Position numbers and translations under genes: made by a program. A DNA stretch of 64,000 bases from Sphaerochaeta globosa str. Buddy. Its GTDB lineage: Bacteria; Spirochaetota; Spirochaetia; Sphaerochaetales; Sphaerochaetaceae. Location of the stretch: the NCBI RefSeq assembly GCF_000190435.1, contig NC_015152.1:3230458-3294457 (forward strand), read 5' to 3'. Shown in pieces: positions 1 through 64,000 of this stretch; within the stretch, counting starts at the first letter, position 1; each line of letters starts with the position of its first letter. The notes beneath the pieces were generated by a model. The model worked only from the letters and a program-made list of their open reading frames with translations. It was not told where the DNA came from and searched no databases.

Positions 1-1149
1 GAACTTGGCATACAGGTCGGGGTTCTGTTCGCTGGTTTTCTGGAATTCACCCAAGAGCTTCTTCACAGAAGCATTGCGGATGGCGCTCATGACCCTGTTC
101 TGCTGCAGAATCTCCCGGCTTACGTTCAACGGGAGGTCCTCACTGTCGATGACACCCCGTACGAAACGCAGGTAGGAAGGCAACAGCTCCTTGTCGTCAT
201 CGGTGATATAGACTCGTTTCACGTAGAGTTTCACACCCGGCCGATAATCGGCATGATACAGGTCAAAGGGTGCCTTGGAAGGGATATAGAAGAGAGTAAT
301 GTACTCAGAAGACCCTTCTGCACGAGTATGGACATAGAAGAGAGGCTCTTCACTGTCATAACTCGACTGCTTGTAGAATTCCTTGTACTGCTCGTCGGTG
401 AGTTCGCTCTTGCTGCGTCTCCACAGGGCTGAGGAGCTGTTGATCTGCTCCACTTTGTGCTCGACGTTCTTTTGTGCGTTCCCTTCCTTGTCCTTCTTCT
501 TGTCATCGTAGTTGGTCTGGTCATAGGAGAGGAAAATCGGGTAAGCAATGTGATCGCTGTACTTCTTAACCAGTTGCTCGATCTGCCAACGGTTGGCATA
601 CTCATTGCCTTCGTCGTTCAGATACAGGGTGATGGTGGATCCATGGCTATCACGAACAGCTTCTTCCAGGGAGTAGCTGCCCTTTCCGGTGCTGCTCCAT
701 TTCCAAGCCTGTTCTTCTCCAGCCTTGCGGCTGACCACTTCCACCTTGTCAGCAACCATGAAAGCGCTATAGAAGCCGACGCCGAATTGTCCGATAAGAT
801 TGCTGTCCTTCTTCTGATCATCGGTCAGCGAGGAGAGGAACTTCTTGGTTCCACTGGAAGCAATCGTTCCGAGGTTGTCACCCAGGTCGTCGTGATTCAT
901 TCCCAAGCCGTTGTCGCTGATGGTCAACGTCTTCTTTTCACCTTCTTCAGTGAAGGAGATGTCGATCCTTGGATCGAAGGAAAGATCTTTGAGCTTCTCA
1001 TCGGTCAGGGTGAGATACTTTAGTTTGTCCAGTGCATCGGACGAGTTGGACACCAACTCGCGAAGGAAAATTTCCTTGTGTGAGTAGAGCGAGTGAATGA
1101 TGAGCTGAAGCAGCTCTGATACTTCAGTCTTGAACTTCTTTTGTTCCAT
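1..1149 (-). CDS. htpG: Hsp90-family molecular chaperone HtpG (5' part; C-terminus beyond window)
   Basis: Encodes the first 383 residues of HtpG, the bacterial Hsp90 cytoplasmic ATP-dependent chaperone; the rest lies left of position 1. The GHKL ATPase signatures are intact: ELVSNSSDALDK at residues 31-42 (catalytic Glu and Mg-binding Asn), DNGLGM at 79-84 and the lid motif GQFGVGF at 120-126. A middle-domain stretch with EDLPLNVSREILQ follows. The start is ATG at 1147-1149, preceded by GGAGG about 10 nt upstream. An ATG lying nearer that SD is out of frame. It is divergent from the ROK gene, with about 100 bp between them. Identity is certain; only completeness is limited by the window edge. 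Confidence 0.97.
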   Translation of the reverse strand, partial: MEQKKFKTEVSELLQLIIHSLYSHKEIFLRELVSNSSDALDKLKYLTLTDEKLKDLSFDPRIDISFTEEGEKKTLTISDNGLGMNHDDLGDNLGTIASSGTKKFLSSLTDDQKKDSNLIGQFGVGFYSAFMVADKVEVVSRKAGEEQAWKWSSTGKGSYSLEEAVRDSHGSTITLYLNDEGNEYANRWQIEQLVKKYSDHIAYPIFLSYDQTNYDDKKKDKEGNAQKNVEHKVEQINSSSALWRRSKSELTDEQYKEFYKQSSYDSEEPLFYVHTRAEGSSEYITLFYIPSKAPFDLYHADYRPGVKLYVKRVYITDDDKELLPSYLRFVRGVIDSEDLPLNVSREILQQNRVMSAIRNASVKKLLGEFQKTSEQNPDLYAKF

Positions 1150-1180
1150 TGTAGTTCATACCTCCAAAGGGATATACGCA

Positions 1181-1209
1181 AACATACTGATTTTTCATGC
1201 TATCGGCAA
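1181..1209 (-). promoter_or_regulatory. Putative sigma-70 promoter of htpG
   Basis: Read on the minus strand: TTGCCG, 17 nt, TATGTT, placed about 30 nt upstream of the htpG start. No CIRCE element (TTAGCACTC-N9-GAGTGCTAA) is visible next to it. Assigned by eye, so moderate confidence. Confidence 0.45.
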
Positions 1210-1251
1210 TTGTTCCTTAACAAAAAAGGCAAGGTGGGCTATGCTCAATGC

Positions 1252-2412
1252 ATGAAGTTTTCACAGCCCAGTACCGCCCGAACCATCAACCGACTGCGAG
1301 TGTTGAACCTGCTCGCCCAACAAGGAGAGCTCAGTCGGGCCGACATTGCCCGATTGCTCGATCTGAACAAGCCTTCCACCAGTGAAATCGTGGAACAATT
1401 GCTCGCTCAGCAGCTTGTTGAGGAACAGGGCAAGGTTACTACCATCAATGGGCGAAGGCCCACAGCCCTCTCCTTGAAGGCTGATTCCCGTTTGGTGCTG
1501 GGAGTTGACTTGGGAAGCAGAACCACGACGTTCCTACTTGCCGACCTGCAGGGAAAAATCCTGCGATTCGAACGTCTGCCGACTCCGCTCCAGCCGCAGC
1601 CCAAAGAGTGGGGTGAAACCATTATCAAGACGTGCATGAAACTGACCAAGTTTGCTACGACTCCCATTGCCGGCATTGCAGTTTCCACTTCTGGAAGCAT
1701 AAGCGGCGATGGCCAGTCGATTCTGTCACACGATTACTGGTCATGGAAGGATATTCCCTTGGCTAAAGCCATCGAGATTCATACCAAGCTTCCTACCCTT
1801 CTTGTCCATCATGTACAGGCGATGGTTGAGGCTGAGCGTTGGTTCGGGGATGAGAAAACCACGAATTTTTTCTATGTGAATTGGGGTGAGCATATCGCTT
1901 GTGCCTATTACAACGGCAATACGATAACTGCGGAGAAAAGTAGGTTCGGACACCTTCCCATCGCCCCTACCGGGTTGTGCCGTTGTGGTGGAATAGGGTG
2001 CTTGGAGACGGTAGCTGCCGGCTGGGCCCTCAGCGAGAAATACCAAGGACTTACCGTCAAGCAACTCGCCCAAAGCACCGACAAGGATGTTCAGCAATCA
2101 CTTCAGGATGCCTGCAATGCGATGGGCATGTCCCTCATTGCTGCAAGTGCCGTCACCGGCGCACAGAAGATTATTCTCGGAGGCGGCATTGCCAACATCG
2201 ACGACAAATACCTGGAGATGGTTTCTTCGTTTTATCGGGAACATGCCCATCACGAGCTTGCGTCCATTCCTGTTTGCCGCTCAGCACTGAAAGAACAAAG
2301 CTCTGTACTGGGATGTGTGGCTGTTGCCCTCGATCGTTGGGTGTTCCAACGAAGGATGCTGGAAACAATGCAGGGCTTGGGCCAAGAAAAACCGCTACTC
2401 GAAACCGAGTAG
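1252..2412 (+). CDS. ROK-family transcriptional regulator (XylR/NagC type)
   Basis: A 386-residue ROK protein: winged helix-turn-helix at about residues 10-65 (RADIARLLDLNKPSTSEIVE), then a sugar-kinase-like fold. The phosphate-binding strand LGVDLG is near residue 83. The ROK zinc/substrate motif follows near 235-255 (GH then CRCGGIGCLE), and IILGGG lies near the end. Such proteins are usually repressors of sugar genes whose ligand is a sugar or sugar phosphate. No transporter is adjacent, so the target is unknown. I chose ATG 1252, with AAGGTGG upstream. An in-frame reading from 1141 would add residues overlapping htpG and is unlikely. The last bases coincide with a terminator hairpin that acts on the opposite strand. 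Confidence 0.85.
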   Translation: MKFSQPSTARTINRLRVLNLLAQQGELSRADIARLLDLNKPSTSEIVEQLLAQQLVEEQGKVTTINGRRPTALSLKADSRLVLGVDLGSRTTTFLLADLQGKILRFERLPTPLQPQPKEWGETIIKTCMKLTKFATTPIAGIAVSTSGSISGDGQSILSHDYWSWKDIPLAKAIEIHTKLPTLLVHHVQAMVEAERWFGDEKTTNFFYVNWGEHIACAYYNGNTITAEKSRFGHLPIAPTGLCRCGGIGCLETVAAGWALSEKYQGLTVKQLAQSTDKDVQQSLQDACNAMGMSLIAASAVTGAQKIILGGGIANIDDKYLEMVSSFYREHAHHELASIPVCRSALKEQSSVLGCVAVALDRWVFQRRMLETMQGLGQEKPLLETE

Positions 2413-2415
2413 CGG
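2387..2415 (-). terminator. Rho-independent terminator inside the 3' end of the ROK gene
   Basis: A perfect 10-bp stem (CCGCTACTCG / CGAGTAGCGG) with a 4-nt loop at 2392-2415. The T-run follows it only on the minus strand (five T, 2391-2387), so it terminates transcripts arriving from the gene at 2620-3144. On the plus strand there is no U-tract. The stop codon of the ROK gene lies in the stem. Confidence 0.65.
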
Positions 2416-2619
2416 CAACCTCCTAGAGAACCCCAGGACTCCTCTCCTAAGGTACGCGTCCACCCGCTGGATACTTCGGACTGGACTCGAGCAACGACAC
2501 TCATGATTATTGCATGCTTTAGTCTGGCTGTAAAACAATAATTTCACAAATCTGCAACTATTTTTCCAATCTCTTGTTTTATTAGCCGATTGGTGCAATA
2601 AAGGACAAAGAGACGCTAT

Positions 2620-3144
2620 TTAGCTACCTTCGGTATAATTAATCGAGAAGGAACCAGCATAGGTTCCAGCAGAAAATATATCGTCTGCACGTTTGCGAAT
2701 CTTTACTGTAAGCTTGCCGATGGGCACATCGTTCTGAGGTCCGGCAGGGAATGTTGTATGGAACGTGTCTCCATTCTCAACAAAGGTAAGCAGACTTTCA
2801 GAACTGAGTTCCAAGGTTGTCCTCAGGGCATTTGCATCATCGAGAGAGAGATTTCCGATCTCGAAAATCAACTTCCCGGCCTTCTGCTTGCTCAGATGCG
2901 AGGAATAGCGAAAATACAGTGACTGACTGACTTCCCATTCTTCAAGGTTGGGGAATTCAAAGCTCAGAAGTGCATCCTCACGCGTAAGTTCCTCTCCTGC
3001 TTCATTGTAGATGGCTATCGCAAGGTCCTTGGGCTGGATTACACCAACCAGGTACACCGTAGCAGCGGGGAACTTGGGCATGTCTTCCGCCCCTAGGGGG
3101 AGAAGCAGCAAGAGCAATAATGATATGGCAAGGAGTTTCTTCAT
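2620..3144 (-). CDS. Small secreted protein, member 1 of a three-gene paralogous set
   Basis: A 174-residue protein with a Sec signal peptide (MKKLLAIS followed by a run of Leu, cleavage near LGAED). The rest is polar and beta-rich, ending in SAGTYAGSFSINYTEGS. The two genes upstream end in similar Gly-x-Tyr-x-(4-5)-(I/V)-x-I strands (AGVYLSTITITIS and SGTYESTVSIGITPD), so I read the three as divergent paralogues with an immunoglobulin-like or pilin-like beta sandwich. ATG 3144 has GGAG upstream; the upstream in-frame codon TTG is not needed. No recognised family. Export and the own-unit arrangement suggest a surface or periplasmic role. Confidence 0.6.
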   Translation of the reverse strand: MKKLLAISLLLLLLLPLGAEDMPKFPAATVYLVGVIQPKDLAIAIYNEAGEELTREDALLSFEFPNLEEWEVSQSLYFRYSSHLSKQKAGKLIFEIGNLSLDDANALRTTLELSSESLLTFVENGDTFHTTFPAGPQNDVPIGKLTVKIRKRADDIFSAGTYAGSFSINYTEGS

Positions 3145-3212
3145 GTATATCTCCAACGTTAGCAGTACTGGCTATATCCTAGCAAGAGAAAGGAAAACAA
3201 GAAAGAGGGAGA

Positions 3213-3244
3213 GATAAGAAAAGCTGTGCAGTTGCCTGCACAGC
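3213..3244 (-). terminator. Rho-independent terminator after the 3271-3840 gene
   Basis: Minus-strand hairpin with a 9-bp stem GCTGTGCAG / CTGCACAGC (3223-3244), a 4-nt loop and the tail TTTTCTTATC. It separates the second and first secreted paralogues. Confidence 0.8.
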
Positions 3245-3270
3245 CCAAACTCTCGACACAAGGAGGAAAA

Positions 3271-3840
3271 TTAGGAAGCGGAGATTGTAATAGTAATTGT
3301 AGAAAGATAAACACCGGCTGTTGCAGTTCCGATATATTCACCAGCTTCAATTGTGTTGCCAAGATGGTCACTTCCGGTTGCAGTTGCAGGAATAATCGTA
3401 TACTTATTCTTGCCCGAAAGGAAATCATCTTCATCAAATTCTACAATATTAATATTAAACAATTTATAAGTATTATCAATATCTTTTGTCATTGTAGTAA
3501 GATTAGTAGAACCTACCTTAACAGAAGAAATCTTCACTTTATGAATTCCATCAGTATGCAGGAAATCACCAACTGTCATTCTGAAAAAAATCGGACCTAC
3601 AGCATTGGTTCTATACCCATACATAAATGAAGGGGGATTGGAAGTATTGAAAGCATTTAAAATTGTTTTAGAATTATCAAATGTCACATCATTTTCGAGA
3701 TCATCCAAGAACCCATGTTCAAGCGTTTCCCCAACAGATCCCTGCAGATACGCATATACTGGACCTGGATTAGTGTAAGCAAACAACCCACTTACAGCAA
3801 TTAGCAGAACCAAAGCAAGCGCAACTAACTTCTTATTCAT
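3271..3840 (-). CDS. Small secreted protein, member 2 of the paralogous set
   Basis: A 189-residue exported protein: signal peptide MNKKLVALALVLLIAVSG, cleavage near LFA-YT. It shares landmarks in the same order with the gene at 4199-4720. These are EHGFLDDLE (HGFLETTEG there), ILNAFNTS (DAFNTAG), YGYRTN (YAIKTN), NTYKLFNI (GTYKLLNF) and a C-terminal AGVYLSTITITIS strand. Overall identity is low. ATG 3840 has AAAGGAG 8 nt upstream, and the gene has its own promoter and terminator. Function unknown. The mix of conserved landmarks and strong divergence would fit surface proteins under diversifying selection. Confidence 0.6.
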   Translation of the reverse strand: MNKKLVALALVLLIAVSGLFAYTNPGPVYAYLQGSVGETLEHGFLDDLENDVTFDNSKTILNAFNTSNPPSFMYGYRTNAVGPIFFRMTVGDFLHTDGIHKVKISSVKVGSTNLTTMTKDIDNTYKLFNINIVEFDEDDFLSGKNKYTIIPATATGSDHLGNTIEAGEYIGTATAGVYLSTITITISAS

Positions 3841-3894
3841 ACTCAACTCCTTTGGGAGGTTATCCTTAATGATACAGTCCCTTAATACATGCAT

Positions 3895-3923
3895 AGCCTA
3901 CTACCGAGTCAGACTTATGTCAA
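3895..3923 (-). promoter_or_regulatory. Sigma-70-like promoter of secreted paralogue 2
   Basis: Minus strand TTGACA, 17 nt, TAGGCT, about 55 nt upstream of the start codon. Confidence 0.6.
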
Positions 3924-4151
3924 TATTGAGGATATCATTTTTGCATATTTTCTTTAAAAAGTTATATAAATAGTTTTATATGTTTTCTATATATGGTTTT
4001 ATCATCTTTCTAACTTATTACGTATGTTATACAACTTCAATAGATTGTGTACCTACTTTACTATTCCATATCACACTTAGCAGGATGAATATTCCCAGTA
4101 ATCAGTCACTTCTGTCACATCTTTGTATTAGAACTATAAGTATTTCATGAC
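3924..4151. other. AT-rich non-coding stretch
   Basis: Very AT-rich DNA between two secreted-protein units, with no reading frame of note, no RNA-like fold and no repeat that I can support. It is bounded by a promoter on one side and a terminator on the other. Confidence 0.6.
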
Positions 4152-4174
4152 AAAAAAGGTGCCTTTCGGCACCT
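4152..4174 (-). terminator. Rho-independent terminator after the 4199-4720 gene
   Basis: Minus strand AGGTGCC, loop GAAA, GGCACCT followed by T6. A compact GNRA-type tetraloop hairpin just beyond the stop codon. Confidence 0.85.
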
Positions 4175-4198
4175 AGCTTGTCAGAATAGCTGAATTTC

Positions 4199-4720
4199 CT
4201 AAATATCTGGGGTTATACCAATGGAAACCGTTGACTCATAGGTACCTGAAGGGGCACTAAGCACTTGGGTTTGGTTTGCAACTACTGTCAAAATGTAGGA
4301 ATACGTTGCCATACCGGAGGTATTGGGAGTGAAATTCAAGAGTTTATAGGTACCACTTGCAGAATCGATCACATCGGCTTCATCATCTGCGCCAACCAAT
4401 ATCCGTTCAATTCCCACCTGGGCAGGAGTGATGGCATTCTGGAGGTTGAAGGGTGTCACCGTGGCAGTAACCGTAAGCGGAATGGCAACATTTGTTTTAA
4501 TCGCATACGTAAAGGAAGCTCCAGCAGTATTGAAAGCATCATCCACGTTGGTAGAAGAGACAATAACCGGGGAACCTTCTGTCGTTTCCAGAAACCCGTG
4601 TATCAAGTATTCAGGAACTTTGGTAGTGAGTGAAATGGTTACTTGTGCTGGATTAGTCGGAGCTGCAAATACAGCCAGCTGGAGAAACACAAGCAGCACA
4701 ATGGAACTATATCGTTTCAT
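4199..4720 (-). CDS. Small secreted protein, member 3 of the paralogous set
   Basis: A 173-residue exported protein with signal peptide MKRYSSIVLLVFLQLAVFAA. It carries the landmarks listed for member 2 (HGFLETTEG, DAFNTAG, YAIKTN, GTYKLLNF) and a C-terminal SGTYESTVSIGI strand. No family assigned. ATG 4720 follows AGGAGG by 10 nt. Upstream lie a strong promoter and an 8-bp leader hairpin, and a terminator follows the gene, so it is a single-gene unit. It is divergent from the first GntR gene, which may regulate it. Confidence 0.6.
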   Translation of the reverse strand: MKRYSSIVLLVFLQLAVFAAPTNPAQVTISLTTKVPEYLIHGFLETTEGSPVIVSSTNVDDAFNTAGASFTYAIKTNVAIPLTVTATVTPFNLQNAITPAQVGIERILVGADDEADVIDSASGTYKLLNFTPNTSGMATYSYILTVVANQTQVLSAPSGTYESTVSIGITPDI

Positions 4721-4757
4721 GAAGTAGTGGTTACCTCCTGGAAAAATGTGCAAGATC

Positions 4758-4781
4758 TTTCCCGTTCGCTTCTACGGGAAA
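4758..4781 (-). promoter_or_regulatory. 5' leader stem-loop of secreted paralogue 3
   Basis: A perfect 8-bp stem TTTCCCGT / ACGGGAAA with an 8-nt loop. It lies between the predicted transcription start and the SD, so it would form at or near the 5' end of the mRNA. A stability or translation role is inference. Confidence 0.45.
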
Positions 4782-4810
4782 CTATACAGCTAGAGAAAAA
4801 CATATGTCAA
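4781..4810 (-). promoter_or_regulatory. Sigma-70-like promoter of secreted paralogue 3
   Basis: Minus strand TTGACA, 18 nt, TATAGT: close to consensus. Confidence 0.7.
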
Positions 4811-5149
4811 TACATAGATGTTTCTCCATTGAATAGTCACCAAATCTAAACACATATTTTATTTTATTTACTTTTTTTATATATAGTTAATATGTTTTTT
4901 GCTTATGACATCCTTTCTCAAGCAATCTGAATGAATATACACTCGTTTCTCGATATGCATACACAAACATCTCACGGCAAACCACCAGTCGTTCTGTCAC
5001 AATGAAAGAAGTAATTGCCGATGTAATAAGTGAAAGAGAGAAGAGAATCTTCCCTCATTTCAAACAACCCACTACTTCATCGACACTTATAGAATTTTAT
5101 AAAATTTATTTCTTTTACCATACTTATAACATATTCCATTGATATGTGA
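4811..5149. other. AT-rich intergenic region between secreted paralogue 3 and the first GntR gene
   Basis: About 340 bp, strongly AT-rich with long T-runs. I see no gene, RNA or repeat in it. Together with the flanking promoters it forms the divergent control region of two units. Confidence 0.55.
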
Positions 5150-5178
5150 TTGCTTTTCAAGAAAAAATAGCGTATACA
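5150..5178 (+). promoter_or_regulatory. Promoter of the first GntR gene
   Basis: TTGCTT, 17 nt, TATACA. The expected start near 5185 falls at the left arm of an inverted repeat. Confidence 0.55.
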
Positions 5179-5184
5179 AGAGAT

Positions 5185-5211
5185 TGTAGTATGTATACAG
5201 TTGCAACTACA
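5185..5211 (+). promoter_or_regulatory. Inverted repeat, candidate autoregulatory operator of the GntR gene
   Basis: TGTAGT and ACTACA arms separated by 15 nt. A palindromic TGTATACA lies in the spacer and a second GTATAC in the adjacent -10. The position over the predicted start is typical of a repressor site. FadR-type GntR proteins usually bind short palindromes. Assignment is inference. Confidence 0.4.
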
Positions 5212-5245
5212 GATGTCTAAGGGCACTAGTAAGGAAATGAATAAG

Positions 5246-5986
5246 ATGAGCGGAAACAGTATCACCGGAACTGAAACCAAATCGACAACAATTGCAAACA
5301 AGCTCGAGGAGGAAATCCTCGCTAAAAAATATAAAGCAGGGGAAACACTTCCCAGCCAGCATGACCTGGCTACCCAATTCAATGCATCCAGCAGAAGCGT
5401 ACGTGAAGCCTTCAAGAATTTGGAGGCCAAAGGGCTTATCAGTGTAAAGCAAGGCAAGAAAGCTATTGTAAAAAGCAACAGCCTCGACCAGTTTGTGGAG
5501 TCGCTGTCCGCCTCGATGATCAGTAAGCAAGCACCGGACAAGAAGTTGCTCACCGACCTAATGCAAGTGCGCACTACCATTGAAGTCTCTGCAGCCAGAG
5601 AGCTCTCCCGTGACCCCAACAGAATGCTGATCGTCCGTTCTCTCGACCGCGCCTGCACCAAAATGGAGCACCTGCTGCCGAGCCTCGATGGTGCAAAGGA
5701 CACGGAAGCGATCAAGCAATATAAAGCAACTGAGTTTGAGTTCCATGCAGCCCTGATCAAATCAAACGACAACATCATCCTCAGCAGCATCTATGAGAAC
5801 CTCGCTCCCCAACTCTACGCCGCCATGGACAGGCTTCCTGAAACATACAGTGAACAAAAGAAGAAAGTGAATGAGTATCGCTATTTGGTGGATGCCCTGG
5901 TCAACGGACAAACCGACCTTGCAGTAGCACTGACGCTGGTGAACCTTACCAATATCAAGGATAAGTTCGAGACCCTCGACCTGTAG
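5246..5986 (+). CDS. GntR/FadR-family transcriptional regulator, copy 1
   Basis: About 246 residues. The N-terminal GntR winged helix contains the AGETLPSQHDLATQF and SRSVREAFKNLEAKGLI landmarks. A helical FCD-type effector domain follows (LMQVRTTIEVSAARELS, then a FEFHAALIKSNDN stretch supplying His for metal or ligand). FadR/FCD regulators commonly control sugar-acid or organic-acid genes. Start chosen at ATG 5246 because AAGGA lies 10 nt upstream; ATG 5237 or 5213 are possible. It is a tandem paralogue of the gene at 6357-7112, and they share the segments (L/F)KxLEAKGL, LMQVR and NGQTDLAVAL. Confidence 0.85.
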   Translation: MSGNSITGTETKSTTIANKLEEEILAKKYKAGETLPSQHDLATQFNASSRSVREAFKNLEAKGLISVKQGKKAIVKSNSLDQFVESLSASMISKQAPDKKLLTDLMQVRTTIEVSAARELSRDPNRMLIVRSLDRACTKMEHLLPSLDGAKDTEAIKQYKATEFEFHAALIKSNDNIILSSIYENLAPQLYAAMDRLPETYSEQKKKVNEYRYLVDALVNGQTDLAVALTLVNLTNIKDKFETLDL

Positions 5987-6005
5987 TACTTGCTCTTCCT
6001 GCAAG

Positions 6006-6040
6006 AACGCTGTCGCACATTTGCGGCAGCGTTTTTATTT
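6006..6040 (+). terminator. Rho-independent terminator of GntR copy 1
   Basis: AACGCTGTCGCA / TGCGGCAGCGTT stem (6006-6033) with one G-T pair and a short loop, followed by TTTTTATTT. The 370 bp between the two GntR genes holds this terminator and the promoter region of copy 2. Confidence 0.85.
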
Positions 6041-6260
6041 GTCCCCGGTCTGGTACAAGTTACATCCAAAAGAACCAAAATCGAGCAACGCTGCGATTTG
6101 GAATCGGTTCTCCTTTACCTTATTTCTTGCAATATCACAATGTACAAAGCTAGAAGGAAGTGGGCTTATCCTATGTCCGATGTTAGGATTCTTAGGACTA
6201 ACTTATTACACAATTAGCAACTGATGACATCATTTGTTTTTTTGATATCCAAGTATTGCA

Positions 6261-6299
6261 TATAATTAAGAAATATCTTATATTTGCTCTGTAAGCAAA
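6261..6299 (+). promoter_or_regulatory. Promoter -10 and inverted repeat upstream of GntR copy 2
   Basis: A perfect TATAAT at 6261-6266 without a well-spaced -35 (TTGATA lies only 13 nt upstream). Downstream, TTTGCT-CTGTA-AGCAAA at 6283-6299 is a perfect inverted repeat placed as an operator would be. It differs from the repeat before copy 1, so the two paralogues may have different sites. Confidence 0.4.
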
Positions 6300-6356
6300 C
6301 TTAGAACGTATGACATGTATAGGTCTTACATTGCTTCGCACAACAAGGAACTAGAA

Positions 6357-7112
6357 ATGGACTACATTTCACAAACTAAATCAGCAAGAATAGCTTCGTC
6401 ATTGGAGGAGATGATCTTGGACAACCGCCTGAAAAGCGGCTCCTTTCTTCCTTCACAACAAGTACTTGCCGATCAATTCAATACGTCCAGCCGGCCCATC
6501 CGTGAAGCATTGAAGCTTCTCGAAGCCAAAGGCTTGGTCATCATTTCCCAAGGAAGAAGGGCTCAAGTCAGAAGCAACAACCTCGACCAGTATGTTGAGT
6601 CCATCTCCACCACCATTGTAAACAGCAAGATCAGTCAGGCAAAACTGATGCGCAACCTCATGCAGGTGCGTATCACGGTTGCTACCAGTGCAGCAAGAGG
6701 TTTTTCCCGTCTTGAAAACCGGGATGAGTACCTTGCACAGCTTTGGAATGCCAGCAACCGCATGGAAGCCTCGATCCCCTTCATCTTCCAAAAGGATGCC
6801 AAGGCACATGCTGATTATTTGAAGGCGGAAGGCGAAATCCATCGAACCTTGGTATTCGCCAACGGCAACCAAATACTTTCCTGCATTTATGACAACCTTT
6901 CCCCGCTTTTGGACAGTGCGATGAATTCGATCAAGTTCACCCCGACCCAAATGGAGAAACGTTCCAAAGACTACTCCTATCTGTGTGAAGCACTGCAGAA
7001 CGGGCAAACCGACCTTGCAGTTGCTTTAGTACTGGTTACGCTCACCATGCTCGAAAGCAAGGTGATGGACCACTATCCGGATGAAAGTATAGCCATGGCT
7101 TCCTACGCCTGA
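6357..7112 (+). CDS. GntR/FadR-family transcriptional regulator, copy 2
   Basis: A 251-residue paralogue of the preceding gene. The N-terminal GntR helix-turn-helix reads SGSFLPSQQVLADQF then SRPIREALKLLEAKGLV. The FCD-like C-terminal domain carries LMQVRITVATSAARG, EGEIHRTLVFANGNQ and NGQTDLAVALVLV. Start ATG 6357 has AAGGA 7 nt upstream; an in-frame reading from 6315 is less likely. Tandem duplication with a separate promoter and operator-like repeat suggests subfunctionalised regulators. Targets are not evident, but the neighbouring secreted genes or the uronate genes are possible. Confidence 0.85.
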   Translation: MDYISQTKSARIASSLEEMILDNRLKSGSFLPSQQVLADQFNTSSRPIREALKLLEAKGLVIISQGRRAQVRSNNLDQYVESISTTIVNSKISQAKLMRNLMQVRITVATSAARGFSRLENRDEYLAQLWNASNRMEASIPFIFQKDAKAHADYLKAEGEIHRTLVFANGNQILSCIYDNLSPLLDSAMNSIKFTPTQMEKRSKDYSYLCEALQNGQTDLAVALVLVTLTMLESKVMDHYPDESIAMASYA

Positions 7113-7130
7113 TCAACCTCTCTTTGGCAA

Positions 7131-7171
7131 GATTCCTCCATCGTGGTATAGTCCTGATGGAGGATTTTTTT
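7131..7171 (+). terminator. Terminator hairpin of GntR copy 2 whose 3' arm is the SD of the next gene
   Basis: CCTCCATC (7135-7142) pairs with GATGGAGG (7156-7163), followed immediately by ATTTTTTT. This is a rho-independent terminator by structure. The GGAGG in its 3' arm is also the SD of the ABC gene starting at 7172. Read-through mRNA would therefore have its SD sequestered. Confidence 0.65.
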
Positions 7172-7954
7172 ATGGACGAATGCATCATACAATTGGAACA
7201 CGCCACAGTCCGCCGAGCGGGTGTGCCGATTCTTGACGATGTTTCCTTCCTGGTGAAACGCAACGAGCATGTTGCAATCATCGGCCCCAACGGAGCCGGT
7301 AAAAGCACCCTGGTGCAACTGCTGAGTGAAGAGATTCATCCGCTGTACTCTCCTCTGACGAAACGAATCCTCTTCGGCAAGGCCAAGTGGGATGTGTTGA
7401 GCCTTCGCAGCCACCTGGGTATCGTCTCCCAAGGCTTGCAATACCTGTGCAACTCCAGTTACAAAGGTTGGGAAATTGTCATATCGGGCTTCTTCAGTTC
7501 AATCGGCCTCGATTTCCACCATCACTATACAGAACAACATCAGCGAAAAATGGAGGAAGTCATGCACCGCTATGATGCCTGGCACCTCCGGGACAAGCAA
7601 ATGAACCGCATGTCCAGCGGGGAAGCCAGAAGAATTCTCCTTGCCCGTGCAAATGTGCACGACCCCCAGGTCATGCTGCTCGATGAAGCAGTCTCCAATC
7701 TCGATTTCCCCAGCCGGCTTCAGTATCGCGGAACTCTCGAGCAGCTGGACAAGGAGGGGAAAACCATCATTCTCGCCACCCATGAACTGAGTGAGATCAT
7801 ACCCGCCATCAATCGTATTGTGGTTATGCAGAACGGCAGGATAGTCGCAGATGGACCAAAAAAGGATATTCTCAACGAGAGATTACTCTCTGAAGTATAT
7901 GGCAATAGGGTGTTCATCGATGAACGGGAAGGTCTGTACAGCGCCTGGTGCTGA
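7172..7954 (+). CDS. Orphan ABC-type ATPase
   Basis: A single 260-residue ABC ATPase. Walker A GPNGAGKST lies near residue 36, the signature MSSGEARR near 150, Walker B VMLLDEAVSNLD follows, and the switch histidine is in ATHELSE. The architecture resembles ModF/YheS-like or FecE/ZnuC-like ATPases. No permease or binding protein is adjacent, so the partner and substrate are unknown. ATG 7172 has GGAGG 8 nt upstream; an upstream in-frame ATG at 7157 lies within the SD hairpin. Confidence 0.8.
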   Translation: MDECIIQLEHATVRRAGVPILDDVSFLVKRNEHVAIIGPNGAGKSTLVQLLSEEIHPLYSPLTKRILFGKAKWDVLSLRSHLGIVSQGLQYLCNSSYKGWEIVISGFFSSIGLDFHHHYTEQHQRKMEEVMHRYDAWHLRDKQMNRMSSGEARRILLARANVHDPQVMLLDEAVSNLDFPSRLQYRGTLEQLDKEGKTIILATHELSEIIPAINRIVVMQNGRIVADGPKKDILNERLLSEVYGNRVFIDEREGLYSAWC

Positions 7955-8024
7955 TGCATTTTTTCCACGAACCAGCCTTTGTGTAGTATTATTGGAGTAA
8001 GAACAAAACAAGCGAGGTCACCAC

Positions 8025-8615
8025 ATGAAGCGTTGTTCCATCATCATTCACAGTGTAAGCGGCAACTGCTACATCATTGGCTCCTATCTCAAGGAACTGC
8101 TGGCCGCACGAAATGTCGATGCCAGGCTGTACCGGGTAGAAGACCCTGATTTGCACATTTGGGCAAACACCCAAGAGACAACCAATGATTTCTATGAAGA
8201 TATACTAGCCCTGCCCATCGTCAGTACCGGTACCCTGACCAAAAGCGATATGGTAATTTTAGGCAGTCCCACCCGGTTCGGAAACATCTCAGCCGAGATG
8301 AAGACATTCCTGGACACAACGCTCCCGCTGAGCAAGGACAAGAGTCTGGAAACCAAGTTTTTTGCCTGCTTCACCAGTTGCTCGAACTCCACTTGCGAAG
8401 GGGCGCATACACTGACAGCCATGATCTATTGGGCTCAATCGATGGGTATGTTGCACATACCGTTCGGAGTCCACGATGAATTGGATTTCAGTGAGCAACC
8501 GGTCAGCGGCATCGTACACCTTGCCGGCAAGGAAGGAGCCATTCGTCCCAGTGATCGCCTGGGCAGGGAGATGGAGATCTATGCCGATCTCTTGAGCGCC
8601 TACATCCAAGAATAA
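8025..8615 (+). CDS. Flavodoxin-like NADPH-dependent reductase family protein
   Basis: A 196-residue flavodoxin-fold protein. The N-terminal SVSGNCYIIGSYL corresponds to the FMN phosphate-binding loop, and GSPTRFGNISAEMKTFLD is the WrbA/flavodoxin_2 signature. A cysteine pair occurs in CFTSCSNSTCEG. Members bind FMN and reduce quinones or other acceptors in the cytoplasm. GAGG precedes ATG 8025. It is followed by a strong hairpin shared with the convergent gene. Substrate not inferable. Confidence 0.75.
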   Translation: MKRCSIIIHSVSGNCYIIGSYLKELLAARNVDARLYRVEDPDLHIWANTQETTNDFYEDILALPIVSTGTLTKSDMVILGSPTRFGNISAEMKTFLDTTLPLSKDKSLETKFFACFTSCSNSTCEGAHTLTAMIYWAQSMGMLHIPFGVHDELDFSEQPVSGIVHLAGKEGAIRPSDRLGREMEIYADLLSAYIQE

Positions 8616-8631
8616 CCGTGAAGGCACGTAG

Positions 8632-8665
8632 GGGAAGTGCTGAATGCACTTCCCTTACTTTTTAG
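8632..8665 (+). terminator. Rho-independent terminator between convergent genes
   Basis: GGGAAGTGC, loop TGAAT, GCACTTCCC, then TTACTTTTT. It serves the flavodoxin-like gene and runs a few bases into the 3' end of the opposing DUF4032-like gene. Confidence 0.85.
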
Positions 8666-9572
8666 AGAAGAAGTGTTTCACCCGTTTAAGCCAACGTTCC
8701 GCACGTCCCTTGCCGTAGCGGATCTTGTAGTCGGAGGTAGCACTCTCGATGCTCACTTCCTCGCTTCCGCTCATATGCTTCAGGTTGTCCCAGTGCCTCA
8801 CGATCCACATATAAAGATCGGCCTCAGTATTCCCGGGGAAGGAGGCAAGCAGTTTCTCCCTGCGCACTTCCTCGATGATCGGCTGGTACACGTTCTCATA
8901 CCATGAGACGGCACCTTCCTCAAAGCTCAACTCTTCACTCTTTCCCTCATTCAGATAGTACTTATGCACCAGAATATGGTTCACCATCTCAGGATAGGAA
9001 CCGGGGGAAGTGAATTCGATTTGTTCCATGGGCAGGTATGTCGGGTCGTACTGCTCTAAGAATCGCTTGCGTTCATAATCGATGACACGCTTACGCAATT
9101 GCTTCATCGTGAGTCCCGCTTCAAGAGGAATCTGGCTATCAAGCTGAACGACTTCGGCATCGATGAACTCAACGCCCTGGGTCTTGGCCACCGAGACACG
9201 ATGGTTCCCATCCCGTACAAAGTACCACTGCCCAAGCTTGTACACCGATATCGGAGGAAGGTTCACATACTCCTTGACCGCCCTATCGATGCTTCTCCAG
9301 CGGGAACGCAGCAACTCTTTCTTCGGATAGAAAGCCAACGAGAAATCCTGATATCGGCCTTCACTGCCGATAATCTGCTTGACCGGAATGGTTCTCATTC
9401 CCAGGTACGTTTCATTACGTGGTTTGATCAACTCGGTGACTGCATAAAAACTCAACAAATCGGAGTTCTTCCACGCAAGGCCGCTGAGCAGAGATTGAAT
9501 TCGGCCACGGCTGCGGGCCTTTTCAAAATCCTCATTTGTCTGGGAAAGCAAATCTGTCCCAATTCTACCCAT
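8655..9572 (-). CDS. DUF4032-like protein with ParB/Srx-type fold
   Basis: A 305-residue cytoplasmic protein. The central part reads RTIPVKQIIGSEGRYQDF, then PPISVYKLGQWYFVRDGNHR and VSVAKTQGVEFIDAEV. This is the ParB/sulfiredoxin-like signature seen in DUF4032 and related proteins of unknown activity. The DGNHR motif is the usual core. The start ATGGGTAG overlaps the stop of the metallophosphoesterase by 8 bp, so translation is coupled. Last gene of the nine-gene operon. Function unknown; some relatives carry a nucleotide-dependent activity, but nothing here proves it. Confidence 0.65.
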   Translation of the reverse strand: MGRIGTDLLSQTNEDFEKARSRGRIQSLLSGLAWKNSDLLSFYAVTELIKPRNETYLGMRTIPVKQIIGSEGRYQDFSLAFYPKKELLRSRWRSIDRAVKEYVNLPPISVYKLGQWYFVRDGNHRVSVAKTQGVEFIDAEVVQLDSQIPLEAGLTMKQLRKRVIDYERKRFLEQYDPTYLPMEQIEFTSPGSYPEMVNHILVHKYYLNEGKSEELSFEEGAVSWYENVYQPIIEEVRREKLLASFPGNTEADLYMWIVRHWDNLKHMSGSEEVSIESATSDYKIRYGKGRAERWLKRVKHFFSKK

Positions 9573-10266
9573 TCTTGCTCCCCTTCCCCAACTTTGGGTC
9601 CTGCAGTATATAACTTTGGAAAATATTTATCACCTGTGTTTGTTTGTACACATGGTGACGGTTTGCATTCATGTCCTGCAAATGGATGTGCCCATGCAAC
9701 AGATACCGGGGTTTGAACCACTGCATGAATGTCAAAAAGGTAGAGAAACCCTGATGACAGCGGTCGGTGTCATCCCCAAGCCCCAACGGTGCAGCATGGG
9801 TGAGCAGAATATCCACATATCGCCCATGAAGGATGCGATTGAACAGAAGACGGGGAACCATCTTGAGCATCCTGAGAAACATCTCCCGTTCGGTGAATTG
9901 GTGTTTGCCCTTGTTGTAACGCATCGCCCCGCCGAGGCCTGCAACAATGAGGTCCTGCTTTCGGTAATACAGCACCTTCCCATCGACAAAATCTCCGCCA
10001 AAGCTGGGAAGCACTTGCATAGTGCTGTCGGTATATCCGTATTGCATGATAGGCTGGGCATTCGAGGTAAACTGATGCAAGAAATCCAGATTATGATTGC
10101 CGAACACAAAAAAAAGCGGCTTGTTCAGGCTGGAAATGATATACTCATAATATTTCAGCGGTAAATCGCCGGCTGCGATGATTGCATCGACATCGGCGTA
10201 CCGGGATGCAATATTCTTTGAGTAGACCAAGGGATCAGTTTCATCAGCGATACACAAGATTTTCAT
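9565..10266 (-). CDS. Calcineurin-like metallophosphoesterase
   Basis: A 233-residue metallophosphoesterase. Recognised motifs are AAGDLP (motif II), FGNHN (motif III), LLTHAAP (motif IV) and HGHIH (motif V). The first motif, normally DxH, is DETD here, so the usual metal-binding His is replaced. Some MPE subfamilies share this change. Possible substrates include phosphodiesters or nucleotides. It lies 3 bp after the SDR gene and overlaps the DUF4032-like gene, within the purine-nucleoside operon. Confidence 0.8.
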   Translation of the reverse strand: MKILCIADETDPLVYSKNIASRYADVDAIIAAGDLPLKYYEYIISSLNKPLFFVFGNHNLDFLHQFTSNAQPIMQYGYTDSTMQVLPSFGGDFVDGKVLYYRKQDLIVAGLGGAMRYNKGKHQFTEREMFLRMLKMVPRLLFNRILHGRYVDILLTHAAPLGLGDDTDRCHQGFSTFLTFMQWFKPRYLLHGHIHLQDMNANRHHVYKQTQVINIFQSYILQDPKLGKGSKNG

Positions 10267-10269
10267 ACA

Positions 10270-10974
10270 TCACCCCGCTAGGTATCCCGAATCGACGGTG
10301 ACCACTTCTGCAGTCATCGCAGAACAATTGGCCAACAGTTGCACCACCAAGGCCACTTGGTCGGCATCGACCAGGGAACCCAAAAGGGAACGCTCTTCAT
10401 ACAGCTTTCTCAGTGCATTTGTTTCATCTAAATAAGGGGCTTTGAGGAGCCCTGGGGCAACAGCATTTACCCGTACATGCGGAGCGAGTTCGCTGGCCAG
10501 GCTCTTGGTATAGGAGACCACCGCCCCTTTGGATGCATCGTAGTGGGAAGTCCCGCCGAAACCGGGATGAAAGGCGTTGATGCTGGCAATATTGACGATC
10601 GAACCCTTGGAGGCTTGCAGCAAAGGAGCCATGGCCTTGACCATGCGCATCAGGCCCGTCACATTGACATCGAAAATCCGCTGTATCTCCGCAGTCGATA
10701 GTTCCTCTACTGGATACACCGAGAAAATGCCGCTGTTGTTGACCAGGACATCCAAGCTTGTAAGCTGACTTGCGACGGTATCTATACTCGATTGGTCCCT
10801 GACATCCAAAAACACCGGTTTCAATAAGGGGCCCAACTCCTGTTGAAGCTCCAACGCCTTCTGCTCACTGCTGGAATAGGCGCAGTACACGGTCTGTTCC
10901 TCTGCAATGAATAGCTTGCAGATGGCCTTTCCCAAGGTGCTGGTTCCTCCACTGACCAAGACGTACTTCATCAT
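10270..10974 (-). CDS. Short-chain dehydrogenase/reductase
   Basis: A 234-residue classical SDR. The Rossmann motif is GGTSTLGKAI (TGxxxGxG variant), followed by LDVLVNNSGIF. The catalytic Ser is in NIASINAF, Tyr and Lys are in HYDASKGAV, and VRVNAVAPG follows. It is NAD(P)H-dependent with unknown substrate. TAATGATG joins the stop of the cupin gene to the start here; the second ATG (10971) is better spaced from GGAG. Membership in the nucleoside operon suggests a sugar- or nucleoside-derived substrate, which is inference. Confidence 0.82.
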   Translation of the reverse strand: MMKYVLVSGGTSTLGKAICKLFIAEEQTVYCAYSSSEQKALELQQELGPLLKPVFLDVRDQSSIDTVASQLTSLDVLVNNSGIFSVYPVEELSTAEIQRIFDVNVTGLMRMVKAMAPLLQASKGSIVNIASINAFHPGFGGTSHYDASKGAVVSYTKSLASELAPHVRVNAVAPGLLKAPYLDETNALRKLYEERSLLGSLVDADQVALVVQLLANCSAMTAEVVTVDSGYLAG

Positions 10975-11450
10975 TACTCCTTGCTCAAAAAATCCTCAAG
11001 AAAGGGACAATCAGGATAGGAGGCAAGCAGAGCCTTCGTCCCTTGCTTGTAAGACTGACCATCATAAGGGGGAACCATGGTTGTTGCACACAAGGTCCAA
11101 CCATCCTCGACAAGAGGCTTTGTGCCCTGCCAACACCCTCCATCAACAGCAACAACAGATTGGTATCCCTCACTTGCCTTGCCCAACATTGTCATAGCAT
11201 GGCTCCCGTCTGGATAAAGAACCAGCTGTTTGGAAGGACTGCCTTCCAGAAAATACCAAACTTCGGCAGTGGGAAGGAAATGAAGGGAGGAAAAGCTTTG
11301 GCTTGTCATCAAATAATGAATCGTGCTGCCCAATGGCTTCCCGTCACCGTTGAATGTATGCACCCTGCGATAGTAGCCGCCCTCGCCCTCTAGAGGTTCC
11401 AAGTGCAATGTCTCGATCAGGTCCTTCAGTTCCTTTCTCATACCGGCCAT
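10974..11450 (-). CDS. Cupin_5 (DUF985) family protein
   Basis: A 158-residue single-domain cupin. The N-terminal LIETLHLEPLEGEGGYYRRV is the Cupin_5 opening. Next come STIHYLMTSQSFSSLHFLP, EVWYFLEGSP and a final CATTMVPPYD segment. Relatives bind ligands in a beta barrel, and enzymatic roles are not settled. It overlaps the upstream purine nucleoside phosphorylase by 13 bp and the downstream SDR by one base, so it is tightly coupled. Confidence 0.78.
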   Translation of the reverse strand: MAGMRKELKDLIETLHLEPLEGEGGYYRRVHTFNGDGKPLGSTIHYLMTSQSFSSLHFLPTAEVWYFLEGSPSKQLVLYPDGSHAMTMLGKASEGYQSVVAVDGGCWQGTKPLVEDGWTLCATTMVPPYDGQSYKQGTKALLASYPDCPFLEDFLSKE

Positions 11451-12268
11451 TGACGGGTTACACTGCGAACCAAAAGCGTAAAGGCTTCCTTCACCCTGTC
11501 GCTGGTTTCCATAACTTCAGTATGGTTAAGCGGTTGGTCGAGGATTCCAGCTGCCATGTTGGTGATACAGCTGATACCCAATACCTTCATTCGCATATGA
11601 CTGGCAGCGAGGGCTTCGGGTACGGTGGACATGCCCACCGCATCAGAGCCGAGGATCCGCGCAGCCCTTACTTCCGCCGGAGTCTCGTACGAGGGACCGG
11701 CGAAGAACATGTATACGCCTTGTTGAAGGGGAATGCCCAAACACTTTGCTTCCTCACGCGCCAATGCAGAGAGTTTCTTATCATAGGCGTTGGTCATATC
11801 GAAGAATCGCTCGCCCAAGCTGTCGTAATTGGGCCCGCGCATAGGGCTGTCTGCGATCAACTTGATGTGGTCGGTAATCAGCATCAAATCCCCGGGTTTA
11901 TACGAAGTGTTCACTCCTCCGGCGGCATTGGTAACCAAGAGGTTGTTGATACCCAAGGCATGCATGACCTGAATCGGGAATACCACCTGGTCCATTCCAT
12001 AGCCCTCGTAGTAGTGAAAGCGGCCCTGCATGCACATGACCCGTTTGCCTTCCAGATTTCCCACCACCAAACGCCCTTTATGTCCAAAGACTGTTGAGAC
12101 GGGGAAATACGGGATGTCCTTGTAGGAGATGGCAATCGCGTCCTGGAGCTCTTCGGCCAAGCCACCCAAACCACTGCCAAGAACCATGCCGATTTGCACG
12201 GGATCATTGCCGATGCGAGAAGTGATATACATTGCAGCTTCCTGCATTTTATCCATAAGTTTATCCAT
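11438..12268 (-). CDS. punA: Purine nucleoside phosphorylase
   Basis: A 276-residue trimeric-type (inosine/guanosine) purine nucleoside phosphorylase. It converts nucleoside plus phosphate to base plus (deoxy)ribose-1-phosphate. Family signatures: GMVLGSGLGGLA (phosphate loop), GRFHYYEGY, VTNAAGGVNTSY, FAGPSYETPAEVR and GMSTVPEALAA, then ISCITNMAAG for base recognition. It follows the two permeases with a 22-bp gap. Imported nucleosides would thus be cleaved at once. The start is the first Met (MDKLMDKM) with GGAGG upstream. Confidence 0.93.
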   Translation of the reverse strand: MDKLMDKMQEAAMYITSRIGNDPVQIGMVLGSGLGGLAEELQDAIAISYKDIPYFPVSTVFGHKGRLVVGNLEGKRVMCMQGRFHYYEGYGMDQVVFPIQVMHALGINNLLVTNAAGGVNTSYKPGDLMLITDHIKLIADSPMRGPNYDSLGERFFDMTNAYDKKLSALAREEAKCLGIPLQQGVYMFFAGPSYETPAEVRAARILGSDAVGMSTVPEALAASHMRMKVLGISCITNMAAGILDQPLNHTEVMETSDRVKEAFTLLVRSVTRQWPV

Positions 12269-12290
12269 TATTTCCTCCGATTCGTACTAC

Positions 12291-13223
12291 TTAGAAAGGT
12301 TCACCCGAGGCCTTCGGGGCTGCAGAGTTCTTCGAGAAAAGCACCAAGGCGAGCAAGGTTGCCATATAGGGGAAGACCTTGAAGAAAACGGGGGGGATGA
12401 CAGACAGCGAGGGAATGACCTGACTGACATTGGCAATGGTCGTTGCAATGCCGAAGAAAAAGGTTGCTCCCAAAATCCCCAGTGGTTTCCACTGTCCGAA
12501 AATCAAGGCTGCAATGGAGAGGAAGCCCAGACCGGCTACCGTACCATTGAATTCTCCTGAATAGGTGATCAGGATAACTGAACCACCCAAGCCGGCCAAG
12601 GCACCGCTCATGACTACTCCGAAATAGCGCATTCGATAGACATTTACACCAGCAGACGCTACTGCTGAAGGGTGCTCACCGCACGCCCGGAGTCTCAGGC
12701 CGAAACTTGTTTTGTACAGCAAAATCCAGGAAAGTGCCCAAATGGCCAGGCATAGCCAGGTAGTCCAATAGGATTGGCTGAAAAAGAGCGGCCCTATGAT
12801 GGGAATCTGTGAAAGAACAGGAATGTTCTTGCGCACGATACCCATCAGGATGCGGACGTTTCCGCTACCGCTGATGGTTCTGGCCAGGTACACGGTCAAA
12901 GCAGCCGCCAACATGTTGATGGCCGTCCCGCTGATGACCTGGTCTGCTTTCAAGTTGATCGAAGCAAACGCATGCAAGAGGCTGAATATCGCTCCTGCAG
13001 CAACACCGACAAGAATACCGACAGGAAGGGCTTGCACACCCAAGGTGGCTTCAGTCATTTTGATGGTTATGGCGCTGGCAAAGTAGCCTACCAACATCAA
13101 GCCTTCCAAACCGAGGTTGGTGACACCGCTTCGTTCACTGTACAAGCCCCCTAAGGAGGTCATCAACATGGGAATGGTATAGGCAATGGCATAGGGGAAA
13201 ATGCTGACTAGGGTATTCCACAT
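12291..13223 (-). CDS. Nucleoside ABC transporter permease (NupQ/YufQ-like)
   Basis: A 310-residue BPD_transp_2-type permease with about eight hydrophobic segments. It opens with the family-typical PMLMTSLGGLYSERSGVTNLGLEGLML. Together with the next gene it would form the membrane channel for a BMP-family nucleoside importer. The gap to the upstream permease is one base. Ends with a hydrophobic ALVLFSKNS tail. Confidence 0.88.
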   Translation of the reverse strand: MWNTLVSIFPYAIAYTIPMLMTSLGGLYSERSGVTNLGLEGLMLVGYFASAITIKMTEATLGVQALPVGILVGVAAGAIFSLLHAFASINLKADQVISGTAINMLAAALTVYLARTISGSGNVRILMGIVRKNIPVLSQIPIIGPLFFSQSYWTTWLCLAIWALSWILLYKTSFGLRLRACGEHPSAVASAGVNVYRMRYFGVVMSGALAGLGGSVILITYSGEFNGTVAGLGFLSIAALIFGQWKPLGILGATFFFGIATTIANVSQVIPSLSVIPPVFFKVFPYMATLLALVLFSKNSAAPKASGEPF

Positions 13224-13224
13224 A

Positions 13225-14346
13225 TTATTGACCCTCCTTCTTCACTGCGGGCTCTGATAGTGCTGCTTTACGCTTCGCCTTATTCCCTTGCCTCTTCAGC
13301 ACTGCATCCCAGAACCGCTTGAACAGCACGCTCGTTGCAGTGAAATAGATAATTACCGCAATAATGGTATCGGCAATTTCAGGCGGTACGCTGGTCATGG
13401 CATTCATGAATCCCTTGCCCGACTGTAAAATACCGAAAAACAACGAACTGAGCAAAACACCAAGGGGGGTGCTGGCTCCCAACAAGGAAACGGCAATACC
13501 ATCGAAACCTTGTGCCGGCATGACACCGATCTGCATGTTTCGTGAGTATCCGGTATAAAAGGAAAGGCCTGCAAGGCCGGCAAGACCACCGGCGATCATC
13601 ATGGAAATGACCACGTTGCGGTTCACCTTAATCCCTGCATATTCGGCACAGAACCTGTTCGATCCCACCGCCTTCAAACCAAAGCCCAAGGTAGTCTTAT
13701 CCAAAATAAACTTGACAATAATCACAGCTGCAATAGCGACAAAAAAGGCCAAATTCATATAGGAACCATTGAACAGCTTGGTCAACCAAGGCGAGCGCAT
13801 GGATTGACTTACGGCAATACTGGCACTCTCAGTCTCCAGCGATGGTCCTTTCAGAAAGGCGGGGATGAAATAGTAGATCGACCAGTAGGCTATCCAGTTC
13901 ATCATAATGGCCGCAACCACCTCATGTACGTTGAACTTTGCCTTGAGGAATCCAGGAATCACTCCCCAAAGAGCACCACCCAAAAGGGCTGCGCCGATGA
14001 GCACAATCAAGAAAAGAGGACGGGGAAGGAAGACCTTGTGAGCCACCAAGGTTGCACACAAACCTCCGATGAGCATTTGCCCGGAAGCCCCGATATTGAA
14101 CAGACCGGTCTTAAAAGCGAATGTCACAGAAAGGCCTACCAACATCAGGGTGGTCGCCGTTGCAAGCGTATTGCCGATGCGCTCGATATTCATCAGGCCG
14201 CCTCGGAACAAATACCAGAATCCGGAAAACGGGTTGCTACCGATCGAGGCCATCAGAATCGCACCGGCGAGCAGCCCCAGGACTGTTGCACTCGCGGCGA
14301 CGAGGAAGGCATTACTTTGCTTCTCACGCTGTTTTATTGGTTTCAT
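13225..14346 (-). CDS. Nucleoside ABC transporter permease (NupP/YufP-like)
   Basis: A 373-residue permease with a hydrophobic core and basic termini. Landmarks are FKTGLFNIGASGQMLIGGL and GFDGIAVSLLGASTPLG, typical of the partner permease in BMP-dependent nucleoside systems. The start overlaps the ATPase stop by 4 bp (ATGA). The C-terminal tail is Lys/Arg-rich. Confidence 0.88.
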   Translation of the reverse strand: MKPIKQREKQSNAFLVAASATVLGLLAGAILMASIGSNPFSGFWYLFRGGLMNIERIGNTLATATTLMLVGLSVTFAFKTGLFNIGASGQMLIGGLCATLVAHKVFLPRPLFLIVLIGAALLGGALWGVIPGFLKAKFNVHEVVAAIMMNWIAYWSIYYFIPAFLKGPSLETESASIAVSQSMRSPWLTKLFNGSYMNLAFFVAIAAVIIVKFILDKTTLGFGLKAVGSNRFCAEYAGIKVNRNVVISMMIAGGLAGLAGLSFYTGYSRNMQIGVMPAQGFDGIAVSLLGASTPLGVLLSSLFFGILQSGKGFMNAMTSVPPEIADTIIAVIIYFTATSVLFKRFWDAVLKRQGNKAKRKAALSEPAVKKEGQ

Positions 14347-15863
14347 TGGGCACCTTCCTTACGCTTCACACCCGCCATCATGAGACCGACTTCCTCCTCA
14401 TTGGTCTCAGTAGTCTTCACTACATCAATCAACTCCCCGCTGTTCATGACGGCAATCCGGTCGGAGAGATTGAAAATCTCGTCCAGTTCAAAGGACACAA
14501 GCAAGACAGCGTGTCCCTTGTCCCGGTGTGCCACAAGCTGCGAGTGAATATATTCAATGGCACCGACATCCAACCCGCGGGTGGGCTGGACGGCAATCAG
14601 AAGTTCGGGATCGGCCACTACCTCGCGTCCGACGATCAATTTCTGTTGATTGCCTCCGGAGAGTTTCCCGGCAAGAGAGTAAATGCCTTCACCACTGCGT
14701 ACGTCAAACTGATCGATAACCTTCTGGGCATATTCATGCAAGTACTCTGCATCGAGCAGTCCATTCTTGCTGAACGGGCTGTGATAGTACTCCTTGATGG
14801 CAACATTACTAGAGAGAGGAGCCGCCATGACCAAGCCACGCTTTTGTCGATCCTCCGGAATATGACCGATACCGATCTCGTTGCGCTTTCTGACATCGGC
14901 ATTGGTAATATCGTTGCCGTCCAGAGTGATGGTGCCAGCCTCAATAGACCTCAGTCCGGTGATGGCTTCTATCAATTCGGTCTGGCCGTTGCCGTCCACA
15001 CCGGCTATGCCGACTATCTCACCGGCTTTCACAGAGAGCGAGAAGTCCTTTACGCCAACCAGTTTCTTATTATTCAAAACCTTGAGGTCATGCAGGTCCA
15101 AAATGACTCTGCCGACTTGGGCCGGCTTCTTGTCGACCTTGAAATTTACCGGTCGGCCGACCATCATCGAAGCCATTTTGGAGGCACTTGTCGATTTGAC
15201 ATCAACCAAACCAATCAACTGCCCACGGCGGATGATCGTGCAACGGTCAGCCACAGCCTTAATCTCATTGAGCTTATGGGTGATGAGAATGACCGACTTG
15301 CCTTCGGCTACCAGGTTGCGCATGATCTGCATCAGATCTTCGATCTCCTGGGGGGTCAGCACTGCCGTAGGTTCGTCAAAAATAAGAATTTCTGCATCAC
15401 GATAGAGCATTTTCAGGATTTCAACCCGCTGTTGCATTCCAACGGTGATGTCTTCTATGACCATATCAGGATCGATATTCAGCCCGTACTTCTCAGAGAG
15501 GGCCTTGATCTTCTTGGAAGCACCTCTACGGTCGAGGAAGAATTTGCCTTCCTTTCCAAGAATGATATTTTCCGTAACAGTAAAGTTGTGCACAAGCTGG
15601 AAGTGCTGATGCACCATGCCGATTCCAAGGTCGTTGGCATCGTTGGGACTATGGATATGTACTTCCTTCCCTCGCACAATGATTTTTCCCTTATCGGCAT
15701 GATAGAGGCCAAAGAGAATACTCATGAGGGTGGACTTACCTGCCCCGTTCTCGCCTAAAATGGCGTGTATCTCCCCCTGCTCTACTTGCAAGGTAATATC
15801 ATCGTTGGCGACGATACCGGGAAATTCCTTGCGAATGTTCAACATTTCAATGACATGACTCAT
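14343..15863 (-). CDS. Nucleoside/sugar ABC transporter ATPase with two ABC domains
   Basis: A 506-residue tandem ATPase of the RbsA/NupO type. Domain 1 has Walker A GENGAGKST near residue 40, signature VGMQQRVEIL and Walker B LIFDEPTAVL. Domain 2 has a modified Walker A (GVDGNGQTE), signature LSGGNQQKLIV and ELLIAVQPTRGLD. The asymmetry, with one canonical and one altered site, is normal for this class. It is separated from the binding protein by a stem-loop, and followed by the permeases. Confidence 0.92.
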   Translation of the reverse strand: MSHVIEMLNIRKEFPGIVANDDITLQVEQGEIHAILGENGAGKSTLMSILFGLYHADKGKIIVRGKEVHIHSPNDANDLGIGMVHQHFQLVHNFTVTENIILGKEGKFFLDRRGASKKIKALSEKYGLNIDPDMVIEDITVGMQQRVEILKMLYRDAEILIFDEPTAVLTPQEIEDLMQIMRNLVAEGKSVILITHKLNEIKAVADRCTIIRRGQLIGLVDVKSTSASKMASMMVGRPVNFKVDKKPAQVGRVILDLHDLKVLNNKKLVGVKDFSLSVKAGEIVGIAGVDGNGQTELIEAITGLRSIEAGTITLDGNDITNADVRKRNEIGIGHIPEDRQKRGLVMAAPLSSNVAIKEYYHSPFSKNGLLDAEYLHEYAQKVIDQFDVRSGEGIYSLAGKLSGGNQQKLIVGREVVADPELLIAVQPTRGLDVGAIEYIHSQLVAHRDKGHAVLLVSFELDEIFNLSDRIAVMNSGELIDVVKTTETNEEEVGLMMAGVKRKEGAQ

Positions 15864-15926
15864 CGGTGGACTCCCCTATGAGGACACGCTGGGCGTGTGA
15901 TATATACAATACCGTAGGTAGCACAG

Positions 15927-15953
15927 AAGGGCCACCGATTGAAGGTGGCCCTT
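15927..15953 (-). promoter_or_regulatory. Intercistronic stem-loop between binding protein and ATPase genes
   Basis: Perfect 10-bp stem AAGGGCCACC / GGTGGCCCTT with a 7-nt loop and no proper U-tract. Stem-loops here often stabilise or partly terminate the mRNA so that the binding protein is made in excess. Role inferred. Confidence 0.6.
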
Positions 15954-15975
15954 GATTATAGCATCAAGAAAGCAC

Positions 15976-17058
15976 TTACTTGAACAGTCCGTCGCCGACA
16001 GCAGCAACCTTGATCTCTCCGCTCTTCAACTTTGCGTAAACCTTTGCAACTTCATCGGTCACGTTCTTGGTGAGGTTCGGATTCTGTACAGGAATACCAA
16101 CGCCGTCGTTGGTGGCATCGAGATGGAGCACCTGTCCAGCAGGATAGGTTCCATTCAGCTCGGCTTCAATCATGTCATAGGAAGCACGGTCGAGGTACTT
16201 CATCGCACTGGTGAGAATGATGGACTTTCCGCTGGGCATGAGGCCTTCAGGGTACTGGTCTACGTCAACACCGATGACCCAGACATTCTTGCCGCTGGAA
16301 GCACGGTTCTTTGCCTCGTTGATAACGCCGACACCGACGCCACCAGCTGCTGCAAAGATTACGTCAACACCGCGGTCGTACATGGAAGCTGCAATCTGCT
16401 GGCCTGCACTTACGTTGTCAAAACTGCCCTGATACAGGTTGTTTTCCTGCTTCATGACAATCTTGGTACCGAAGGTTGCATTGGCATACTTGACGCCCTG
16501 CTGGAAGCCCCAGTTGAACTTCTGGACAGCGGGAATTTCCATACCACCGACAAAACCGAAATCGCCTTCCTTGACCTGCAGGGCTGCTGCAAAGCCAGCG
16601 AGGAAGCCGGATTCATGTTCTGCCCAATAGACGGCAACAACGTTCTTCTCAATGCGGAAGACCGAGTAGTCGGCATTGTGCGGCTCGCCATCAAGAATGA
16701 CGAACTTTACATTGGGGTATTTGTCCTGGGCTTCAAACAACGCGGTCTCAAACTTGAATCCGGGGCAGACTACAAAATTGTAACCAGCGTCTACGAGGTT
16801 GCCGATTTCCTTGAGATAGTCAGCTTCAGTAGTTCCGGCGGGTTTGAGATATTTGACATCAAGACCGTAGTCTTTGCTCGCCCTCAGGATGCCTTCCCAG
16901 GTGCCCTGGTTAAAGGATTTGTCGTCAATCGTACCAGCATCGGTAACCATTCCGACGCGAAGATTGCTCTTTTTGGCTGCGCCCTCATTTGAACCTTGGG
17001 CAAATGCCACGGTTCCGAGCAACAGGAAGATACAAAGCACAACAGTCAGTTTCTTCAT
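15976..17058 (-). CDS. BMP/PnrA-family nucleoside-binding protein
   Basis: A 360-residue periplasmic binding protein of the BMP (basic membrane protein, TmpC/PnrA) family. These bind purine nucleosides in spirochaetes. Signal peptide MKKLTVVLCIFLLLGTVAFA; no lipobox cysteine, so it is probably not a lipoprotein. Family landmarks: VGMVTDAGTIDDKSFNQGTW, WAEHESGFLAGFAAA, GFVGGMEIPAVQKF and VIGVDVDQYPEG. Start ATG 17058 has AGGAG 9 nt upstream. First gene of the operon that ends with the DUF4032-like gene. Confidence 0.93.
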   Translation of the reverse strand: MKKLTVVLCIFLLLGTVAFAQGSNEGAAKKSNLRVGMVTDAGTIDDKSFNQGTWEGILRASKDYGLDVKYLKPAGTTEADYLKEIGNLVDAGYNFVVCPGFKFETALFEAQDKYPNVKFVILDGEPHNADYSVFRIEKNVVAVYWAEHESGFLAGFAAALQVKEGDFGFVGGMEIPAVQKFNWGFQQGVKYANATFGTKIVMKQENNLYQGSFDNVSAGQQIAASMYDRGVDVIFAAAGGVGVGVINEAKNRASSGKNVWVIGVDVDQYPEGLMPSGKSIILTSAMKYLDRASYDMIEAELNGTYPAGQVLHLDATNDGVGIPVQNPNLTKNVTDEVAKVYAKLKSGEIKVAAVGDGLFK

Positions 17059-17107
17059 TCCGTTCTCTCCTATTTTGTGTTTATTCACAAAGAGTCTATG
17101 TAGCATC

Positions 17108-17136
17108 ATTCTACAATCACCCTGTAGCCTTGTCAA
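17108..17136 (-). promoter_or_regulatory. Promoter of the nucleoside uptake operon
   Basis: Minus strand TTGACA, 17 nt, TAGAAT: near-consensus. Between it and the SD a TTGTG / CACAA inverted repeat (about 17076-17095) could be an operator. Confidence 0.75.
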
Positions 17137-17235
17137 ACAAAGAAATGTAGTCACATGCAAGAGAAAAATACACAAACCATTTGAGAAACAACACTTATCG
17201 CTTCATAGTAAATAAAGGTGGCTGATTGAAATCAA

Positions 17236-17256
17236 TGTCGTGTTCACTACACGACA
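17236..17256. repeat. Perfect inverted repeat upstream of the nucleoside operon
   Basis: Arms TGTCGTGT and ACACGACA around TCACT, adjacent to a second small repeat ATTGA / TCAAT (17225-17236). It lies about 100 bp upstream of the operon promoter. There is no U-tract, so it is not a terminator. A distal regulator site is possible. Confidence 0.4.
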
Positions 17257-17283
17257 AACAAAGAGAAAACACTACATTTTGTG

Positions 17284-17310
17284 ACAAAAAAGCTCCCTTG
17301 CGGGAGCTTT
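17284..17310 (-). terminator. Rho-independent terminator of the pectin-oligomer transporter operon
   Basis: Minus strand AAAGCTCCC, loop GCAA, GGGAGCTTT running into T6. Directly after the GH105 stop codon. Confidence 0.88.
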
Positions 17311-17321
17311 CGCCATGAGTC

Positions 17322-18422
17322 CTATCGACTCTGTTCTGCTTCCAGGCAGGCTAGAATGAAAGGCCCAACCCCCTTGAAGTCATCCTCCACCACCGGCTCA
17401 CATATATAGTAGTGGAATGAGCCATCACGATAAGGATTGCCTCCCAAGCCTGCCACACTGCAAATACCACCGAGGTGCAACTGACCTTTTTCATCACTTC
17501 GCAAATACGTGGACTTTATTCCCTCCAAAGCCTTTAGGGCCTGTTTGCGATAAAGGTCCTTGGAGCTAAGCCCGGTACGCAGCGCTTTAAGCAGGCTGTA
17601 GGCAAACATACCGGTACAAGAGGTCTCCAGATAGTTGCCGTCCTGTCCCCCCTTGTCCACCACTTGATACCACATACCACTCTCGTCCTGGAAAGTGAGC
17701 AAGGAATCGAGCACGGACAGAAGAATTCTTACCAGTTCGCCCCGCTTTGGATGGGTGACAGGGATGAAATCCAAACTATCCAAGATTGCCATGCAATACC
17801 AACCGATGGCCCGTCCCCAGAAGTGGGGAGACAGCCCGGTCTCAAGATTCGACCACCGCTGCCCTCGCGACTCATCATAGGCATGATACAAAAGACCTGT
17901 CTTCTCGTCATGCAGTGCCTGATATACCTTCAGCACCTGGTCAACGATATCGTCAAAGCCCGCAGTGTCACCGCTGACTTTGCAGTACTGGGCGTTGAAG
18001 GGCCCTTGCATATAGACACCATCCAACCAAATCTGCCAAGGATAGATTTCCTTGTGCCAGAATACTCCACCCAAGGTTCTGGGCTGGGCGCTCAGCTGTT
18101 GCTTGAGTAACTTTGCTGCAAGCAAGAACCGCTTTTCCTTGGTTTGTTCATACAGGGCAAACAGATTCCTTCCCGCATTGATCTGGTCAAGATTGTACTC
18201 ACCCATCCGATAGGTGGCGATCTGGCCGTCACTGGCGATTATGGGGTCATACATCGAATATGCCCAATCAAAGAATTCTTTCTTCCCGTACGCTTTTCCC
18301 ACCAGCAGACAGCTGTGTATTGCCAAGCCATGTTCATAATGCCAGCGCATCTGTGAAGGCTTGTATCGTGCAACCACACTTTCGGCCATAGCCAGTGATA
18401 GGTGTTCACCCCAGTCCATCAT
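17322..18422 (-). CDS. GH105 unsaturated rhamnogalacturonyl/glucuronyl hydrolase (YteR-like)
   Basis: A 366-residue (alpha/alpha)6-barrel enzyme without signal peptide, hence cytoplasmic. GH105/GH88 enzymes remove the 4,5-unsaturated uronate from the non-reducing end of pectin-lyase products. Landmarks: MRWHYEHGLAIHS, the catalytic-Asp segment PWQIWLDGVYMQGPF, GLSPHFWGRAIGWY and ETSCTGMFAYSL, then GICSVAGLGGNPYRDGSF. ATG 18422 has AGGA upstream. An alternative GTG at 18458 sits in a hairpin and is poorly spaced. Last gene of the operon with the LplABC-like transporter, as for B. subtilis yteR with yteP-ytcP-ytcQ. Confidence 0.9.
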   Translation of the reverse strand: MMDWGEHLSLAMAESVVARYKPSQMRWHYEHGLAIHSCLLVGKAYGKKEFFDWAYSMYDPIIASDGQIATYRMGEYNLDQINAGRNLFALYEQTKEKRFLLAAKLLKQQLSAQPRTLGGVFWHKEIYPWQIWLDGVYMQGPFNAQYCKVSGDTAGFDDIVDQVLKVYQALHDEKTGLLYHAYDESRGQRWSNLETGLSPHFWGRAIGWYCMAILDSLDFIPVTHPKRGELVRILLSVLDSLLTFQDESGMWYQVVDKGGQDGNYLETSCTGMFAYSLLKALRTGLSSKDLYRKQALKALEGIKSTYLRSDEKGQLHLGGICSVAGLGGNPYRDGSFHYYICEPVVEDDFKGVGPFILACLEAEQSR

Positions 18423-18458
18423 GCGTATATTCCTATTGTCGAGCGTGAAACCGGCCAC

Positions 18459-18481
18459 CCCCTCCTACAAGGAGGTGGTCG
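18459..18481 (-). promoter_or_regulatory. Stem-loop between solute-binding protein and GH105 genes
   Basis: CCACCTCC pairs with GGAGG(GG)GTGG across a short loop, with a small bulge and no U-tract. It lies between the highly expressed binding-protein gene and the enzyme gene; probable mRNA-stability or attenuation element. Confidence 0.4.
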
Positions 18482-18503
18482 GAACCATTCGTGCAAGCTG
18501 CTG

Positions 18504-20081
18504 CTAGTTGAGCAGGTTGTTTTCCTTGGCAAAGGCAACGCCCTTGTCATTCCAGTCCTGTCCACCAAGCTTCTTGAACTCGTCAAGCCACTTGTTCCAG
18601 TTGTCCTTATTCAGGACACGCTTACCGGTGATGAATTCACTCAGACCCTGCTCGTAGAAGCGCTTGAGGTCTGCATTGGGGATCGGAAGGGTATCCGAAC
18701 CAATGGCGGCTGTCCATTCCTTGGTCTGCATCTCGCGCATGACATCAAGGGCTGACATCTGCTTCTTGCTGGTCGCAGTGGTGTACTTCGGATAGCGGGC
18801 ATACAGCTCGATGTCACCGTTGTAGAACACCATGTTGCGCAGCTGAGTGACCGTCTGACCACCAGGAGCGCTGAAAGCAAGGTTTGCATCAGGAAGGTTG
18901 GCTGCTACAGGAATGCCATTGGCATCCTTGGTATAGTTCACGCCCTCGACGCCCCAACCGAGCAGATAGTAGCCTTCATCAGAAGCCATCCACTCCAAAA
19001 GTTCTGCAATTTTCTCTTTCTTGCCTTCTTTCTCAGCCTTGGCACTAATAGCATAGATGCGGAAGTTGGCAGTGTAGGGTCCGATTGAAGCCTCGCCCTT
19101 GGGTCCCTTCGGAGCATCGATGACGATCCACTGGCCGTCGGGGAAGTTCTTGTCAAACGGGGCATAGTTGGACTGAGCGGCAAAAGCAGCATTCTGCTCG
19201 CGCATGAGGCCGAAGCGACCCTGCTTCCAAGCAGCACGGAAATCGTCCTTCTTATAGGCAAGCCAGTTGGGATCGATAATGCCTTCGTCAACCATCTGCT
19301 TCAGATAGGACATAGCATCATAGAACTCGGGCTTGAGGAGGTTCAGACCAGCGGTGGAGGCAGACATGTTCCACGTCCCATCTACACCAAATGCACCAAA
19401 GATCGGCTCAAGACGGCGCCCGGGCCAAGCTTCGTAGTTGTTGAGTTCCTGGAAAGCTCCATAGCCATAGGTATCGTTCTTCCCATTTCCATCCGGATCC
19501 TTGAATGTGAAGGCACGCATGACTTCCAACAGTTCATCGGTGGTGGTGGGAACAGCAAGACCAAGGTTGTCCAACCAGTCTTTGCGGACCAAAAGGCCTT
19601 CGTTCTTGATTATCGAACCCGGATCGGACAGACCATAGGTCTTGCCATTGAAACGGGCATGGCTGCGGCTTACATCGTCGTAGTGATTCTTGGTGCGAAT
19701 CGGCATTTTTGCATAGATGTCATCGACCGATGCAATCAAGCCCTGGGGAACCAGACGGGTAAGCACATCGCGGCGGACCATGAACAGGTCGGGAAGATTG
19801 TTGGCAGCGGCTGCAGCCTGCACCTTCACGTCCTGGTCGCTCTCATTGGAAGGAAGCGCGGTCAGCTTAAGATCGATGTTCAACTTGTCCTTGATAATCT
19901 GGAAACCAACCCAGTCAGCCGGTGGCGGACCGGCTTCGGTGATTGCCGCACCATACCACAATTCAACGGTCACAGGACCAGCGCTCTTTGCAGCTTCGGC
20001 AGTTGCTTGACTGAAAAGCGGGAGAGAGACGAGAGATAGCAACGCGATGAGGGCGATGCATACGATACACTGTTTCTTCAT
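18504..20081 (-). CDS. Family 1 extracellular solute-binding protein (LplA/YtcQ-like)
   Basis: A 525-residue periplasmic binding protein for oligosaccharides. Signal peptide MKKQCIVCIALIALLSLVSL, cleaved near LFSQA; no lipobox Cys. The body is LplA-like with VELWYGAAITEAGPPPADW at the N-terminus, FKDPDGNGKNDTYGYGAF (the calcium-loop-like LplA signature) and WMASDEGYYLLGWGVEG. Context with GH105 suggests unsaturated rhamnogalacturonan or oligogalacturonide ligands. ATG 20081 has AAGGAGG 8 nt upstream. No matching ATPase is nearby, which is usual because MsmX-type ATPases are shared. Confidence 0.88.
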   Translation of the reverse strand: MKKQCIVCIALIALLSLVSLPLFSQATAEAAKSAGPVTVELWYGAAITEAGPPPADWVGFQIIKDKLNIDLKLTALPSNESDQDVKVQAAAAANNLPDLFMVRRDVLTRLVPQGLIASVDDIYAKMPIRTKNHYDDVSRSHARFNGKTYGLSDPGSIIKNEGLLVRKDWLDNLGLAVPTTTDELLEVMRAFTFKDPDGNGKNDTYGYGAFQELNNYEAWPGRRLEPIFGAFGVDGTWNMSASTAGLNLLKPEFYDAMSYLKQMVDEGIIDPNWLAYKKDDFRAAWKQGRFGLMREQNAAFAAQSNYAPFDKNFPDGQWIVIDAPKGPKGEASIGPYTANFRIYAISAKAEKEGKKEKIAELLEWMASDEGYYLLGWGVEGVNYTKDANGIPVAANLPDANLAFSAPGGQTVTQLRNMVFYNGDIELYARYPKYTTATSKKQMSALDVMREMQTKEWTAAIGSDTLPIPNADLKRFYEQGLSEFITGKRVLNKDNWNKWLDEFKKLGGQDWNDKGVAFAKENNLLN

Positions 20082-20143
20082 AATCAAATCCTCCTTAATG
20101 AAATACCAAATCAAACATACATACATCAAACCGGAAAGCAGGC

Positions 20144-21055
20144 TCAGCCCTTAACGCTTCCCAGCAAGGTTCCCTTGGTGAAATACTTCTGGATGAACGG
20201 ATACGCCATGATCATCGGGATTGCGCTCATAAAGACCGAAGCGGCCTTTATTGCAGCAACCGGGGCATCACCGAAAGCGTTCACCTCTACGTATTCGTTC
20301 ATGCCGCTGGCCATCAGGATGTTGCGCAGCAGAATCGGCAGCGGTTGCAGGCTGTTGTTGTTGAGGTAGAGCATTGCATGGAAGAAGTCGTTCCAGAACG
20401 ATACCCCGTAGAACAGTCCGATAGTCATAATGATCGCCTTGCTCAAAGGCAGGATGATCAAAAGTAATACCTGTATCTCCGAGGCTCCATCGATGCGTGA
20501 CGATTCTTTCAACTCATTGGGGATCCCCTCAAAGAAGGATCGCATGATCAGGCAGTTGTAGGTGCTTATAGCCCCAGGAAGAAAGACGGCGGCAAGCTTG
20601 TCGATCAGGCCAAGGTTGGTAACCAAGAGGTAGGAAGGAATCATCCCAACATTGAATACATAAGGAATAATGATCAACAGGTTCAAATATCGTCTGCCGG
20701 GCAGGCTGTGAATCGAAAGCACATACGCTAAAGGAATGGTCAACAGCAGGGCGGTAATCACACCACCGATGAGAATCTTGATACTGTTGCCGAATGCCAA
20801 AATAAAGCCGGCATTCCCAAGCAATGCCTTATATGCCGAGGTTGACCAATTCCAAGGAGCGAGGAACATACCCTCCAAATTGTTGCCGATATAATCGTTT
20901 GGCCTGAAGGAGAGGGTTATCGTGCTCCACAGCGGAACAGCAATGATAATCAGCAAGAGAACAAGAAAGACATCGACAACAAAGTTGAAACTGTGGTCGG
21001 CTGCTGTGGGTCTTACGGTGACCGAGGTGACTCGGTTGGGTTTTTTCATCATCAT
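20144..21055 (-). CDS. Carbohydrate ABC transporter permease (LplC/YtcP-like)
   Basis: A 303-residue MalG-type permease with six membrane segments. The EAA loop reads ELKESSRIDGASEIQVLLLIILPLS in the second half. It pairs with the upstream LplB-like permease. Three consecutive ATG codons (21055, 21052, 21049) follow GGAGG; the second or third are best spaced. Confidence 0.9.
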   Translation of the reverse strand: MMMKKPNRVTSVTVRPTAADHSFNFVVDVFLVLLLIIIAVPLWSTITLSFRPNDYIGNNLEGMFLAPWNWSTSAYKALLGNAGFILAFGNSIKILIGGVITALLLTIPLAYVLSIHSLPGRRYLNLLIIIPYVFNVGMIPSYLLVTNLGLIDKLAAVFLPGAISTYNCLIMRSFFEGIPNELKESSRIDGASEIQVLLLIILPLSKAIIMTIGLFYGVSFWNDFFHAMLYLNNNSLQPLPILLRNILMASGMNEYVEVNAFGDAPVAAIKAASVFMSAIPMIMAYPFIQKYFTKGTLLGSVKG

Positions 21056-21062
21056 CGACCTC

Positions 21063-21986
21063 CTAGTAGAGTGAATTTCCGCCGAAGCGTTTGACTAAAC
21101 GATTGGATCCAAGGATCAGGAACATGCCGATGACCCCCTTGAACAAACCGACAGCCGTTGCGAGTCCGAACTGGAATTCCAGCAGACCTTGGCGGTACAC
21201 CCACGTATCAATGATGTCGGCAACCGAGAGAACCGGTGTCGAATAGAGCATAAAGATTTGGTTGAAGCCTGCATCCAAAATAGTTCCCAGCCTGAGCAGG
21301 ACAACAATGACGATGACCGGCCTGATGGAAGGGAGGGTGATGTACCGCACCCGTTGCCATGAGTTCGCACCCTCGACCAGGGCAGCCTCGAACAGCGACG
21401 GGTCGATGCCCATCAGGGCGGCAATGAAAATAATGGCACTCCAACCCATCTCCTTCCAGGCATCACTGAGGATGACAATCCAAGGGAAGGCATTGGTATT
21501 CGTCAAAAAATCGATGGGCTTGCCGCCGAAAAGCTTGATGATGTCATTCATGATTCCATCACCGGGAGCCAGCAGGGCCAGAAGGATACCATACATGATT
21601 ACCCAGGAGAGAAAGTGCGGAAGGTAGGCCAAGGTCTGTACCAGCTTGCTCAGCCTGGGATGATTGCTCTCATAGATGGAGATGGCCAGGATGATGGCAA
21701 GCGGAAGACTGAAAACCAGCTTGCCAAAGCTATACATCAGGGTATTGCGCAGCAGTTCAACGAAGTAGTAGGAGTTTACAAAGGTCTTGAAGTGTTCCAA
21801 CCCTATCCACCGGCTTCCCAATACCCCGTCAAGGGCCATGTAATCCTTGAAGGCAATTTGTCCGTTAAAAATGGGTACGTACTTAAAAAGTATGTAGTAC
21901 ACAAAGGGGACTGCAAGCAGGATATAGACTGATCTATGCCGCTTGATGTCCCGCATCAATTGATTGAATTTGCTTCTTTCTGCCAT
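21063..21986 (-). CDS. Carbohydrate ABC transporter permease (LplB/YteP-like)
   Basis: A 307-residue MalF-type permease with six predicted membrane spans. The FKYVPIFNGQIAFKDYM segment follows the first span, and the EAA loop sequence is FEAALVEGANSWQRVRYITLPSIRP. First gene of the transporter-GH105 operon. ATG 21986 (MAERSK) has AAGGA 11 nt upstream; ATG 21998 overlaps the SD itself. The 280 bp upstream is shared with a divergent outer-membrane gene; I see no clear promoter or palindrome in it. Confidence 0.88.
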   Translation of the reverse strand: MAERSKFNQLMRDIKRHRSVYILLAVPFVYYILFKYVPIFNGQIAFKDYMALDGVLGSRWIGLEHFKTFVNSYYFVELLRNTLMYSFGKLVFSLPLAIILAISIYESNHPRLSKLVQTLAYLPHFLSWVIMYGILLALLAPGDGIMNDIIKLFGGKPIDFLTNTNAFPWIVILSDAWKEMGWSAIIFIAALMGIDPSLFEAALVEGANSWQRVRYITLPSIRPVIVIVVLLRLGTILDAGFNQIFMLYSTPVLSVADIIDTWVYRQGLLEFQFGLATAVGLFKGVIGMFLILGSNRLVKRFGGNSLY

Positions 21987-22266
21987 GTGCTTATGCATCC
22001 TTACACCCTAATCATAGGGCAAAGGAAAGGGGATTATGCAGAGAGGCTCTTGCACTTTTCCGACTTTTTCCCCTTGGATTCCTTCAACGCAAGCGATTTT
22101 GAGTCCTAGTACCATGGTGAATCAAGGCACATAGTATGCGTGATATATTACCAAAATTATGACATAAGCAGTAAAATGTAGCAGAGACAAAAGGGGCGAA
22201 TTCTCGTGCAATTTTCTCGAAAGGGGATAAGTCTTGAACGATAAATCCCATACAAAGGAGAACATC

Positions 22267-23475
22267 ATGAAGAAAATTGTTGTTGTTGCTTTGATTCTTC
22301 TTCTTTCTTTGCCAACAGTAATTGCTGAACAAACAGAATCAGTGGAAGCTGTTACAGAACTGGATTTGTACAGCCTCGTCGTACCAATGCAGTATGATAG
22401 TCTATTCGTATTTGGTTGCCTTGGAGGAAACTCGGCGGCACGCATCGTAGTTGACTTGGCTCCAACAGCAGCCTTCGATTTCAACATTGGAGCAGGTTCC
22501 TCCTATACCTTGTTCTCCCAGACAGAATCGAATGCCCTTTCCTTGGATGCCGACCTCAACAGCGTGTCATTCGGCAGTGGCGGCTTCTCGCTTGACATCG
22601 ATGCAAGCGGCTCCTACAGCAGCTACTCGCTGAAGTTTGGAGACATGCAGGGCTTCTACGGCTTCGGCATACAAGATTTTGCCTTCTCTACCACTACCTC
22701 AGGCACTACCTCAATGGACTTCGCCCCGTATGGTGCAATTGGCGTGGGAAGGATTTACTCCATCACACTGCTGAAGCAGATGGAGCTCGCCATGAGGTAT
22801 CTTGGACTTGATCCCACATCTGAACGTCTGAAAGAAGCTGCAAAGGTTCGTTATCGGAGAGCCGAGTACCTGAATAGATTCACTGACTACACCACCGAAA
22901 ATTACAAGGCCTACTACCAGGCCTTGGCTGATGCGTATGGAGCGTCGGACAAGATGCTCGAGTTCCTCTTCCTCGACCAAGCGCAAACCTATCAGTTCGA
23001 TGCAGCCCGGTACCAAGGAATGTTCTATGGATGGGAAGCCGAGGCAAGATTGCGGCCGATATTGGAGTATCGGTCATACTGGTCGCCAAGCACCGAGTTC
23101 TCCATGTATCTGGACCTAGCAGGAAGATATGCCGACTTCACCATGCATGACCAGTTGTACTACCAGGCAGGCATCACCCTCTCTCCCGGCTTCCTGTCTG
23201 ATGGAAGCACAACCTTCCTCTTCAGTACCAATCTACAGGGAAAGGTACGTTACCTCCCGCCAAGTGCTCCATGGTATGTCGATGGACTGCTCTCATTCGA
23301 TGTGGATATCTCCGAGACGCCGAAAAAGTTCTGCATCGATTTTATTGGTACGTTCAACTACTTGATCAATCCCAACTTCACCACCTTTGCAGGCGTGCTT
23401 TTGGAAATCAACGATTCATTCACCAACGCTTCGGCTCTTTCAGTCAATGCAGGAGGAATCATCAGGATCCGGTAG
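22267..23475 (+). CDS. Probable outer-membrane beta-barrel protein
   Basis: A 402-residue exported protein. Signal peptide MKKIVVVALILLLSLPTVIA. The remainder has alternating polar/aromatic strands rich in Gly, Ser, Tyr and Phe (for example GSYSSYSLKFGDMQGFYGFG). A charged helical insert occupies about residues 185-255. The pattern suggests a barrel or periplasmic beta protein. The last residue is not aromatic, and I recognise no family. Divergent from the pectin-oligomer transporter, so it may be its outer-membrane partner (inference). AGGAG is 8 nt before ATG 22267. Confidence 0.55.
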   Translation: MKKIVVVALILLLSLPTVIAEQTESVEAVTELDLYSLVVPMQYDSLFVFGCLGGNSAARIVVDLAPTAAFDFNIGAGSSYTLFSQTESNALSLDADLNSVSFGSGGFSLDIDASGSYSSYSLKFGDMQGFYGFGIQDFAFSTTTSGTTSMDFAPYGAIGVGRIYSITLLKQMELAMRYLGLDPTSERLKEAAKVRYRRAEYLNRFTDYTTENYKAYYQALADAYGASDKMLEFLFLDQAQTYQFDAARYQGMFYGWEAEARLRPILEYRSYWSPSTEFSMYLDLAGRYADFTMHDQLYYQAGITLSPGFLSDGSTTFLFSTNLQGKVRYLPPSAPWYVDGLLSFDVDISETPKKFCIDFIGTFNYLINPNFTTFAGVLLEINDSFTNASALSVNAGGIIRIR

Positions 23476-24024
23476 TCAATTGAGCCGTTGCTTGAGCTTG
23501 CGGTACTGCAATGAGAAGCGAATAAAGATATACAGGTAGAGTGCAAATAGAACTACATATATATAAAACAACGTTCTGTGTGGCTCGGATTTCAGGAAGC
23601 TGGCCTGCAGGATGGTCTGAGGGATGATGACCAGGAAGAACATGCCCAAAAGAGGAACCATGCGGCCCTTGAAGACACGGCCGATGAAATCCATGCGTGA
23701 AGCCTCATCACAGAAAATTTCCTCTTCGCCTTGCATGTGGGTGACAGGTTTTCTTACATAGCTGTAGCCCAAGAAGTCGAACAGGTATTCCCATCCGCAA
23801 TCCTTGAATATCTGGACATAAGAATCCTGTGAGCCCAACCCTTCTTTATGATAATCCAACTGATAGACCACGTCCTCAGGCTCGCAGGCCTCAAAACGGT
23901 AGATACCGGGAAAGGTCAGATGGACCAGTTTCCAACCTTTCTTGTGTTGGGAGCGCAAGTACTCCTGTTCCTGCTCATACTCAACAATGGAAAATATCTT
24001 AAATTCCCGTTTATGCTGTGACAT
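23476..24024 (-). CDS. DUF2812 membrane protein
   Basis: A 182-residue protein: N-terminal soluble DUF2812 part (YEQEQEYLRSQHKKGWKLVH, then YRFEACEPEDVVYQLDY and FLGYSYVRK). Two hydrophobic segments near the C-terminus follow (MVPLLGMFFLVII and FYIYVVLFALYLYIFI). DUF2812 proteins are usually encoded with a PadR regulator and are thought to act in the membrane. Start ATG 24024 shares a base with the PadR stop (TGATG) and has GGAGG upstream inside the padR frame. Confidence 0.82.
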   Translation of the reverse strand: MSQHKREFKIFSIVEYEQEQEYLRSQHKKGWKLVHLTFPGIYRFEACEPEDVVYQLDYHKEGLGSQDSYVQIFKDCGWEYLFDFLGYSYVRKPVTHMQGEEEIFCDEASRMDFIGRVFKGRMVPLLGMFFLVIIPQTILQASFLKSEPHRTLFYIYVVLFALYLYIFIRFSLQYRKLKQRLN

Positions 24025-24338
24025 CACAAAACCTCCTTCATCGTCCGATACAGACGCGCAATACGCTCTTGTTCCTTGTTGAGCACTTCGAGTCCAAGAC
24101 TGGTAATCTGATAGATTTTTCTCTTTTCCTCTTCTCGTACAAAGCGGATTAATCCATCTTTTTCCATTTTGGAAAGACTTCCATACATGGTCCCCGGACT
24201 GAGCAGAATTTCTGCATTCGTCAACTCCTTCACCTTTTGTACAATGCTGTAGCCGTGCATTTCTTGCTGCAGGCACAAAAGAATATAGAAGCCGGTTTCG
24301 GTCATGGGGACATAGACTTTGCGGATATGAGCATCCAT
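24024..24338 (-). CDS. PadR-family transcriptional regulator
   Basis: A 104-residue PadR winged-helix protein: FYILLCLQQEMHGYSIVQKV, LLSPGTMYGSLSKMEKDGLI and KRKIYQITSLGLEVL are the canonical segments, with a C-terminal dimerisation helix. It is co-translated with the DUF2812 gene. A long inverted repeat overlaps its own -10, so autorepression is likely. Confidence 0.93.
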   Translation of the reverse strand: MDAHIRKVYVPMTETGFYILLCLQQEMHGYSIVQKVKELTNAEILLSPGTMYGSLSKMEKDGLIRFVREEEKRKIYQITSLGLEVLNKEQERIARLYRTMKEVL

Positions 24339-24348
24339 ACAACCACCT

Positions 24349-24382
24349 TATATCGAGGTGCAATACATCGCACTGCGATATA
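24349..24382 (-). promoter_or_regulatory. Inverted-repeat operator of the padR gene
   Basis: Arms TATATCGaGGTGC and GCACtgCGATATA (13 nt each, two mismatches) around an 8-nt spacer. One arm covers the -10 of the padR promoter. Layout and dyad size fit a PadR dimer site. Confidence 0.6.
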
Positions 24383-24409
24383 GTAGAGCAAAGCGTATTT
24401 CTTCGTCAA
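24380..24409 (-). promoter_or_regulatory. Promoter of the padR-DUF2812 operon
   Basis: Minus strand TTGACG, 18 nt, TACTAT; the -10 overlaps the inverted repeat. Confidence 0.6.
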
Positions 24410-24419
24410 GTACCACCCA

Positions 24420-27400
24420 TCAGGGCGCTGTGGTTCTGACTTTGGTGGGTGCCATGCCCTTGATTTTCCTGAACACCCTGCAAAAGTAGGCTTGGTCCTG
24501 AAAACCCGTCTGGCTTGCCACCTCGTTGATGGTAAGAGTGCTTTGCTTGAGCAGATTGGTCGCCAAGTGGATGCGATGGCGGTTCAGGTAATCCCACGGC
24601 GAAAGGCCAATTTCCTTGCGGAAGATTCGGGTAAGGTAGTCCTCACTGACATTGACAGCCTCAGCTAGCTGCCAGCGGGAAATGGGAGTTGTTGCATGCT
24701 CACCAAGGTAGACGATGGCACGCTTTACCAAAGCTCCGGTCAGAGGAGGCAAAATCTCCTGATGGGTAAGCAGAAGGACAATGCGGGCGAGAAATTCACT
24801 GCTTTCCACCACACAGCGATGGGCTATGATCAGGCGGGGGATAAGACTCAGCTGCTCGGCTTCCTCATGCTTCCAATGCTCCCGCACGATGACAATCGGA
24901 GCCACAGAAAGCCTTCGAAGCTGCTCATACAGTACCGGGTCGAAGATATCGCTGAACAATAGACGTACCTTGTTGTTTGCATATACACCCTCGATTTCCT
25001 GCTTCGAGCACAAGACCACATTGTCCATCATGCCCAACTGTCCGGCCAACGAATGGCCCAATGCTCCCATCAGCACCAGAACACCGTCCTCTTGGTTGCC
25101 CAATTTGCTTGAGGCCAGCGATGAGGAAAGGCTTTCATATCCCTGGGGGGCGTGAAAGCAGACCATCGGAGTTTTGGAAAGCCTTGGATGATGCGCCAAA
25201 AGGTAGAGTGCCAGCTGCAACTCAGCAGAACTGCGCTGTCCATCCCAGCCAAGAATGCAACCCTCAAGCTGTGAAAGGTTCTGCTTGTTCAACAATGAGG
25301 AATGCATCAGCCTGACTTGGCTGAAAGCTGAGAACAAGGAAGGGACTTCACTCTCCGACTCACCACCGATGTACATGAGATCCGAGGAGGAAGATGCAAT
25401 GCTGTCTCCTCCCAAACTTGGCCAACCAAGACGGAACATGATTTGGTTGTCCTTCAGGGATACCAACCCCCCACTCATGAGGATTATGCGTTGTGCAAGC
25501 GAAAGTGAGGGATCCTGATTACCCAGCGAGGCTTTCCATGCAAGATGGGAGCTGATGAAGGAGAACTGAAGGCCCTGGCTTTGCAGTTCAGCCCTGATGG
25601 TAACCTGTCCCCCTTGTTTTTGGATATACTGCAGAACTATCTCAAACGCTTGGGTAATCTTGGCCCGATCCCCCAGGAGGACAGGAAGCTCGACCTCCCC
25701 TTCATAACTAAACGCATGAGAGGCTTTCAGCGAGGAAAGCAAGGAAGAGGGACTGAAAATGGTGCGTTCCAACTCAAAAGCCCCGGTATAGGAGAGTGTG
25801 AGATCCAGCAGATGGGTGGCAGTACGAAGCTGCTCCCCAACCTGCTCCTTCAACGTTTCATCTTTGTCCTGCATCAAGGACAGAATGGACTCCAGGGGGT
25901 TGCGCAGTCCTTCACTGATGTTGGCAAAGAACTCAGTACGGGCGCGCTGAGCGCGTTCGGCTTCCTCACGTGCCTTGTTGGCCGCATCCAGCAGGAAAGT
26001 CCCCTTGACTGCCGAGCTCAAGGCGGTTCTGAGCTCTTCCATGACACTGCCGCTGAACAACGTAGTACGTACCACCAAGTATCCAAGTGGTTGGTTATCC
26101 ATAAACAGTGGCTCTATCACATACACACCCTCGGTGATATTGCTCTGGATGCTTGGAGGAAGCAGCATATGCTTGGCAAACGTCTGCTGTCCTTCCAAAT
26201 GGACTTGCCCGTCGTAGCCTCCGATAAAAGTGCTGTTCTCGTCGTCCTCATAGAGCACCAAATACCCGGCTTCCAAGCCAAGACTACGAACATGGGTTGC
26301 CAACAAAGAAGGAATTGAGGAGAGGTTGCGTACCCCCAAAAGGTCGCACTTCAATGCATCAAGACTCTTGGCTTGAACAGATAAGGCATAGGCATGTTGG
26401 TGTGCGACCAAGTCGCGTTGACGTAAAAAAAGGTCTCGTAGCGAATTGGCCCTATGTTGCTTGAAAGCCTCTGAGGCGAAGAAGGTAGTGTACCAATGCA
26501 ACGCTTCTGAAAGGAGGTTTGGATCCCCTCCACGATCAAGAAACCGATACACCAAGTCCTCTGCCAAAGACAGATAGGACAACTCGTCGGCAGAATCGGC
26601 TTCGTCAAGCAGTCTTTGTATGCTGGGAATCGTCGCATCGTGGACTCTGAAACTTTGTACCAGCCAAGCTAAAAATAGGGACGGTGTTCCCACACTTTGT
26701 TTTGCTTGTTCAGTACTGCCCAATGAGTGGGTGCACCCACACGATTGCCGAATGACCGGATGTGAAGGTAGCAGGATATCGAAGCTTGGGGCAGTATCAT
26801 CCTCAAGCAGGTTGGAAAGCAGTTCGAAGGACATATGGGCAAGCTCGGTGACCGGCATGCGTGCGGTGGTGCAAGGAACCCTGAGCAGGTGGCTTTCACT
26901 GCTATCGTTGTAGCCAACGATGCGGACATCGCCGGGTATGGAATACCCCAACGCTTCCAGCTGCTTTCCGGCGGCGAACATCATCATATCGCTCGAGCAG
27001 GCCAGCGTATCAAAATCCTTGCCTGGTATGAGACCCCGCTCTTCAACCAACTGGGAAAGGGCAGCGGCTCCCTCGGTCCAAGGATGCGGGTCGGAGGCCA
27101 ATCGCGGATCGAAAACCAAGCCTGTCTGATCAAGCGCATCGTAATATGCGCGATAGCGGTCCTGCGCCGAATAATGGTTCTGGGGCCCTCTGATAAAGGC
27201 AATTCTACGGCTCTTGTGTTTGGTGATGCAGTGCAGAATGACGCTCTGCACTCCAGCATAAGCATCGAAGGAAACCGCAGGATAGCCCTTTCGCTTCATA
27301 CCGATGGAGACACAAGGAAGCGTTCCAAGGGTTGCCAGAAAGGTCTGCACTTCCTCAACCCGCACAGAACCGCCAAGCGCGGAAGCCCAGGTTAGGACTC

Positions 27401-27614
27401 CTTGTACATTGTCGGCGTTGACCAGCGGGTAGATGGCATTGCGAAGATACTCTTGGTTCTCCTCACACTCAAGCCTTCCCCCGGGAAACACAAACAGGGA
27501 CGCATGAGAAGTCTTGGCAAGCCTTGCTATCTCACTCCAGAGCTCGTTCGAGGCTCCGGTATGAATGGAAGCGAGTAACAAGGCAATTTTCTTGTGTCGG
27601 GATTCGGGCACCAT
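24420..27614 (-). CDS. Hybrid AraC-family regulator: LacI-type sensor, degenerate kinase core, AraC helix-turn-helix
   Basis: A 1064-residue one-protein regulator. Residues 1-290 form a LacI/periplasmic-binding-like domain (IALLLASIHTGASNELWSEI, FIRGPQNHYSAQDRYRAY, VRIVGYNDSSES). A linker and GAF-like part follow to about 540, then a coiled coil leading into FFANISEGLRNPLESIL. That is the HisKA dimerisation motif with the phospho-acceptor His missing (SEGLRNPL instead of SHELRTPL). An HATPase-like segment lacks the N-box Asn and clear G boxes. Receiver-like segments follow. A C-terminal AraC domain spans about 965-1060 (WQLAEAVNVSEDYLTRIFRKE, INEVASQTGFQDQAYFCRVFR). Divergent from the uronate operon with 84 bp between, so a role in its control is likely but unproven. 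Confidence 0.82.
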   Translation of the reverse strand: MVPESRHKKIALLLASIHTGASNELWSEIARLAKTSHASLFVFPGGRLECEENQEYLRNAIYPLVNADNVQGVLTWASALGGSVRVEEVQTFLATLGTLPCVSIGMKRKGYPAVSFDAYAGVQSVILHCITKHKSRRIAFIRGPQNHYSAQDRYRAYYDALDQTGLVFDPRLASDPHPWTEGAAALSQLVEERGLIPGKDFDTLACSSDMMMFAAGKQLEALGYSIPGDVRIVGYNDSSESHLLRVPCTTARMPVTELAHMSFELLSNLLEDDTAPSFDILLPSHPVIRQSCGCTHSLGSTEQAKQSVGTPSLFLAWLVQSFRVHDATIPSIQRLLDEADSADELSYLSLAEDLVYRFLDRGGDPNLLSEALHWYTTFFASEAFKQHRANSLRDLFLRQRDLVAHQHAYALSVQAKSLDALKCDLLGVRNLSSIPSLLATHVRSLGLEAGYLVLYEDDENSTFIGGYDGQVHLEGQQTFAKHMLLPPSIQSNITEGVYVIEPLFMDNQPLGYLVVRTTLFSGSVMEELRTALSSAVKGTFLLDAANKAREEAERAQRARTEFFANISEGLRNPLESILSLMQDKDETLKEQVGEQLRTATHLLDLTLSYTGAFELERTIFSPSSLLSSLKASHAFSYEGEVELPVLLGDRAKITQAFEIVLQYIQKQGGQVTIRAELQSQGLQFSFISSHLAWKASLGNQDPSLSLAQRIILMSGGLVSLKDNQIMFRLGWPSLGGDSIASSSSDLMYIGGESESEVPSLFSAFSQVRLMHSSLLNKQNLSQLEGCILGWDGQRSSAELQLALYLLAHHPRLSKTPMVCFHAPQGYESLSSSLASSKLGNQEDGVLVLMGALGHSLAGQLGMMDNVVLCSKQEIEGVYANNKVRLLFSDIFDPVLYEQLRRLSVAPIVIVREHWKHEEAEQLSLIPRLIIAHRCVVESSEFLARIVLLLTHQEILPPLTGALVKRAIVYLGEHATTPISRWQLAEAVNVSEDYLTRIFRKEIGLSPWDYLNRHRIHLATNLLKQSTLTINEVASQTGFQDQAYFCRVFRKIKGMAPTKVRTTAP

Positions 27615-27660
27615 GCGGCTCCTTTTCAGGCAGTCTTACTATAGCATAGGTTATTTCGCC

Positions 27661-27690
27661 TTGACAGTCCAACAAGGAGAAGGGTATTCT
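27661..27690 (+). promoter_or_regulatory. Promoter of the uxa operon
   Basis: TTGACA, 18 nt, TATTCT. The predicted start (about 27697) is only 2 nt before ATG 27699. Confidence 0.65.
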
Positions 27691-27691
27691 T

Positions 27692-27706
27692 TGGAACGAT
27701 GTTTCA
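27692..27706 (+). promoter_or_regulatory. KdgR-like operator over the uxa transcription start
   Basis: TGGAAC-GAT-GTTTCA: a 15-bp dyad with one mismatch to the perfect TGAAAC-N3-GTTTCA site at eda/kdgK. It resembles the IclR-family KdgR consensus (GAAACA/TGTTTC core). Placement over +1 predicts repression. Confidence 0.55.
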
Positions 27707-28700
27707 ATTTCAACCCATCGAGGCAGCGCTCAGGCGCATGAACTTTCATCTGGACCGGATTATGCCGCTGCTTACCCCCAGTGGGGTTGTACTGGGCCTT
27801 CTGCTTGGTTCATGGGTTGCATGGATGAAACCTTCGGTTACCATCCTCTTTGCAGTGATTACCTTCATCGGAGGATTGGGCATCAATTCAAACGATTTCT
27901 TCAAGGTAGTCAAAAAGCCTAAAGCCATTTTGGTGTTCGTCATCGGGGCAAACCTTGTCATGCCCCTGCTTACCTACGCAGTAGCCTCTGTAGTGTTCAA
28001 GGACCAACAGGAGATTGCAACCGGTCTGATTTTGCTTATGTCCATACCCACTGCAATAACCGGCTACATCTGGAGCGGTATCTATAAAGGAAACGGAGCC
28101 CTTTCCCTAACACTGATTCTGGTCTCTACCCTGCTTGCACCCATTCTCACCCCCTACACGGTGAGCCTGCTTGCCAACACTTCGGTTCGTATCGATACTG
28201 CGGGCATGATGGCCTCGCTTGTTCTGATGGTGGTTATCCCCTCGGTAGCAGGCATCCTGATCAACAATCTTACCAAGGGCAAGGTGAACGACCATATCAC
28301 CCCCTGCCTCAAGCCTTTTTCAAAAATCGGCCTCTTTATCATTATTATTATCAATACAGCACAAGTTTCGGATCGTCTTTTGGCCAATGCCTCATGGGCT
28401 TACTTGCCCATCGCCCTGACCTGCGCCTTTCTGGCTGTCATCGGCTATCCGATTTCCCATACCCTTGGCAGAATTGCCGGCCTTGCAGAGGAAGAGAGCA
28501 AAAGCATTACCTTCGCATCATCGCTGCGCAACATCAGTGCAGCCTTGGTACTGGCAATCGCCTACTTCCCCGCCGAGACCGCCCTCCCTGTTATCTTTGG
28601 AATCGTATTTCAGCAGAGTACGTGTGCCGTCATGGCCCATGTTCTGTATGGTAGAAAAAAAAAGTACGTAACACATCAACACAGCAAAGGAGTAAATACC
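27699..28700 (+). CDS. BASS-family (bile acid:sodium symporter-like) transporter, fused in frame to UxaB
   Basis: About 320 residues with nine to ten hydrophobic segments: FAVITFIGGLGINSNDFF, then LMSIPTAITGYIWSG and FASSLRNISAALVLAIAYFP are BASS/SBF landmarks. Position at the head of the uronate operon suggests a sugar-acid anion importer. The reading frame does not stop: it continues through a nine-A run (28655-28663) and a short linker into uxaB, giving an 829-residue product as sequenced. If one A were absent, the frame would end at TAA 28669-28671, right after the last membrane segment. ATG 27699 would be leaderless; ATG 27738 is an alternative start. Confidence 0.75.
28655..28663 (+). 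repeat. A9 homopolymer at the transporter-uxaB junction
   Basis: Nine consecutive A between GGTAG and GTACGTAA. Loss of one A (or a slip on the RNA) ends the transporter at TAA 28669-28671; nine A fuses the two proteins. See findings. Confidence 0.9.
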
Positions 28701-30188
28701 ATGCAACCAATCACCAGTGTACACCAGAGTGTAGCAAGAAAAGAAAAGGTTCTTCAGTTCGGTGAGGGAAACTTCCTTCGTGCGTTCGTTGATTGGATGA
28801 TCGACATCCTCAACGAGAAAACCGACTTCAACGGAAACGTAGTGCTCGTCCAGCCCTTGGATCGAGGCTTGCGTGATATGATCAATGCTCAGAATGGTTT
28901 GTATACCACAGTCCTCAGGGGCGTACAGAACAAGAAGACCGTTGAGGAGTATCGGACCATAAACAGCGTCAGCCGCTGTCTCAACCCGTTCATGGCCGAC
29001 GATTACCAGGAATATATGAAGCTTGCCTCCAGCGAAGACCTTCGCTTCATCGTATCCAACACCACCGAGGCCGGCATCAGCTACCACAGCGGGGACACGT
29101 TGGCCGACCAGCCGCCGCTTTCCTTCCCCGCCAAAGTCTGCGCGTTCCTCTATAAGCGCTACCAAGCCTTCGAAGGAGCTTTGGACAAGGGCCTGATCGT
29201 CATTCCCTGTGAGCTCATCGACAAGAACGGGGACAACCTGAAGAACATCGTCAAGCAGTATGCAACCGAGTGGAAGCTCGAAGAAGGCTTCACCACTTGG
29301 CTCGACGAAGCTTGTGATTTCTGCAACTCCCTGGTCGACCGCATCGTTCCCGGCTATCCCAGAGCCGAAGCCGAGGCAATTTGCACCAAACTCGGTTACC
29401 AGGACAACCTCCTCGATTCAGCAGAAATCTTCCACCTGTGGGTCATTGAATGTCATAAGAATTTCCACGAGGATGAGCTGCCGTTCAACAAAGCAGGCCT
29501 GAATGTGGTATGGACCGACGATATGAGCTTCTACCGCACCCGCAAGGTCCGCATTCTCAATGGTGCGCATACCATGAGCGTACTTGCAGCCTATCAGGCA
29601 GGTCATGAGACCGTTCAGGATTGCATTGCCGACAAGGCCCTTCTCTACCCGTTCATGTACAAGGGAATCTTTGAGGAGATCATCCCCTCGATGGATGGTT
29701 CGAAAGAGGAACTCGAGGCGTATGCAGCAGATGTGTTGGAGCGCTTTGAGAATCCGTACAATCCCCATCAGCTGCTCTCCATTTCACTGAACTCCGTTTC
29801 CAAGTTCAAGACCAGAAACCTCCCTTCCTTGCTGGGATACTTCACCAAGCAAGGCAAGCTGCCCAAGCGTTTGGTCTTTTCTCTCTCTGCTCTGATCAGT
29901 TTCTACGAAGGGACCGATTATGAAGGTTCATCTCTGAAGGGAACCAGGGCATCAGAAACCTACTTGATCCAGGACAGTCCTGAAATCCTTGCCGCCTTTG
30001 CTGCTCTCTATGCTGAGAAAGGAAATCCGAAGGCCAAGTCCCAGCGTCTTGCAAAGGCTGTGCTGTCCAATACCGCTTGGTGGTCACAAGATCTGACCAA
30101 GGTCGAAGGGCTTGAGAAAGCCGTGGCCGCAAACCTAGAGGCCATTTGGACTGTCGGCATGAAGCAGGCCGTCGCTTCTCTCGTATAA
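28701..30188 (+). CDS. uxaB: Tagaturonate reductase (altronate oxidoreductase)
   Basis: A 495-residue member of the long-chain mannitol dehydrogenase family that reduces tagaturonate to altronate with NADH. The N-terminal Rossmann segment is VLQFGEGNFLRAFVDW. The catalytic region contains KVRILNGAHTMSVL (Lys-x5-Asn-x2-His type) and NPYNPHQLLSISLNSVSKFKTR. It has its own SD (AAAGGAG, 8 nt) before ATG 28701, which argues for an independent start even though it is in frame with the upstream transporter. It precedes uxaA by 16 bp. Confidence 0.93.
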   Translation: MQPITSVHQSVARKEKVLQFGEGNFLRAFVDWMIDILNEKTDFNGNVVLVQPLDRGLRDMINAQNGLYTTVLRGVQNKKTVEEYRTINSVSRCLNPFMADDYQEYMKLASSEDLRFIVSNTTEAGISYHSGDTLADQPPLSFPAKVCAFLYKRYQAFEGALDKGLIVIPCELIDKNGDNLKNIVKQYATEWKLEEGFTTWLDEACDFCNSLVDRIVPGYPRAEAEAICTKLGYQDNLLDSAEIFHLWVIECHKNFHEDELPFNKAGLNVVWTDDMSFYRTRKVRILNGAHTMSVLAAYQAGHETVQDCIADKALLYPFMYKGIFEEIIPSMDGSKEELEAYAADVLERFENPYNPHQLLSISLNSVSKFKTRNLPSLLGYFTKQGKLPKRLVFSLSALISFYEGTDYEGSSLKGTRASETYLIQDSPEILAAFAALYAEKGNPKAKSQRLAKAVLSNTAWWSQDLTKVEGLEKAVAANLEAIWTVGMKQAVASLV

Positions 30189-30204
30189 TTTAGAAGGAGC
30201 AACT

Positions 30205-31731
30205 ATGCAGACCTACACCGTCTTGAAGGTACATCCCGAAGACTCGGTTGCAGTCGCCATCCGTCCCCTGTCACAAGGGGATGTGGTGGAGGTTGCAGGC
30301 CTCCAGATTACCTTGGCAACTGATATTCCCCCTGGACATAAATTCGCACTCAAAAACCTTGCAAAAGGGGAGAAGGTTATGAAGTATGGTGCTCCAATCG
30401 GCTATGCCATAACGGATATAGCCAGCGGCGAGCATGTTCATGCCACCAATATCAAGACCTTGCTTTCCGAGAATGCCACCTATGTGTACGACCGCACGCT
30501 GTCAGCGCAATTCGCCCAGAAAGAAGCAGAGCGCAAGAAGGTATGGGAAAACAAGGTTCCTACCATCAAGGCCTACCGAAGAAGCAACGGGGCCATCGGC
30601 ATCCGTAACGAACTTTGGATTGTCCCCACCGTAGGGTGTGTCAACAAGATTGCTGAAAATTTGGTAGCCTGGGCACAGGAAAACCTAAAGAAAGCACCAT
30701 TCTACGATGGCATCCATGTCTGGTCTCACCCGTACGGCTGCTCCCAACTGGGAGACGACCATGAGGCGACGCGTACCATTCTTTCAGACCTTGTCCACCA
30801 CCCTAATGCAGGCGGTGTGTTGGTCCTCTCTCTCGGTTGTGAGAACAACACCCCGGCTTCTTTCCGAGCTCTTGTTGGGAACGTTGACGAAAATCGGGTG
30901 AAGTTTCTCACCACCCAGGAAGTCAGCGACGAGCTCGCTGAGAGTAAGCGCTTGCTCACCGAGCTCTATGAAACCATGAAGGGCGATGTTCGAGAGGATG
31001 TCGGTATGGACAGTCTCATCGTAGGTTTCAAGTGCGGCGGAAGCGACGGACTGAGCGGTATCACCGCCAATCCTTTGGTCGGCCGTTTTTGCGATGAGTT
31101 GACTGCAATGGGTGGGACGGGGATCCTGACCGAGGTTCCCGAAATGTTCGGTGCCGAGCAGCTTTTGATGAACCGGGCGGTGGATGAACAGGTGTACAAC
31201 CAGACAGTCTCCTTGATCAACGACTTCAAGCAGTACTTTGTCAAACACAACCAGGTGGTCTATGAGAATCCCTCCCCGGGAAACAAGGCCGGCGGCATTT
31301 CAACGCTTGAGGACAAGAGTCTTGGCTGCATCCAGAAAGGCGGTCAGGCTATGATCACCGATGTCCTGGGCTATGGTGATCGGATTAAGAAGCGGGGGCT
31401 TAATCTGCTTAACGGTCCGGGCAATGACATTGTCTCCACCACAGCACTTACGGCCTGCGGAGCACATATCATTCTGTTCACCACCGGCAGGGGAACCCCT
31501 CTTGGAGCTCCGGTGCCGACTATCAAGATTTCCTCGAACAGCGAGCTTGCAGAGAAAAAGGCCAATTGGATCGACTTCGACGCCGGGCGGCTTCTCAAGG
31601 AACCTGAAACCAGTGTGCTTTCAGATTTTCTTTCCCTTATCCAAAGCGTTGCAAGCGGAGAATCGCTGGCAAAGAATGAAGAGAACGGATACGCAGAAAT
31701 TTCGCTGTTCAAGGACGGGGTCATCCTCTGA
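30205..31731 (+). CDS. uxaA: Altronate dehydratase
   Basis: A 508-residue UxaA. It dehydrates altronate to 2-keto-3-deoxygluconate. The N-terminal SAF-type domain (about 1-95) is followed by the catalytic GarD/UxaA region with SHPYGCSQLGDDHEAT, SLGCENNTPA, GFKCGGSDGLSGITANP and TACGAHIILFTTGRGTPLG. The cysteines are expected to bind the iron cofactor. AAGGAG precedes ATG 30205. Cytoplasmic, second enzyme of the uxaB-uxaA-uxaC run. Confidence 0.95.
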   Translation: MQTYTVLKVHPEDSVAVAIRPLSQGDVVEVAGLQITLATDIPPGHKFALKNLAKGEKVMKYGAPIGYAITDIASGEHVHATNIKTLLSENATYVYDRTLSAQFAQKEAERKKVWENKVPTIKAYRRSNGAIGIRNELWIVPTVGCVNKIAENLVAWAQENLKKAPFYDGIHVWSHPYGCSQLGDDHEATRTILSDLVHHPNAGGVLVLSLGCENNTPASFRALVGNVDENRVKFLTTQEVSDELAESKRLLTELYETMKGDVREDVGMDSLIVGFKCGGSDGLSGITANPLVGRFCDELTAMGGTGILTEVPEMFGAEQLLMNRAVDEQVYNQTVSLINDFKQYFVKHNQVVYENPSPGNKAGGISTLEDKSLGCIQKGGQAMITDVLGYGDRIKKRGLNLLNGPGNDIVSTTALTACGAHIILFTTGRGTPLGAPVPTIKISSNSELAEKKANWIDFDAGRLLKEPETSVLSDFLSLIQSVASGESLAKNEENGYAEISLFKDGVIL

Positions 31732-31757
31732 GGACACGTACAATAAGGAGAATCATC

Positions 31758-33161
31758 ATGAAAAAGTTTATGGATGAACATTTTTTACTGCAGACCAAGA
31801 CCGCTCAGGCTCTCTACCATGACTATGCCAAGGATGAGATGATTTTTGACTATCACTGTCACCTCAATCCGAGCGAAATCGCCAACAATAAGAAGTTTAC
31901 CACCATCACCGATGCCTGGCTTGGCGGTGACCACTACAAGTGGAGAGCCATGCGTGCCAATGGGATTCCCGAAGAGCTGGTTACCGGCAAAAACACCGAT
32001 CCCTTCGACAAGTTCATGGCTTGGGCTTCCACCATGGAAAACGCCTTGGGCAATCCGCTGTACCACTGGACCCATCTGGAGCTTCAGCGGTACTTCGGCA
32101 TCCACGAGGTATTGAACACCAAGAACGCAAAGGCCATATTCGAAGAGGCCAATCGCCAATTCAAGGAAAATGAGAACCTTTCGGTCAAGGGTATCATGAA
32201 GCAGTTCAAGGTCTATGCAGTGGGAACCACCGACGATCCTGCCGACGACCTTGCCTATCATGCTCAGATTGCCAAGCAATCCGACTTCCCTGCGAAGGTA
32301 ATTCCCTCCTACCGTCCTGACAAGGCCCTGAACATTGAGAAGGAGACTTTTCTCTCCTATATCGACAGCCTGGCCAAGGCTTCGGGCAAGAAAATTGAGA
32401 AGGCAAGCGATGTTGTCGATGCCCTTATCGACCGCCTCGACTTCTTTGTGAGCATGGGCTGCAAGGCTTCCGACCATGCCTTGGTAACCGCTCCCGCCAT
32501 CTTCAAGAGCGAAAGCGATGTGAATGCAATCTTTGCCAAGAAATTGGCGGGTGCAACGCTTTCTTATGATGAAGTGGAGGCTTATAAGACCTTTGTGCTC
32601 ACACATCTTGCCCGTGCCTATGCAAAGCGGGACATCGCAATGCAATTGCACTTTGCGGCCATCCGTGACAACAATGGGCTGATGTTCAATACCCTTGGAC
32701 CTGACACCGGCTATGATGCTTCCCACGATAAGGAACTTGCCACCTCTCTTTCAGCTTTTCTGAATAATCTCTCGGCAACCGGTGAGGTTCCCAAGACAAT
32801 CCTCTACTCGCTCAATCCCAAGGATTATTATACGCTGGCAACCTTGATGGGCTGTTATCAGGATGGTATCCCGGGTAAAATGCAGCTCGGTTCCGCTTGG
32901 TGGTTCGCCGATCATAAGGATGGTATGGAAGAGCAGATGAGACTTCTCGGAAATGTCGGATTGCTCCCTCGTTTCATCGGCATGCTTACCGACAGCCGAT
33001 CCTTCCTCTCCTACTCACGACACGAGTACTTCAGAAGAATCCTTTGCAACATCTTCGGCACCTGGGCCGAGGAAGGCGAGGTCCCCTACGACCTGCCGAT
33101 GCTTGGCGATGTGGTGAAGAATATTTCCTTCGGGAATGCAAAAGCCTATTTCGAGGGGTAA
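31758..33161 (+). CDS. uxaC: Glucuronate/galacturonate isomerase
   Basis: A 467-residue amidohydrolase-fold isomerase. It converts galacturonate to tagaturonate (and glucuronate to fructuronate). Metal site DYHCHLNP near residue 33; further signatures are AVGTTDDPADDLAYH, QLHFAAIRDNNG, LGSAWWFADHKDGMEEQ and LTDSRSFLSYSRHEYFRRIL. SD GGAG precedes ATG 31758. It supplies the first step of the pathway completed by UxaB, UxaA, KdgK and Eda in this window. Confidence 0.96.
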   Translation: MKKFMDEHFLLQTKTAQALYHDYAKDEMIFDYHCHLNPSEIANNKKFTTITDAWLGGDHYKWRAMRANGIPEELVTGKNTDPFDKFMAWASTMENALGNPLYHWTHLELQRYFGIHEVLNTKNAKAIFEEANRQFKENENLSVKGIMKQFKVYAVGTTDDPADDLAYHAQIAKQSDFPAKVIPSYRPDKALNIEKETFLSYIDSLAKASGKKIEKASDVVDALIDRLDFFVSMGCKASDHALVTAPAIFKSESDVNAIFAKKLAGATLSYDEVEAYKTFVLTHLARAYAKRDIAMQLHFAAIRDNNGLMFNTLGPDTGYDASHDKELATSLSAFLNNLSATGEVPKTILYSLNPKDYYTLATLMGCYQDGIPGKMQLGSAWWFADHKDGMEEQMRLLGNVGLLPRFIGMLTDSRSFLSYSRHEYFRRILCNIFGTWAEEGEVPYDLPMLGDVVKNISFGNAKAYFEG

Positions 33162-33165
33162 ACCG

Positions 33166-33954
33166 ATGGCAAAGAAAGAAACCGATACAGGAAATGAGAA
33201 ACAGCAAACCAGCGGGGTCATACGAACCATCGCCATCCTTGAGACGCTCTCCAGACATCAGACGATTAATCTGGAAAGCTTGGCAAAGGAAACAAAATTG
33301 CCAAAAGCCACCCTGCTTCGGTTCCTTTCTACCCTGGTCAACCTCGGGTATGTCTATCGCGATCCCAGCGACCTGTACAGCCTTACGCTGAAAATGTTCA
33401 GCGTAGGCTCCCATGGTCTTGAGCATATCGATCTGATCCAGATTGCAAATCCTATCGCCCAGAAGCTTTGCGAAGAACTGGGCGAGACGGTCCACATGGG
33501 TGTTTTGGAGGATGATTCAGCTGTATACATCCTGAAAAAAGAGTCCTCCTTCACCATCCGCATGTACTCGCGTGTGGGAAAGACGATTCCGTTGTACTGT
33601 ACAGCCATCGGAAAGATCCTGCTCAGTGAGTTGAAGGACAAGGAGCTGAATGACTATCTGGGCAGGGTGCATCTCAAGCCCTTCACCCCGAACACGCTTC
33701 GTAATGGACAAACACTGAAGGAAGAACTATCCCTGATTCGCAAGCAAGGTTGGGCCTGGGACAACGAAGAGCACGAAATGGGAACGTTGTGCATCGGTGC
33801 TCCGATCAAGGACTATACAGGCAAGGCGGTAGCCGCAATGAGTGTCTCTTGGCCGCTGTTCAGGTTCAATCCTGAAGAGAAGCAGAGAATCGTCACCTCA
33901 ATTTTGGCAGCCTGTGCAAGCCTTTCGAGACTGCTTGGCTGTACGGAAAACTGA
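33166..33954 (+). CDS. IclR-family transcriptional regulator (KdgR-like)
   Basis: A 262-residue IclR protein: N-terminal winged helix at about 20-80 (TIAILETLSRHQTINLESLA, LPKATLLRFLSTLVNLGYV). The effector domain has GETVHMGVLEDDSAVYI, PLYCTAIGKILLSEL and TLCIGAPIKDYTGKAVAAMSV. Start ATG 33166 has GAGGGG 7 nt upstream, 4 bp after uxaC. IclR-family KdgR proteins bind GAAAC/GTTTC dyads and sense 2-keto-3-deoxygluconate. Two such dyads exist in the window, so I infer this is the regulator of the uxa and kdgK/eda genes. Confidence 0.85.
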   Translation: MAKKETDTGNEKQQTSGVIRTIAILETLSRHQTINLESLAKETKLPKATLLRFLSTLVNLGYVYRDPSDLYSLTLKMFSVGSHGLEHIDLIQIANPIAQKLCEELGETVHMGVLEDDSAVYILKKESSFTIRMYSRVGKTIPLYCTAIGKILLSELKDKELNDYLGRVHLKPFTPNTLRNGQTLKEELSLIRKQGWAWDNEEHEMGTLCIGAPIKDYTGKAVAAMSVSWPLFRFNPEEKQRIVTSILAACASLSRLLGCTEN

Positions 33955-33996
33955 AAACAAGCCAGAGCTGAATAATCGGGGATGTTTTTTTCTTCT

Positions 33997-34009
33997 TGGT
34001 AGAGTACCA
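33997..34009 (+). promoter_or_regulatory. Small palindrome upstream of the oxidoreductase gene
   Basis: TGGTA-GAG-TACCA, a perfect dyad 20 bp before the start codon. It loosely recalls GntR-type TTGGTATACCAA sites but with a wider centre. Weak evidence. Confidence 0.3.
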
Positions 34010-34028
34010 TCGTATCAGGAGGACTGCC

Positions 34029-35006
34029 ATGCAGCAAATTCGTTGGGGTATGATCGGTTGCGGTTCGGTAACCGAAGTAAAGAGTGGCCCTGGATTTCAG
34101 AAAGCCGAAGGCTCGACCTTGGTTGCTGTAACGAGTCGTACACCGCAAAAAGCCCGAGACTATGCCATGCGCCATGGGATAGCGAAGTGGTATGACAATG
34201 CCCAAGATCTAATCGACGATGATGAAGTGGATGCCGTCTATATCGCCACCCATCCCGACTCCCACGCTACCTATACCATGATGGTTGCAAAAAGCGGCAA
34301 ACCGGTCTATTGCGAGAAGCCGCTGGGCATCACCTCGTATCAGAGCAAGGAGATGGTCGATTTCTGCAAGCAGAAAGGGGTTCCCCTCTTCAGTGCATAC
34401 TACCGCCGAGCTCTTCCCAAGTACCTGATGATCAAGGATATGATAGACAGCAAACAGTACGGAGACGTAAGGGCGGTGCATGTTTTCATGCAGCAGGCCA
34501 TCAAGGAAGAGGACAAGCAGAATGGCGGAACCTGGCGGGTTCGCCCCGAAGTTTCCGGTGGTGGAAAGTTTCATGATGTTGGGTCCCATGCCCTTGATCT
34601 CATCGACTGGTTGCTTGGCCCCATCAGTGAAGCCTATGGGGAGGCTATGAACCAGAGTAAGGTCTATAGTGCCGATGATTTGGTATATGGACACTTCAAG
34701 ACAGAACAAGGAATTCCGGGTACCGGGCTATGGTGCTTCAATACATTCAAGGATGAGGATACAACCCACATCTATCTGGAGCAGGCCCGTATTTCCTACT
34801 CGGTGCTGGATATTTCCCAGCCGATTACGATTGCTACCGAAAAGGGCGTACAAACCATTGCTGTTCCGGAACCGCCGCAGCATGTCGCCCAGCCTCTGAT
34901 TCAGACTATTGTGGACCAATTACTCGGCAAGGGGACTTGTCCCAGTACCGGTGAGTCCGGGATGCGAACCGATTTTGTTCTTGATCGTCTGATCGGCAGA
35001 GTATAG
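34029..35006 (+). CDS. Gfo/Idh/MocA-family oxidoreductase
   Basis: A 325-residue NAD(P)-dependent sugar oxidoreductase. The Rossmann motif GMIGCGSVTEV lies at the N-terminus, and the hallmark CEKPLG is near residue 97 with the catalytic Lys. GGGKFHDVGSHALDLIDWLLG is in the C-terminal domain. AGGAGG lies 6 nt before ATG 34029, so I prefer it to an upstream ATG at 33996. Located after the uxa operon regulator and before a cupin gene; probably acts on a uronate or related sugar. Confidence 0.88.
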   Translation: MQQIRWGMIGCGSVTEVKSGPGFQKAEGSTLVAVTSRTPQKARDYAMRHGIAKWYDNAQDLIDDDEVDAVYIATHPDSHATYTMMVAKSGKPVYCEKPLGITSYQSKEMVDFCKQKGVPLFSAYYRRALPKYLMIKDMIDSKQYGDVRAVHVFMQQAIKEEDKQNGGTWRVRPEVSGGGKFHDVGSHALDLIDWLLGPISEAYGEAMNQSKVYSADDLVYGHFKTEQGIPGTGLWCFNTFKDEDTTHIYLEQARISYSVLDISQPITIATEKGVQTIAVPEPPQHVAQPLIQTIVDQLLGKGTCPSTGESGMRTDFVLDRLIGRV

Positions 35007-35021
35007 GAAGGAGAGAAAACC

Positions 35022-35357
35022 ATGTTTGTTTCACATCGCGACCTCATCGAGAAAAAACAGATTTCAGAATATGTGACCAAGCAGGTCCTAGTCAGCCCCA
35101 AAGAGGGCTGGAAGGACCATGTAATGCGGATGTTTACGTTGGAGAAAGGGGGTAAAGCCCCTCATCACTCCCATCCGTGGCAGCATATCCTGTATGCAGT
35201 CGAGGGAAAGGGAAACCTCTTTATGGAAGGCAAGGACTATCCGCTTACCCCAGGTTCGGTGGCCTACGTACCTGATGACGCCGACCACCAAGTCTCAAAT
35301 GCAGGAGATGAGAAGTTTGTCTTTATCTGCATCGTCCCCGAGCGTGGAGACCAATAG
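35022..35357 (+). CDS. Single-domain cupin, possibly KdgF-like
   Basis: A 111-residue cupin_2 protein. Metal site HHSHPWQH near residues 47-54, glycine-rich turn EGKGNLFMEG, then PGSVAYVPDDADHQ with the last His ligand. Length and motif resemble KdgF, which opens unsaturated uronates released from pectin. Other small cupins look alike, so this is a context-based suggestion. Follows the oxidoreductase by 15 bp with SD AAGGAG. Confidence 0.7.
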   Translation: MFVSHRDLIEKKQISEYVTKQVLVSPKEGWKDHVMRMFTLEKGGKAPHHSHPWQHILYAVEGKGNLFMEGKDYPLTPGSVAYVPDDADHQVSNAGDEKFVFICIVPERGDQ

Positions 35358-35361
35358 GGAC

Positions 35362-36297
35362 CTAGAAATACCCCAAGGCCATGAGCAGTGAAATCCAGAA
35401 AAATAAGCTGAGCAGGGACAGGGCTGTCGTAAATACGACAATCTGCCCCGCTAGCTCTGCGTCCCCATCCATCTGCTGGGCCATGGTGTAGGAAGACACA
35501 GCCGCCGGAGAGGCATACATGGCCATCAAGAGGATCAACTCAAGGTCCCTGAATCCAACAAGAATTGCCACAGTGATTCCGATTGCCGGAACAATCACCA
35601 ACCTATTCAGCACCCCGATGACCAAGGGCTTACGGTTCACCTTGACCGAGGAGAAGGTCACCGAAGCACCCAGGACGATCAGGGAAAGCGGTGTTGCAAT
35701 CTCTGCTACCTCAAACACTACGCCTGCAAGGCTTTGAGGCAGTTTGATTCCGGTGATGGCACACAGCAGTCCCAGTACTCCCCCGATGACGATCGGGTTG
35801 AGGACAATGCCTTTGAGAATTTTCTTCCCATCAGGTTTTTTTCCCCTGAAGTATTCCAAAACAACGACACTGAGCACATTGATTACCGGAACCACCACCC
35901 CTACCATCAAGGAGGCGATACCTGCACTGGTCCCTCCATACAAGGTGGCGGCCATCGGCATGCCGAAGAATATGAAGTTGCTTCTACAAATACCCTGGAC
36001 CAATACTCCTCGTTTACTGTTCTCCGATTCCAAACGGGGAATCAGCAGCATATAGAAGCTTACCATCACTACCAAGGAAAGCACTGCGTACCACAACAGG
36101 TTGAAAGAAGTGATGGTGGAAAAATCAGTCTTGTAGATATTGGAGAAGAGCAGCGTGGGAAGAAAGACTCGAAACACCACGTTGTTCATTTCCTTAAGGG
36201 TTTTCTCAGAGAGAATCTTGAGGCTCCGAATACCATATCCAAGGCCAATCTTTGCAAACAAAGGAAAAAGGACTGAGAATGCGGTAAAAAATATCAT
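35362..36297 (-). CDS. AEC-family (auxin efflux carrier-type) permease
   Basis: A 311-residue protein with about ten hydrophobic segments: AFSVLFPLFAKIGLGYGIR, VFRVFLPTLLFSNIY, GICRSNFIFFGMPMAATLYG and ASPAAVSSYTMAQQMDGDAELA are AEC landmarks. The family exports or exchanges organic anions such as malate. It lies 9 bp downstream of the DUF7309 gene on the same strand and converges with the cupin gene. Confidence 0.88.
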   Translation of the reverse strand: MIFFTAFSVLFPLFAKIGLGYGIRSLKILSEKTLKEMNNVVFRVFLPTLLFSNIYKTDFSTITSFNLLWYAVLSLVVMVSFYMLLIPRLESENSKRGVLVQGICRSNFIFFGMPMAATLYGGTSAGIASLMVGVVVPVINVLSVVVLEYFRGKKPDGKKILKGIVLNPIVIGGVLGLLCAITGIKLPQSLAGVVFEVAEIATPLSLIVLGASVTFSSVKVNRKPLVIGVLNRLVIVPAIGITVAILVGFRDLELILLMAMYASPAAVSSYTMAQQMDGDAELAGQIVVFTTALSLLSLFFWISLLMALGYF

Positions 36298-36306
36298 GGC
36301 AGGCCC

Positions 36307-37464
36307 TTACTCTTCGTGATGATGGTCACAGGAGCAACCATCCCCATGGTGGTGGTGATGTTCCCCGTCATGATTGCATGAACAGCCCTCTTCATGGTGG
36401 TGATGGTGCTCATGGGCGTTCCCTTCTTCAACGAATAGGTCATGCATCATATCCATCAGAATGGAATTGAGTTCCTCATTCTGTCCCCCTTCAACTACCA
36501 TGATGCCCATCTGGGGGGCAATCTTTTCCAAGAGGGGCAGCGTACGCTTTCCAAAGCAGTGGATAGCCTGCGGCTTTCCTTCTTTCTCAAAGATTTCCAG
36601 CAGATGGCTGATAAAGGACCCGTGTTCTTTCTCATAATCCTCCACCATGAAGATGTCAAGGATCTGGTGAGCCTGGGGGTCATACACCAGTTGGAAAATT
36701 GGAAAGAGCGGTCGGCCGCCTTTCTCTCCAAGCAACGGCTCGGGGAGCATCCCGGTGGCAACATACAATATCTTTCCTGGTTTTGAACGCATGCGCTTAT
36801 ACGTGCGTTGTTTCTCTTCGTCGGTGAAGAATGCCTGGGGATAAGAGAATCCATAGGCTTCATCCTGCAGAATCTTTGCGGTGACAATAAAGGTTCCATC
36901 CCGCTCTTCAATGCAGGGGATGTACTCTTTGTCTGAACTCTCTTTGAGGTTCAGGGAATCCAGCCAGTAGGAGAAAGAATTGGTCTTGCCCGTCTTCTTA
37001 TAGGAGGCGAAGTACTCTTTTGCAAAAAGAACGGCACGGAGGATCAGAATGAGGTCACTACCCTCGCTCTCCTCAATATACCAAGGGTATCGGTACTGCA
37101 GCTTGCTGCGGAACTGTGGATACATACCATCCTCGAATGGAACTCCACTCTCTACAATAGCCTGATAATCGGCATCCTCAATATCCTGTCTTGTATTGTT
37201 GAGAAGGCACAGAAGGCATTCCTGCTCCTGTTCCATCTCCATATACTCAAACGAATCACTCTGTTCATCGGAAAGTGAGAGAGCAAGGTATCCGGTAAGG
37301 CCTTTCTCCCCTCGATACGCTGCAAAGGCGGAATCGACAAGCGAAACATAGTAGGGAGTCTTGTCTTGGGCAATGACACACATGAGGTCGTTCTCTGAGA
37401 AAACCGAAGCAACAGCAGCATCGGTATAGGCTTTGGCAAGGCTGTATAAGGTATGGGTATCCAT
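36307..37464 (-). CDS. DUF7309/DUF6930 protein with His/Cys-rich metal-binding tail
   Basis: A 385-residue cytoplasmic protein. The N-terminal half resembles DUF7309 (GEKGLTGYLALS, then MYPQFRSKLQYRYPWYIEESEG near residue 115). The second half resembles DUF6930 (LVYDPQAHQILDIFMVEDYE, EGKPQAIHCFGKRTLPLLEKIA). The last 35 residues hold two copies of a His5 run followed by an acidic pair and GCSC, ending in DHHHEE: a strong Ni/Zn-type binding tail. Function unknown. ATG 37464 has GGAG 6 nt upstream and I prefer it to in-frame codons up to 37548. Confidence 0.65.
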   Translation of the reverse strand: MDTHTLYSLAKAYTDAAVASVFSENDLMCVIAQDKTPYYVSLVDSAFAAYRGEKGLTGYLALSLSDEQSDSFEYMEMEQEQECLLCLLNNTRQDIEDADYQAIVESGVPFEDGMYPQFRSKLQYRYPWYIEESEGSDLILILRAVLFAKEYFASYKKTGKTNSFSYWLDSLNLKESSDKEYIPCIEERDGTFIVTAKILQDEAYGFSYPQAFFTDEEKQRTYKRMRSKPGKILYVATGMLPEPLLGEKGGRPLFPIFQLVYDPQAHQILDIFMVEDYEKEHGSFISHLLEIFEKEGKPQAIHCFGKRTLPLLEKIAPQMGIMVVEGGQNEELNSILMDMMHDLFVEEGNAHEHHHHHEEGCSCNHDGEHHHHHGDGCSCDHHHEE

Positions 37465-37589
37465 AATTTTCTCCATCGGCTCATCATACAAAAATCCCGA
37501 GGCTTGTCCAATGACCTTGCCTTTGGTACTTGCCATGGTAATCGACACAAGTTACCATGGTGTATATTAAAGCCGAAGGATGGCTCTTC

Positions 37590-38909
37590 ATGACTGGATT
37601 AGAGAAGCTAGAGCAAGTTAAGCGATTCGATATGAAAAAGAAGCCCTTCCGCCAACGTCACTTCCTTAGACCTGTGACTTGGTTGTTAAGCTATCCGACT
37701 GTGTGGTCCCACCGTTTAAAAATCAATCGTACCAACATGGATGGAATTAAGCCTCCATTTCTACTTCTATGCACCCATCATGCCTTTATCGACTTCAAGG
37801 TAACCACCGCCGCCCTTTTTCCCTGGCGGGCCAACTATGTGGTAGCAATCGACGGATTTCTCAAACGCGAATGGCTGCTACGCAATGCCGGGGGAATCTG
37901 TAAGAGAAAATTCACCAATGATTTACAGCTAATCAGACAAATCCGGGAAGTGCTTGCGGTCAACAAGGATGTCCTGGCCTTATATCCGGAGGCAAGGTAC
38001 TCCTTGGTGGGAACCACTGCTGTGTTACCCGACTCGCTGGGGAAAATGGCAAAATTGCTTGGGGTTCCGGTCGTCATGCTCAACATGCATGGTCACTACC
38101 TAAACAGTCCCGTATGGAATCTGAAGGATCGGGGCAATCGCATCGAAGCTGATTACAGCCTGCTTTTCAACAAGGACGATTTGGCAAAGAGTTCGGTCGC
38201 CCACATCAATGAGGTCATCAGGAAAGCCTTCGAATATGATGAGTATCAATGGCAGAAGGATAATCAAATCCGCATCAGCTACGCAAAGCGGGCTGAGGGG
38301 CTGCATAAACCACTGTATCAGTGTCCCCACTGCTTGAGCGAGTACACCACCTACAGCGAAGGAATCCATATCGGTTGCTCATCCTGCCATAAGAAATGGG
38401 AGATGACCGAATATGGAGAGTTGCAAGCCGTCCAGAAGGCTGACGATGAACAGACCTTGGTTACCGAGTTCTCCCACATCCCCCATTGGTATGAGTTTGA
38501 ACGCAAGCAGGTGAGAGCCCAAATAGAGGCGGGAACCTACTATCTGAAAACCAAGGCATATGTGGAAGCCCTCCCCAATGCCGACGGCTATATTCCCCTT
38601 GGTGAGGCTCTGCTGATTCATGACATGCAGGGCTTCAAGTTGGAAGGCATGTTCGGCAAGAAAGGCTTTTTGCTTGCAAAGACACCACTGTCGATGTATT
38701 CCTGCCATATCGAGTATGAGTATTTCGGCAAGGGAGACTGCATCGACCTATCTACTTTGGAGGATACCTACTATATCTATCCAAAAGAACAACAATTCTC
38801 GGTTACCAAAATTGCTTTGGCAACCGAGGAGTTGTTTGCTTTCTCCAGCAAGGAGCAGGAAATTACTCCCCAAGGCTTACTAGAGGCAGTTGCTCAATCA
38901 CCTTCCTGA
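37590..38909 (+). CDS. PlsC-like acyltransferase with C-terminal zinc-ribbon region
   Basis: A 439-residue protein. The acyltransferase part has THHAFIDFK (HxxxxD catalytic motif) near residue 60 and ALYPEARYS (PEGxR-type motif) near 135. It then carries CPHC and CSSC pairs about 18 residues apart, a zinc ribbon, and a C-terminal beta-rich domain. Members transfer acyl groups to lysophosphatidate or related lipids at the membrane. The ribbon plus C-terminal domain is not part of housekeeping PlsC. AAGGA is 9 nt before ATG 37590. Its 3' end overlaps the opposing gene by 12 bp. Confidence 0.75.
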   Translation: MTGLEKLEQVKRFDMKKKPFRQRHFLRPVTWLLSYPTVWSHRLKINRTNMDGIKPPFLLLCTHHAFIDFKVTTAALFPWRANYVVAIDGFLKREWLLRNAGGICKRKFTNDLQLIRQIREVLAVNKDVLALYPEARYSLVGTTAVLPDSLGKMAKLLGVPVVMLNMHGHYLNSPVWNLKDRGNRIEADYSLLFNKDDLAKSSVAHINEVIRKAFEYDEYQWQKDNQIRISYAKRAEGLHKPLYQCPHCLSEYTTYSEGIHIGCSSCHKKWEMTEYGELQAVQKADDEQTLVTEFSHIPHWYEFERKQVRAQIEAGTYYLKTKAYVEALPNADGYIPLGEALLIHDMQGFKLEGMFGKKGFLLAKTPLSMYSCHIEYEYFGKGDCIDLSTLEDTYYIYPKEQQFSVTKIALATEELFAFSSKEQEITPQGLLEAVAQSPS

Positions 38910-39521
38910 CAAGATGGATGCGAGTTCTGCTTCACTGATATAGCGAGCTTTGTAGGTAACACCGTACCGGTCAAGCTGTCTGATAAAGGCACGCATGTGG
39001 TTCTCCGATCCCTTCAGGAGATTGGTATATACCCAAATTTCGGCTTCATCAGTAGTCTTTGAAAGATACTCCTTCAAATCGGAGATGTCCAAATCCTCAA
39101 TAATGGCTCCTACCAGATAGGCTTCGGAGATCGATTTCATGCCTTGCTTTACCAAGACGGAGTAGAGCGAGGCCAAATCAGCGTTCTTGAACTCACCGGC
39201 TTGAGAACCTGCAACGGGGTCTTCAATGTTGCGGGCTGCAAGCAGGGCTCCCACTGCATCCATGTGCTGCTGTTCGGCATTCGCGATGTTCAAAAATGCC
39301 CGGGCACCCCATTTCTCATAGAGGGCGAGGTAGACATCGCGTGCAAGTTTTTCTTCTTCACGCATGTACAGAAGCCCGTCGGTTCCAACGACCGTCTGTT
39401 CAGTAGCAGTCTGTAAAGCTACGGGTGTAGTTGTTTGTACCTCGTCAATCGGCTGTGCGGCGAGGGTAAGCGAAGAAACCAGGATCAGTGCCAAAACTAT
39501 GATGCTCGTATGTTTGTACAT
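38898..39521 (-). CDS. Exported DUF2202 (ferritin-like) protein
   Basis: A 207-residue protein with signal peptide MYKHTSIIVLALILVSSLTLA. The mature part is a helical DUF2202 domain: LYMREEEKLARDVYLALYEK, NIANAEQQHMDAVGALL and LLKGSENHMRAFIRQLDRYG. The Glu and Glu-x2-His residues match a ferritin-like metal site. Function of the family is unclear. ATG 39521 has AAAGGAG 6 nt upstream. Confidence 0.88.
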   Translation of the reverse strand: MYKHTSIIVLALILVSSLTLAAQPIDEVQTTTPVALQTATEQTVVGTDGLLYMREEEKLARDVYLALYEKWGARAFLNIANAEQQHMDAVGALLAARNIEDPVAGSQAGEFKNADLASLYSVLVKQGMKSISEAYLVGAIIEDLDISDLKEYLSKTTDEAEIWVYTNLLKGSENHMRAFIRQLDRYGVTYKARYISEAELASILSGR

Positions 39522-39611
39522 ATGCAACTCCTTTGATTGTTGTCATCTGATGCAACAATACTATCCCTGAATACAGACGTTGAGGATGTAAGGTAAAGGT
39601 TTGGTAAAGAC

Positions 39612-39645
39612 AAAAAAAAGCGACAGGGAAAAAACTCCCCATCGC
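39612..39645 (-). terminator. Rho-independent terminator of kdgK
   Basis: Minus strand: GCGATGGGGA pairs with TCCCTGTCGC (two wobble pairs), followed by T8. Confidence 0.85.
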
Positions 39646-39668
39646 CTGTTGCAATACTTGCTTGCCGC

Positions 39669-40706
39669 TTAGCGTTGAACGCGTCCGCTTCCATCACCCT
39701 TGAGCAGGGCTTCTACTTCTGCCTTGGTCGACAGGTTGAAATCTCCGTCGATGGAGTGCTTCAAAGCAGAGGCTGCTACAGCGAAGTTGATGACATACTG
39801 CTCATCATCTGCATACTCGCTGAGGGCATAAATCAAGCCTGCAGAGAAGGAATCGCCTCCACCGACACGGTCGATGATATCGGTAATCTCATAGTGTCTG
39901 GAGAGGTAGAATCCGCTCTTTCCACACAGGGCTGCGCTCCAACCGTTGTGGTCGGCGCTCTTGCTCTCGCGCAGAGTGACAGCAACGACGCTGATGTTGG
40001 GGAACTGAGCCTTGACTTCTTCAGTCAGAGCCTTATACACCTCAGTATCCAGCTCTCCGCTGGTGACATCGATCTTGGCTTCTATGGCCAGGCACTTTTG
40101 GATATCTTCCTCGTTCGCCACGATGACATCGGCAAACTTGACCAGCTCACGCATTACCTCGGGAGCCTTCTTGCCGTAGTTCCAAAGCTTCTTTCGGTAG
40201 TTCAAATCGATGGAGACGGTTGCCCCGGCCTTCTTGGCCTGCTTCATGGCGGCAAGACAGCTGTCGGCTGCATCCTGGCTGATAGCCGGGGTGATGCCGG
40301 TCACATGAAGCCATGCAGCGTCTGCCATAATGGAGGTAAAATCAAAGTCGGAAGGTTTGGCCAAGCAAATGGAAGACTCTGAACGGTCGTATACCACACT
40401 GCTCGGTCTCTGGTTGGCACCGGTCTCCAAAAAGTAGATACCGACACGGCCACCTTTGGTCATGTTGATGGCAGAGGTATCGACACCATACTTGCGTACC
40501 TCACGTACGGCGGCTTCGCCGATTGCATTGGCGGGAAGAGCAGTAACGAACTTGGCATCCTTGCCCAGCAGGGAGAGCGAAACAGCAACGTTTGCTTCGC
40601 CACCTCCAAAGGTTGCTTCCAAGAGAGGGGATTGGAAGAAGCGTTCATGACCAGGGCTCTTCAGCCTCAACATTATTTCACCAAACGTCACATATTTTTT
40701 GCCCAT
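39669..40706 (-). CDS. kdgK: 2-keto-3-deoxygluconate kinase (PfkB family)
   Basis: A 345-residue PfkB-family sugar kinase. FGEIMLRLKSPGHERFFQ at the start and FGGGEANVAVSLSLLG near residue 33 match KDG kinases. The C-terminal signature reads DRVGGGDSFSAGLIYAL (Asp general base present; GGGD instead of GAGD). It phosphorylates KDG to KDPG, which the divergent eda gene cleaves. An overlapping pair of promoters and a KdgR-type dyad separate the two genes. Confidence 0.92.
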   Translation of the reverse strand: MGKKYVTFGEIMLRLKSPGHERFFQSPLLEATFGGGEANVAVSLSLLGKDAKFVTALPANAIGEAAVREVRKYGVDTSAINMTKGGRVGIYFLETGANQRPSSVVYDRSESSICLAKPSDFDFTSIMADAAWLHVTGITPAISQDAADSCLAAMKQAKKAGATVSIDLNYRKKLWNYGKKAPEVMRELVKFADVIVANEEDIQKCLAIEAKIDVTSGELDTEVYKALTEEVKAQFPNISVVAVTLRESKSADHNGWSAALCGKSGFYLSRHYEITDIIDRVGGGDSFSAGLIYALSEYADDEQYVINFAVAASALKHSIDGDFNLSTKAEVEALLKGDGSGRVQR

Positions 40707-40748
40707 GCAAGCCTCCTAGAATTTTTTGTCGGGAATACTCATTGCCTC

Positions 40749-40777
40749 TTGATATTTGAAATCATAGAGGGTATGCT
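40749..40777 (+). promoter_or_regulatory. Promoter of eda
   Basis: TTGATA, 17 nt, TATGCT on the plus strand; overlaps the opposing kdgK promoter. Confidence 0.6.
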
Positions 40778-40789
40778 TTGGTCTGTCAA
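40761..40789 (-). promoter_or_regulatory. Promoter of kdgK
   Basis: Minus strand TTGACA, 17 nt, TATGAT: near-consensus. Its span overlaps the eda promoter, so polymerases on the two would exclude each other. Confidence 0.7.
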
Positions 40790-40797
40790 TATTATTT

Positions 40798-40812
40798 TGA
40801 AACAACGTTTCA
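40798..40812. promoter_or_regulatory. KdgR-type operator between kdgK and eda
   Basis: Perfect dyad TGAAAC-AAC-GTTTCA in an AT-rich flank, matching the known KdgR core (GAAAC/GTTTC). It lies about 15 bp downstream of the eda start and just upstream of the kdgK -35. Confidence 0.7.
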
Positions 40813-40836
40813 TAATTGAAATAAAGGAGTGGCTCC

Positions 40837-41799
40837 ATGCACGAAGCACTGTTTGAACAAATTCACAAAATCGGTCTTGTACCCGTAGTAAAAATTGATG
40901 ATGCAAGCAAAGCCGTAGGGCTTGCAAAGGCCATGGTAAAGGGCGGTCTTCCCTGTGCAGAGGTCACCTTCCGCACTGCAGCTGCCGAAGAAGCTATCAA
41001 GCAAATCACCTCTGCTGTCCCTGAGATGCTCGTAGGTGCTGGAACGGTGATCAACCTCGATTTTGCCAAGAAAGCGGTTGCAGCTGGTGCAAAATTCATT
41101 GTCTCCCCTGGTTTCAATCCCTCCGTTGTAGACTGGTGCCTTGAGAACAACATCCCCATCGTTCCCGGTGTCTGTACGCCCAGCGATATTGAAGCAGGCT
41201 TGTCCCGCGGACTGTCCACCCTCAAGTTTTTCCCCGCTGAAGTAAGCGGTGGTGTCGATATGCTGAAGAATCTGGCAGGGCCCTTCCCCAATTTGATGTT
41301 CATGCCTACCGGCGGCATCAGCCCGGCAAATCTTGCCTCCTATGCAAAGCAATCCAATGTGCTGGCAGTCGGCGGTTCATGGATGGTCAAGCCTGAGCTC
41401 ATCGAAGCTGAAGATTGGGATACCATTTCCAACCTGTGCAGCGAAGCAGTAGTAGCCCTGCAGGGCCTGGAGTTCGCACACCTTGGCATCAACAACGAGA
41501 ATGCAGCCGAAGCTGAAAAGACCATTGCCGCCCTCCAAGCGTTCGGCATGGTCAAGAAGGTAGGCAACAGCTCCACCTTCCTGAATACCACCATCGAGGT
41601 GCTACCCAAGATGTACTACGGCAGACTCGGCCACCTTGGTTTCAAATGCTTCGATATCGAACGCACCCTTGCCTACTTGGGTCGTCATGGGTTCACGGTC
41701 AATGAAGAGACCATCACCCGCGATGCAAAGGGCAAGATCAAGGTCTGTTACATCAAGCAGGAGTTCAGCGGGTTTGCTGTACACCTGGTCAAGGCATAA
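40837..41799 (+). CDS. eda: KDPG/KHG aldolase with extra C-terminal domain
   Basis: A 320-residue protein. Residues 1-205 are a complete Eda aldolase: VEVT-like motif CAEVTFRTAAAEEAI with the catalytic Glu, GAGTVINLDFAKKAV, FIVSPGFNPSVVDW, STLKFFPAEVSGGVDML carrying the Schiff-base Lys, and MPTGGISPANL. It splits KDPG into pyruvate and glyceraldehyde-3-phosphate. Residues 210-320 add a separate domain. It has VOC/glyoxalase-like features (HLGFKCFDIERTLAYLGRHGF; final GFAVHLV strand). Function of the extension unknown. AAAGGAG precedes ATG 40837. Confidence 0.9.
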   Translation: MHEALFEQIHKIGLVPVVKIDDASKAVGLAKAMVKGGLPCAEVTFRTAAAEEAIKQITSAVPEMLVGAGTVINLDFAKKAVAAGAKFIVSPGFNPSVVDWCLENNIPIVPGVCTPSDIEAGLSRGLSTLKFFPAEVSGGVDMLKNLAGPFPNLMFMPTGGISPANLASYAKQSNVLAVGGSWMVKPELIEAEDWDTISNLCSEAVVALQGLEFAHLGINNENAAEAEKTIAALQAFGMVKKVGNSSTFLNTTIEVLPKMYYGRLGHLGFKCFDIERTLAYLGRHGFTVNEETITRDAKGKIKVCYIKQEFSGFAVHLVKA

Positions 41800-41819
41800 C
41801 ACACAAAAAAGACTATTTG

Positions 41820-41857
41820 ACGCCGGTTCTCCTCTAGCGGAACCGGCGTTTTCTTTT
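41820..41857 (+). terminator. Rho-independent terminator of eda
   Basis: ACGCCGGTTC / GAACCGGCGT stem with a 10-nt loop, followed by TTTCTTTT. The trailing TATACA (41857-41862) may be the -10 of the next gene. Confidence 0.88.
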
Positions 41858-41870
41858 ATACAGTAGGCAC

Positions 41871-42722
41871 ATGCAGATTATACAAAGCTATATGCTTACC
41901 AAAACTCAGATTTCTGAAATTGAAACACTACAGAGCCTCTCCTTTCTTCCTGAAGGTTTGGAGAACCACGTCTTTCTTTCATCGGAAATGAATGTATACA
42001 AGGACCTGGATTGTTTCTTCCTTGGGTATGAGAATGACCAGCTGGTCAGCTTTCTTGGTGCATTCTTGCCCAGCCGCAAGGAAGTGGAGTTCAACGGCTT
42101 CACCCATCCCGATCATCGTAGGAAGGGTTGTTTTACTTTGCTTGTGGAACATGCACTCACCCTGTATAGGCCATATTCGTTCACCCAAGCACTTTTCCAA
42201 CGAGAACTGAACAGTAAAAGCGGCTTTTCCTATCTACAGAAGCGGTATCCCGAACTGGATCGCAGCGAGTACCTGATGACCCTTGAACAGCAACATTGGA
42301 ACAACAAGGATACAGTGGGGACTCTTGAGCTGGTTACTGAGCAATGCAAAGAAGAAACCATTGCAGTAATGAGTGATGCCTTTGAAGAGACACTCGATGA
42401 GAGTGCCCATTTTCTGACCTATCTGCTCAACCAAAGCGACCGAAAAACATTTCTCTACCGTCAAGAAGGAACAGCCGTTGGAGTTATGAACGCTCTATTG
42501 GAAGACGGTGTATGGGTTATTCATGGTGTAGGGATCTTGCATGCATTCAGGAACCAAGGGATGGGAAGGCATATGCTATCTCTAGCCTTCGACGTCCTGT
42601 TCCAGGATGCTGCTACCATTCAACTTGAAGTGGATTCCCAGAACCCTCCCGCCCTATCTCTCTATCGAAAATTAGGCTTTCAGACTACTTCACAAGTTGA
42701 TTACCATAGATTGATTTTGTGA
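41871..42722 (+). CDS. Tandem-GNAT acetyltransferase
   Basis: A 283-residue protein with two GNAT folds. The N-terminal unit has GFTHPDHRRKGCFTLLVEHAL. The C-terminal unit has a clearer acetyl-CoA loop (GILHAFRNQGMGRHMLSLAF) and LEVDSQNPPALSLYRKLGF. Substrate unknown. No good SD precedes ATG 41871; a TATACA -10-like element ends 8 nt upstream, so the mRNA may be leaderless. Confidence 0.8.
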   Translation: MQIIQSYMLTKTQISEIETLQSLSFLPEGLENHVFLSSEMNVYKDLDCFFLGYENDQLVSFLGAFLPSRKEVEFNGFTHPDHRRKGCFTLLVEHALTLYRPYSFTQALFQRELNSKSGFSYLQKRYPELDRSEYLMTLEQQHWNNKDTVGTLELVTEQCKEETIAVMSDAFEETLDESAHFLTYLLNQSDRKTFLYRQEGTAVGVMNALLEDGVWVIHGVGILHAFRNQGMGRHMLSLAFDVLFQDAATIQLEVDSQNPPALSLYRKLGFQTTSQVDYHRLIL

Positions 42723-42757
42723 TTACGTGACTGTTTTGGCCCTTGGCTTTATTTGTC

Positions 42758-42786
42758 TTGACGGCTCTGTTGCGACAGCTTAGCAT
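42758..42786 (+). promoter_or_regulatory. Promoter of the AfuABC-like operon
   Basis: TTGACG, 17 nt, TAGCAT, about 60 nt before the start codon; a TGTTGCGACA dyad lies in the spacer. Confidence 0.55.
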
Positions 42787-42850
42787 TACGTATCATGTTA
42801 TGTTTTAGACCGCATCCATAAGGATGGCGGAATGTAATTTGGAGGAAAGA

Positions 42851-43939
42851 ATGAAAAAAACACTTGCAATTCTGCTGGTACTTGTCATGCTCGTACCTGC
42901 TCTGTTTGCACAGGGCGGCCAAGAAGCTGCCCCTGCTGCCCCCGCCCCTGTTGCAGCTCCTGCTCCCGCTGCCGCACCCGCCCCTGTTGCTGCCGGATCT
43001 GGTAGCGTCAACGCCTATACCACCCTTGAGGAACCCCTTGCTGCAAAACTTTTCCAGCTCTTCGAGGCTGAAACCGGCATTAAGGTAAACTTCGTCCGCT
43101 TAAGCGGTGGTGAAGCTGTTGCTCGTTTGGAAGCTGAATCTGCCAATCCCCAGGCATCCATTTGGGTCGGCGGTGTAGGCCTTGACCACATCACTGCAAA
43201 GAGCAAGGGTTTGACCACTCCGTACGTGAGCCGCTATACCAGCAAGACAGCCGCACAGTTCCGCGATGCTGAAAACTACTTCATCGGCCTCTATGTTGGA
43301 CCCCTTACCTTTGTAACCAACCTTAACCGTGCCAAGGAACTTGGCCTTGAGGCTCCCAAGAGCTGGGCAGACCTGCTCAAGCCCGAGTACAAGGGTTACA
43401 TCCGCATGGCCAACCCCAACTCCTCCGGTACTGCTTACAACGTCCTGACCACGATGCTCGATATTTTCGGCACCGAGGACAAGATGATTGAGTACATGAA
43501 AGAGCTGGATAAGAACATCGACCAATACACCAAGAGCGGATCTGCTCCCGGCAAGAGTGTTGCAACCGGTGAGATTCCCGTAGCAATCGGCTATGCTCAT
43601 GACCAGGTCAAGCTCAAGGCTGCTGGTTCTCCTGTGGTCATCACCGCTCCCAGCGAAGGAACCGGTTATGAACTTGCTTCCATGTCCCTGGTCAAGGGCG
43701 GCAAGGATACTGTCAACGCCAAGAGGCTGTACGACTGGATCCTCTCCAGCCCCGTTGCACAATCAACGTTCACCGAGTGGTACGTAGTATTGGTAGCAGA
43801 AGGTTCGGCTAAGCATCCCGATGCCCTTTCCATCAACGAAATCAAGACCGTTGCTCAGGATATGGCTTGGGACGGAGACAATGTCAACAAGACCAGATTG
43901 CTCGACCGCTGGACTAATGAGATCGGCAACAAGAGATAA
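42851..43939 (+). CDS. AfuA/FbpA-type ABC transporter substrate-binding protein
   Basis: A 362-residue periplasmic protein with signal peptide MKKTLAILLVLVMLVPALFA. An Ala-Pro-rich spacer of about 30 residues follows, then the binding domain (SVNAYTTLEEPLAAKLFQLFE, ASIWVGGVGLDHITAKSKG, KSWADLLKPEYKGYIRMANP, PVAIGYAHDQ). The family binds ferric ion, but also phosphonates, sugar phosphates or thiamine. The Tyr residues of ferric-binding members are not clearly conserved, so the ligand is open. ATG 42851 has GGAGG 6 nt upstream. Confidence 0.85.
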   Translation: MKKTLAILLVLVMLVPALFAQGGQEAAPAAPAPVAAPAPAAAPAPVAAGSGSVNAYTTLEEPLAAKLFQLFEAETGIKVNFVRLSGGEAVARLEAESANPQASIWVGGVGLDHITAKSKGLTTPYVSRYTSKTAAQFRDAENYFIGLYVGPLTFVTNLNRAKELGLEAPKSWADLLKPEYKGYIRMANPNSSGTAYNVLTTMLDIFGTEDKMIEYMKELDKNIDQYTKSGSAPGKSVATGEIPVAIGYAHDQVKLKAAGSPVVITAPSEGTGYELASMSLVKGGKDTVNAKRLYDWILSSPVAQSTFTEWYVVLVAEGSAKHPDALSINEIKTVAQDMAWDGDNVNKTRLLDRWTNEIGNKR

Positions 43940-43970
43940 TTACCATCAGGTAATTTGGCTTTTCCTACCG

Positions 43971-43993
43971 CCCTGCAAGCAACCCTTGCAGGG
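43971..43993 (+). promoter_or_regulatory. Stem-loop between binding-protein and permease genes
   Basis: CCCTGCAAG / CTTGCAGGG, 9-bp perfect stem with a 5-nt loop and no U-tract. Likely mRNA-stabilising or partial-termination element raising binding-protein output. Confidence 0.55.
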
Positions 43994-44018
43994 TGTGTAG
44001 TCCCAACGGAATGATTCG

Positions 44019-46256
44019 ATGTTTACAAAAAAACGCATCCTTCAGTTCTGTGCTGCGGCACTGATTTTCCTGCTGGCCGACTTCTGGATGTATAGTACGC
44101 TCTCCTCGAACTTTAGGGGCTATGAAGAGCAGCGGAACTTCAATGAGATTGAACTGTTCGCCCAAACAGTACCCGAAGAAACCACAAACCTCGCCTATGA
44201 AACATGGATCCCTACGGTTAAGGATATTATTCCAGGCTCACGAGCACTCTATCTGACTTTTGATGAGCTGACCTTCGACTTTGTCCCCCTGACCGGATCG
44301 CAAACAACACTTGCACTTTTTGAGGCAAACAAACCCAATGCGGAATTCCAGAAAGCCTTGGAAAGTGTGTATTACCTTGAACCAATGCGTTTAGGCTCGT
44401 CCTATAAGGCAGATTACAGTATCGATCCCGATGTTCACAGCTTCGAGGTGACTGACAGCCAAGTCTACTTTGTACCGGTTATCGATGAAACCGGTTATCA
44501 GGTTTCCGGGGCGGTCATGATTCTCGTTCCCACCAGTACAGCCACCGGATTCAACAACTTGCTCAGGACCCTCTTCATTGTAGCAGCTGTTGTTTTCTTG
44601 GGTATCCTTTTAGTCATTTCCTTCACTCGAGACCCGATGACAGGCTTCATGGTCCTCGGACTCTTTGCCATCGTATTGGTGTTCATTGCCTATCCCTTGA
44701 TTGAGGCAGTTCGCCTGTCGTTCATGAAGGACGGTGTTTTCAGCCTGCAAACCTGGAAGGAAAGTCTCTCACCCACCTATTTGGTTGCCCTGTGGGGTTC
44801 ACTCAGGCTTGGCATCCTGACAGCCACCATTTCTACCTTGGTAGGGTATATGTTCGCCTTCCTTATAGAGAGAACGAGTTTCAAGCAGAAGAAGCTGATG
44901 ACCACGCTGGCTACCATGCCGGTCATTTCCCCGCCTTTCTCCTTGTCTCTCTCCATCATCCTACTCTTCGGGAACAATGGCTTGATCAGCAAGCAACTGC
45001 TTCATCTGAACACCTCCATCTATGGATTGGGAGGCTTGACGGTTGTCCAGGTCATCGGTATGTTCCCCATTGCCTTCATGACGATCAGCGGAGTGCTCAG
45101 GCAGATCGATTCCACCGTTGAGGATGCTTCGCTTGATCTCAGCGCCACCAGGTGGCAGACCTTCAAGTCGATCACCCTGCCCCTGTCAGCTCCTGGCATA
45201 CTCTCTGCTTGGCTTCTGGTATTCACCAATTCCCTGGCAGACTTTGCCAACCCCTTGCTGCTCAGCGGTGACTATCGTGTGCTTTCTACTGAAGCCTATA
45301 TGCTGGTTACCGGGCGCAGCAACCTTGGAGCCGGTTCGGCTCTTTCGTTCATCCTCTTGATGCCTACGTTGACCGCCTTCCTCATCCAGCGCAATTGGGT
45401 GTCGAAGAAGAGCTTCGTAACAGTTACCGGCAAGCCCTCCACCAACCTCACTGAATTGACGAATAAACCGGTGCGCATGGTACTGGAGATCGGATCGTGG
45501 GCTTTCATCGGCTTCATCGGCGCTCTGTACTTGACCATCGTGGCAGGATGCTTTGTGGTCAACTGGGGTATCGACTACTCCTTCACCCTTGCAAACTGGG
45601 GAGAAGCCCTCTCGCGAGGCTGGACATCCATCCGCGATACGGTCACCTTGGCCCTCATCGCCACCCCGATTGCAGGTTTGTTGGCCATGCTCAGTGCCAT
45701 GTTGATAGTGCGAAAGAAGTTCCCGGGCAAACGGTTCTTGGAAATGATGATCATGACTCCCTACGCCATTCCCGGTACCCTGATCGGTATCAGCTATGTT
45801 TTGGCTTTCAACAAGCAACCGCTGCTTTTGGTGGGAACCGGTGCGATTATCGTCATCAACTACATAATCCGCGAATTGCCGGTTGGTCTTGAGAACGGCA
45901 TCACAGCCCTCCATCAAATAGACCCGGCCATCGAGGAGTCGGCTGCAGACTTGGGTGCTGATGTGCCCACCGTCTTCAAGACAATTGTTCTGCCGTTGAT
46001 CCGACCGGCCTTCTTGAGCAGCATGTCGTACACGTTTGTACGTTCCATGACTGCCGTCAGTGCCATCATCTTCTTGATATCGGCTCGCTGGAATCACTTG
46101 ACCGTCTTGATTTTCAACTTCTCTGAAAACCTCAGGTTCGGTCTAGCCAGCGTCTTGTCAACCGTCCTGATTTTCATCGTCCTCTCTGTTTGGGCCCTGA
46201 TGCAGATCGTGGTTCGTGATGACAAGCTCACCCAGAAATCTATCTCAACCCGCTAA
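44019..46256 (+). CDS. Fused two-domain ABC permease with N-terminal extracytoplasmic domain
   Basis: A 745-residue protein. Residues 1-25 form a membrane anchor. About 26-185 is a soluble, probably periplasmic segment (VPEETTNLAYETWIPTVKDI, GSRALYLTFDELTF, VYFVPVIDETGYQVSGAVMIL) reminiscent of Cache-type sensor domains, closed by another membrane span. Then two MetI-type permease halves follow. Their EAA loops are VEDASLDLSATRWQTFKSITLPL (near 370) and IEESAADLGADVPTVFKTIVLPL (near 645). Fused FbpB/AfuB permeases usually lack the extra sensor-like domain. The gene starts 79 bp after the binding protein; the ATPase follows after 11 bp. Confidence 0.85.
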   Translation: MFTKKRILQFCAAALIFLLADFWMYSTLSSNFRGYEEQRNFNEIELFAQTVPEETTNLAYETWIPTVKDIIPGSRALYLTFDELTFDFVPLTGSQTTLALFEANKPNAEFQKALESVYYLEPMRLGSSYKADYSIDPDVHSFEVTDSQVYFVPVIDETGYQVSGAVMILVPTSTATGFNNLLRTLFIVAAVVFLGILLVISFTRDPMTGFMVLGLFAIVLVFIAYPLIEAVRLSFMKDGVFSLQTWKESLSPTYLVALWGSLRLGILTATISTLVGYMFAFLIERTSFKQKKLMTTLATMPVISPPFSLSLSIILLFGNNGLISKQLLHLNTSIYGLGGLTVVQVIGMFPIAFMTISGVLRQIDSTVEDASLDLSATRWQTFKSITLPLSAPGILSAWLLVFTNSLADFANPLLLSGDYRVLSTEAYMLVTGRSNLGAGSALSFILLMPTLTAFLIQRNWVSKKSFVTVTGKPSTNLTELTNKPVRMVLEIGSWAFIGFIGALYLTIVAGCFVVNWGIDYSFTLANWGEALSRGWTSIRDTVTLALIATPIAGLLAMLSAMLIVRKKFPGKRFLEMMIMTPYAIPGTLIGISYVLAFNKQPLLLVGTGAIIVINYIIRELPVGLENGITALHQIDPAIEESAADLGADVPTVFKTIVLPLIRPAFLSSMSYTFVRSMTAVSAIIFLISARWNHLTVLIFNFSENLRFGLASVLSTVLIFIVLSVWALMQIVVRDDKLTQKSISTR

Positions 46257-46267
46257 GGTGGTGATCC

Positions 46268-47368
46268 ATGGAAAAGAAAAGTGTATCGGTAACCCTTGAG
46301 CATGTAACCAAGAAATTCAAGGACGTAAAAGGAAAGGCTGACGTAATCGCAGTCAATGATTCTCACTTTATCATCGAACCTGGCGAGTTGGTGACCCTTC
46401 TTGGGCCTTCCGGTTGCGGCAAGACTACCACCTTGCGTATGATTGCCGGCTTCGAGTTGCCCACAGAAGGAAAAATCTATATCGGCAATGAGGAAGTGAC
46501 CATGTTGCCTCCGAACAAGCGGGATACCGCCACGATGTTCCAAAGCTATGGTCTTTTTCCTCATATGACGGTCTTCGACAACGTGGCTTACGGCCTCAAG
46601 CTGCGCAAGATTCCCCAGGAGGAGATTGCCAAACGGGTCAATGAGACACTGGCTCTGGTCGGCCTTGCCAGCTATGGGGACCGCGCTCCTTCCAAGCTCT
46701 CAGGTGGTCAGCAGCAGCGTGTCGCCCTAGCCCGCAGCCTTATCGTCACCCCATCGGTACTGCTGCTCGATGAACCGCTTTCCAATCTCGATGCCCTGCT
46801 TCGTGAGCAGATGCGTATCGAAATCCGAAAAATCCAGAAAGAGTTGGGCATTACTGCCGTGTATGTAACGCACGACCGTGTCGAGGCTATGAGTCTTTCT
46901 GACCGCGTTGTAGTCATGAAAGACGGGTATATCCGCCAAATAGGTTCCCCGAATGAAATCTATGAGGATCCCAACTCCCGTTTTGTTGCAGGGTTTGTCG
47001 GGAAAGCCGCATTCTTCCCTGTACAGGTCAAAAAACATGACAAAAAAATCTGGGTCTGCGAACTCGGGGGGAAGGAAGTTCTGGTTGAACGCTCGGCCGA
47101 CAACGTAGAAGTAGGGTCAGAAGCCGTTTTGATGGCAAGACCCGAGTCACTGCGTATTGTTGAGAGCGGACAAGGCAAGATCGAAGGCAAGGTCAGGATG
47201 AATGTCTATCTCGGGCATAGTCTGGAAGCCTTCATCAACACCAGTTTTGGTGAGGTTCTGGTACAGATCGACGACCCCCATGCCAAGAAAGTCTTCAAGG
47301 AAGGGGAAAATGTGTCCATCGATTTCACCCCCGACCGTGTCCGGTTGCTCAACAAGAGCGAAGCATAA
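46268..47368 (+). CDS. AfuC/FbpC-type ABC transporter ATPase
   Basis: A 366-residue ATPase: Walker A GPSGCGKTT near residue 45, Q-loop FQSYGLFPHMTVF, signature LSGGQQQRVALARS, Walker B LLLDEPLSNLD and the switch His in THDRVEAMS. A TOBE domain follows (EVLVERSADNVEVGSEAVLMARPESL). It energises the fused permease. GGTGG precedes ATG 46268. Confidence 0.92.
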   Translation: MEKKSVSVTLEHVTKKFKDVKGKADVIAVNDSHFIIEPGELVTLLGPSGCGKTTTLRMIAGFELPTEGKIYIGNEEVTMLPPNKRDTATMFQSYGLFPHMTVFDNVAYGLKLRKIPQEEIAKRVNETLALVGLASYGDRAPSKLSGGQQQRVALARSLIVTPSVLLLDEPLSNLDALLREQMRIEIRKIQKELGITAVYVTHDRVEAMSLSDRVVVMKDGYIRQIGSPNEIYEDPNSRFVAGFVGKAAFFPVQVKKHDKKIWVCELGGKEVLVERSADNVEVGSEAVLMARPESLRIVESGQGKIEGKVRMNVYLGHSLEAFINTSFGEVLVQIDDPHAKKVFKEGENVSIDFTPDRVRLLNKSEA

Positions 47369-47382
47369 GCGCTTTCGTGACA

Positions 47383-47412
47383 AAATAGGCTGCAATCGCA
47401 GCCTATTTATTT
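47383..47412 (+). terminator. Bidirectional terminator between the AfuABC-like operon and the GH28 gene
   Basis: AAATAGGCTGC / GCAGCCTATTT with loop AATC. TTTATTTG follows on the plus strand and TTTTG on the minus strand, so both convergent units can use it. Confidence 0.85.
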
Positions 47413-47462
47413 GTCCTTGTCCTATACCAAAAAACAATTTTGAGTACGCTTTGCCCCTACTT

Positions 47463-48824
47463 CTAGCTATGCAGCTCCACCCCATCCTCAACAACCAAGG
47501 CGGACTCTACGCCCTCTACCTGTACATCCTGAATGGACAACTGTACGTTCCTCAGTCTGATTCCCCTCCCTTGGGGTTCGGGCAGGCCTTCATACATCTC
47601 ACTCTCATCAACCGGAGTAAGCCCTGTCTTGGCTACCGTAAAGGTACAGTTGCGGATTACCAGATCCCTGATGGGAGACTCGGGAAGGCCTACGATGAAG
47701 GCAGCGGAGGAAGTGAAATCCTCACTGTAGCAATCCTCAATGGTCACTCCCTCGATACTGGGAGTGGTATCTGTTATGCTCAACTTCTCCAAGGAAAAAT
47801 CCTGGGGATCGAGGCTGCCGCAACGGTAATACATGTTCAGCGTGAGAGGACAGAGGTTGTTTTTCATTCGCACTGAAGAAAAGTGAAGGTTGGAAATTGC
47901 CCCACCACGGCCTCTTCGTGTCTTGATCCGAATTCCCCGGTCAGTCCCGTCAAAGAGACAATCATGTACCCGTACATCTCGAATACCTGCAGCCGTTTCA
48001 CTGCCTATGACCGCCCCTCCATGGGCACTCTTGACGGTACACTCTTCAATAAGAATGTCGGTTGTCGGCTTGTTGGTGGCAACTCCATCGGGCCCACTGC
48101 CGCTCTTCAGGGCAATTCCATCGTCACCGACATCCACCAAGCACTTTTTGATGGTGACAAACCGGCAGGAATCCACATCGATTCCATCGGTATTGGGAGC
48201 ATCCTTGGGATTGAGTACCTTCAAATCCATGAATATCAAATTGGTACTGTACAACGGATGCAGTGTCCAGAATGGGCTGTTCTGCAAGGTTAGACCTTCC
48301 AGTTTTACATTGTTGCTGTTCAGAATCTGCACCAAAGGAGGACGCAGGAATTGACTCTGCCTTCCCCCACCACCACCGCTCTGACGCTCATAGCCTGGAT
48401 TGAGGCGGGAAAGTTCGTTTTCCATCGCCGATACAGGCCCCTTCTGGGTAGTACGTTTTTTGTGGGCAGTATCCCACCACCACTGTCCGTTTCCATCGAT
48501 GATTCCCTCACCACGCACGATGAGACCATCAGAATTCTCGATGAGCAGGCAAGGATGCATGCAATAACAATTCACGCCTTCCCAGCGGGAATAAACCGGG
48601 GTATAGAGGTTTTCATCTGCAATGAACTGAATGACCGCACCTCTATCCAGCTCGAGGACCAAGCCCTTGGCCTGTATGTGCAACGGCCCTGTCAAATAAG
48701 TCCCTTCCTCGATATGGAGCACCCCACCATCAGATAGAGCGGCAAGTGCCTTGGCAAACGCTTCACTCTCATTCTGTTGGCCATTACCAACGGCCCCAAA
48801 GCTTTTCAACGTGTACTCTCGCAT
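47463..48824 (-). CDS. GH28 family glycoside hydrolase (polygalacturonase-like), cytoplasmic
   Basis: A 453-residue right-handed beta-helix enzyme. GH28 residues: PNTDGIDVDSC (first catalytic Asp), DVGDDGIALKSG (the two further Asp), SAHGGAVIGSE (His) and GIRIKTRRG (substrate-binding Arg-Ile-Lys). No signal peptide, so it would act on imported oligogalacturonides, probably as an exo-enzyme. A run of five glycines (RQSGGGGGRQSQF) is a flexible loop. ATG 48824 is preceded by GGAG; an upstream in-frame start at 48875 lacks an SD and overlaps the divergent promoter. Confidence 0.9.
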   Translation of the reverse strand: MREYTLKSFGAVGNGQQNESEAFAKALAALSDGGVLHIEEGTYLTGPLHIQAKGLVLELDRGAVIQFIADENLYTPVYSRWEGVNCYCMHPCLLIENSDGLIVRGEGIIDGNGQWWWDTAHKKRTTQKGPVSAMENELSRLNPGYERQSGGGGGRQSQFLRPPLVQILNSNNVKLEGLTLQNSPFWTLHPLYSTNLIFMDLKVLNPKDAPNTDGIDVDSCRFVTIKKCLVDVGDDGIALKSGSGPDGVATNKPTTDILIEECTVKSAHGGAVIGSETAAGIRDVRVHDCLFDGTDRGIRIKTRRGRGGAISNLHFSSVRMKNNLCPLTLNMYYRCGSLDPQDFSLEKLSITDTTPSIEGVTIEDCYSEDFTSSAAFIVGLPESPIRDLVIRNCTFTVAKTGLTPVDESEMYEGLPEPQGRGIRLRNVQLSIQDVQVEGVESALVVEDGVELHS

Positions 48825-48843
48825 CTCTCTCTCCTCACATTCC

Positions 48844-48872
48844 TTTACTTTTACGAGCTCTGCACCTACAAT
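48844..48872 (+). promoter_or_regulatory. Promoter of the TIM-barrel isomerase gene, start-codon proximal
   Basis: TTTACT, 17 nt, TACAAT. The -10 ends 8 nt before ATG 48881, so transcription should begin about 2 nt before the start codon. Confidence 0.55.
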
Positions 48873-48880
48873 CATAAGCT

Positions 48881-49759
48881 ATGAAACAGCTAGGACTCAG
48901 AGCCCATGATCTGGGCACATTCAACACCATCGAAGAACTTGCAACCGAGGTTGGCAAGTATGGGAGCTCGGTCCCCATCCAGCTCGCACTCAAGAAAGCT
49001 CTTACACAAGCCCCATCGGCCAATGCCTATACCGAGGACTTCATTGTCGGCATCCGCGATGCCTTGCAGGCCAAAGGCGCGTATGTCGGCGTCTTTGGAT
49101 GCTACATCAATCCAGTGCATCCGGACAAGGCAGAGAGGGACGAACAGTTGAGCCGGTTCGAGAACCATCTCAAATATGCAAAACTCCTCGGCTGTCGTCT
49201 CGTAGGAACAGAAACTGGATCACTCAATCCTGATTGTTCCTACCATCCAGGGACTGCAGATCCAAAAGTGCTTGATGTCTTCTATCGAAGCATAGAGCGA
49301 CTTTTGGAAGCAGCAGTCAAATATGACGCCATCGTTGGTATAGAAGCAGTAAGCAAACAACACACTATCAGCACCATCAAGCGCATGGCCGACTTGGTAA
49401 ATACGTTCGACACCCCCCATCTGAAGGTCATCTACGATCCAACCAACCTGGTTCCTTGGATCGGCATTCCCGAACAGGATGGAAGCTGTCGCGGCATTCC
49501 TTCGTTTGAGGCCCAGCGAGAATTCTTCCTCTCCGCCCTCGATGCCTTCGGTTCCAAGATTGCGGCGCTTCATGTAAAGGACTACCAGCTCAACAAGCAA
49601 GGTTTCAAGATAGGGGACCTGGCGGTAGGACAGGGTGTACTCGATTGGAAATTCCTCTTTTCTGAACTGAGAAGAAGGTCCATCGAAGTTCCCGCCCTGC
49701 TGGAGGACCTGAACACGGCCACCTTGGTCGAAACGCTAGGACTCCTACGAACATATTGA
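48881..49759 (+). CDS. Sugar phosphate isomerase/epimerase-like TIM-barrel protein
   Basis: A 292-residue AP_endonuc_2/xylose-isomerase-like protein: VGVFGCYINPVHPD, LGCRLVGTETGS, VGIEAVSKQHTIST, LKVIYDPTNLVPW and AALHVKDYQ carry the metal-binding Glu, Asp and His. Members isomerise or epimerise sugars, or act on inositol derivatives. Located back to back with GH28, so a uronate or pectic sugar is a fair guess. No SD is seen before ATG 48881; it is probably leaderless. Confidence 0.82.
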   Translation: MKQLGLRAHDLGTFNTIEELATEVGKYGSSVPIQLALKKALTQAPSANAYTEDFIVGIRDALQAKGAYVGVFGCYINPVHPDKAERDEQLSRFENHLKYAKLLGCRLVGTETGSLNPDCSYHPGTADPKVLDVFYRSIERLLEAAVKYDAIVGIEAVSKQHTISTIKRMADLVNTFDTPHLKVIYDPTNLVPWIGIPEQDGSCRGIPSFEAQREFFLSALDAFGSKIAALHVKDYQLNKQGFKIGDLAVGQGVLDWKFLFSELRRRSIEVPALLEDLNTATLVETLGLLRTY

Positions 49760-49764
49760 TGTAC

Positions 49765-49799
49765 GAACCTTGAGCTCTCAAGGTTCTTTCTTGTCGAGT
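49765..49799 (+). terminator. Rho-independent terminator of the TIM-barrel gene
   Basis: GAACCTTGA, loop GCTC, TCAAGGTTC, then TTTCTTG and a later T5 run. Confidence 0.8.
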
Positions 49800-49811
49800 T
49801 TTTGTACATTT

Positions 49812-49837
49812 CAGCCCTTCTAGAACAAGAAGGGCTG
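49812..49837 (-). terminator. Stem-loop at the end of the thymidine kinase gene
   Basis: Perfect 10-bp stem CAGCCCTTCT / AGAAGGGCTG with a 6-nt loop that contains the stop codon of the gene. Only AAATG follows on the minus strand, so termination strength is uncertain. Confidence 0.5.
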
Positions 49838-50962
49838 TGCAAATGAGACTGGTCGCTTATTGTCCGAGAGCACCTTTGAAAGGTATGCGGTATCCAGGTC
49901 CAATTGGGAGACCAGGCGAAGCAGAAGTTCCTCGGGTACCAAGTTTTGCTCACAGAACAGGAAAACAAGAGCCTTCTCTGCAATATTCTGAGGCTTGAGG
50001 GCATTGAAGAAAATCTCTTCATCCCGCTTTCCCCGATATCGTTCACAAAAATTCTGGTACAGCATCGAGCGCTCGATGTCGTTCTTCAACGAAGCAAGCT
50101 CGGCAAGCAAGGGTTTTTCCTCTCCGCGCGCTGCCATTTCCCCAAGAGGCTTGAGATGGAAGAACGTATACTCTTTGCCCGGCAGATAGTGATGCTCATC
50201 ACATCTGGCAGCATAGTTGGGTTCCAAGGTGCTGTCCTTATGCGAATCCCCCCCTACGATGATCAAGGGGTCAAAGTAAAGAGCGGGACACTCCTTTCCC
50301 TCCACCTGATAGTAGCGATAGGTATAGAAGGCATCGTTGATGCAATCAGAATGCTCGCAATAGGCGGTAAGAGGAATGACATCGGTGGCGATGTCGAGCA
50401 TCAGACGTGCAGTAGAGTTGAACAAGTCCCTTCGGAAATTGAGTATCAGGGTGGGGAATATGAACATCACCCCGCGTTCATAGCTATGATTGCGTACCAC
50501 GTAGGCAAGCCGTTCATCGAAAAAGGAAGCTTCATCGATGATGAAGGTCCCCACTGTGGGGTTGTCGGCCAGTACTTGCTCAAGACCGAAGGAGTCCCGT
50601 ATCCGGGCAATGTTCTGCCCGCAACTTACATAGCCGCTGCGGTAACAGAGAGCATCCTCAGGATATTCGGTAAAACGTGCTCCATCGATTTCAGAACGGA
50701 TGAAGAAGACCTTGCGTCGGTCAACTTCAGCGCTGCTGGTCTGCCTTCGAACCTTCTCGCCCTTCTTTTGGGCAATGGCTGCATCCCTCCAGACACGGGC
50801 GGCGAATTCTGTTTTCCCTGAACCCATGGGCCCTATCAACAGAACCCTTCGTCCGGGCAGAGTAAAATCAAAATGGGAGAAGGTATCGTGAACATCAAGA
50901 GTAGGAAACCCCAGACTTTTGAGGAAATCCGTCCCCTCGCTTTTCTGCTCAATGCGCCCCAT
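49820..50962 (-). CDS. Thymidine kinase-like protein with long C-terminal extension
   Basis: A 380-residue protein; type II thymidine kinases are about 190-230. Walker [11 protein letters not shown] at residues 44-53, Walker B/base motif FIIDEASFF near 141-149, a [13 protein letters not shown] lasso-like region and a cysteine pair [29 protein letters not shown] matches the substrate-binding end of TK. About 100 further residues contain [20 protein letters not shown] and a helical tail. An insertion also sits before Walker B. It overlaps deoC by 14 bp, so deoxynucleoside salvage fits. Divergence means activity needs testing. Confidence 0.75.
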
Positions 50963-51614
50963 GCTGCCCCTCTACAATGGCAATACCAGCTGAAGCCCCG
51001 ATTCTGGTAGCTCCTGCATCAACCATGGCACGGGCATCGGCATAGGTGCGGACACCGCCGGAAGCCTTCACACCCAATTCAGGACCGACTGTCTTTCGCA
51101 TCAGCTTGATATCTTCGACGGTAGCTCCACCGGTGGAGAAGCCGGTTGAAGTTTTTACATAATCGGCCCCACTGGCTTTTGCAAGCCTGCAGGCGCGAAC
51201 TTTTTCTTCATCATTGAGCAGACACGTCTCGATGATCACCTTCAGGGTAGCTTTGCCAGAAGCAGCCTTTACCATAGTGATATCATCCTGCACCAAATCA
51301 TCATCGTGGTTCTTCAGGTACCCGATGTTGATGACCATATCAACCTCGTCAGCTCCTGCCAAAACCGCTTTCTTTGCCTCATACGCTTTGCTTTCACTGG
51401 ACATTGCGCCTAAAGGGAATCCAACCACGGTACACACTTTCACTTCACTCTTTTCCAAGAGCTTGGCACACAAGGAAACCCAACAACTGTTTACACATAC
51501 GGAAGCAAACTTATACTGGTCGGCTTCTTTGCAGATCTGTTCAATCTTGTCGCGAGTCGCATTGGCAGCGAGCACCGTGTGGTCAATATACTTGGCGATA
51601 TCATCTTGTTTCAT
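50949..51614 (-). CDS. deoC: Deoxyribose-phosphate aldolase
   Basis: A 221-residue class I aldolase that splits deoxyribose-5-phosphate into acetaldehyde and glyceraldehyde-3-phosphate. Signatures: [51 protein letters not shown] and [15 protein letters not shown] with the Schiff-base Lys, then [16 protein letters not shown] 51614 has GGAGG 6 nt upstream. Its partner purine nucleoside phosphorylase is encoded at 11.4 kb; no phosphopentomutase is in the window. Confidence 0.95.
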
Positions 51615-51694
51615 TGGCAACCTCCAAAGCATTTGGTACTACTGAAAGCTTACTCCAAAAAGAGAGGGCAAGCAACGAGAATAGCATTCCAAGC

Positions 51695-51723
51695 TTGACG
51701 AAGGGAGGAGCACACTATACCCT
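51695..51723 (+). promoter_or_regulatory. Putative start-proximal promoter of the NUDIX gene
   Basis: TTGACG, then TATACC after 15 nt or TACCCT after 17 nt. Either way transcription would begin within about 2 nt of ATG 51730, which has no well-placed SD. Confidence 0.4.
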
Positions 51724-51729
51724 AGCACC

Positions 51730-52665
51730 ATGATTCTTCAAACTATCGAACAATACTATACTTGGGCTTTGATTGCCATCCTTTTGCTCAACTTTGCCCA
51801 ACGGAAAATCCCGGGAACCACAAAGAAACGGTTCGCAACCATTTACCTTGCATCCATCCTCCTCCTTTTCGAGGTAGGGGTGGTCACCATCCTGTCAAGG
51901 GAATTAAACCACAGCTTGGCTTGGCTTGTCGGGGCCGTCTGCATCGTCCTTCTCTATGTATTCAGAAAGAAGGCCCTTCCATTCCGCCTGCACTGTGCTT
52001 CGTGCAACAAGCGTCTGGATTTCAATCATGTAATCGGGCATGACGACAACCTCTGCCAGAGTTGCTACAACGAAGCTCATCCTGAGGAAGCTGCAAAGCA
52101 GGAAATCAAGAAACAGGTTGCAGCGCAGGAACCGGTTGCCGTCGATACTGACAAGGATGCAAATTCAGTCAGCGAAATCGACTGGGATTTGTGGGAACCG
52201 AAGGAAGTGTGCGTGATCACCTACCTCTTCAAAGAGGACCAGGTCCTGCTCATCGACAAAAAAACAGGATTGGGTCGTGGACTGGTCAATGCACCGGGTG
52301 GCCACATCGAGGAGACTGAGACTGCCTTGGAAGCTGCCAAGCGCGAGTTCAAGGAGGAGACACACCTAGAGGTGGATAACCTGAAGCTGGTCGGCAGGCT
52401 CAATTTCCAATTCCGTGATGGCTTGAGTGAGCGGGGCTATGTCTACTTTGCCGATTCCTTTACCGGGGAAATGCAAGAGACTGATGAAGCTCGACCTTTC
52501 TGGTGTCCTGTCAGCGACATTCCCTACGACAAAATGTGGGAAGACGACCTGTACTGGCTGCCGAAAGCGTTGGAAGGAAAGAAGTTTGACGGTTTCTTCA
52601 TTTTTGATGACCAAACCATGCTAGATAAAAACGTTGTCTTTGAAGAGGACGATGAACAAGAGTGA
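51730..52665 (+). CDS. Membrane-anchored NUDIX hydrolase with zinc ribbon
   Basis: A 311-residue protein: three hydrophobic segments at about 10-22, 38-55 and 63-77, then a CxxC pair at 89-92 and another at 109-112 (zinc ribbon). A charged linker leads to a NUDIX domain from about 157. The NUDIX box at 190-213 (GGHIEETETALEAAKREFKEE then THLEV) has the catalytic Glu residues; the usual Gly after EE-x is replaced by His. It resembles the MutT/8-oxo-dGTP diphosphatase branch, but anchoring to the membrane and a ribbon are unusual. The 3' end overlaps the aldo/keto reductase gene by 14 bp. Confidence 0.8.
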   Translation: MILQTIEQYYTWALIAILLLNFAQRKIPGTTKKRFATIYLASILLLFEVGVVTILSRELNHSLAWLVGAVCIVLLYVFRKKALPFRLHCASCNKRLDFNHVIGHDDNLCQSCYNEAHPEEAAKQEIKKQVAAQEPVAVDTDKDANSVSEIDWDLWEPKEVCVITYLFKEDQVLLIDKKTGLGRGLVNAPGGHIEETETALEAAKREFKEETHLEVDNLKLVGRLNFQFRDGLSERGYVYFADSFTGEMQETDEARPFWCPVSDIPYDKMWEDDLYWLPKALEGKKFDGFFIFDDQTMLDKNVVFEEDDEQE

Positions 52666-53557
52666 ACTAGGTTTGGGAACCTGGCAGTTCGGACCCTCCT
52701 ACGGGTTTTGGACTGACCAGGACCAACAAGCCAGTCGTAGTGTTTTGCGATTTGCATGCAAACACGGCATTCGGCATTTCGATACCGCCCCCTCCTATGG
52801 AAAGGGCTTGAGCGAACAATTGCTTGCTTCGGTAATCCAAACAAGGGAAGACTTGGTGGTATGCACCAAGTTCATGCCCAAGAATCCGGAGCTTGTACGT
52901 AAGGATTTGCAAAAGAGCCTCGCTCGTCTCAAGACCGACTATGTGGACATTCTCTATCTCCACTGGCCGAGCAGTTCACTTGCTATGAAACCGATCCTCA
53001 GCGCCGCCTGCGACCTCATCCAAGAAGGTTTGGTCAGAAAGGTAGGAGCCTGCAATATCCCTCTCTCCTATCTGAAAGAGATGGAAGACCTTCCCATAAC
53101 AGCCTTGCAAATCCCTTGCTCCCTCCTCTGGGTCAGATCACTGGCAGCGTTCCGTCAGTATGCCCAGGATCATCAGATGGACCTGGTGGGGTATAGTCCC
53201 CTGGGTCTGGGTCTTCTGGGAGGCAAGTATGCCAAGCAGCCTGAGGATGGACGAAAAGACCTGTACGTATTCAAATCTGAAGCGTACAAGGAGTATCTCT
53301 CACTCTTGGACCTTCTTGGCCAGCTTGCCGATCGCAAGGGGTGTACGAGTGCCCAGCTTGCCTTGGTATGGGCGAGAAGCCAAGGCTTCTCCACCATTTT
53401 GGCAGGGGCAAGAAACCTCGTTCAAGTATCTCAATTATTGGCAACATCCACCCTTGAACTTGACGAAGAAGAGAAATCGTTGTTGGATGAAAAGGCACAC
53501 GATCTTACTTCGTGCGCCCCCTCTTCTTGGGATAACTATTTCGGTCATAGGTGGTAG
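52652..53557 (+). CDS. Aldo/keto reductase
   Basis: A 301-residue (beta/alpha)8 NADPH-dependent reductase. FDTAPSYGKGLSEQLLA near residue 40 gives catalytic Asp and Tyr; CTKFMPKN supplies Lys; LHWPSS the His; AGARNLVQVSQLL binds the cofactor adenosine. ATG 52652 lies inside the NUDIX gene (14-bp overlap), so translation is coupled. Substrate unknown. Confidence 0.88.
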   Translation: MNKSELGLGTWQFGPSYGFWTDQDQQASRSVLRFACKHGIRHFDTAPSYGKGLSEQLLASVIQTREDLVVCTKFMPKNPELVRKDLQKSLARLKTDYVDILYLHWPSSSLAMKPILSAACDLIQEGLVRKVGACNIPLSYLKEMEDLPITALQIPCSLLWVRSLAAFRQYAQDHQMDLVGYSPLGLGLLGGKYAKQPEDGRKDLYVFKSEAYKEYLSLLDLLGQLADRKGCTSAQLALVWARSQGFSTILAGARNLVQVSQLLATSTLELDEEEKSLLDEKAHDLTSCAPSSWDNYFGHRW

Positions 53558-53558
53558 G

Positions 53559-54158
53559 ATGCAGATACTTTTGGAACAAGCGACTTGCGAGATCGAGGTG
53601 AAGAAATCACGCTTCATCGCCATCGCCTGCCCCCTTTCCAATCTGGCTCAGATCAAGGAAATGGTCAACCAGACGCGAGCCCAGCATCCCGGTGCAAACC
53701 ATGTGGTGCATGCTGCAGTACTAGGACCGAAAGGAGACCTGCAGAGCTATAGCGATGATCATGAACCGAAGAATACTGCAGGTCGACCTGCCTTGGAGGT
53801 ACTCAAGGGAAGCGAGGTCACCAATATCCTGGTTATGGTTATCCGTTACTTCGGCGGCACGTTGCTGGGAACCGGAGGCTTGGTGAAGGCCTATGCGGAC
53901 AGCGTCAAGGAAGTACTGAGGATCATCAAGACCGAACCCTTGATCGACAAGACCCCATTTCAAGTAACAATGCCCTATCATCTCTATGAACCTATAAAAA
54001 AACAACTAACTGACTTGAATGCGACCATCGAATCCGAAGAATTCACAACCATTGTAACGCTTACGGGTATGCTACCTTCTGCTTCCTTTTCCGACTGTGC
54101 CGCATCCATTTACAATCTTTCGAATGGCAGTTGTACCCTTGGTTCTATCGATGGGTAA
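53559..54158 (+). CDS. yigZ: YigZ/IMPACT-family protein
   Basis: A 199-residue protein with the UPF0029/IMPACT N-terminal domain (KKSRFIAIACPLSNLAQIKE, ANHVVHAAVLG, SDDHEPKNTAGRPALEVL, VMVIRYFGGTLLGTGGLVKAY). A C-terminal DUF1949-like domain follows. The family associates with ribosomes or translation control, but its biochemical role is open. The start is ATG 53559, one base after the upstream TAG. It converges with the M28 peptidase gene (14-bp overlap). Confidence 0.92.
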   Translation: MQILLEQATCEIEVKKSRFIAIACPLSNLAQIKEMVNQTRAQHPGANHVVHAAVLGPKGDLQSYSDDHEPKNTAGRPALEVLKGSEVTNILVMVIRYFGGTLLGTGGLVKAYADSVKEVLRIIKTEPLIDKTPFQVTMPYHLYEPIKKQLTDLNATIESEEFTTIVTLTGMLPSASFSDCAASIYNLSNGSCTLGSIDG

Positions 54159-55548
54159 GCTTGGTGAACACCAGCTTCGGCTCGGATTCTTCCTTGGTGG
54201 TTTGCTCAACGTTCGGGCTCTCATCCAAAGCCCATAGCCGATCGGAATCGGTAAGCTCAACCAAGCGGATGGCTACCGAGATAGCCATTTCCACTGCTTT
54301 GACATCGATGGAAGAGACGACATCGTCCTGGGTATGGTATACAGAAGGTTTACTGTGATCGTCCCAAGCAACACTGGTGAGCGTTGTTGCTTCCAAGCCT
54401 GAGCGGCTTGCCTGGGCTGCGTCTGTCCCTCCCGCCAGCCGGGGAATTGATTCACTCACCGCCTCATAGCCCATACCGCGGGCGATTTGTACACAACGTC
54501 GTGCCAGGCGGCTCGATAACATCTGGGTCCCGTTGATGTCACGTTCAAGAAAGGTAAGTCTATCCGCATGATAGATTGCATCAAAATTCAGCACAATCGC
54601 CCCGGTCATCTCATCCTTATGCTGCATAAACCATACTTTTGATCCTGATAGCCCGCTCTCTTCCCCATCAAAGGAGCAAAAGACCAGACGGGTATGTTGC
54701 AGACAAGCGTTACAACTCTTCTTCCAATGAAAGTACCGTGCAAGCTGAACGGTTATTCCCACTGAAGATAGATTATCACCTGCTCCCGGAGAACCCTCCT
54801 CTGCATAAAAAGTGCGCAGCGGCAACAGCAACGGTATTGCTGCAAGCAGTACTATTCCGAGCACTCCCATGCCAAGGGGAGGAAGGGAAAAAGCAAACAG
54901 ATCACCTTCCAGAATTTCGGTGATGAGGTGCATGGCATTAAGCAGCCCGCCAAGAAGAAAAAGCAGGATAGGAATGGCTACTTTCTTGGCATAGGCGATG
55001 CGATCGAGCTTGTTGTATCTGAAGAGTGGGGCGCTGTCATGGTGGGAGGTGAAAATCAGGGTATGCCTGACTTCCTTTTCCGGCTCCAAAACTGCATACA
55101 CATTTTTACCTTCTGCTTTCGGCTTGCTAAGTTTACTCAGGGGTTTATAGAGGTACAACGTTCTTGCTGCATACCAGAGGTAGGCAAGAAACAACAGCAA
55201 ACCCAAGTAAGGCAAACCAGCCAACAACAACACCAGAATGAGCGGGTAGAGGTAGACGAGAAGCTGCAGGGGAAATGAGTGAAACGAGGTGTCGATGTCC
55301 ACTGCCTCAACTTCGCTTGTATCGCAAAATGCCTCATAGGCGGCCTTGATTTGCTGTGCTGCCTGGTGGGAAGGTTCGCTTCCGGTCAAACGGGGACCGA
55401 ACGTATCGATCAAATGGGAAGTGAAGGTGAGTGCGAGCGTGGCAAGCCGACCTGCTTTCAAGGTCTCGATTTTTTGCTTTCGGTGTTCCTGTTGCTCGGG
55501 TTCAAGCGAGGGGGTTTTACTGCGTTTTCCAAAAAGGGGAAATTTCAT
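54145..55548 (-). CDS. M28-family zinc aminopeptidase with membrane segments
   Basis: A 467-residue protein. Hydrophobic clusters at about 110-140 and 200-255 interrupt a M28 fold. Zinc ligands and catalytic residues: FTSHHDSAP (His-x-Asp), GAGDNLSSVG (bridging Asp), CSFDGEESGLSGS (Glu-Glu), NFDAIYH and VYHTQDDVVSSID (His). It is probably a membrane-bound aminopeptidase acting on peptides. Insertion of membrane helices between the His-Asp and Asp motifs is notable. The start at 55548 has only a weak SD. A promoter with its -10 ten nt upstream suggests a near-leaderless mRNA. Confidence 0.85.
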   Translation of the reverse strand: MKFPLFGKRSKTPSLEPEQQEHRKQKIETLKAGRLATLALTFTSHLIDTFGPRLTGSEPSHQAAQQIKAAYEAFCDTSEVEAVDIDTSFHSFPLQLLVYLYPLILVLLLAGLPYLGLLLFLAYLWYAARTLYLYKPLSKLSKPKAEGKNVYAVLEPEKEVRHTLIFTSHHDSAPLFRYNKLDRIAYAKKVAIPILLFLLGGLLNAMHLITEILEGDLFAFSLPPLGMGVLGIVLLAAIPLLLPLRTFYAEEGSPGAGDNLSSVGITVQLARYFHWKKSCNACLQHTRLVFCSFDGEESGLSGSKVWFMQHKDEMTGAIVLNFDAIYHADRLTFLERDINGTQMLSSRLARRCVQIARGMGYEAVSESIPRLAGGTDAAQASRSGLEATTLTSVAWDDHSKPSVYHTQDDVVSSIDVKAVEMAISVAIRLVELTDSDRLWALDESPNVEQTTKEESEPKLVFTKLTHR

Positions 55549-55557
55549 GCTTGTTCC

Positions 55558-55586
55558 ATGATGACGAGAGAGAGTTTTACTGTCAA
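55558..55586 (-). promoter_or_regulatory. Start-proximal promoter of the M28 peptidase gene
   Basis: Minus strand TTGACA, 17 nt, CATCAT. Expected start about 3 nt before the ATG. Confidence 0.5.
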
Positions 55587-55627
55587 GAAAAAGAAATCGA
55601 TGATACTTTATTCTCTTCTCAAGGTCC

Positions 55628-55656
55628 TTGACAAAGATTAATCCACTTACTATAGT
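55628..55656 (+). promoter_or_regulatory. Promoter of the tRNA-SRP RNA cluster
   Basis: TTGACA, 17 nt, TATAGT: near-consensus, about 60 bp before the first tRNA. I see no other strong promoter within the cluster. Confidence 0.75.
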
Positions 55657-55717
55657 GAAAACCCGATTGATAGCTAAGCAGCCTGAGAATCGTGTGGCTT
55701 GGTAGTATATCTTTTTT

Positions 55718-55802
55718 GGAGAGATGTCCGAGCGGTCGAAGGAGGCGGTCTTGAAAACCGTTGAGGCGCAAGTCTCCGAGGGTTCGAATCCCCCTCTCTC
55801 CG
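55718..55802 (+). tRNA. tRNA-Ser (anticodon TGA)
   Basis: Class II tRNA, 85 nt: acceptor GGAGAGA / TCTCTCC, discriminator G, anticodon loop CTTGAAA giving TGA, long variable arm, T-loop GGTTCGAATCC. CCA is not encoded. Confidence 0.97.
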
Positions 55803-55841
55803 TTTGAATATCTGCTTTTTGGATTGTGTTTTTTGTTAATT

Positions 55842-55928
55842 GGAGAGGTGCGAGAGTGGCCGAATCGGGCTCCCTGCTAAGGAGTTGACCTGGTAACGGG
55901 TCCGGGGGTTCGAATCCCCCCTTCTCCG
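55842..55928 (+). tRNA. tRNA-Ser (anticodon GCT)
   Basis: Class II tRNA, 87 nt: acceptor GGAGAGG / CTTCTCC, anticodon stem CTCC(T)/(A)GGAG with loop carrying GCT, long variable arm (GACCTGGTAACGGGTC), discriminator G, CCA not encoded. Confidence 0.97.
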
Positions 55929-55948
55929 TTTTGTTCTTTTACATACTT

Positions 55949-56022
55949 GAGACCATAGCTCAGCTGGATAGAGCATCAGTTTGCGGAACTGAGGGTCGGA
56001 GGTTCGAACCCTCTTGGTCTCA
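55949..56022 (+). tRNA. tRNA-Arg (anticodon GCG)
   Basis: Class I tRNA, 74 nt: acceptor GAGACCA / TGGTCTC, D-arm GCTC-GAGC, anticodon stem TCAGT / ACTGA with loop TTGCGGA, so the anticodon reads GCG. T-arm GGAGG-TTCGAAC-CCTCT, discriminator A. Most bacteria use ACG (inosine) for CGN, making a G34 tRNA-Arg noteworthy. Confidence 0.93.
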
Positions 56023-56054
56023 TATTGCATTTTGTATTGCGGTTTTAATCACCG

Positions 56055-56142
56055 GGAGAGATGTCCGAGTGGTCGAAGGAGACGGACTCGAAATCCGTTG
56101 TACCGTCTGACGGTACCGAGGGTTCGAATCCCTCTCTCTCCG
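56055..56142 (+). tRNA. tRNA-Ser (anticodon CGA)
   Basis: Class II tRNA, 88 nt: acceptor GGAGAGA / TCTCTCC, anticodon loop CTCGAAA giving CGA, long variable arm (TACCGTCTGACGGTA), discriminator G, CCA not encoded. Very similar in body to the TGA tRNA. Confidence 0.97.
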
Positions 56143-56187
56143 ATAGCTTGGATTATTTTTTGGGATAAACTGTTTGTCTTGTACCTT

Positions 56188-56272
56188 GGAGAGGTGTCCG
56201 AGTGGTCGATGGTGCACGCTTGGAAAGCGTGTGTGCTGAAAGGCACCGGGGGTTCGAATCCCCCCTTCTCCG
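56188..56272 (+). tRNA. tRNA-Ser (anticodon GGA)
   Basis: Class II tRNA, 85 nt: acceptor GGAGAGG / CTTCTCC, anticodon stem ACGCT / AGCGT with loop TGGAAA carrying GGA, variable arm TGCTGAAAGGCA, discriminator G. Ends 7 nt before the SRP RNA. Confidence 0.97.
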
Positions 56273-56279
56273 TTTTCTT

Positions 56280-56387
56280 CCCAGTCAACAGATTCTGTGC
56301 TATGGGCTTTCACCCAACCCCGTCAGGACCGGAAGGTAGCAGCGGTAAGTGAATTGCCCATGAGACACAGGCGATTTGTTGGCTGGG
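56280..56387 (+). ncRNA. ffs: Signal recognition particle RNA (4.5S type)
   Basis: The conserved SRP core GTCAGGACCGGAAGGTAGCAGC (GGAA tetraloop) lies near 56323-56344. Flanking helices pair progressively: TATGGGC region with GCCCATGAG, CTGTG with CACAG, and outermost CCCAG-CAACA with TGTTG-CTGGG. This gives one hairpin of about 108 nt, close to the E. coli 4.5S size. The closing helix runs straight into TTTTTCTTTT, so the RNA carries its own terminator. Processing ends are estimates. Confidence 0.92.
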
Positions 56388-56397
56388 TTTTTCTTTT
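56388..56397 (+). terminator. U-tract terminating the tRNA-SRP transcript
   Basis: TTTTTCTTTT directly after the SRP RNA closing helix; it overlaps the stop codon of the opposing GGDEF gene. Confidence 0.75.
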
Positions 56398-57247
56398 AGC
56401 GGCGCTTATTGGCATACATGGCCCTATCAGCCTGTTGGATAAGCAGTTCCAAGGAGGGTATGGCCTTCTTGCTGCTAGAGGCACTTCCAATGGTGACAGC
56501 AATCATGCAAGGCAGCCCCTGCCGTTGGGAAATGTCGGATAAAGTCTGTCTGAAGCGCGCAGTCAACATTTCTACAGTCCCGCTTGGAGCATCCAAGGCA
56601 AGTACCAAAAACTCATCACCGCCCCACCTTCCAATGATATCTGAGGAACGAAAACTCGTTTGGAGAGTCTTTGCAACCGACTTGAGCACCCGGTCCCCCT
56701 CATCATGACCGAAGGTGTCGTTGATTTGTTTGAAGGTATCGATGTCGATACTTAATAACACCACCTCGGTCTTCAGCCGCTGGCAATGCTTAAGTTCCTG
56801 TTCGGCCATCATCCTGAAGCCACGTCGGTTGTACAGACCCGTCAGCTCATCGGTAAGAGCTTGCAGAAGCAACTCTTCCTGCAGGGTTTTGTAGCTGGTA
56901 AGATCGTGGATTACTAAAAAAGCTCCTTCCTCCACAGGTATATCTATCCAGCGTATTTCCATCCAGCGTTCATGTGCATCGCTTCCCATAATCTGCACTT
57001 GTATGGTGGAGAGGCTGTGATCCTTTTGGAGAATCCGATATAGGAAATCCTCCATGAGAACACGGTAATCGGGATGGATAAAGCGAAGAAAGGAGAGCCC
57101 GGAAAGAACCTGATGAGCGGAAAACCCAAGCAGGGTTGAAAAACTTCTATTTGCATACACAATTGTACCTTCCGTGCTTGCATAGCAAACCCCATCTGGA
57201 AGATTCTCAACCAAGGCTTTACATGTCGAATCCAAGGCGTGGTGCAT
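56396..57247 (-). CDS. PAS-GGDEF diguanylate cyclase
   Basis: A 283-residue cytoplasmic protein. A PAS domain at about 8-115 (LPDGVCYASTEGTIVYANRS, LTSYKTLQEELL) is followed by a GGDEF domain: LTDELTGLYNRRGF, SIDIDTFKQINDTFGHDEGD and the intact active site GRWGGDEF near residue 215. An Arg-x-x-Asp type inhibitory site is not obvious. It makes cyclic di-GMP in response to a PAS signal. ATG 57247 is preceded by AGGGG. Confidence 0.92.
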   Translation of the reverse strand: MHHALDSTCKALVENLPDGVCYASTEGTIVYANRSFSTLLGFSAHQVLSGLSFLRFIHPDYRVLMEDFLYRILQKDHSLSTIQVQIMGSDAHERWMEIRWIDIPVEEGAFLVIHDLTSYKTLQEELLLQALTDELTGLYNRRGFRMMAEQELKHCQRLKTEVVLLSIDIDTFKQINDTFGHDEGDRVLKSVAKTLQTSFRSSDIIGRWGGDEFLVLALDAPSGTVEMLTARFRQTLSDISQRQGLPCMIAVTIGSASSSKKAIPSLELLIQQADRAMYANKRR

Positions 57248-57482
57248 CGCTTGTCCCCTGTTTAGTAGACATTTTAAGCACAACTTATGGTGTAATTCAG
57301 TTTCAGATACTAAAACAGGAACAAGTCAAACGCAAGGAGAATAAAGGAAAAGAGCTGCAATCAATCGTTTTGTATTCTTATATATACTAAATAGATACAT
57401 AATGTCCTTGCTTGGTTTTTCCCATTTCTCTGATTGTAAACCCGCATATCGTATGCAATACTGCAGGGAGGGAAGCTTGCAC

Positions 57483-58694
57483 ATGAAATCTACGTTCGTG
57501 ATGGCGACCGCTATTGCCTTCTGTCTCCTACTCTCTCCTTTTTCCTGCAAAGGGGAGCCGGAGGTTTGGACTATCGGACCCGATCCCGCAGATAGTTGGT
57601 TCGACAAGAACCTTCCAGAGGCAACAGGAAGTCCAGTATTTACCGTATTGCCCATTTCAGAACAAGACCTTCAAAAAATCTATCCATTGGGTATGATAGG
57701 TTCGCATACCTTTCCTACCGATCACATATACCTAGCACATACTGCATCTACTCCAGTTTCAGTGTATGCCCCGTCTGCAGGGAGAATCCTGTACATTGAA
57801 CAACCTGAGGAGTCGAGTTCAGACTATAACGACAACAGCATTCGTGTGGCCATTTCCAAAGATTTCACCTATGTGCTGGGGCATATCATGGCTGATGATT
57901 CTTTGTATGTCGGTCAAGAAATCCAAGCCGGGCAGCTATTGGGGACAACAGTAAGCGGAAGCAGCCTTGACCTGCTTGTGCTGGACAGGGCCAAAGGCAA
58001 CTTACTTGAGAATGAGAAATACCCGATGACAATGCCCTTTGCACAGAATCCAATTGAATACTTTACCTCGCAATTGCAGCAATGCATGACAGCTTTGAGG
58101 ATTCCCCCCGTTCCCAACTTTGCAGACCTCACCGTCAACTCACAATCTGCCCATGATCCTTCACTGGATGTTGAGCATGCCCAATCGTTCGAGCATGATG
58201 CTACGCGGGACATACCCACAGAGTTCATGATCCACTATCAGTCTCTCAGCCCAACCTATACAGCAGATTCTGCTTCATTCGAGTATGATTTACAGGGCAA
58301 ATTGCAGGGTAATTGGTTCATTCCCGGCAACACTGCCGGACAATGGGACGAAGGTATCGCCTTTGTCTATGATCCTTGGTATCCCACCCAGATGAGGATA
58401 AGCTGCAATTTTGGAGTTGATGGAGATACCTATGGCCGCTATGCCGTACACCCATCACTCCAATCCGGACTGATTTCCTTTTCCGAAATATCTGCCGGGC
58501 AAACCGCTACCTATGTACTGTATGCAATAGATCAGGTTAACTGGCATGGTGTTCCAATTGCTGTCGACACCAATAAAAAGGGACTTGTGAAAATCCTAAT
58601 GGTGGATGAACGAACCATCAAAGTGGAGTTCTTCTCCGATACCTCCGACACCAACCCATCCTTCAGCTCTGCAGCCAGATTCTATTACCGCTGA
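57483..58694 (+). CDS. Degenerate M23/LytM-fold lipoprotein
   Basis: A 403-residue exported protein. The signal peptide MKSTFVMATAIAFCLLLSPFSC ends in a spirochaetal-type lipobox (LSPFS-C), so it is probably a lipoprotein. Residues about 60-175 follow the LytM fold (GSHTFPTDHIYLAH, YAPSAGRILYI, YVLGHIMADDSLYVGQEIQA, GQLLGTTVSG). The second metal motif HxH is SLDLLVLD, so the zinc site is incomplete. A beta-rich C-terminal domain of about 200 residues follows. Probably a non-catalytic binding protein. GGAGGG lies about 11 nt before ATG 57483. Confidence 0.65.
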   Translation: MKSTFVMATAIAFCLLLSPFSCKGEPEVWTIGPDPADSWFDKNLPEATGSPVFTVLPISEQDLQKIYPLGMIGSHTFPTDHIYLAHTASTPVSVYAPSAGRILYIEQPEESSSDYNDNSIRVAISKDFTYVLGHIMADDSLYVGQEIQAGQLLGTTVSGSSLDLLVLDRAKGNLLENEKYPMTMPFAQNPIEYFTSQLQQCMTALRIPPVPNFADLTVNSQSAHDPSLDVEHAQSFEHDATRDIPTEFMIHYQSLSPTYTADSASFEYDLQGKLQGNWFIPGNTAGQWDEGIAFVYDPWYPTQMRISCNFGVDGDTYGRYAVHPSLQSGLISFSEISAGQTATYVLYAIDQVNWHGVPIAVDTNKKGLVKILMVDERTIKVEFFSDTSDTNPSFSSAARFYYR

Positions 58695-58787
58695 ATTAGG
58701 TATCGTCTTTTCTGGACAGGTATGTGGCAAAGGTATCACTGAATACGGCTGCCTCTTCTTTGAGCTTCTACCCCTACAAAGCAAAGT

Positions 58788-58797
58788 ATGGTATACT
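58788..58797 (+). promoter_or_regulatory. Extended -10 promoter of dnaX
   Basis: TGGTATACT: TG-N-TATACT with no good -35; about 29 nt before the start codon. Confidence 0.45.
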
Positions 58798-58825
58798 TTG
58801 AAGGTACGCTTGCAAGGGAGCATTC

Positions 58826-60457
58826 ATGGCATATGAAGTAACAGCTACCAGGAAACGTCCCCAGATTTTCGATAATCTTGTGGGTCAGGAATTCGTGGTA
58901 TCCACCATCAAACATGCAATCGAACAGGGAAGGATCGCCCATGCCTACCTGTTCAGTGGACCTAGGGGGGTTGGAAAGACTTCCTCCGCACGAATTCTGG
59001 CGCGGGCGCTGAACTGCGAGCAAGGCCCGACAGCAACTCCCTGCGGAGTCTGTTCCAATTGCAAGGAGATTACCCAGGGCAACAACGTCGACGTCATTGA
59101 GATCGACGGCGCAAGCAATACCAGTGTGAACGACATCCGTCAGATAAAGGATGAGGTTCTTTTTCCTCCCCAGGCAAGCAAGTATAAAATTTATATCATC
59201 GATGAGGTACACATGCTCTCCACCAGTGCATTCAATGCGTTGCTGAAGACCATTGAGGAACCTCCTGCCTATATCATTTTCATTTTTGCCACCACTGAAT
59301 TGCAAAAGGTACCGGCAACCATCCGCTCACGCTGCCAGCAGTTTCATTTCCAGCTTATCGACCTTGACCTCATTAAAAGTTGTCTTTCTGAAGCAGCTAA
59401 GGAAATGGAAGTGGCTGCCGATGAAGATGCACTTTTCTGGATCGCCAAGGAGTCAACAGGCTCCATGCGTGATGCCTACACACTCTTCGACCAGGTAGTA
59501 TCCTTCTCGCAAGGCCATATCACCATGGAGAAGATCAGCAGCAAGCTTGGTTTGGTCGGCATCGACCAGATTGTCGCCATTGTCAGTCAACTTTTAGAGA
59601 ACAAGACACAGCAGGCACTTCGATCGGTCCAGGACCTTCTGTTTGCAGGCGTTTCGGTCGAGCAATGCATCAAGGATTTTACCCAGTTCTTCAGAAGCCT
59701 GCTTTTCATCAAGGCTGGCGTGGTCGAGGATGCGGTTCTGGGCATCCAGTGTGACAGGATTCCCCTCTCCCTTCGTAATGCGTATACCACAGAACAGCTG
59801 GAAGCTGCCTTGGAGCTATTTCTCAAGCTCTATCGTGACATCCGCTACTCCCTCAACCCCCGATTCGAGCTGGAGCTTGCCATCTCACGCCTGGCTGGTC
59901 TTCCCCTCATTGCCAGCCCGACCGCCTTAGTCAGAAAAATCGCACAGCTGCGTGAAGAGTTGCTCAGCGGTAGTGTGAAACTGCCCGCACGCAAGGCGGA
60001 GGCCCAACCGGAAAGCATCGCTGTCCAGCCCGTCATCGAACCCAGGCATAAGGTTGAAGCGTCGCCCAGTGTTGCAGCCATACCCACTGCCCCTCCGGTT
60101 GCTCCCCCTATCCCTGAGAAGAAGGAAGCAGCAGCAAGACAGTTCACCAAGCAAGACTTACCGTTGTTGGTAAGCAAGTTATCCAGTGCACCGCTGCTCT
60201 CCCAAGTCGTACAGGCTGTAGCCGAAGTTCGCAACGAAGGCGGCTCTTTGTACCTTACATTCTCCACCTCGTTCTGTCAGAACAAAGCACAGGAGCATGA
60301 AAACAAATTTCGAGACCTCATCGCTGAAATAACGGGTTTCAAAGGACCTGTACACTTTTTATGTGCTGAGGAAGTAAAACAAGAAGCACCTACAGTCGAA
60401 GATCCGATACTATCAAAAATTGCTTCGGTCTTCCGTGGGGAAATCAAACATCAATAA
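58826..60457 (+). CDS. dnaX: DNA polymerase III subunit gamma/tau
   Basis: A 543-residue clamp-loader ATPase. Walker A GPRGVGKTSSARILA near residue 45, zinc-finger cysteines in CGVCSNC, Walker B IYIIDEVHMLS, SRC motif in TIRSRCQQFHF. Then domain III and a Pro/Ala-rich linker from about 390 lead to a C-terminal alpha-binding region. I see no A-rich slippery run of the E. coli frameshift kind, so only the long form is expected. First gene of dnaX-ybaB-recR. Confidence 0.96.
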   Translation: MAYEVTATRKRPQIFDNLVGQEFVVSTIKHAIEQGRIAHAYLFSGPRGVGKTSSARILARALNCEQGPTATPCGVCSNCKEITQGNNVDVIEIDGASNTSVNDIRQIKDEVLFPPQASKYKIYIIDEVHMLSTSAFNALLKTIEEPPAYIIFIFATTELQKVPATIRSRCQQFHFQLIDLDLIKSCLSEAAKEMEVAADEDALFWIAKESTGSMRDAYTLFDQVVSFSQGHITMEKISSKLGLVGIDQIVAIVSQLLENKTQQALRSVQDLLFAGVSVEQCIKDFTQFFRSLLFIKAGVVEDAVLGIQCDRIPLSLRNAYTTEQLEAALELFLKLYRDIRYSLNPRFELELAISRLAGLPLIASPTALVRKIAQLREELLSGSVKLPARKAEAQPESIAVQPVIEPRHKVEASPSVAAIPTAPPVAPPIPEKKEAAARQFTKQDLPLLVSKLSSAPLLSQVVQAVAEVRNEGGSLYLTFSTSFCQNKAQEHENKFRDLIAEITGFKGPVHFLCAEEVKQEAPTVEDPILSKIASVFRGEIKHQ

Positions 60458-60479
60458 GTAGAAGCGAGGAAATAAATCT

Positions 60480-60785
60480 ATGGATATGAATCCATTTGAA
60501 TTGCTCAAGAACATGAAGGGCATTCAGGAAAATATGAAACGGATGCAGGATTTGCTTCCCACCATCACGGCAACCGGCAGCGCCGGGGCAGGTATGGTTG
60601 AAGTCACCCTCAACGGCAAGTTCATCGTTACCGATGTACACATCGAAAAGGAATTGGTGGATCCACAGGACATCCAGACCCTGCAGGTCTTGATCACAAG
60701 CGCCTTCAACGATGCAAGTGCAAAGATACAGCAGAAAATCCAGAGCGAGGGACTCAAGTATGCATCCTCGTTCACACAGGCCTGA
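60480..60785 (+). CDS. ybaB: YbaB/EbfC nucleoid-associated protein
   Basis: A 101-residue YbaB/EbfC protein: NPFELLKNMKGIQENMKRMQ helix, then GMVEVTLNGKFIVTDVHIEKE and a C-terminal helix. It forms DNA-binding dimers. The dnaX-ybaB-recR order is conserved in many bacteria. Confidence 0.94.
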   Translation: MDMNPFELLKNMKGIQENMKRMQDLLPTITATGSAGAGMVEVTLNGKFIVTDVHIEKELVDPQDIQTLQVLITSAFNDASAKIQQKIQSEGLKYASSFTQA

Positions 60786-60787
60786 GT

Positions 60788-61378
60788 ATGACAGCCCTTG
60801 AGAATCTCATCCAAACCCTTTCACGACTGCCCGGCATCGGCCCGAAGAGTGCCTCGCGTCTTGCATATCATCTGATCAAGACGGACAAGCTGTACAACAG
60901 CACACTCGCTGATGCGATTGCGACCATCCAGGACAAAATTTTCCCTTGTTCCATTTGCGGCAGCTTTACCGAGTATGATCCGTGCCCGATGTGTGGTGAT
61001 ACCAGTCGCGACCGCACCCAACTGTGTGTGGTCGAGCAACCACAGGATGTGCTCACCTTGCAATCAAGTGGAGCCTACAACGGCTTATACCATGTTCTGG
61101 GAGGGGCCATTAGCCCGCTGGACGGCATCGGACCTGAACACTTATCATTTTCCAAACTGGTGAAGCGCATCGATGAAGGTGGATTCACTGAACTGATTAT
61201 CGCAACCAACCCCACCGAAGAGGGAGATACAACCGCCTTGTACCTCAGGCATATCCTGAAGAATCATGAAGAGCTCTCCATCACCCGTCTGGCCAGTGGA
61301 CTCCCCATCGGCGGCGATCTTGAATATGCAGATAGAATCACTCTTGCCCGTTCGCTCAGGGGAAGAGTCAGATTCTAG
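60788..61378 (+). CDS. recR: Recombination protein RecR
   Basis: A 196-residue RecR of the RecFOR pathway. Helix-hairpin-helix LSRLPGIGPKSASRLAYHL at the N-terminus, zinc-binding CSIC and CPMC pairs near 55-70, and Toprim residues in CVVEQPQDVLTLQ and IIATNPTEEGDTTALYL. The start lies 2 bp after the ybaB stop. Converges with the TerB-DnaJ gene. Confidence 0.96.
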   Translation: MTALENLIQTLSRLPGIGPKSASRLAYHLIKTDKLYNSTLADAIATIQDKIFPCSICGSFTEYDPCPMCGDTSRDRTQLCVVEQPQDVLTLQSSGAYNGLYHVLGGAISPLDGIGPEHLSFSKLVKRIDEGGFTELIIATNPTEEGDTTALYLRHILKNHEELSITRLASGLPIGGDLEYADRITLARSLRGRVRF

Positions 61379-61389
61379 TTACTCTTGTA

Positions 61390-62166
61390 TTATTTTATGC
61401 CGCGCTCTTTCTTGATGGATTCGTACGCTGCCTGAATCTCCCTGAATTTTGCCGTTGCATGGGTGAGGAACTCCTCGCCCATTCCTTTTGAGGCAAGACT
61501 GTCGGGATGAAACTCAATGCTCAGCTTTCGATACGCACGCTTGACCTCATCATCGGTTGCCGACCGACTGATGTTCAGTGTTGCATACGCCTTGTCGCTT
61601 GCATTCGTGCATCCGCCATAACGGCTGCACAGCATATCAACAAAGCTTTCAGGAAGGTGGAAGATCTGCGATGCTCGCCTGATCATATCCTCTTCACGTT
61701 GACTGATCTGTCCATCTGCGGCGGCCACACGATAGAAAATATCGATCATCAACTGAAGAATATTGGAAGCATGACTGAAATTCTGATAAAATTGGATTGC
61801 AAACTGGTCGAACGTCCCTCCACCGCTGAGGGCGGCATCGAAAACCTTCAGAGCAGCCTCCTCCTCCCGCAGTCCGAGCCTCAAGTCCTGACGGATGAAC
61901 TCCACCACCTTCTGCCTCTCGCGAGAAGAGACAGAACCATCAGCTGAAGCAATCCGGGCAAGCATGGAGAACGCCCCGACAAAGAAGAGCATCTGCTCAC
62001 GATCGAGGGAGGTATAGGAATTGAACTGTGTTCGTTGGCTGCTTTGCGCCCCTACTTCACCGGCCTTGTCGAACATATGGCCGAAGGCGATACCAGCAAT
62101 CATGCCCAAGGGACCGCCGAACATAAAACCGACGGTTCCTCCAAAGAGTTTACCAAGCCAAGCCAT
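61390..62166 (-). CDS. TerB-like and DnaJ-domain protein (DjlA-like)
   Basis: A 258-residue protein. A Gly-rich hydrophobic N-terminus (about 5-30) may insert in the membrane. A TerB-like helical domain spans about 50-170 (SADGSVSSRERQKVVEFIRQ, ADGQISQREEDMIRRASQIF). A C-terminal J domain follows (LNISRSATDDEVKRAYRKLS, with HPD in IEFHPDSL). This is the DjlA arrangement, a DnaK co-chaperone. It starts 3 bp downstream of the trehalase-like gene. Confidence 0.88.
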   Translation of the reverse strand: MAWLGKLFGGTVGFMFGGPLGMIAGIAFGHMFDKAGEVGAQSSQRTQFNSYTSLDREQMLFFVGAFSMLARIASADGSVSSRERQKVVEFIRQDLRLGLREEEAALKVFDAALSGGGTFDQFAIQFYQNFSHASNILQLMIDIFYRVAAADGQISQREEDMIRRASQIFHLPESFVDMLCSRYGGCTNASDKAYATLNISRSATDDEVKRAYRKLSIEFHPDSLASKGMGEEFLTHATAKFREIQAAYESIKKERGIK

Positions 62167-62169
62167 AAT

Positions 62170-63594
62170 TTACAGCTTATCGATCAACATCGAACACTTG
62201 CCGGAAGGGATGGGAAGGGTCTTCTTCTTGTTCTCCCCCAAGATTTCAATGGTGAAATAGTAGAGTTTTTCACTCTCTAGTCGAATTTCCCAACCACGAT
62301 CGGTCTTATTGCTCAGGATGGTAATCATGTTCCTCTTCAGTGAGAGGTTCTCGATTCCCATTGCCTCGAGGGAGGGCATCACCCAATTGACCGTCTTGCG
62401 AGGAAGAGATATATCCAAGCCGATGATATTCTCAATCATCAGGGTGATGGTAACAAGACCTGCAAAGGGCATGAGCCTTCTGCGGGGGAAGTCAGCAATT
62501 TCGGTAGTCTTGGAGTACCCTTCCTTGTTGGGCAGGTACGCTTCCCAGACATCACCGATGGTCTCTGCATCGGGATGCAGGGTATCTAGCAAGAAGTACA
62601 TATGCCTGATGGCGCACTCACGAGCGAACACAAACTGCTGGTACTTCTCCAGAGCCTTGATGACCATGAAGGTATTTACACTGACAACACCGCCGCAATG
62701 ACCATTTCCCTCTTCACTGTAAAATGGGGAGGATGCAGGGACCCCGGGGAACGGATTATCGGTTCCGAACTCCTTCGGGTCATGCAGGTACTCAATCATA
62801 TATGCTGCACGTTCATCGTTGGGAATCTCGGCGAGCATGGTCCAGTAGGCACCGATATGTTTGCTTGGGATGCGGTTTTCCTTGATATCCAAATCATAGT
62901 AGAAGTTGGTTGCAGGATCCCACATCAAGCTGTTTATCCTTGTCTTGAGGGAGAAGTAAATCCGCTTGTAGCGGAAACTCAGTTCCTTGTCGTTGAGGAT
63001 ATCACCGATGGCAGACATATACAGAGCGTTGACAGCAAGCTGAGCATTGAAATCAAGCGGATAATACACGCGGGAACGAGGGATGTTTCCACTCTGGCAG
63101 GCCTCGACAGGTACCGAAAAGAGGCCGTTGGGCTTCCGAAAGGTTGCCTGTATCCATGAATAGTAATTCTCCAGAATCGGCACAATATCCTTGAGCCGCT
63201 TTTTATTGCCGATCTTGTGATAGAAACTGAACTCTACATAGGCAAAAAGAGCGGGTGATACACCCTCGGGGTTGTTTGCACTAAAAACCGGCTTTCCGTC
63301 CTCTAGGCTGTAATCAGAACGGATTGCACCATTGCTTTCCTGCTTTTGATAAAAATAGTCGAGCAAGGGAAACGGGGAATTGTTCTGATTGCTGTAAACC
63401 AGAAACAAGGAGGAAAAGCTAGATAGATACTGATTGAAAGTTGTCTGGCCTGGATATGAAAGATAAGAACCGCTAAAGCCGTTGGCCTCGGTTCCACTCT
63501 TCCAGAGTTCGTCAATCCATACCCAAGATCTGTCGTACATATCGACAAAATCCTGATCGTAAAAGTGTACGAACGGCACCATATCCTTTATCAA
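62170..63594 (-). CDS. Trehalase/GH63-like (alpha/alpha)6-barrel glycosidase
   Basis: A 474-residue cytoplasmic protein of the MGH1/trehalase-like class. Segments: WVWIDELWKSGTEANGFSGS at the N-terminus, LDYFYQKQESNGAIRSDYSL, YYPLDFNAQLAVNALYMSAI, LMWDPATNFYYDLDI and HCGGVVSVNTFMVIKALEKY. A beta-rich C-terminal part follows. Which residues are catalytic and whether the substrate is an alpha-glucoside is not resolved. The likely start is TTG 63594 with AAGGAG about 10 nt upstream; ATG 63582 is the alternative. Confidence 0.7.
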   Translation of the reverse strand: MIKDMVPFVHFYDQDFVDMYDRSWVWIDELWKSGTEANGFSGSYLSYPGQTTFNQYLSSFSSLFLVYSNQNNSPFPLLDYFYQKQESNGAIRSDYSLEDGKPVFSANNPEGVSPALFAYVEFSFYHKIGNKKRLKDIVPILENYYSWIQATFRKPNGLFSVPVEACQSGNIPRSRVYYPLDFNAQLAVNALYMSAIGDILNDKELSFRYKRIYFSLKTRINSLMWDPATNFYYDLDIKENRIPSKHIGAYWTMLAEIPNDERAAYMIEYLHDPKEFGTDNPFPGVPASSPFYSEEGNGHCGGVVSVNTFMVIKALEKYQQFVFARECAIRHMYFLLDTLHPDAETIGDVWEAYLPNKEGYSKTTEIADFPRRRLMPFAGLVTITLMIENIIGLDISLPRKTVNWVMPSLEAMGIENLSLKRNMITILSNKTDRGWEIRLESEKLYYFTIEILGENKKKTLPIPSGKCSMLIDKL

Positions 63595-63654
63595 ATTGGG
63601 AACTCCTTACTTAACAGGTAAACACTGGAAAATGACATAAGACGCGCATTTTTA

Positions 63655-63683
63655 AAGATATACTCTCTTTTATGAGAAGTCAA
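63655..63683 (-). promoter_or_regulatory. Promoter of the trehalase-like gene
   Basis: Minus strand TTGACT, 17 nt, TATCTT. Confidence 0.55.
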
Positions 63684-63886
63684 TCGGATACGCGGTAAGA
63701 AATTGAAACGACCAGTTTTTTCGGAAAACTTACACATCACAACATTACATTCTTCATTAATCGTTTATATAATAGCTAATTGTAAGCCAAAAGGAAAGAG
63801 TGGGTTTTTATGAAAACTGCAACTTTTCTGTTGGCTTACTACACAAGACTACCCTCTGGACACGGTTTAGTGATTTTTCCTAACTT
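63684..63886. other. Intergenic AT-rich region
   Basis: About 200 bp between two minus-strand genes. It contains a 26-codon plus-strand frame (63810-63890) after an AAAGGAAAG stretch, which I do not consider proven. No hairpin terminator is evident for the upstream lipid kinase. Confidence 0.4.
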
Positions 63887-64000
63887 TTAGTATAAAACAG
63901 GAAGAATCGCCTGTAGCAGTTCAGTACTAAACTCCATGCAGCCTTTGGATATCTCCTCACCATCCACATGGACGGGCATGGGAAAGTCCCTGCTTTTCAT
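63887..64000 (-). CDS. C-terminal end of a YegS/diacylglycerol kinase-like lipid kinase (partial)
   Basis: Minus-strand frame open to the window edge, 37 residues plus stop TAA at 63887-63889. The sequence PMPVHVDGEEISKG followed by a hydrophobic LLQAILPVLY strand fits the conserved DGE-containing C-terminus of diacylglycerol/sphingosine-type lipid kinases. Too short to be sure. Confidence 0.5.
   Translation of the reverse strand: MKSRDFPMPVHVDGEEISKGCMEFSTELLQAILPVLY

Follow-up and report, generated by a model that had tools for sequence, protein, structure and literature searches.

In the genome of Sphaerochaeta globosa str. Buddy, the gene for a BASS-type transporter runs without a stop codon into uxaB, the gene for tagaturonate reductase, which raises the question of whether the two are encoded as one fusion protein, whether the run of nine A at their junction acts as a switch between fused and separate products, or whether the fusion reflects only a one-base change in a homopolymer. 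These possibilities were raised by a sequence-only reading of the locus, which named phase variation, transcriptional slippage, a real transporter-enzyme fusion and sequencing error as candidate causes. Here, the window denotes the whole 64,000-nucleotide stretch of DNA that was analysed. The features of the junction are as follows.

27699..30188, + strand: apparent fused ORF of 829 codons, an open frame in the assembly
27699..28671, + strand: BASS/SBF-family transporter gene, with limits inferred from relatives (Pfam PF01758, SBF, 5.9e-26)
28655..28663, + strand: A9 homopolymer, the probable site of a one-base expansion and the longest A/T run of the window (orthologous runs, 2–8 A)
28669..28671, + strand: TAA, the transporter stop at codon 324 given A8, aligned in DNA with the TAA of A8 relatives
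28672..28700, + strand: spacer of 29 nt with the Shine-Dalgarno (SD) sequence AAAGGAG (about 28689–28695)
28701..30188, + strand: uxaB, tagaturonate reductase, with its own ATG and SD (NCBIfam NF002969; Pfam PF01232, PF08125)

As read from the assembly, the 829-codon frame was uninterrupted from the ATG at 27699 to the stop ending at 30188 on the + strand, and the nine A residues occupied exactly 28655–28663, both as the sequence-only reading had described. The TAA at 28669–28671 sits one frame off from the fused ORF: the distance from the transporter ATG to the end of this TAA is 973 nt (3 × 324 + 1), and this frame count bore out the claim that one A fewer would end the transporter there. 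In the A8 version of the window sequence, the transporter ends in YGRKKST, followed by TAA at codon 324. When other run lengths were simulated, A6, A9 and A12 yielded the fusion, A8 and A11 yielded the transporter alone (323/324 aa), and A7 and A10 yielded a transporter of 354/355 aa whose tail is unrelated. The fusion junction reads KKKYVTHQHSKGVNTMQ, and the N-terminus of UxaB from its own ATG begins MQPITSVHQSVAR; AAAGGAG precedes the ATG at 28701, in agreement with the proposal that uxaB keeps its own start signals. The linker, previously given as 15 codons, reaches that length by including the run's three Lys codons, whereas 12 codons separate the end of the run from the uxaB ATG.

The identities assigned to the two halves also held, with both family models matched above their cutoffs (PF01758: 91.8 bits vs. 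a gathering score of 24.3; NF002969: 646.3 bits vs. a curated cutoff of 359). The transporter also matched TIGR00841 (bass), at a score below that model's cutoff. Transporter orthologs terminate at codons 321–341, and in the window the residues RKKK directly follow the last hydrophobic helix of the transporter.

Orthologous junctions in the family and phylum

Transporter orthologs were detected in 64 of the 139 family genomes when matches of all degrees were counted, and, apart from the locus in the window, none of the close matches among those listed had a frame long enough to include uxaB (largest, 447 aa). The comparison with orthologous loci suggested by the earlier reading spoke against a fusion: the transporter and uxaB were separate at all 26 distinct orthologous family junctions (fused, 0/26), with stop-to-start distances of −44 to +69 nt. 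All three relative frames of transporter and uxaB were represented: four loci were in frame, and the remaining two frames accounted for 9 and 13. The orthologous A runs were 2–8 residues long and often interrupted. An A8 run was present in four loci (L003, L025, L028 and L031), whose transporters all end in YGRKKIT followed by TAA as codon 324, and it is with this TAA that the out-of-frame TAA of the window aligns. The two closest relatives (about 82–85% DNA identity) had an A7 run and an interrupted run, respectively, and the genes were separate in both. The spacer measured 28, 30 and 28 nt in L020, L009 and L003, compared with 29 nt here, with the SD and ATG retained. Since spacer length differs by non-multiples of three among close relatives, this segment evolves as a non-coding spacer. 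Because the loci differ in the length of the run, the stop codon, the size of the spacer and the relative frame, a conserved switch was rejected; the earlier view of the sequence as poised on a switch is not supported. The separation of the genes in all relatives examined thus points to an ordinary one-base slip or a sequencing error rather than a designed fusion or switch.

A search of 393 genomes of the phylum with the fused protein as query returned no other BASS–UxaB fusion among the matches listed, which extended down to weak ones; together with the 26 unfused family junctions, this result speaks against the suggestion of a real fusion. Two candidates were dismissed on reading their loci. 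In G393, where one match extended over both halves (open frame, 869), the locus contained adjacent but separate transporter and uxaB genes, as did that of G383 (open frame, 900). A different arrangement was observed in G384 (L116, 2755–5775), where UxaB and a UxaA-like altronate dehydratase occupy one in-frame ORF of 1006 codons whose junction has no homopolymer; this ORF may be a genuine fusion, here of the two genes that come next in the operon.

Source of the additional A

The apparent fusion is very probably a singleton A8-to-A9 expansion, that is, an indel of recent origin and near-neutral effect or an erroneous base call, as judged from the sequence comparisons. The chances that the extra A is a real indel are about even, and a sequencing error carries a substantial probability that falls short of even. 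Under this explanation, the homopolymer at the 3′ end of the BASS-type transporter gene would have gained one base just upstream of uxaB, either through replication slippage, whose product became fixed or was caught in the clone that was sequenced, or through a base-call error. The ancestral arrangement would have been two proteins, namely a 323-residue transporter ending in YGRKKST and UxaB translated from its own SD and ATG, and two separate proteins are most likely still the functional products. UxaB would be made independently whatever the number of A residues, and the transporter probably tolerates changes at its C-terminus. If A9 is real, the transporter would carry a UxaB tail, or a short end when translated from a slipped mRNA; RNA polymerase slippage would presumably generate minority A8 and A10 mRNAs with no programmed role.

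The frame discordance is unique to one genome and lies at a homopolymer, the pattern expected of a singleton indel or sequencing error. Singleton frame transitions in the GeneTack survey were for the most part explained by indels or sequencing errors, with more weight on indels for transitions at the 3′ ends of genes (PMC3711429). The present case shares with such singletons a one-base indel in a poly-A run of at least seven, confinement to one genome and a position at a gene 3′ end tolerant of truncation or extension (PMC3711429), and differs from them in that the frame opens into the next gene instead of being truncated. For this reason the locus looks like a fusion in annotation. That it opens into uxaB at all counts against an indel or error as a modest coincidence, combining a chance of about one third for the frame with one of about one half for a stop-free linker.

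The quality of the assembly, a single contig of 3,316,466 bp, also bears against this explanation, since the other A9/A10 and C8/G8 runs of the genome lie mostly within intact ORFs or intergenic regions. Two other long homopolymers compared with relatives showed no sign of breakage. Gross homopolymer error is thus not evident, and a genome-wide error of this kind was rejected; the quality of the assembly is compatible both with a correct call and with a base-call error at A9. No statement of the sequencing technology used for this genome was found in the literature. When the window was compared in both directions with the 85%-identical complete relative G091, about 50 conserved ORFs were frame-concordant, and the A9 run was the sole discordance in the 64 kb, a result in favour of the singleton expansion. 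Against the fragmentary relative G101, one more discordance appeared, in a 113-aa ORF that overlaps a larger gene on the opposite strand and is probably not a gene. Another long run was seen in L051 (1501–1510), where A10 lies at the extreme end of a histidine-kinase-like gene with the start of the next gene adjacent; the ORF with this run stops near where its relatives stop.

The orthologous run itself varies between near-identical sequences. Over 3,963 bp, the L023 and L024 assemblies share 99.42% identity, and the only gap between them is one A in this run (A6 vs. A7), which displaces the stop from codon 322 to codon 324; the transporter and uxaB are separate and intact with either run length. 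This independent difference of one A in so similar a pair marks the site as an apparent indel hotspot, at which indels would affect only the last residues of the transporter C-terminus. The occurrence of the A run is within chance expectation: the window contains four A8 matches vs. 4.3 expected by chance, and the genome contains 21 distinct runs of A9 or longer vs. 32–68 expected under Markov models of the window.

Slippage, phase variation and selected fusion

In principle, RNA polymerase could plausibly slip on A9, and nothing in the comparison points to programming. We consider it very improbable that A9 is real and fixed in the species, with slippage giving a membrane-tethered UxaB–transporter fusion along with free transporter and free UxaB. 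Use of slippage to provide both the fusion and the free transporter would parallel the production of tau and gamma by A9 slippage in Thermus thermophilus dnaX (PMC1088944). The locus resembles dnaX in its sense-strand run of nine A late in a coding region and in that A8 or A11 mRNA would give the shorter product, here the free transporter; in many bacteria, slippage at runs of nine A has also been documented, as has selection against it (PMC1088944). Unlike the case of dnaX, the run here is not conserved among orthologs, and the long product would combine the products of genes that are normally apart. No conserved post-shift coding or alternative product was found among the unfused relatives, in which the frame is inconsistently open into uxaB and the spacer varies in length and frame. 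For the E. coli polymerase, poly-A is less slippery than poly-T, insertion is favoured over deletion and long A runs are required (PMC6260861), and with such an insertion bias slippage would yield mainly the A10 product, 355 residues with an unrelated tail. Use of slippage in the manner of dnaX is accordingly rated very improbable.

Phase variation, in which the population would flip between A8 and A9 and toggle fused and separate products, appears less probable again. The one-A difference between the two 99.4% identical relatives suggests that the run may mutate readily, which would favour this explanation. Against it, no gene is off in either state: A8 and A9 alike leave both domains encoded, and uxaB retains its own SD and ATG. 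In addition, runs of such length occur at chance frequency or more rarely, the gene products take up and break down sugar acids and are not surface antigens, and the fused state is absent from the relatives examined.

In BASS proteins of known structure, the C-terminus is cytoplasmic. Least probable of all is a genuine selected transporter-enzyme fusion new in S. globosa, for although the complete genome shows an uninterrupted ORF and a cytoplasmic UxaB domain would be sterically possible given this cytoplasmic end and the RKKK after the last helix, the same fusion was found neither in the 26 family loci nor among the phylum-wide matches listed (G393 and G383 included), the former spacer serves as the linker, its SD and ATG still in place, and the TAA still stands at its ancestral position. 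Of the causes listed by the sequence-only reading, the comparative data thus favour a homopolymer indel or base-call error and oppose a conserved fusion or conserved switch.

The hexuronate operon

The A9 run lies in a hexuronate-catabolism operon that continues downstream of uxaB as follows.

30205..31731, + strand: UxaA-like gene (altronate dehydratase, galactarate dehydratase superfamily; TIGR03248 8.9e-81, below its cutoff)
31758..33161, + strand: uxaC, glucuronate isomerase (NF002794, 586.9 bits vs. a cutoff of 387)

The name UxaA for the first of these is suggested by its operon context. A KdgR-like regulator is also encoded downstream. Divergent from the operon, at 24420–27614 of the window (− strand), lies a gene for a 1064-aa regulator with an N-terminal LacI-type sugar-sensor region and a C-terminal AraC-type DNA-binding domain. 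The order of transporter, uxaB, UxaA-like gene and uxaC is like that of a uxa hexuronate operon; unlike in that operon, the linked transporter here is of the BASS/SBF type, a linkage recurrent in Sphaerochaetaceae relatives. The BASS/SBF transporter adjoins uxaB in most Sphaerochaetaceae loci examined (L003–L046), and stop and start codons sometimes overlap (GTGA/ATGA). This adjacency and these overlaps suggest a hexuronate-related substrate and translational coupling.

Gene callers report an 829-residue transporter-dehydrogenase fusion here that relatives contradict, and function inference based on gene fusions could go astray on this ORF. The conserved neighbourhood supports a role of the BASS transporter in hexuronate use.
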